Shown here in pieces: positions 1 through 11,311 of a stretch of 11,311 nucleotides of DNA. Under the pieces are notes generated by a model. The model made no database searches, had not been told where the DNA came from, and saw only the letters and a list, made by a program, of their open reading frames with translations. The translations under genes were made by a program, and so were the position numbers. The DNA is from a bacterium. Its GTDB lineage: Bacteria; JACRDZ01; JAJRWM01. The number at the start of each line of letters is the position of its first letter. The first letter of the stretch is position 1. Where the stretch lies: the NCBI GenBank assembly GCA_024276815.1, contig JAJRWM010000094.1, positions 1 through 11,311 of the forward strand, in the 5' to 3' direction.

Positions 1-24
1 ACCCTCTTTTGAGAAAGGAGTAGC

Positions 25-227
25 ATGATGGCCATTACTAAAGACATGAGCATTGAAGAAATCATACAAAAACACCCGGGTTCCGTTAAAGTTTTTCACC
101 AATTTCAAATGGGCTGCATTTCCTGTCACGGAGCGGCCGCTGAGTCCCTGGAAAAGGCGCGCTGATGCACGGCGTTAACGTCGATGAAATCCTGAACGCC
201 TTAAACGATTTCGTTGCTCAGAAATAA
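25..227 (+). pseudogene. DUF1858 domain protein, interrupted by a one-base frameshift
   Basis: Reading from the ATG at 25 (a second ATG follows at 28) gives 46 residues, starting MMAITKDMSIEEII and containing GCISCHG, before a TGA at 163-165. The rest of a DUF1858 domain (HGVNVDEILNALN, then a stop at 225-227) continues in the next frame. Restoring one C in the GCGCGCTGATG stretch would join them as KAR-LMHGVNVDE, about 67 residues, normal for this small family. An AGAAAGGAG ribosome binding site lies just upstream. DUF1858 proteins are small, cytoplasmic and of unknown function, with a conserved GCxxC that may bind metal or act in redox. The CISCH here resembles a heme c motif, but with no signal peptide that reading is unlikely. 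The stop and a possible restart overlap as TGATG, so two polypeptides could also be made. A sequencing error is equally possible. Confidence 0.7.
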
Positions 228-233
228 ATTTGT

Positions 234-977
234 ATGATCTATCTGGTCCTGCCCGCCTTTAACGAAGAACAGGATCTCCCTGAGTTATTACCAGCTATCC
301 AAAAAAATTTTACAGCGGCCGGTTATCAGTATCAACTCATCTTGGTAAATGACGGCAGTTCGGATCGAACCAAGGAAATCGTCCGGGGGTTCCTGGATAA
401 ATTACCGCTTGTTTACCTCGAACATGAGGTCAACAAGGGATTGGGCGCGGCGATGAAAACCGGTTTGAGGAAAGCAGCGGAAATCGCCGAACCTGACGAC
501 GTAATCGTGGCGATGGACGCCGACAACAGCCACGACTCCTACCAGTTCACTCAAATGCTGAAAAAAATTGAGGACGGCGATGAGGTGGTAATCGCTTCCC
601 GGTTTACCGCGGGCGCTCAGGAAATCGGCCTGACCCTGAAACGTAAACTGATGAGCCGGGTTATCGGGCTTTTTCTGCGCCTGTTCTTCCCCATTAAAGG
701 CGTTCGTGATTATACCTGCGGTTACCGGGCTTACCGGGCCGCCCTGCTGCAACAAGCCTTTGAGTTTTACGGCGATGATTTTATCACGACCCAAACCTTC
801 GCTGTCCAGACTGAGATTATTCTCAAATTGAGCCGGCTGACCAAAAAAATCAGCGAGGTCCCGCTTATTTTGCGTTACGATCTTAAGGCCGGTCAAAGTA
901 AATTGAAGCTAATGCGTACCATTAAAGGATATCTTGCGGTAATCTGTAATTTCATGTTTCATACCCGTCGTAAATGA
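234..977 (+). CDS. Family 2 glycosyltransferase (dolichol-phosphate mannose synthase-like)
   Basis: A 247-residue GT-A fold glycosyltransferase. The N-terminus carries PAFNEE (residues 7-12) and NDGSSD (39-44), which form the nucleotide-sugar site. The metal-binding DxD is in AMDADNSHD (D95, D97). A CGYRAYR segment and the C-terminal LRYDLKAGQSKLKL match the DPM1/polyprenyl-phosphate glycosyltransferase group. Such enzymes move a sugar from a nucleotide donor to a lipid phosphate at the inner face of the membrane. There is no C-terminal transmembrane pair, so it would be soluble or peripherally attached. The ATG lies 6 bases after the stop of the DUF1858 gene and has no clear Shine-Dalgarno of its own, which suggests translation coupled to that gene. 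Donor and acceptor cannot be read from the sequence. Confidence 0.88.
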   Translation: MIYLVLPAFNEEQDLPELLPAIQKNFTAAGYQYQLILVNDGSSDRTKEIVRGFLDKLPLVYLEHEVNKGLGAAMKTGLRKAAEIAEPDDVIVAMDADNSHDSYQFTQMLKKIEDGDEVVIASRFTAGAQEIGLTLKRKLMSRVIGLFLRLFFPIKGVRDYTCGYRAYRAALLQQAFEFYGDDFITTQTFAVQTEIILKLSRLTKKISEVPLILRYDLKAGQSKLKLMRTIKGYLAVICNFMFHTRRK

Positions 978-1006
978 ACCTGCCCCCGTAGCGTAATGAT
1001 AACAGC

Positions 1007-1068
1007 TTTCCCTAAGAGGCTTGCGCCCTCTTTCAGGAAACAAGTAGTTAACCTACTTCCTACTTTTT
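1007..1068 (+). terminator. Possible transcription terminator after the glycosyltransferase gene
   Basis: TTTCC (1007-1011) and AAGAGG (1014-1019) can pair with CCTCTT (1027-1032) and GGAAA (1036-1040) as one long interrupted hairpin. A second hairpin follows: AAGTAG (1042-1047), loop TTAAC, CTACTT (1053-1058), with a five-T run at 1064-1068. The T run is separated from the stem by about five bases, so this is weaker than a textbook intrinsic terminator. Its position between the glycosyltransferase and a gene with its own candidate promoter supports the call. Confidence 0.4.
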
Positions 1069-1082
1069 CTGGTCGGTTATGG

Positions 1083-1112
1083 TTGGAAAAATATTATATA
1101 TGATGATATGAT
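1083..1112 (+). promoter_or_regulatory. Candidate sigma-70/A-type promoter for the binding protein-kinase pair
   Basis: TTGGAA at 1083-1088 and TATGAT at 1107-1112 are separated by 18 bases in a very AT-rich stretch. Transcription would start near 1119, giving a leader of about 100 bases before the ATG at 1218. This is a reading by eye of two weakly conserved hexamers. Confidence 0.4.
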
Positions 1113-1133
1113 AATATGTAAATGTTAGGAAGG

Positions 1134-1205
1134 GATGGCCAGCGGTTGTTAAGGGAAAGACAATCCGTTCTGTCATCACGGGAAAGCTGTCACCTTGCGG
1201 AGGTG
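1134..1205 (+). promoter_or_regulatory. Structured leader RNA with a hairpin over the Shine-Dalgarno
   Basis: The untranslated leader can fold into a long interrupted hairpin: GATG 1134-1137 with CATC 1174-1177, CAG 1140-1142 with CTG 1170-1172, CGG 1143-1145 with CCG 1165-1167, and TTGT 1146-1149 with ACAA 1160-1163, around a ten-base loop containing GGGAAAG. A second hairpin pairs CACCT (1191-1195) with AGGTG (1201-1205). It takes in most of GGAGGTG (1199-1205), the only good ribosome binding site for the next gene. GGGAAAG occurs again at 1180-1186. The layout suggests control of translation by folding. It does not match any riboswitch consensus I could recall (cobalamin, c-di-GMP, fluoride and TPP were considered). 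Confidence 0.35.
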
Positions 1206-1217
1206 TTGTAAGTCAGT

Positions 1218-2206
1218 ATGATCGGAAATAACTCCCCTGAGCATCTTAAACGTATCTTGGTTACAATTTTATTTTTTTATTAATTATTTCCGGGATTGCC
1301 GGTTGCCAGGCGGAACCGGAAGAACCCGTTTTCAAACCTGAGGTCAAAGTCTGGCCCCAGGACTTTGTTATCGCTTTAATTCCTGAACAAAATATTTTCA
1401 CCCAAAAGAAACGCTATCAACCTATCTGTGACTATCTGAGTAAAAAATTACAAAAAAACGTGAAAACCAAAATACTGGAAAGCTATGGAGCTATCTATAA
1501 ACAAATGAAGGACAAAAAGGTAGACGCCGGTTTTTTTGGCAGCTTTAATTTCACCCTGACCCATTATAAACTGGGAATCGTTCCTTTGGCCAGGCCGGTC
1601 TGGCTTAATGGGAAATCCACTTACGCCGGCTATATTTTTACCCGTGAGGACAGCGGTATTTCAGCGGATATCAAAGACTGGCGGGGCAAAACACTGGCCC
1701 TGGTCCATCCCTATACCACCGCCGGCTACTTCTTTCCCCGCTGGTATCTCTTTGAGCGGGGAATAGACAATCTGGACGCCTATTTTAAGGATGTTATTTT
1801 TACCGGCAGTCATGACACGGCGGTATTGGCGGTTTTTAACCAGGAAGCTGAAATCGGCGCGGCCAAAAACCACATCTTTAATAAAATGATCAAAGATAAC
1901 CCTGAAATGAAAAAAGCCCTGCGGATCCTAGCGGAATCAAAAACTGTGCCGTCCAATGGACTGGCGGTCAGAAAAGACATCCCTGAATCAATTCAGGACA
2001 AACTGAAACGTGAATTGTTAAACATGGATAAAGACCCCGCTGGAAAAATTGTTTTAAAAAAATTCGGCGCGCTTAAGTTTATCGAAACGACAAACCAGGA
2101 CTACGATCCGGTACGGGAGATGATCGCTCCGCTGAACATTGACTTAAACACGTTTGAGCCGGCGAAAGCCCGTCATAAATATCTCGGGGAGATCAATGCG
2201 AACTAG
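1218..2206 (+). CDS. PhnD-type periplasmic substrate-binding lipoprotein, with a one-base frameshift in the signal peptide
   Basis: The open frame ending at 2206 encodes a phosphate/phosphite/phosphonate-type binding protein (PhnD-like family). Segments such as VDAGFFGSFNF, KDWRGKTLALVHPYTTAGYFFPR and SHDTAVLAVFNQEAEIGAA are typical of the two-lobe fold. In this frame a lipobox, LIISGIAGC, ends at Cys codon 1304-1306, but no start codon precedes it. The start (ATG 1218, MIGNNSPEHLKRILVTILF) lies in another frame. One extra T in the seven-T run at 1272-1278 would join them into a normal lipoprotein signal peptide. As written, only an internal start such as ATG 1460 would work, and it would lose the export signal. 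The gene overlaps the kinase gene by 11 bases, and no ABC permease or ATPase is nearby. It is therefore probably a ligand-presenting subunit of the sensor, not a transporter part. The ligand is unknown. Confidence 0.75.
2186..2198 (+). promoter_or_regulatory. Ribosome binding site that fixes the kinase start
   Basis: GGGGAG at 2186-2191 lies four bases before ATG 2196. The frame stays open upstream to a TTG at 2154, but that start would add 14 polar residues before the membrane segment and has no comparable binding site. The site lies inside the last codons of the binding-protein gene, so the two genes are probably translationally coupled. Confidence 0.6.
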
Positions 2207-3950
2207 GCTGTTTACCGCTCTCTTCATTTTAACTGTTTACCTGTTGACAATGGGATTTGTCTTGATAAAAAACGTCCAGAAACTGGCGTCCTTTGAAGCA
2301 ATATTGTTAAGGGAAATTGAAATCCAGGAAATAATCAACGACCTGGGAACTAATATTTATCGAGCGCAATTTTATGTTTATCAAAGACAATCCGGCGAGG
2401 AATTTGATAACGACCGGATAATAAGCAGCATTACCTCATTTGAAACAGATTTGGCTAAACTTGCCGAGCTATATCAGTTTAATATCAATGTCGAGCGGCA
2501 AAACTGCCTGCACTGCCATGTCGCTATCGATGACAATCTTGGCAATATGGAGCAAAAAATCCAGGATATCGACCCGCTCCTGACCAATTATAAACAAAAC
2601 ATCTCAAGCCTCTTTACTTCACTTGACGCAAAACGTAACGAAAAAATAATAAACGATATCAAAAAGTTTGGTAACAAGATAATTTCAGAGATGAACTATA
2701 TTCACCATATCTCCAATCAAATGCTTAACGAACTGGACATCGAGACCCGCAAAAACTACCTGGCAGTCAACAACCAGATAATCCTGACTTTGGTCCTGGG
2801 CATAATAATCAGCATAGCAATTATCGCCTATCTCATAGTTTACCTGACCGCCGACATTAAAAGACTGGTTCAACAGATTAATCTTCTTGCCCAGAACGAT
2901 TTCTCCGAACCCCTTGCCCTGGAAAAAACTGACCAGGAAATGAGGCCCCTGGTTGCCACCTTTAATAAAATAATTGAGGAATTAAAATCAAGAGAGTTTA
3001 AACTGAAAGAAAACGCCAAGGCCATTAACCAGGCTAACGCCTACCTGGAAAGAATAAAACTAACCCTGGAAGATAAAGTAAGGCAAAGGACAAAAGAACT
3101 GGATCAAACCAATAAGGAGATAATCAGCCATCAGCTAAAATTAGAGGCGACTTATTCCCAACTCCAGGATCAAACCAGGGAACTGGAAGAAAAAAATACT
3201 CGCTTAATGGAGTTGGATGGTATGAAGTCTGAATTCATTCAAATGGCAAATCATGAAATACGTACGCCAATGGTAACGATTAAAGGCTATACCGAACTCC
3301 TGCTCGGTGGCCGGTTTGGTAAATTACCGGAAAAAGCCCTGAATTGTTTGCGGATTATGGAAAGAAGCATCAATCGCTTAACCAAAGTATTGGAAAACAT
3401 CCAAAATTATTCTTTGGTTGAGAAAAAACGCTGGCAGCCTGACTTTTCAGAAATTGATATCAACGGTCTTTTCAGAGATGTCTATAATGACATGCGGATA
3501 ATCACTGAGAAACGAAATCAAAACCTCAGAATGGAACTGCAACCGTCATACCCCAAAATTATCTGTGACCGAAATCAAATTTACCAGGTAATGGTCAACC
3601 TGGTAATAAACAGCATCCGCTATTCACCTGACCAAAGTGATATCACCATCAGCGCTCGCTATGAAAAAGAAACTCAGGAGATTATCTTTTCAGTCCAGGA
3701 TACCGGTATGGGAATTGAGCAGAAGGAACTCAAGAGAGTGTCTTTACCTTTTTATGAAATCAAAAATATCCGGGAACACCACAGCGGTACGATAGAATTC
3801 AATTCAGCGGGCACCGGCTTGGGACTGGCTATTGTTAAAAGAATCGTGGAAAACCACAACGGACATGTCTGGGCGGAAAGCGCCGGGTTATGGAAAGGCA
3901 GTACCTTCAGCTTCTCACTCCCCCTGAAACCCAACAAGTCTACGACTTGA
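2196..3950 (+). CDS. Membrane sensor histidine kinase with a periplasmic-side CXXCH heme motif
   Basis: From ATG 2196 the protein is 584 residues. TM1 is about residues 5-24. A mostly helical outside domain (25-194) carries CLHCH (Cys104, Cys107, His108), a c-type heme attachment motif. TM2 (about 195-217), HAMP (about 218-270) and a long coiled coil (about 270-345) follow. The HisKA phosphoacceptor is His353 in ANHEIRTP. The ATPase domain shows the N box NLVINSIRYSP, DTGMGI (from 502) and GTGLGLAIVKRI (from 539). It would autophosphorylate and pass phosphate to a response regulator. The overlap with the PhnD-type lipoprotein gene suggests that protein docks on the outside domain. The heme could add redox or gas sensing, but heme attachment is not proven. 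No regulator is adjacent; the NtrC-type gene at 7197 is the nearest candidate. The last codons (K-S-T-T-stop) lie in the palindrome that begins the repeat array. Confidence 0.9.
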   Translation: MRTRLFTALFILTVYLLTMGFVLIKNVQKLASFEAILLREIEIQEIINDLGTNIYRAQFYVYQRQSGEEFDNDRIISSITSFETDLAKLAELYQFNINVERQNCLHCHVAIDDNLGNMEQKIQDIDPLLTNYKQNISSLFTSLDAKRNEKIINDIKKFGNKIISEMNYIHHISNQMLNELDIETRKNYLAVNNQIILTLVLGIIISIAIIAYLIVYLTADIKRLVQQINLLAQNDFSEPLALEKTDQEMRPLVATFNKIIEELKSREFKLKENAKAINQANAYLERIKLTLEDKVRQRTKELDQTNKEIISHQLKLEATYSQLQDQTRELEEKNTRLMELDGMKSEFIQMANHEIRTPMVTIKGYTELLLGGRFGKLPEKALNCLRIMERSINRLTKVLENIQNYSLVEKKRWQPDFSEIDINGLFRDVYNDMRIITEKRNQNLRMELQPSYPKIICDRNQIYQVMVNLVINSIRYSPDQSDITISARYEKETQEIIFSVQDTGMGIEQKELKRVSLPFYEIKNIREHHSGTIEFNSAGTGLGLAIVKRIVENHNGHVWAESAGLWKGSTFSFSLPLKPNKSTT

Positions 3951-3953
3951 GGA
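3935..3953 (+). repeat. Left terminal inverted repeat of the array, over the kinase stop codon
   Basis: CAAGTC-TAC-GACTTG (3935-3949) is a perfect 6-bp stem with a 3-base loop. Extended to 3953 (ending TGAGGA), it matches the reverse complement of 4320-4338 at 17 of 19 positions. The two differences fall at paired stem positions (A-T here, G-C at the right end), so pairing is kept. The kinase stop TGA is at 3948-3950. Confidence 0.75.
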
Positions 3954-3957
3954 TGCT

Positions 3958-4338
3958 TGCCTTCGGCACTTTCAAATTCACTCGCAAAGAGTTGCCCGCT
4001 CAGTATTGCCTGGCACAGAGCCGAATACTTTTATGAGGTGGTGGTAAAATGACGCGAAGCGATACTTCCTCAGGTCGTAGACCTGCCTTCGGCACTTTCA
4101 AATTCACTCGCAAAGAGTTGCCCGCTCAGTATTGCCTGACACAGAGCCGAATACTTTTATGAAGCGGTGGTAAAAATGACGCGAAGCGATACTTCCTCAG
4201 GTCGTAGACCTGCCTTCGGCACTTTCAAATTCACTCGCAAAGGGTCGCTCGCTCAGTATTGCCTGACACAGAGCCGAATACTTTTATGAGGTGGTGGTAA
4301 AATGACGCAAAGCGATACTTCCTCAGGTCGTAGACCTG
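3958..4338 (+). repeat. Three tandem copies of a 126-127 bp unit
   Basis: Copies run 3958-4083, 4084-4210 and 4211-4336, with the last palindrome finishing at 4338. They differ by only a few substitutions, all transitions, and one extra A in copy 2 (the TAAAAATG stretch). Each copy ends in the palindrome CAGGTCGTAGACCTG (4071-4085, 4198-4212, 4324-4338). Each also holds other short inverted repeats: GCC-TTC-GGC, ACTC-GCAAA-GAGT (copies 1 and 2), AGTATT with AATACT, and GAAG-CGATA-CTTC. No T run follows the palindromes, so they are not standard intrinsic terminators. There are no unique spacers, which rules out CRISPR. No transposase is present; a MITE- or REP-like element, or local tandem duplication, are possible origins. 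Confidence 0.9.
4049..4289 (+). other. Two tandem 37-codon reading frames inside the repeat array (coding doubtful)
   Basis: ATG 4049 to TGA 4160-4162 and ATG 4176 to TGA 4287-4289 each give 37 residues, starting MTRSDTSSGRR and ending LTQSRILL. GAGGTGGTGG or GAAGCGGTGG lies a few bases before the ATGs. A third start at 4302 runs on into sequence antisense to the GH57 gene. Differences between the copies change amino acids (KELPA against KGSLA), which argues against selection on the peptide. They could be by-products of the repeat. Confidence 0.2.
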
Positions 4339-5906
4339 TAAACGCGGTAATCAATATCCGGGAAGATATTGTTTCGATATTCCAAATCAGCCAGGTATCC
4401 TTCGTCAATCCGACCGTTCCTGATCTGTTCGTAGAGCCGGTTAAAATGAGTAATATGATCCTTGGTTCTCTTGACGGCGTAATCCACCATGGTCCCGGTT
4501 TTCATGATAAAAGCCCAGTCGCTACTTTGAGCTAATAACAACTCGCGAGCCGCCTGGTTGAGAGCGCGGTTCCGTAACAAATCCGGAGTTGGGTTGGCTT
4601 CCGCCAGTTCAACCATGCGCTCCGCCATGATGTGTAAATGACGGTAAATCCAGTCATTGCTGCTTTCCAGCCAGACCTCGCAATAGCCCTTATGCCCCCA
4701 ACTGGAGAGAGATAGGTTGACGACCTGATTTTGGGGATTCTCACGCAAATACTCGGAAGGCGTTATCATCCTGACTATATCCTGGTCATAATGAAGTTTG
4801 CGAATCAGATAGTTAAGCCAGTCCGGCCCCTCATACCACCAATGACCGAACAGTTCAGCGTCGTACGGAGAAAGAATAATCGGTTTCTTCCCCATGAATC
4901 CCTGAAGATGCTCAATCTGCTTTTGACGGTTGTAAAGAAAATTACCGGCATGTTCGGCGGCCTTGTCCAGAGCCTGACGCCGATCGTAAGGCTCTTTATA
5001 ATCACCATTCCCGGTTATTTTATAGTACTTGATGCCAGTGTTAATCCTCAGCCACTGATCGTGGATGTAAGGCTTGACATACTCAAAATCCAGGTCAAAA
5101 CCGATATCCCGGTAAAACTCACGGTAGCTGAAATCCCCGGGATAACCTTCCTCCGCGCTCCAGACCTGCTTGGAAGACTCAACGTCCCGGCCGAAAGCCG
5201 CGACGCCGTTGCGGGTATAAACCGGCGCGAAGATACCATAGCGCGATCTGGGGGAACCATGCAGAATACCGTGAGTATCCACAATAAAAAATCGAATGCC
5301 TTCATCTTTCAGGATGTTCTCATCACCGGGCTTGTAGCCGCACTCAGGCAACCAGATGCCATTTGGTTTGCGGCCAAAATGCCTCTCATGGGATTTAACC
5401 GCGACCCGGATCTGGGCCTTGGTCGCCCGCTCAAAAGTTAAAGGCAAAAAAGCGTGAGTCGCCCCGCAGGTTATTATCTCAAGCTTACCGGCATCCTGAA
5501 ATTTCCTGAAAGCGGCAACCAGGTTCTTATCATATTTTTCCACATAGATACGCCGAACATCCAGAAACTCGTTTAAATACATATGAGCGTTTCGATTCAT
5601 CGCCGGCTCATGCCTGGTTCGCTCAACTTCTTTGCGCGCCAGCTCAATCAAGCGCTCCAGGTGCCGCAGATAACGATTCTGCAATAACTCGTCGCTCAGC
5701 ATGTGAGCCAGCGGCGGCGTTATCGACATGGTTATACGAAAATCCACGCCGTCGTTTAAAAAACCATCAAAGATCCTGATTAAAGGGATATAAGTTTCCG
5801 TAATCGCTTCATACAGCCAATCCTCTTCAAGAAAATTCTCGTGTTCCGGATGGCGCACATAGGGTAAATGCGCATGTAAAACCAGTGATAAGTAGCCTTT
5901 TTCCAT
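4323..5906 (-). CDS. GH57 glycosidase, probable 1,4-alpha-glucan branching enzyme (DUF1957-type)
   Basis: A 527-residue protein of the usual length for bacterial and archaeal GH57 branching enzymes. The N-terminal strand LSLVLHAHLPYVRHPE is the family signature. The expected nucleophile is Glu188 in GIWLPECGY. The expected acid/base is Asp349 in SPYDAELFGHWWYEGP. The tryptophan-rich C-terminal helical region (SSWGHKGYCEVWLESSNDWIYRH) and the ending NIFPDIDYRVY also fit. Branching enzymes cut an alpha-1,4 glucan and rejoin it by an alpha-1,6 bond, making glycogen-like polymer in the cytoplasm. The ATG at 5906 has AGAGGA upstream. The gene follows the DUF4912 gene by 77 bases on the same strand. 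The final residues R-S-T-T and stop come from the last palindrome of the repeat array. Activity other than branching (amylase-type) cannot be excluded. Confidence 0.9.
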   Translation of the reverse strand: MEKGYLSLVLHAHLPYVRHPEHENFLEEDWLYEAITETYIPLIRIFDGFLNDGVDFRITMSITPPLAHMLSDELLQNRYLRHLERLIELARKEVERTRHEPAMNRNAHMYLNEFLDVRRIYVEKYDKNLVAAFRKFQDAGKLEIITCGATHAFLPLTFERATKAQIRVAVKSHERHFGRKPNGIWLPECGYKPGDENILKDEGIRFFIVDTHGILHGSPRSRYGIFAPVYTRNGVAAFGRDVESSKQVWSAEEGYPGDFSYREFYRDIGFDLDFEYVKPYIHDQWLRINTGIKYYKITGNGDYKEPYDRRQALDKAAEHAGNFLYNRQKQIEHLQGFMGKKPIILSPYDAELFGHWWYEGPDWLNYLIRKLHYDQDIVRMITPSEYLRENPQNQVVNLSLSSWGHKGYCEVWLESSNDWIYRHLHIMAERMVELAEANPTPDLLRNRALNQAARELLLAQSSDWAFIMKTGTMVDYAVKRTKDHITHFNRLYEQIRNGRIDEGYLADLEYRNNIFPDIDYRVYRSTT

Positions 5907-5983
5907 ATTTAATCAATCCTCTGGCTGGGCAAAATTTTCGACCTGTTATTTTTTGAAAAACCGGGCATGAACCAATTTTACTA

Positions 5984-6859
5984 TCAGTAATTTTTATCTC
6001 GCGGTTGCGCGCCGCTCCCGGAGCTGGAGATACCGCCGCTGGAAATATCAAAACGCCAGCGCTTGGCCAGCAGTTCGCTGATCTCGGCGGAAGAACGATT
6101 ATAATCATAACCGCCGCTCAATCGGTACATTTTCTCAAAGTCTTCCTCAACCATCATCCATTCTTCATCAATCAGATCGCTCATGTTGTCGCGAGGCGTC
6201 CTGATATGATTGGAACGAGCTAAAGCGATGAACCTGCCACACTTATCGATAAGACCGATTTCGGCGATATAATCGCAATCGGAAACTCCCAGATGAACAT
6301 ACCAGTTCCTGGGATTGCCGACTAAATCTATATCCCATTGCCGTCTGGCGTTATTACCGTTAAAAATAACGTCGGTAACGTCATACATCCTCAAAATCAG
6401 TTTGGCCGATTCGCTGTCAGATAATTTCAACTTGTTGGCCTCAATGTGTTCAGAGGTCAACTCCCAGTACAAGTAGCTCCAATGAGGATCCCGGGGCATC
6501 ATTACCAGCAGGTTGCGGTTATAGCTATCGGGAACATCATACGCCTCAGTTCCCTGATCAGGAGTGGCCGGCCCTTCGTAAAACTTACTGGCTTCCACCA
6601 GGGCCGCCGGCGTTTCGACCTTGGGGGGAGCGGCTATTTTCAGTTCCTTGGCGGTTTGTTTTTTCTCCGCCCGGACGCGAGACTTACCCTTGACAGCCTT
6701 TTGGGGCTGAGCGGTTTTATTATCTATTGTTAATAAAAGAGCGATCAAATCATTTTTCAACAAAGAGGTGTTGACTTTCAGGCCGTTTTTTCTGGCAAGT
6801 GAGACTAATTCTTTTTTGCTCATTTTTTTCAGGCTGGTTTTCTTTTTCCCGGTTTCCAT
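5984..6859 (-). CDS. DUF4912 domain protein with an N-terminal Rho_N/SAP-like motif
   Basis: From ATG 6859 the protein has 291 residues. I chose this start over TTG 6889 because GAAGGGAG lies about ten bases upstream of the ATG. A lysine-rich N-terminus leads into KKMSKKELVSLARKNGLK, a helix-turn motif like that of the Rho N-terminal or SAP-type domains. A low-complexity basic linker follows. The DUF4912 domain runs from about residue 110 to 235 and shows MPRDPHWSYLYWELT and the WYVHLGVSDCDYIAEIGL segment. The tail is Ser/Gly-rich, as often seen in this family. The function is unknown. DUF4912 genes commonly sit beside GH57/DUF1957 genes, as here, which suggests a role with that enzyme or its glucan product. 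It is probably the first gene of a two-gene operon. Confidence 0.82.
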   Translation of the reverse strand: METGKKKTSLKKMSKKELVSLARKNGLKVNTSLLKNDLIALLLTIDNKTAQPQKAVKGKSRVRAEKKQTAKELKIAAPPKVETPAALVEASKFYEGPATPDQGTEAYDVPDSYNRNLLVMMPRDPHWSYLYWELTSEHIEANKLKLSDSESAKLILRMYDVTDVIFNGNNARRQWDIDLVGNPRNWYVHLGVSDCDYIAEIGLIDKCGRFIALARSNHIRTPRDNMSDLIDEEWMMVEEDFEKMYRLSGGYDYNRSSAEISELLAKRWRFDISSGGISSSGSGAQPRDKNY

Positions 6860-6889
6860 TTCGCGCTTACTCCCTTCAATCGATCTCAA

Positions 6890-7196
6890 TTAACTTAATC
6901 TTACCTTCTTTTAAAGTTATGATTCAACTAAATAATACAGGATGCGCAAAAAAAACAACCCGCGGTTTATAAGGGCGACTCCTCCCCCACCCCACCAGAA
7001 AAAACCGGGAGCTTCACTCGCTCAGTTTACGAAAAAGTAACGCGTCGCAATATTTGATAATTTAGTGATTACTAAAGACCGACGATAATAATTAAATATC
7101 CGCTAAAGGTATAAGGAAATAATGGTCTGTTGAAACAAGAAATCATTTTCAACTTGTTTTAATCTGATCTCCTGAATAAATAATTGGCAGGCAAGA
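6890..7196. promoter_or_regulatory. Divergent intergenic region between the DUF4912 and response regulator genes
   Basis: About 300 bases with no credible gene. Two inverted repeats stand out. TTTAGT-GATT-ACTAAA (7061-7076) is perfect and operator-like. AAACAAG (7133-7139) and CTTGTTT (7153-7159) flank a 13-base loop just before the regulator gene. For the leftward genes, TATTAT read on the minus strand near 6934-6940, with an eight-T tract upstream, is a poor promoter match. No -24/-12 promoter with GG-N10-GC was found here. The regulator's ATG has only a weak GGCAGG upstream. Confidence 0.4.
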
Positions 7197-8588
7197 ATGG
7201 CTGAGAATAAAAAAATATCGGTACTGATTGCCGATGACGATGAGAATTATCTCCACCTGCTCAGAGATATCCTGGGCGGAATAGCTGAAGTCACCGCGGC
7301 CAATAACGGCGCGGAAGCTTTGTTAAGCGTGGAGAAAAATGATTTCGAACTGGCGCTGATTGATCTGATGATGCCAAAACTTGGCGGCCTGGAACTCTTA
7401 AGCAGGATCAAAACAATTAATCCGGAGACCGTGGTAATCATGATGAGCGGCTTCGGCACGGTTGAGACCTCGGTCAAAGCGATGAAAGCGGGTGCTTACG
7501 ATTTTATCCAGAAACCTTTTAATGTTTCTCAACTCAGGTTAAGCGTGGACCGGGCGCTTAATTTCATCAAAGTGAAAAATGAAAACCAGCGGCTGCGTCA
7601 GCTGAAACCTGACGGCCCCTTCGTTGATATTATCGGCAACAGCACGAAAATCAAAAAAGTTTTCGAGATGATTAAAAAAATAGCCAAGAGCGAGATCAAT
7701 GTCCTGATCCAGGGGGAAAGCGGAACGGGTAAAGAGTTGGTAGCCCAGGCTATTCATAAATCAAGCCACCGCAAGATGGAAGACCTGGTGCCGATTAATT
7801 GTTCCGCGATCCCTGAACCCCTGCTTGAGTCATCACTGTTCGGCCACCGTAAGGGGGCGTTTTCCGGCGCCTATCAGGACTATCCCGGCCTCCTGTATTA
7901 CGCTAACGGCGGCACGCTTTTCTTAGACGAGATCGGCGATATGCCGCTGGCTATCCAGGCGAAATTACTGCGAGTGCTGCAAACCCACCAATATCGTCCA
8001 CTCGGTGGCGACAAGGAAATCGAGGTTAACATGCGGGTAATCGCCGCCACTAATCACGATTTGGAAGCCGATGTAGCCACTCACAAATTTCGCGAGGACC
8101 TGTTTTACCGTTTGAATGTCGTGAAGATCACCGTCCCGCCCCTCAGGGAAAGAGAAAGCGATATCCCCCAACTGGCGCGTTATTTCCTGAAGTTCTTCGC
8201 CGATCCTTTACAGGAAAGGCAAGTAGTCGACTTTACGACTGAATGTATGAGCACGCTGAAAGCCTATAAATGGCCGGGCAATGTCCGGGAACTGCAAAAC
8301 GTGATTGAGAGGGCGATCAACCTGACTGAAAGTGACAGGATCCAACTGGAAGATTTACCTCCCCGGATATTAAATGGTACAGGAGACCTGGGTATCACCC
8401 AGGGAAACACAAAGTTCTGGGCCGCCAAAGAAAAGTTTGTCAACGAATTTGAAAAAAAATATCTTGAGAACGCCCTGGAAAAATACTCGGGTAATCTCGC
8501 CGCCATTCTCCAAAACACGGGAATCTCCCGTCGTCAGTTATTCAGGATGTTAAAGAAGAACAACCTGAGCCTGCGTGATTTCCGGTAG
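7197..8588 (+). CDS. NtrC-family sigma-54-dependent response regulator
   Basis: 463 residues in the standard three-domain order. The receiver (1-120) has the acidic pair at residues 13-15, phosphoacceptor Asp56 in LIDLMMP, and Lys106 in FIQKPF. The AAA+ domain (about 143-370) has Walker A GESGTGKE (173-180), Walker B LFLDEIGD (241-248), the arginine-finger region FREDLFYRLNV, and a C-terminal WPGNVRELQNVIERA. The sigma-54 contact loop reads GAFSGA (220-225) instead of the usual GAFTGA. A Fis-type helix-turn-helix ends the protein (NLAAILQNTGISRRQLFRMLKKN). When phosphorylated it should form a ring and open sigma-54 promoters from distant upstream sites. There is no adjacent kinase gene; the kinase at 2196 is a candidate partner. 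A -24/-12 promoter lies 360 bases downstream. Confidence 0.93.
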   Translation: MAENKKISVLIADDDENYLHLLRDILGGIAEVTAANNGAEALLSVEKNDFELALIDLMMPKLGGLELLSRIKTINPETVVIMMSGFGTVETSVKAMKAGAYDFIQKPFNVSQLRLSVDRALNFIKVKNENQRLRQLKPDGPFVDIIGNSTKIKKVFEMIKKIAKSEINVLIQGESGTGKELVAQAIHKSSHRKMEDLVPINCSAIPEPLLESSLFGHRKGAFSGAYQDYPGLLYYANGGTLFLDEIGDMPLAIQAKLLRVLQTHQYRPLGGDKEIEVNMRVIAATNHDLEADVATHKFREDLFYRLNVVKITVPPLRERESDIPQLARYFLKFFADPLQERQVVDFTTECMSTLKAYKWPGNVRELQNVIERAINLTESDRIQLEDLPPRILNGTGDLGITQGNTKFWAAKEKFVNEFEKKYLENALEKYSGNLAAILQNTGISRRQLFRMLKKNNLSLRDFR

Positions 8589-8592
8589 TCTT

Positions 8593-8629
8593 GGTGCCAG
8601 CCGTGGCACCAAGTGCCACGGCTGGCACC
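8593..8629 (+). repeat. Perfect 17-bp stem palindrome with a 3-base loop
   Basis: GGTGCCAGCCGTGGCAC (8593-8609) and its exact reverse complement (8613-8629) flank the loop CAA. It begins four bases after the regulator's stop codon. No T run follows, so it is not a normal intrinsic terminator, though a stem this strong could slow transcription or protect the mRNA end. Internally it is built from GTGCCA/TGGCAC half-repeats, and it resembles REP-type intergenic palindromes. Confidence 0.85.
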
Positions 8630-8638
8630 TAACCATAG

Positions 8639-8870
8639 TTACCAAAAAATCGCCATATTGCACAAATAAACACAATTGGTAAGCTTAACCCTGCCGCATC
8701 AGTGCCATTGTTGGCATTTTAGCCCGGCGGTAATAAACTCCATCCACCACCTCACCAGTTAACGACAACAGCGTCTGTCAATAAAAATTTGAACCGGATT
8801 ATCTTCCCGGAAACGTAACCGAAAACTTTCTTAACCACTTGCCAAAAAAGAAATCAGCCGCATTGGCAAG
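8639..8870. promoter_or_regulatory. Candidate upstream activator sites (three inverted repeats)
   Basis: Three related inverted repeats lie upstream of the -24/-12 promoter: TTACCAA 8639-8645 with TTGGTAA 8676-8682, TGCCA 8703-8707 with TGGCA 8712-8716, and CTTGCCAA 8838-8845 with TTGGCAAG 8863-8870. The left halves of the first and third extend to TTRCCAAAAAA and lie exactly 200 bases apart. They fall roughly 110 to 340 bases before the expected start of transcription, within the range of sigma-54 enhancers. Binding by the neighbouring NtrC-type regulator is inference. Confidence 0.4.
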
Positions 8871-8951
8871 ATGAAATAGCGAAGGTTATCTTTTGCCTAA
8901 TAACCAGCTAAATTGGTGGAATAAAAAAACAGTTGTTAAAGATTTTTCATG

Positions 8952-8970
8952 CTTGGCACAATAAATGCAT
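8952..8970 (+). promoter_or_regulatory. Sigma-54 (-24/-12) promoter of the receiver-cheW-mcp genes
   Basis: CTTGGCACAATAAATGCAT contains GG at 8955-8956 and GC at 8967-8968 with exactly ten bases between them. The -24 element, TTGGCAC, is a full match to the consensus; the -12 element is ATGCAT where TTGCA is typical. Transcription would begin near 8980, leaving a 26-base leader before ATG 9007. The gene just upstream encodes a sigma-54 activator, which supports the call. Confidence 0.78.
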
Positions 8971-9006
8971 CATAGACAACGTCAAGCAAAATAAAGGGAA
9001 TAAAGT

Positions 9007-9429
9007 ATGCGGATAGCAGGTGATTATAATTACGAAATGGAAACGCTGATCGCCTATACTGTCGATCAATCGTTGCAAAACAACCTGATTCAGCTATTCG
9101 CCCAAGAACCATACACCGTGGAATTTAAATATCACTTTATCGAGTTCCTTAACGCTATCACTAACCGGCCGGTCCTGGTCTCTCTGTACGATATCGGTTA
9201 TCTCTGTGAGGACAAGCTTGACCTGATACCATTAATTAACCGGCTTAAACCCGATATCTCCCTGATTGTTATTTCTGAAGCCAACTCCTCAGGCTCAACC
9301 GCCAAAAGAATACACCGCAACCGTATCCATTATTACCTGCGAAAACCACTGGATTACCAGGAATTATTCATCGCGGTCAACTCCGCTTTTGATTACAACC
9401 GCCGCCAGATATACGCGCGCGGCTGGTAA
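9007..9429 (+). CDS. Divergent stand-alone receiver-like protein
   Basis: A 140-residue protein with the length and strand pattern of a CheY-like receiver but divergent in sequence. The first strand (ETLIAYTVDQSL) lacks the usual double acidic pair that holds magnesium. An Asp in VLVSLYDIGYL sits where the phosphoacceptor is expected. The fourth strand (LIVISEANSSG) and the Lys in YYLRKPLDYQEL match the conserved receiver positions. It has no output domain. It may be a pseudo-receiver that signals without normal phosphorylation, or a weak phosphate sink for the chemotaxis module. AAAGGGA sits eight bases before the ATG, so 9007 is preferred over a later ATG at 9037. It is the first gene after the sigma-54 promoter and is followed by cheW. 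Assignment is by pattern, not strong identity. Confidence 0.62.
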   Translation: MRIAGDYNYEMETLIAYTVDQSLQNNLIQLFAQEPYTVEFKYHFIEFLNAITNRPVLVSLYDIGYLCEDKLDLIPLINRLKPDISLIVISEANSSGSTAKRIHRNRIHYYLRKPLDYQELFIAVNSAFDYNRRQIYARGW

Positions 9430-9438
9430 ATACCGGGC

Positions 9439-9500
9439 AAAGGAGGAATTTAAATCTGGCAATAGAAAAAAAGGTTAAAGGAGGCAAGACAGAGATATGA
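9439..9500 (+). promoter_or_regulatory. Double Shine-Dalgarno and possible CTG-start mini frame before cheW
   Basis: AAAGGAGG occurs twice, at 9439-9446 and 9477-9484. The second is 12 bases before the cheW ATG at 9497, longer than ideal. The first has no ATG after it. A CTG at 9456, nine bases on, opens a 14-codon frame (LAIEKKVKGGK, then TEI) whose TGA overlaps the cheW start as ATGA. This could be a leader peptide coupling translation to cheW, a decayed earlier start, or chance. Confidence 0.3.
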
Positions 9501-10027
9501 ACGCAGATGAAAAAACCGGTTTCAGCGGCACTATCAGCCAATTTGTCAGCTTTTTGCTGGGCGACGAGGAATACGGCGTTGACATCTCCCTGGTGCACGA
9601 GATTATCCGTTTCCCGGAAATTACCCACGTACCCCAAATGCCGGAGTTTATCGACGGGGTCATTAACCTGAGAGGCCGGGTTATTCCGGTGATGAACCTC
9701 CGTAAGAAATTTGGCTTCCAGGAAGTGGAACGAGACAACAAGCAAAGAATTATCGTGGTCGAAATAGAACAGAAAGTTACCGGGGTAATCGTGGACGGCG
9801 TCAGCGAAGTGCTCGATATCGAAAGCGGCCGGATTGATGAAGCCCCGGCGATGGGAACGCGAGTCAATACCGATTTCATTAAGGGGATGGCTAAATTGAA
9901 CGATGAACGGCTGATGATCCTGCTGAATATTGAAAAGATATTAACTTCTGAAGAAATCGTTAAATTAGCGGCAGCTACTTCAAAAGAAGCAAGCGCGGGA
10001 GAAACGGGCGTGGAAGCCACAGCTTGA
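9497..10027 (+). CDS. cheW: CheW-type chemotaxis coupling protein
   Basis: 176 residues with one CheW domain from about residue 13 to 155. Recognisable parts are QFVSFLLGDEEYGVDISLVHEI, the central INLRGRVIPVMNLRKKFG and the VIVDGVSEVLDI segment. CheW is the cytoplasmic adaptor that links chemoreceptors to the kinase CheA in signalling arrays. The last 20 or so residues form a short Ala/Glu/Thr-rich tail beyond the domain. No CheA is in the window. The gene lies between the receiver-like gene and a chemoreceptor gene, all on one strand with short gaps, so this CheW is probably dedicated to that receptor and made from the same sigma-54 promoter. Confidence 0.92.
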   Translation: MNADEKTGFSGTISQFVSFLLGDEEYGVDISLVHEIIRFPEITHVPQMPEFIDGVINLRGRVIPVMNLRKKFGFQEVERDNKQRIIVVEIEQKVTGVIVDGVSEVLDIESGRIDEAPAMGTRVNTDFIKGMAKLNDERLMILLNIEKILTSEEIVKLAAATSKEASAGETGVEATA

Positions 10028-10101
10028 ACGAGCAAGGAAAACATTTTCACCCGGGCTTTAAATAAATTTGTTATTAAATATTTAACAGGAGGGTCGAATC
10101 T

Positions 10102-11311
10102 ATGAAATGGACCATCAGTAAAAAATTGTTTGCCGGTTTTGGCACAGTCCTGGCTCTGCTGGTCGTTGTGGCCGCTTTAGGTTTCATGACGACCAAGAGA
10201 ACCATCCACGGTTATGAAGAGATGATGAACGTTGAAGTGAAGATTACGGAACATTCAGCTAACGTGGACCGGTCTTTGTGGAAAGCCCGCCGCTGGGAAA
10301 AAGACTTTCTGCTACGGGATGATATTAAGTATGTTGATAATGTCAAAGAAGATATCGCTGACTTGAAGAAGGAAGCGACCCAGTTACTGGAAATCGAAAA
10401 AGCCCAGGGCAATCTGGCTGGCGCGAAAGACGCTCAAGAAATATTAGACGCGTCCGGTAAATATCTGACCGCCTTTAACCAGATAGTCGACGCGAAAGTG
10501 GCGATTGGCCTGGACGCCAAGTCAGGATTACGGGGAACCTTCAGAAACGCGGCGCACGATTTGGAAGCCGTTATCAACGAGATTGATGACAATGAGTATA
10601 TGGTTGATTACCTGATGCTGCGGCGCCACGAAAAAGACTACCTGCTGCGCAGAGCGGATAAATATATTAAAAAGGTCCACGCCAGCCTTGATGAAATGAA
10701 AGATATGGCTGACAGAGTCAAGATGAGTTCCGCGCAAAAAGCCCTGATGGCAAAATACCTGGACGTATACCAGCAAACGTTCGACGCCCTGACCAAGCAG
10801 GACGCGGTTGTCGGCAAACTGGGCTCCGTCGTGTCCGAAAGCGCCACGAAAATCGCGGGCCTGGTCCAGGCTAAAATCGATGAGGCTGATAAGAAAATGA
10901 AGGAAGTGTCCGCGCATACCAGCAAGAGCGCTAACTCCAAAAACATGATCGCCGGCATTGTCAGCTTTATCGCTGTCGTAATCGGCGTGGTTTTCGCCTG
11001 GTTTATCGCCAGGATGATCTCCGTTCCCATGATTATCGGGGCTAAGGCCGCTCAAAAAATATCCGAGGGGGACCTCTCCCAACATATCGACGTAACTCAA
11101 AACGATGAAATCGGCGACCTGGCCAACGCTTTAAACTATATGGTGCAAAATCTCCGCCAGACTATGGGCAAGATCAACGACGCCGCCGAACAAGTGGCTT
11201 CCGGCTCCGAGGAGATTTCCGCTTCCGCTGAAAACCTGAGCCAGGCGGCGACCGAACAAGCGGCCAGCCTGGAAGAAACCAGCGCCGCCGTCGAGGAACT
11301 CAACAGCTCGA
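10102..11311 (+). CDS. Methyl-accepting chemotaxis protein with an HBM-type ligand domain (3' end outside the window)
   Basis: The first 403 codons of a chemoreceptor are present, with AGGAGGG shortly before ATG 10102. TM1 is about residues 7-29. The outside domain (30-280) carries WKARRWEKDFLLR (from 60) and a second, related RRHEKDYLLR (from 174). This repeated RR.EKD.LLR pattern is the mark of the helical bimodular (HBM) domain, known in McpS for binding organic acids such as TCA-cycle intermediates. TM2 (about 282-305, with IVSFIAVVIGVVFAWFI) and HAMP follow. The visible cytoplasmic part reads SGSEEISASAENLSQAATEQAASLEETSAAVEEL (quoted as parts: SGSEEISASAENLS; QAATEQAASLEE), the start of the methylated helical hairpin. 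The ligand of this receptor is not known. It pairs with the adjacent cheW. Confidence 0.93.
   Translation, partial: MKWTISKKLFAGFGTVLALLVVVAALGFMTTKRTIHGYEEMMNVEVKITEHSANVDRSLWKARRWEKDFLLRDDIKYVDNVKEDIADLKKEATQLLEIEKAQGNLAGAKDAQEILDASGKYLTAFNQIVDAKVAIGLDAKSGLRGTFRNAAHDLEAVINEIDDNEYMVDYLMLRRHEKDYLLRRADKYIKKVHASLDEMKDMADRVKMSSAQKALMAKYLDVYQQTFDALTKQDAVVGKLGSVVSESATKIAGLVQAKIDEADKKMKEVSAHTSKSANSKNMIAGIVSFIAVVIGVVFAWFIARMISVPMIIGAKAAQKISEGDLSQHIDVTQNDEIGDLANALNYMVQNLRQTMGKINDAAEQVASGSEEISASAENLSQAATEQAASLEETSAAVEELNSS

Follow-up and report, generated by a model that had tools for sequence, protein, structure and literature searches.

Several families of short repeats are known to lie against the ends of bacterial genes. 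GTAG/CGTC REPs are stem-loops with a conserved foot tag, and their subfamilies differ by complementary changes in the stem (Di Nocera et al., 2013, PMC3733652). They are found mostly between convergent or same-direction genes, less than 20 bp from the 3' ends of both neighbors, and the GTAG termini often provide a TAG stop codon (Di Nocera et al., 2013, PMC3733652). REPINs are inverted pairs of REPs around a spacer, which are predicted to fold as one and also form tandem clusters (Bertels and Rainey, 2011, PMC3116915). The enterobacterial RU-1 (127 bp) and ERIC elements are MITE-like and can fuse to gene 3' ends, replacing the normal stop; the tails gained through such RU fusions are comparatively long, for instance about 34 residues in the amidase ECA3499 (Delihas, 2007, PMC2759123). 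For E. coli REPs lying within 15 nt of a stop, ribosome stalling and lower expression have been reported (summarized in PMC12306157).

The window considered here is the whole of contig C15 (11,311 nt) of a 91% complete assembly (2.39 Mb, 246 contigs) from an uncultured lineage. About half of the genome (~1.14 Mb) was read as stretches for the counts of hairpins, clusters and stop codons given below; because the first 20 stretches were picked for carrying the repeat, these densities are not genome averages. ORFs of at least 90 aa were called mechanically by a simple longest-first rule. The window holds two convergent genes: a histidine kinase with HAMP, HisKA and HATPase_c domains (2154-3950, plus strand) and a GH57/1,4-alpha-glucan branching enzyme with Glyco_hydro_57 and BE_C domains (4323-5906, minus strand), whose nearest named relatives are ~68% identical and spread over many phyla. 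No Rfam family match was obtained anywhere in the whole window.

Between these genes lies an array made up of a left hairpin and three units of 126-127 bp. It starts with the palindrome CAAGTCTACGACTTG (3935-3949, plus strand; CAAGTC-TAC-GACTTG) and ends with the palindrome CAGGTCGTAGACCTG (4324-4338, minus strand), each with a 6-bp stem and a 3-nt loop. The left hairpin is followed by the linker AGGATG (3950-3955), a foot tag common to most family hairpins, and hairpin, linker and TTGCCTTCG together make up the left 31-nt inverted-repeat arm (3935-3965). On the plus strand, unit 1 (3958-4085) carries the terminal hairpin CAGGTCGTAGACCTG at 4071-4085, unit 2 (4086-4212) its terminal hairpin at 4198-4212, and unit 3 (4213-4338) closes with the right terminal hairpin. 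The three units had been recognized in the preliminary description and are borne out by TRF (3.0 copies, 95% matches, 3958-4338), by repeat spacings of 126 and 127, and by pairwise identities of 94.5-95.3%. Inner units are without the left hairpin and the AGGATGCT linker, the right hairpin of the preceding unit serving instead. Full-length units elsewhere in the genome are ~76-79% identical to the unit described here, whereas those within the array are ~95% identical to each other, and the array is therefore a local amplification. Its outer ends are inverted repeats (20-nt arms 90% alike, 31-nt arms 77%), both of which read, from outside to inside, hairpin and then AGGA. As described earlier, the outermost 19 bases agree at 17 positions and both differences preserve stem pairing: the A/G and T/C differences are partners of one stem pair, and each hairpin is therefore perfectly paired.

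The last codons of both flanking genes lie inside these terminal hairpins. The kinase ends ...PNKSTT-stop and the GH57 protein, on the minus strand, ...YRVYRSTT-stop; K-S-T-T-stop is encoded by the left hairpin with base 3950, and R-S-T-T-stop by the right hairpin with base 4323. The palindromes had been thought to encode S-T-T-stop and R-S-T-T-stop in full, which holds for the residues but not for the stops, as each TGA comprises the last two palindrome bases and one adjoining linker base (3948-3950 and 4325-4323), the first A of the AGGATG linker completing that of the kinase. With this one-base correction, the preliminary description of the array is accurate in every detail.

The array belongs to a family dispersed through the genome. 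A search of the 2.39 Mb with the array gave 61 related matches, an iterated HMM gave 48 element clusters in the ~1.14-Mb sample, and a genome scan for the motif CARGTCTRCGACYTG, allowing at most one mismatch, returned 34 hits, the reversed motif used as control returning none. Of the 48 clusters, 23 lie between same-direction genes, 10 between convergent and 4 between divergent genes, the remainder lying either within called ORFs or at the end of a contig. Perfectly paired hairpins with a 6-bp stem and 3-nt loop start with CAG 45 times and with CAA 34 times in the sampled half, compared with 6-16 for most other start triplets and 24 for the low-complexity TTT; 66 of these 79 CAR hairpins are extragenic or at a stop codon. 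The family is thus interspersed and almost wholly extragenic. Copies include single hairpins and many partial mosaics, and repeats of 31 bp, 52 bp and ~120 bp are arrayed at other loci, among them tandem arrays of 4 x 52 bp in L182 and 3 x 52 bp in L185. The unit matches its own opposite strand and is therefore a long imperfect palindrome; unit 1 pairs end to end (z -3.7). A small ORF in the element body (MLAFGT...) was dropped as a candidate, its reading frame not being kept between copies. Against 60 other genomes the array gave one match, of 33 nt and at chance level, and the family is absent from the three closest genomes compared, which are related at the level of phylum only.

Family hairpins follow the pattern CAR-N3-TRC-N3'-YTG, a 6-bp stem and 3-nt loop (mostly TAC or TGC) with a foot of AGGA or ACCA. 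When hairpins were located by the 3' linker alone, an anchor that does not require pairing, the recurrent stems were CAGGTC/GACCTG, CAAGTC/GACTTG, CAAGCG/CGCTTG, CAGGCT/AGCCTG, CAAACC/GGTTTG, CAAACT/AGTTTG and CAAGCT/AGCTTG; nearly all are fully paired, and the family has at least eight perfectly paired stem sequences. This covariation (GTC/GAC, GCG/CGC, GCT/AGC, ACC/GGT, ACT/AGT) indicates that the hairpin itself is maintained. Template-switch correction of quasi-palindromes can maintain pairing, and upkeep here is either by that route or by selection. Among 60 element-associated hairpins, a purine precedes the hairpin in 54, and the 3' foot is AGGA in 29 and ACCA in 7. The GTAG/CGTC foot tag was not found among the 60 hairpins, apart from one chance CGTC, and naming the family by that tag was rejected since the feet are AGGA/ACCA.

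How closely are these hairpins tied to stop codons? For the 926 genes of the sampled half genome whose 3' ends could be read, CAR hairpins start, relative to the end of the stop, at -16 in seven genes, at 0 in six, at +1 in one and at +2 in four, and all other offsets between -20 and -1 are empty; control hairpins turn up at isolated, scattered positions. The stop is touched by 13 of the 79 perfect CAR hairpins and by 0 control hairpins. With one hairpin counted per gene, 11 of 37 downstream hairpins begin 0-2 nt after the stop, where the available intergenic space predicts 2.1% (p=1.5e-10), and all seven that overlap a gene end sit at -16. This is the sole frame in which the hairpin followed by A gives an immediate TGA; at the kinase/GH57 locus either of the remaining frames would lengthen the protein by more than 30 residues, and no case of such read-through with perfect hairpins was found. 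The seven -16 genes are mutually unrelated. Besides the kinase and GH57 genes, the hairpin supplies the stop of UvrB (...LRKSTT), a periplasmic binding protein (...IHRSTT), MazG (...GRLTA), an exchanger with TrkA_N and EIIA domains (...YSRLTA) and the convergent neighbor of this exchanger (...SKRTA). In at least seven genes, then, both the TGA and the final 3-4 residues come from the terminal hairpin. A related hairpin supplies TAG to a DRTGG-domain gene (...KLTGR).

Ends of homologous proteins were compared for GH57, UvrB and MazG. None of 87 GH57, 29 UvrB and 29 MazG homologs has an STT or LTA end or the hairpin, and 47 of the 87 GH57 homologs stop exactly three residues earlier, at ...DYRVYx. 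Given the mostly shorter ends of GH57 homologs, the element probably took the place of the native terminus, and it lies no further than one or two codons from the native stop.

The same genome provides a matched control. A second family is a conventional 122-bp MITE (GTAACSCGTCAG...CTGACGSGTTAC) with terminal inverted repeats GTAACSCGTCAGT...ACTGACGSGTTAC; 16 full copies are present in the sampled half (L173 5388-5509, L177 5147-5268, L190 15904-16025 and L224 7251-7372, among others), 12 of them with 8-bp target-site duplications. The 3'-facing gene ends lie 9, 14, 40, 54, 74, 109, 151, 336, 361, 424 and 798 nt away from its copies, so that 0 of 11 are flush, compared with 18 of 44 in the hairpin family (one-sided Fisher p ~0.007, calculated by hand and with a small control). 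Flush placement is therefore not general to any insertion in this genome.

Taken together, the array probably stems from local amplification of one copy of a REP/REPIN-like family that is spread over the genome and sits at gene 3' ends. The preliminary description had proposed a REP-like, non-autonomous element that gave new stops on both sides, and this is still the best reading: both checks that it had named as able to refute it came out in its favor, since the unit recurs across the genome and GH57 homologs lacking the array, mostly three residues shorter, do not end in S-T-T. The element would consist of two short inverted hairpins, foot tags inward, around a body of ~95 nt. Its ancestor may have inserted where the kinase and GH57 genes met, displacing both native stops, and would have been tolerated because one of the three frames into the hairpin stops at once (K/R-S-T-T-stop, R-L-T-A-stop or K-R-T-A-stop). 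Unequal recombination could then have expanded the single element to three units, with inner units sharing the hairpin of a neighbor. By analogy with E. coli REPs, the transcribed hairpin at the stop probably affects termination or mRNA 3'-end stability. Mobility itself is suggested by the interspersed mosaic copies within one assembly.

Why such an element should sit so exactly at stops admits another answer, namely that the insertion machinery prefers stop codons or an end-of-gene context and selection plays no part. The sharp pile-up at offsets 0-2, absent from the second mobile family, speaks for this, as does the purine before 54 of 60 hairpins, which is also what ends every stop codon. 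However, a purine also precedes hairpins inside arrays, the hairpin-supplied class has no native stop, and the bases preceding it vary (AA, TA, CG, CA, AG, GG) with no fixed target word. Moreover, the pattern would look no different if selection favored a hairpin at the stop or if DNA between stop and element were trimmed away, and we regard precise targeting as unlikely. The fuller proposal of a mobile hairpin element that is directed to stop codons, lands flush, and takes the place of the stop or comes after it while leaving the protein unharmed seems more improbable again. It is possible, if doubtful, that the whole quasi-palindromic unit of ~146 bp is instead a non-autonomous DNA transposon of ERIC/MITE type moved by a cut-and-paste transposase. 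The unit self-matches on both strands and has inverted ends, several copies fold better than shuffles (z -3.2 to -3.7), and fusion to gene 3' ends is likewise known for the 127-bp RU-1 elements of enterobacteria (PMC2759123). Nevertheless, other copies show no such advantage over shuffles (z about 0 to -1.8), and single hairpins and partial mosaics occur as in REP/BIME families. While 12 of 16 copies of the true MITE have target-site duplications, none is visible by eye at the kinase/GH57 locus (left flank AAACCCAA, right flank TAAACGCG) or at L174 7519-7717, nor is any apparent at the doubly flush loci. An ERIC-like TA duplication, hinted at by a few flanks (L174, L175), was set aside because the bases before stop-supplying hairpins disagree.

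Two further explanations were weighed. Dedicated 3'-end signals, whether terminators or mRNA stabilizers, might have arisen in place, which would accord with hairpins exactly at gene ends, with stem pairing kept by compensatory changes, and with the preference for convergent and tandem over divergent gaps. Yet the hairpins are followed by AGGA/ACCA or TTTTA rather than a T-run, only tens of genes carry one while homologs are without it, and unrelated loci share the ~95-nt body and linkers beyond the hairpin; this last point already disfavors an origin in place, which we consider very improbable. Finally, S-T-T could be a native, conserved end whose palindrome was copied from one gene to the other. 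The 17 of 19 bases shared by the two hairpins at the locus would fit such a history, which is scarcely credible all the same: it is refuted by the GH57 homologs, none of which ends in this way, and the same tail ends UvrB, the periplasmic binding protein and others in this genome. A palindrome duplicated only from one gene end to the other, which the preliminary description had offered as its second option, is likewise superfluous because the same palindrome ends unrelated genes (UvrB, MazG, periplasmic binding protein and exchanger).

Set beside the described systems, the REP/REPIN-like family shares with GTAG/CGTC REPs short stem-loops with a conserved foot, complementary stem variants, a location chiefly between convergent or same-direction genes, placement at gene 3' ends and the supply of stops. 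It differs in its foot (AGGA/ACCA, or TCCT/TGGT read the other way), in a supplied TGA that lies at the non-tag side of the element, and in a position locked to -16 or 0-2 nt. No intact RAYT/Y1 transposase was found in the 91%-complete assembly, and this and the missing GTAG/CGTC tag set the family apart from GTAG/CGTC REPs. The inverted hairpin pair around a spacer resembles a REPIN, but here the ~95-nt spacer body contains conserved motifs, there are many mosaics and mixtures of hairpin types, and no partner RAYT was found. Compared with RU-1, the tail is only 3-5 residues because the stop lies in the first hairpin; the RU-1 lineage is unrelated to this bacterium, and the likeness is drawn from its description. 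Unlike the E. coli REPs near stops, the hairpin here overlaps the stop or begins directly after it. The genes of integron cassettes also end in palindromes (attC core GTTRRRY), but no such core stood out in the element stretches that were read. REPs that supply stop codons are already published; what is new is a foot tag of its own and a tighter stop register. With this family, the range of REP-like repeats grows to include an uncultured lineage, in which the foot tag is different and no RAYT is visible. The family also provides an unusually clean case, with an internal MITE control, for asking whether such repeats hug stops through targeting or selection. Finally, it illustrates how several unrelated proteins can have their C-termini rewritten by short mobile sequences, each receiving the same 3-4 residues.

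A number of other loci deserve mention. A broken fragment of an IS200-like Y1 transposase (Y1_Tnp; MNIKRLSHAVYDTKYHLVWAPQYHK...) with an internal stop is present at L061 (C210 1282-1434), with no family hairpin within the locus; the search for a RAYT mobilizer in the 91%-complete assembly yielded this broken fragment alone. ORFs at L278 (891-2744) and L288 (1313-2677) end ...RDF-stop at TTTTAA in or beside an element (CGCGACTTTTAA), which is another way in which the family supplies a stop. At L178 (4021-6660), an 880-aa ORF, CBS-like and poly(A)-polymerase-like as judged by reading the sequence, ends within a reversed element body (ATCTCGTAA). On the minus strand at L223 (~166), a gene whose end reads ...GACACCAGCTAA continues into an incomplete copy of the 122-bp MITE, which may supply the last residues and TAA stop of that gene. 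About 20 copies of a repeat containing CAGGTTGAGATAGAATACAGT occur on a single contig (L232, C48), and probably constitute a CRISPR array.
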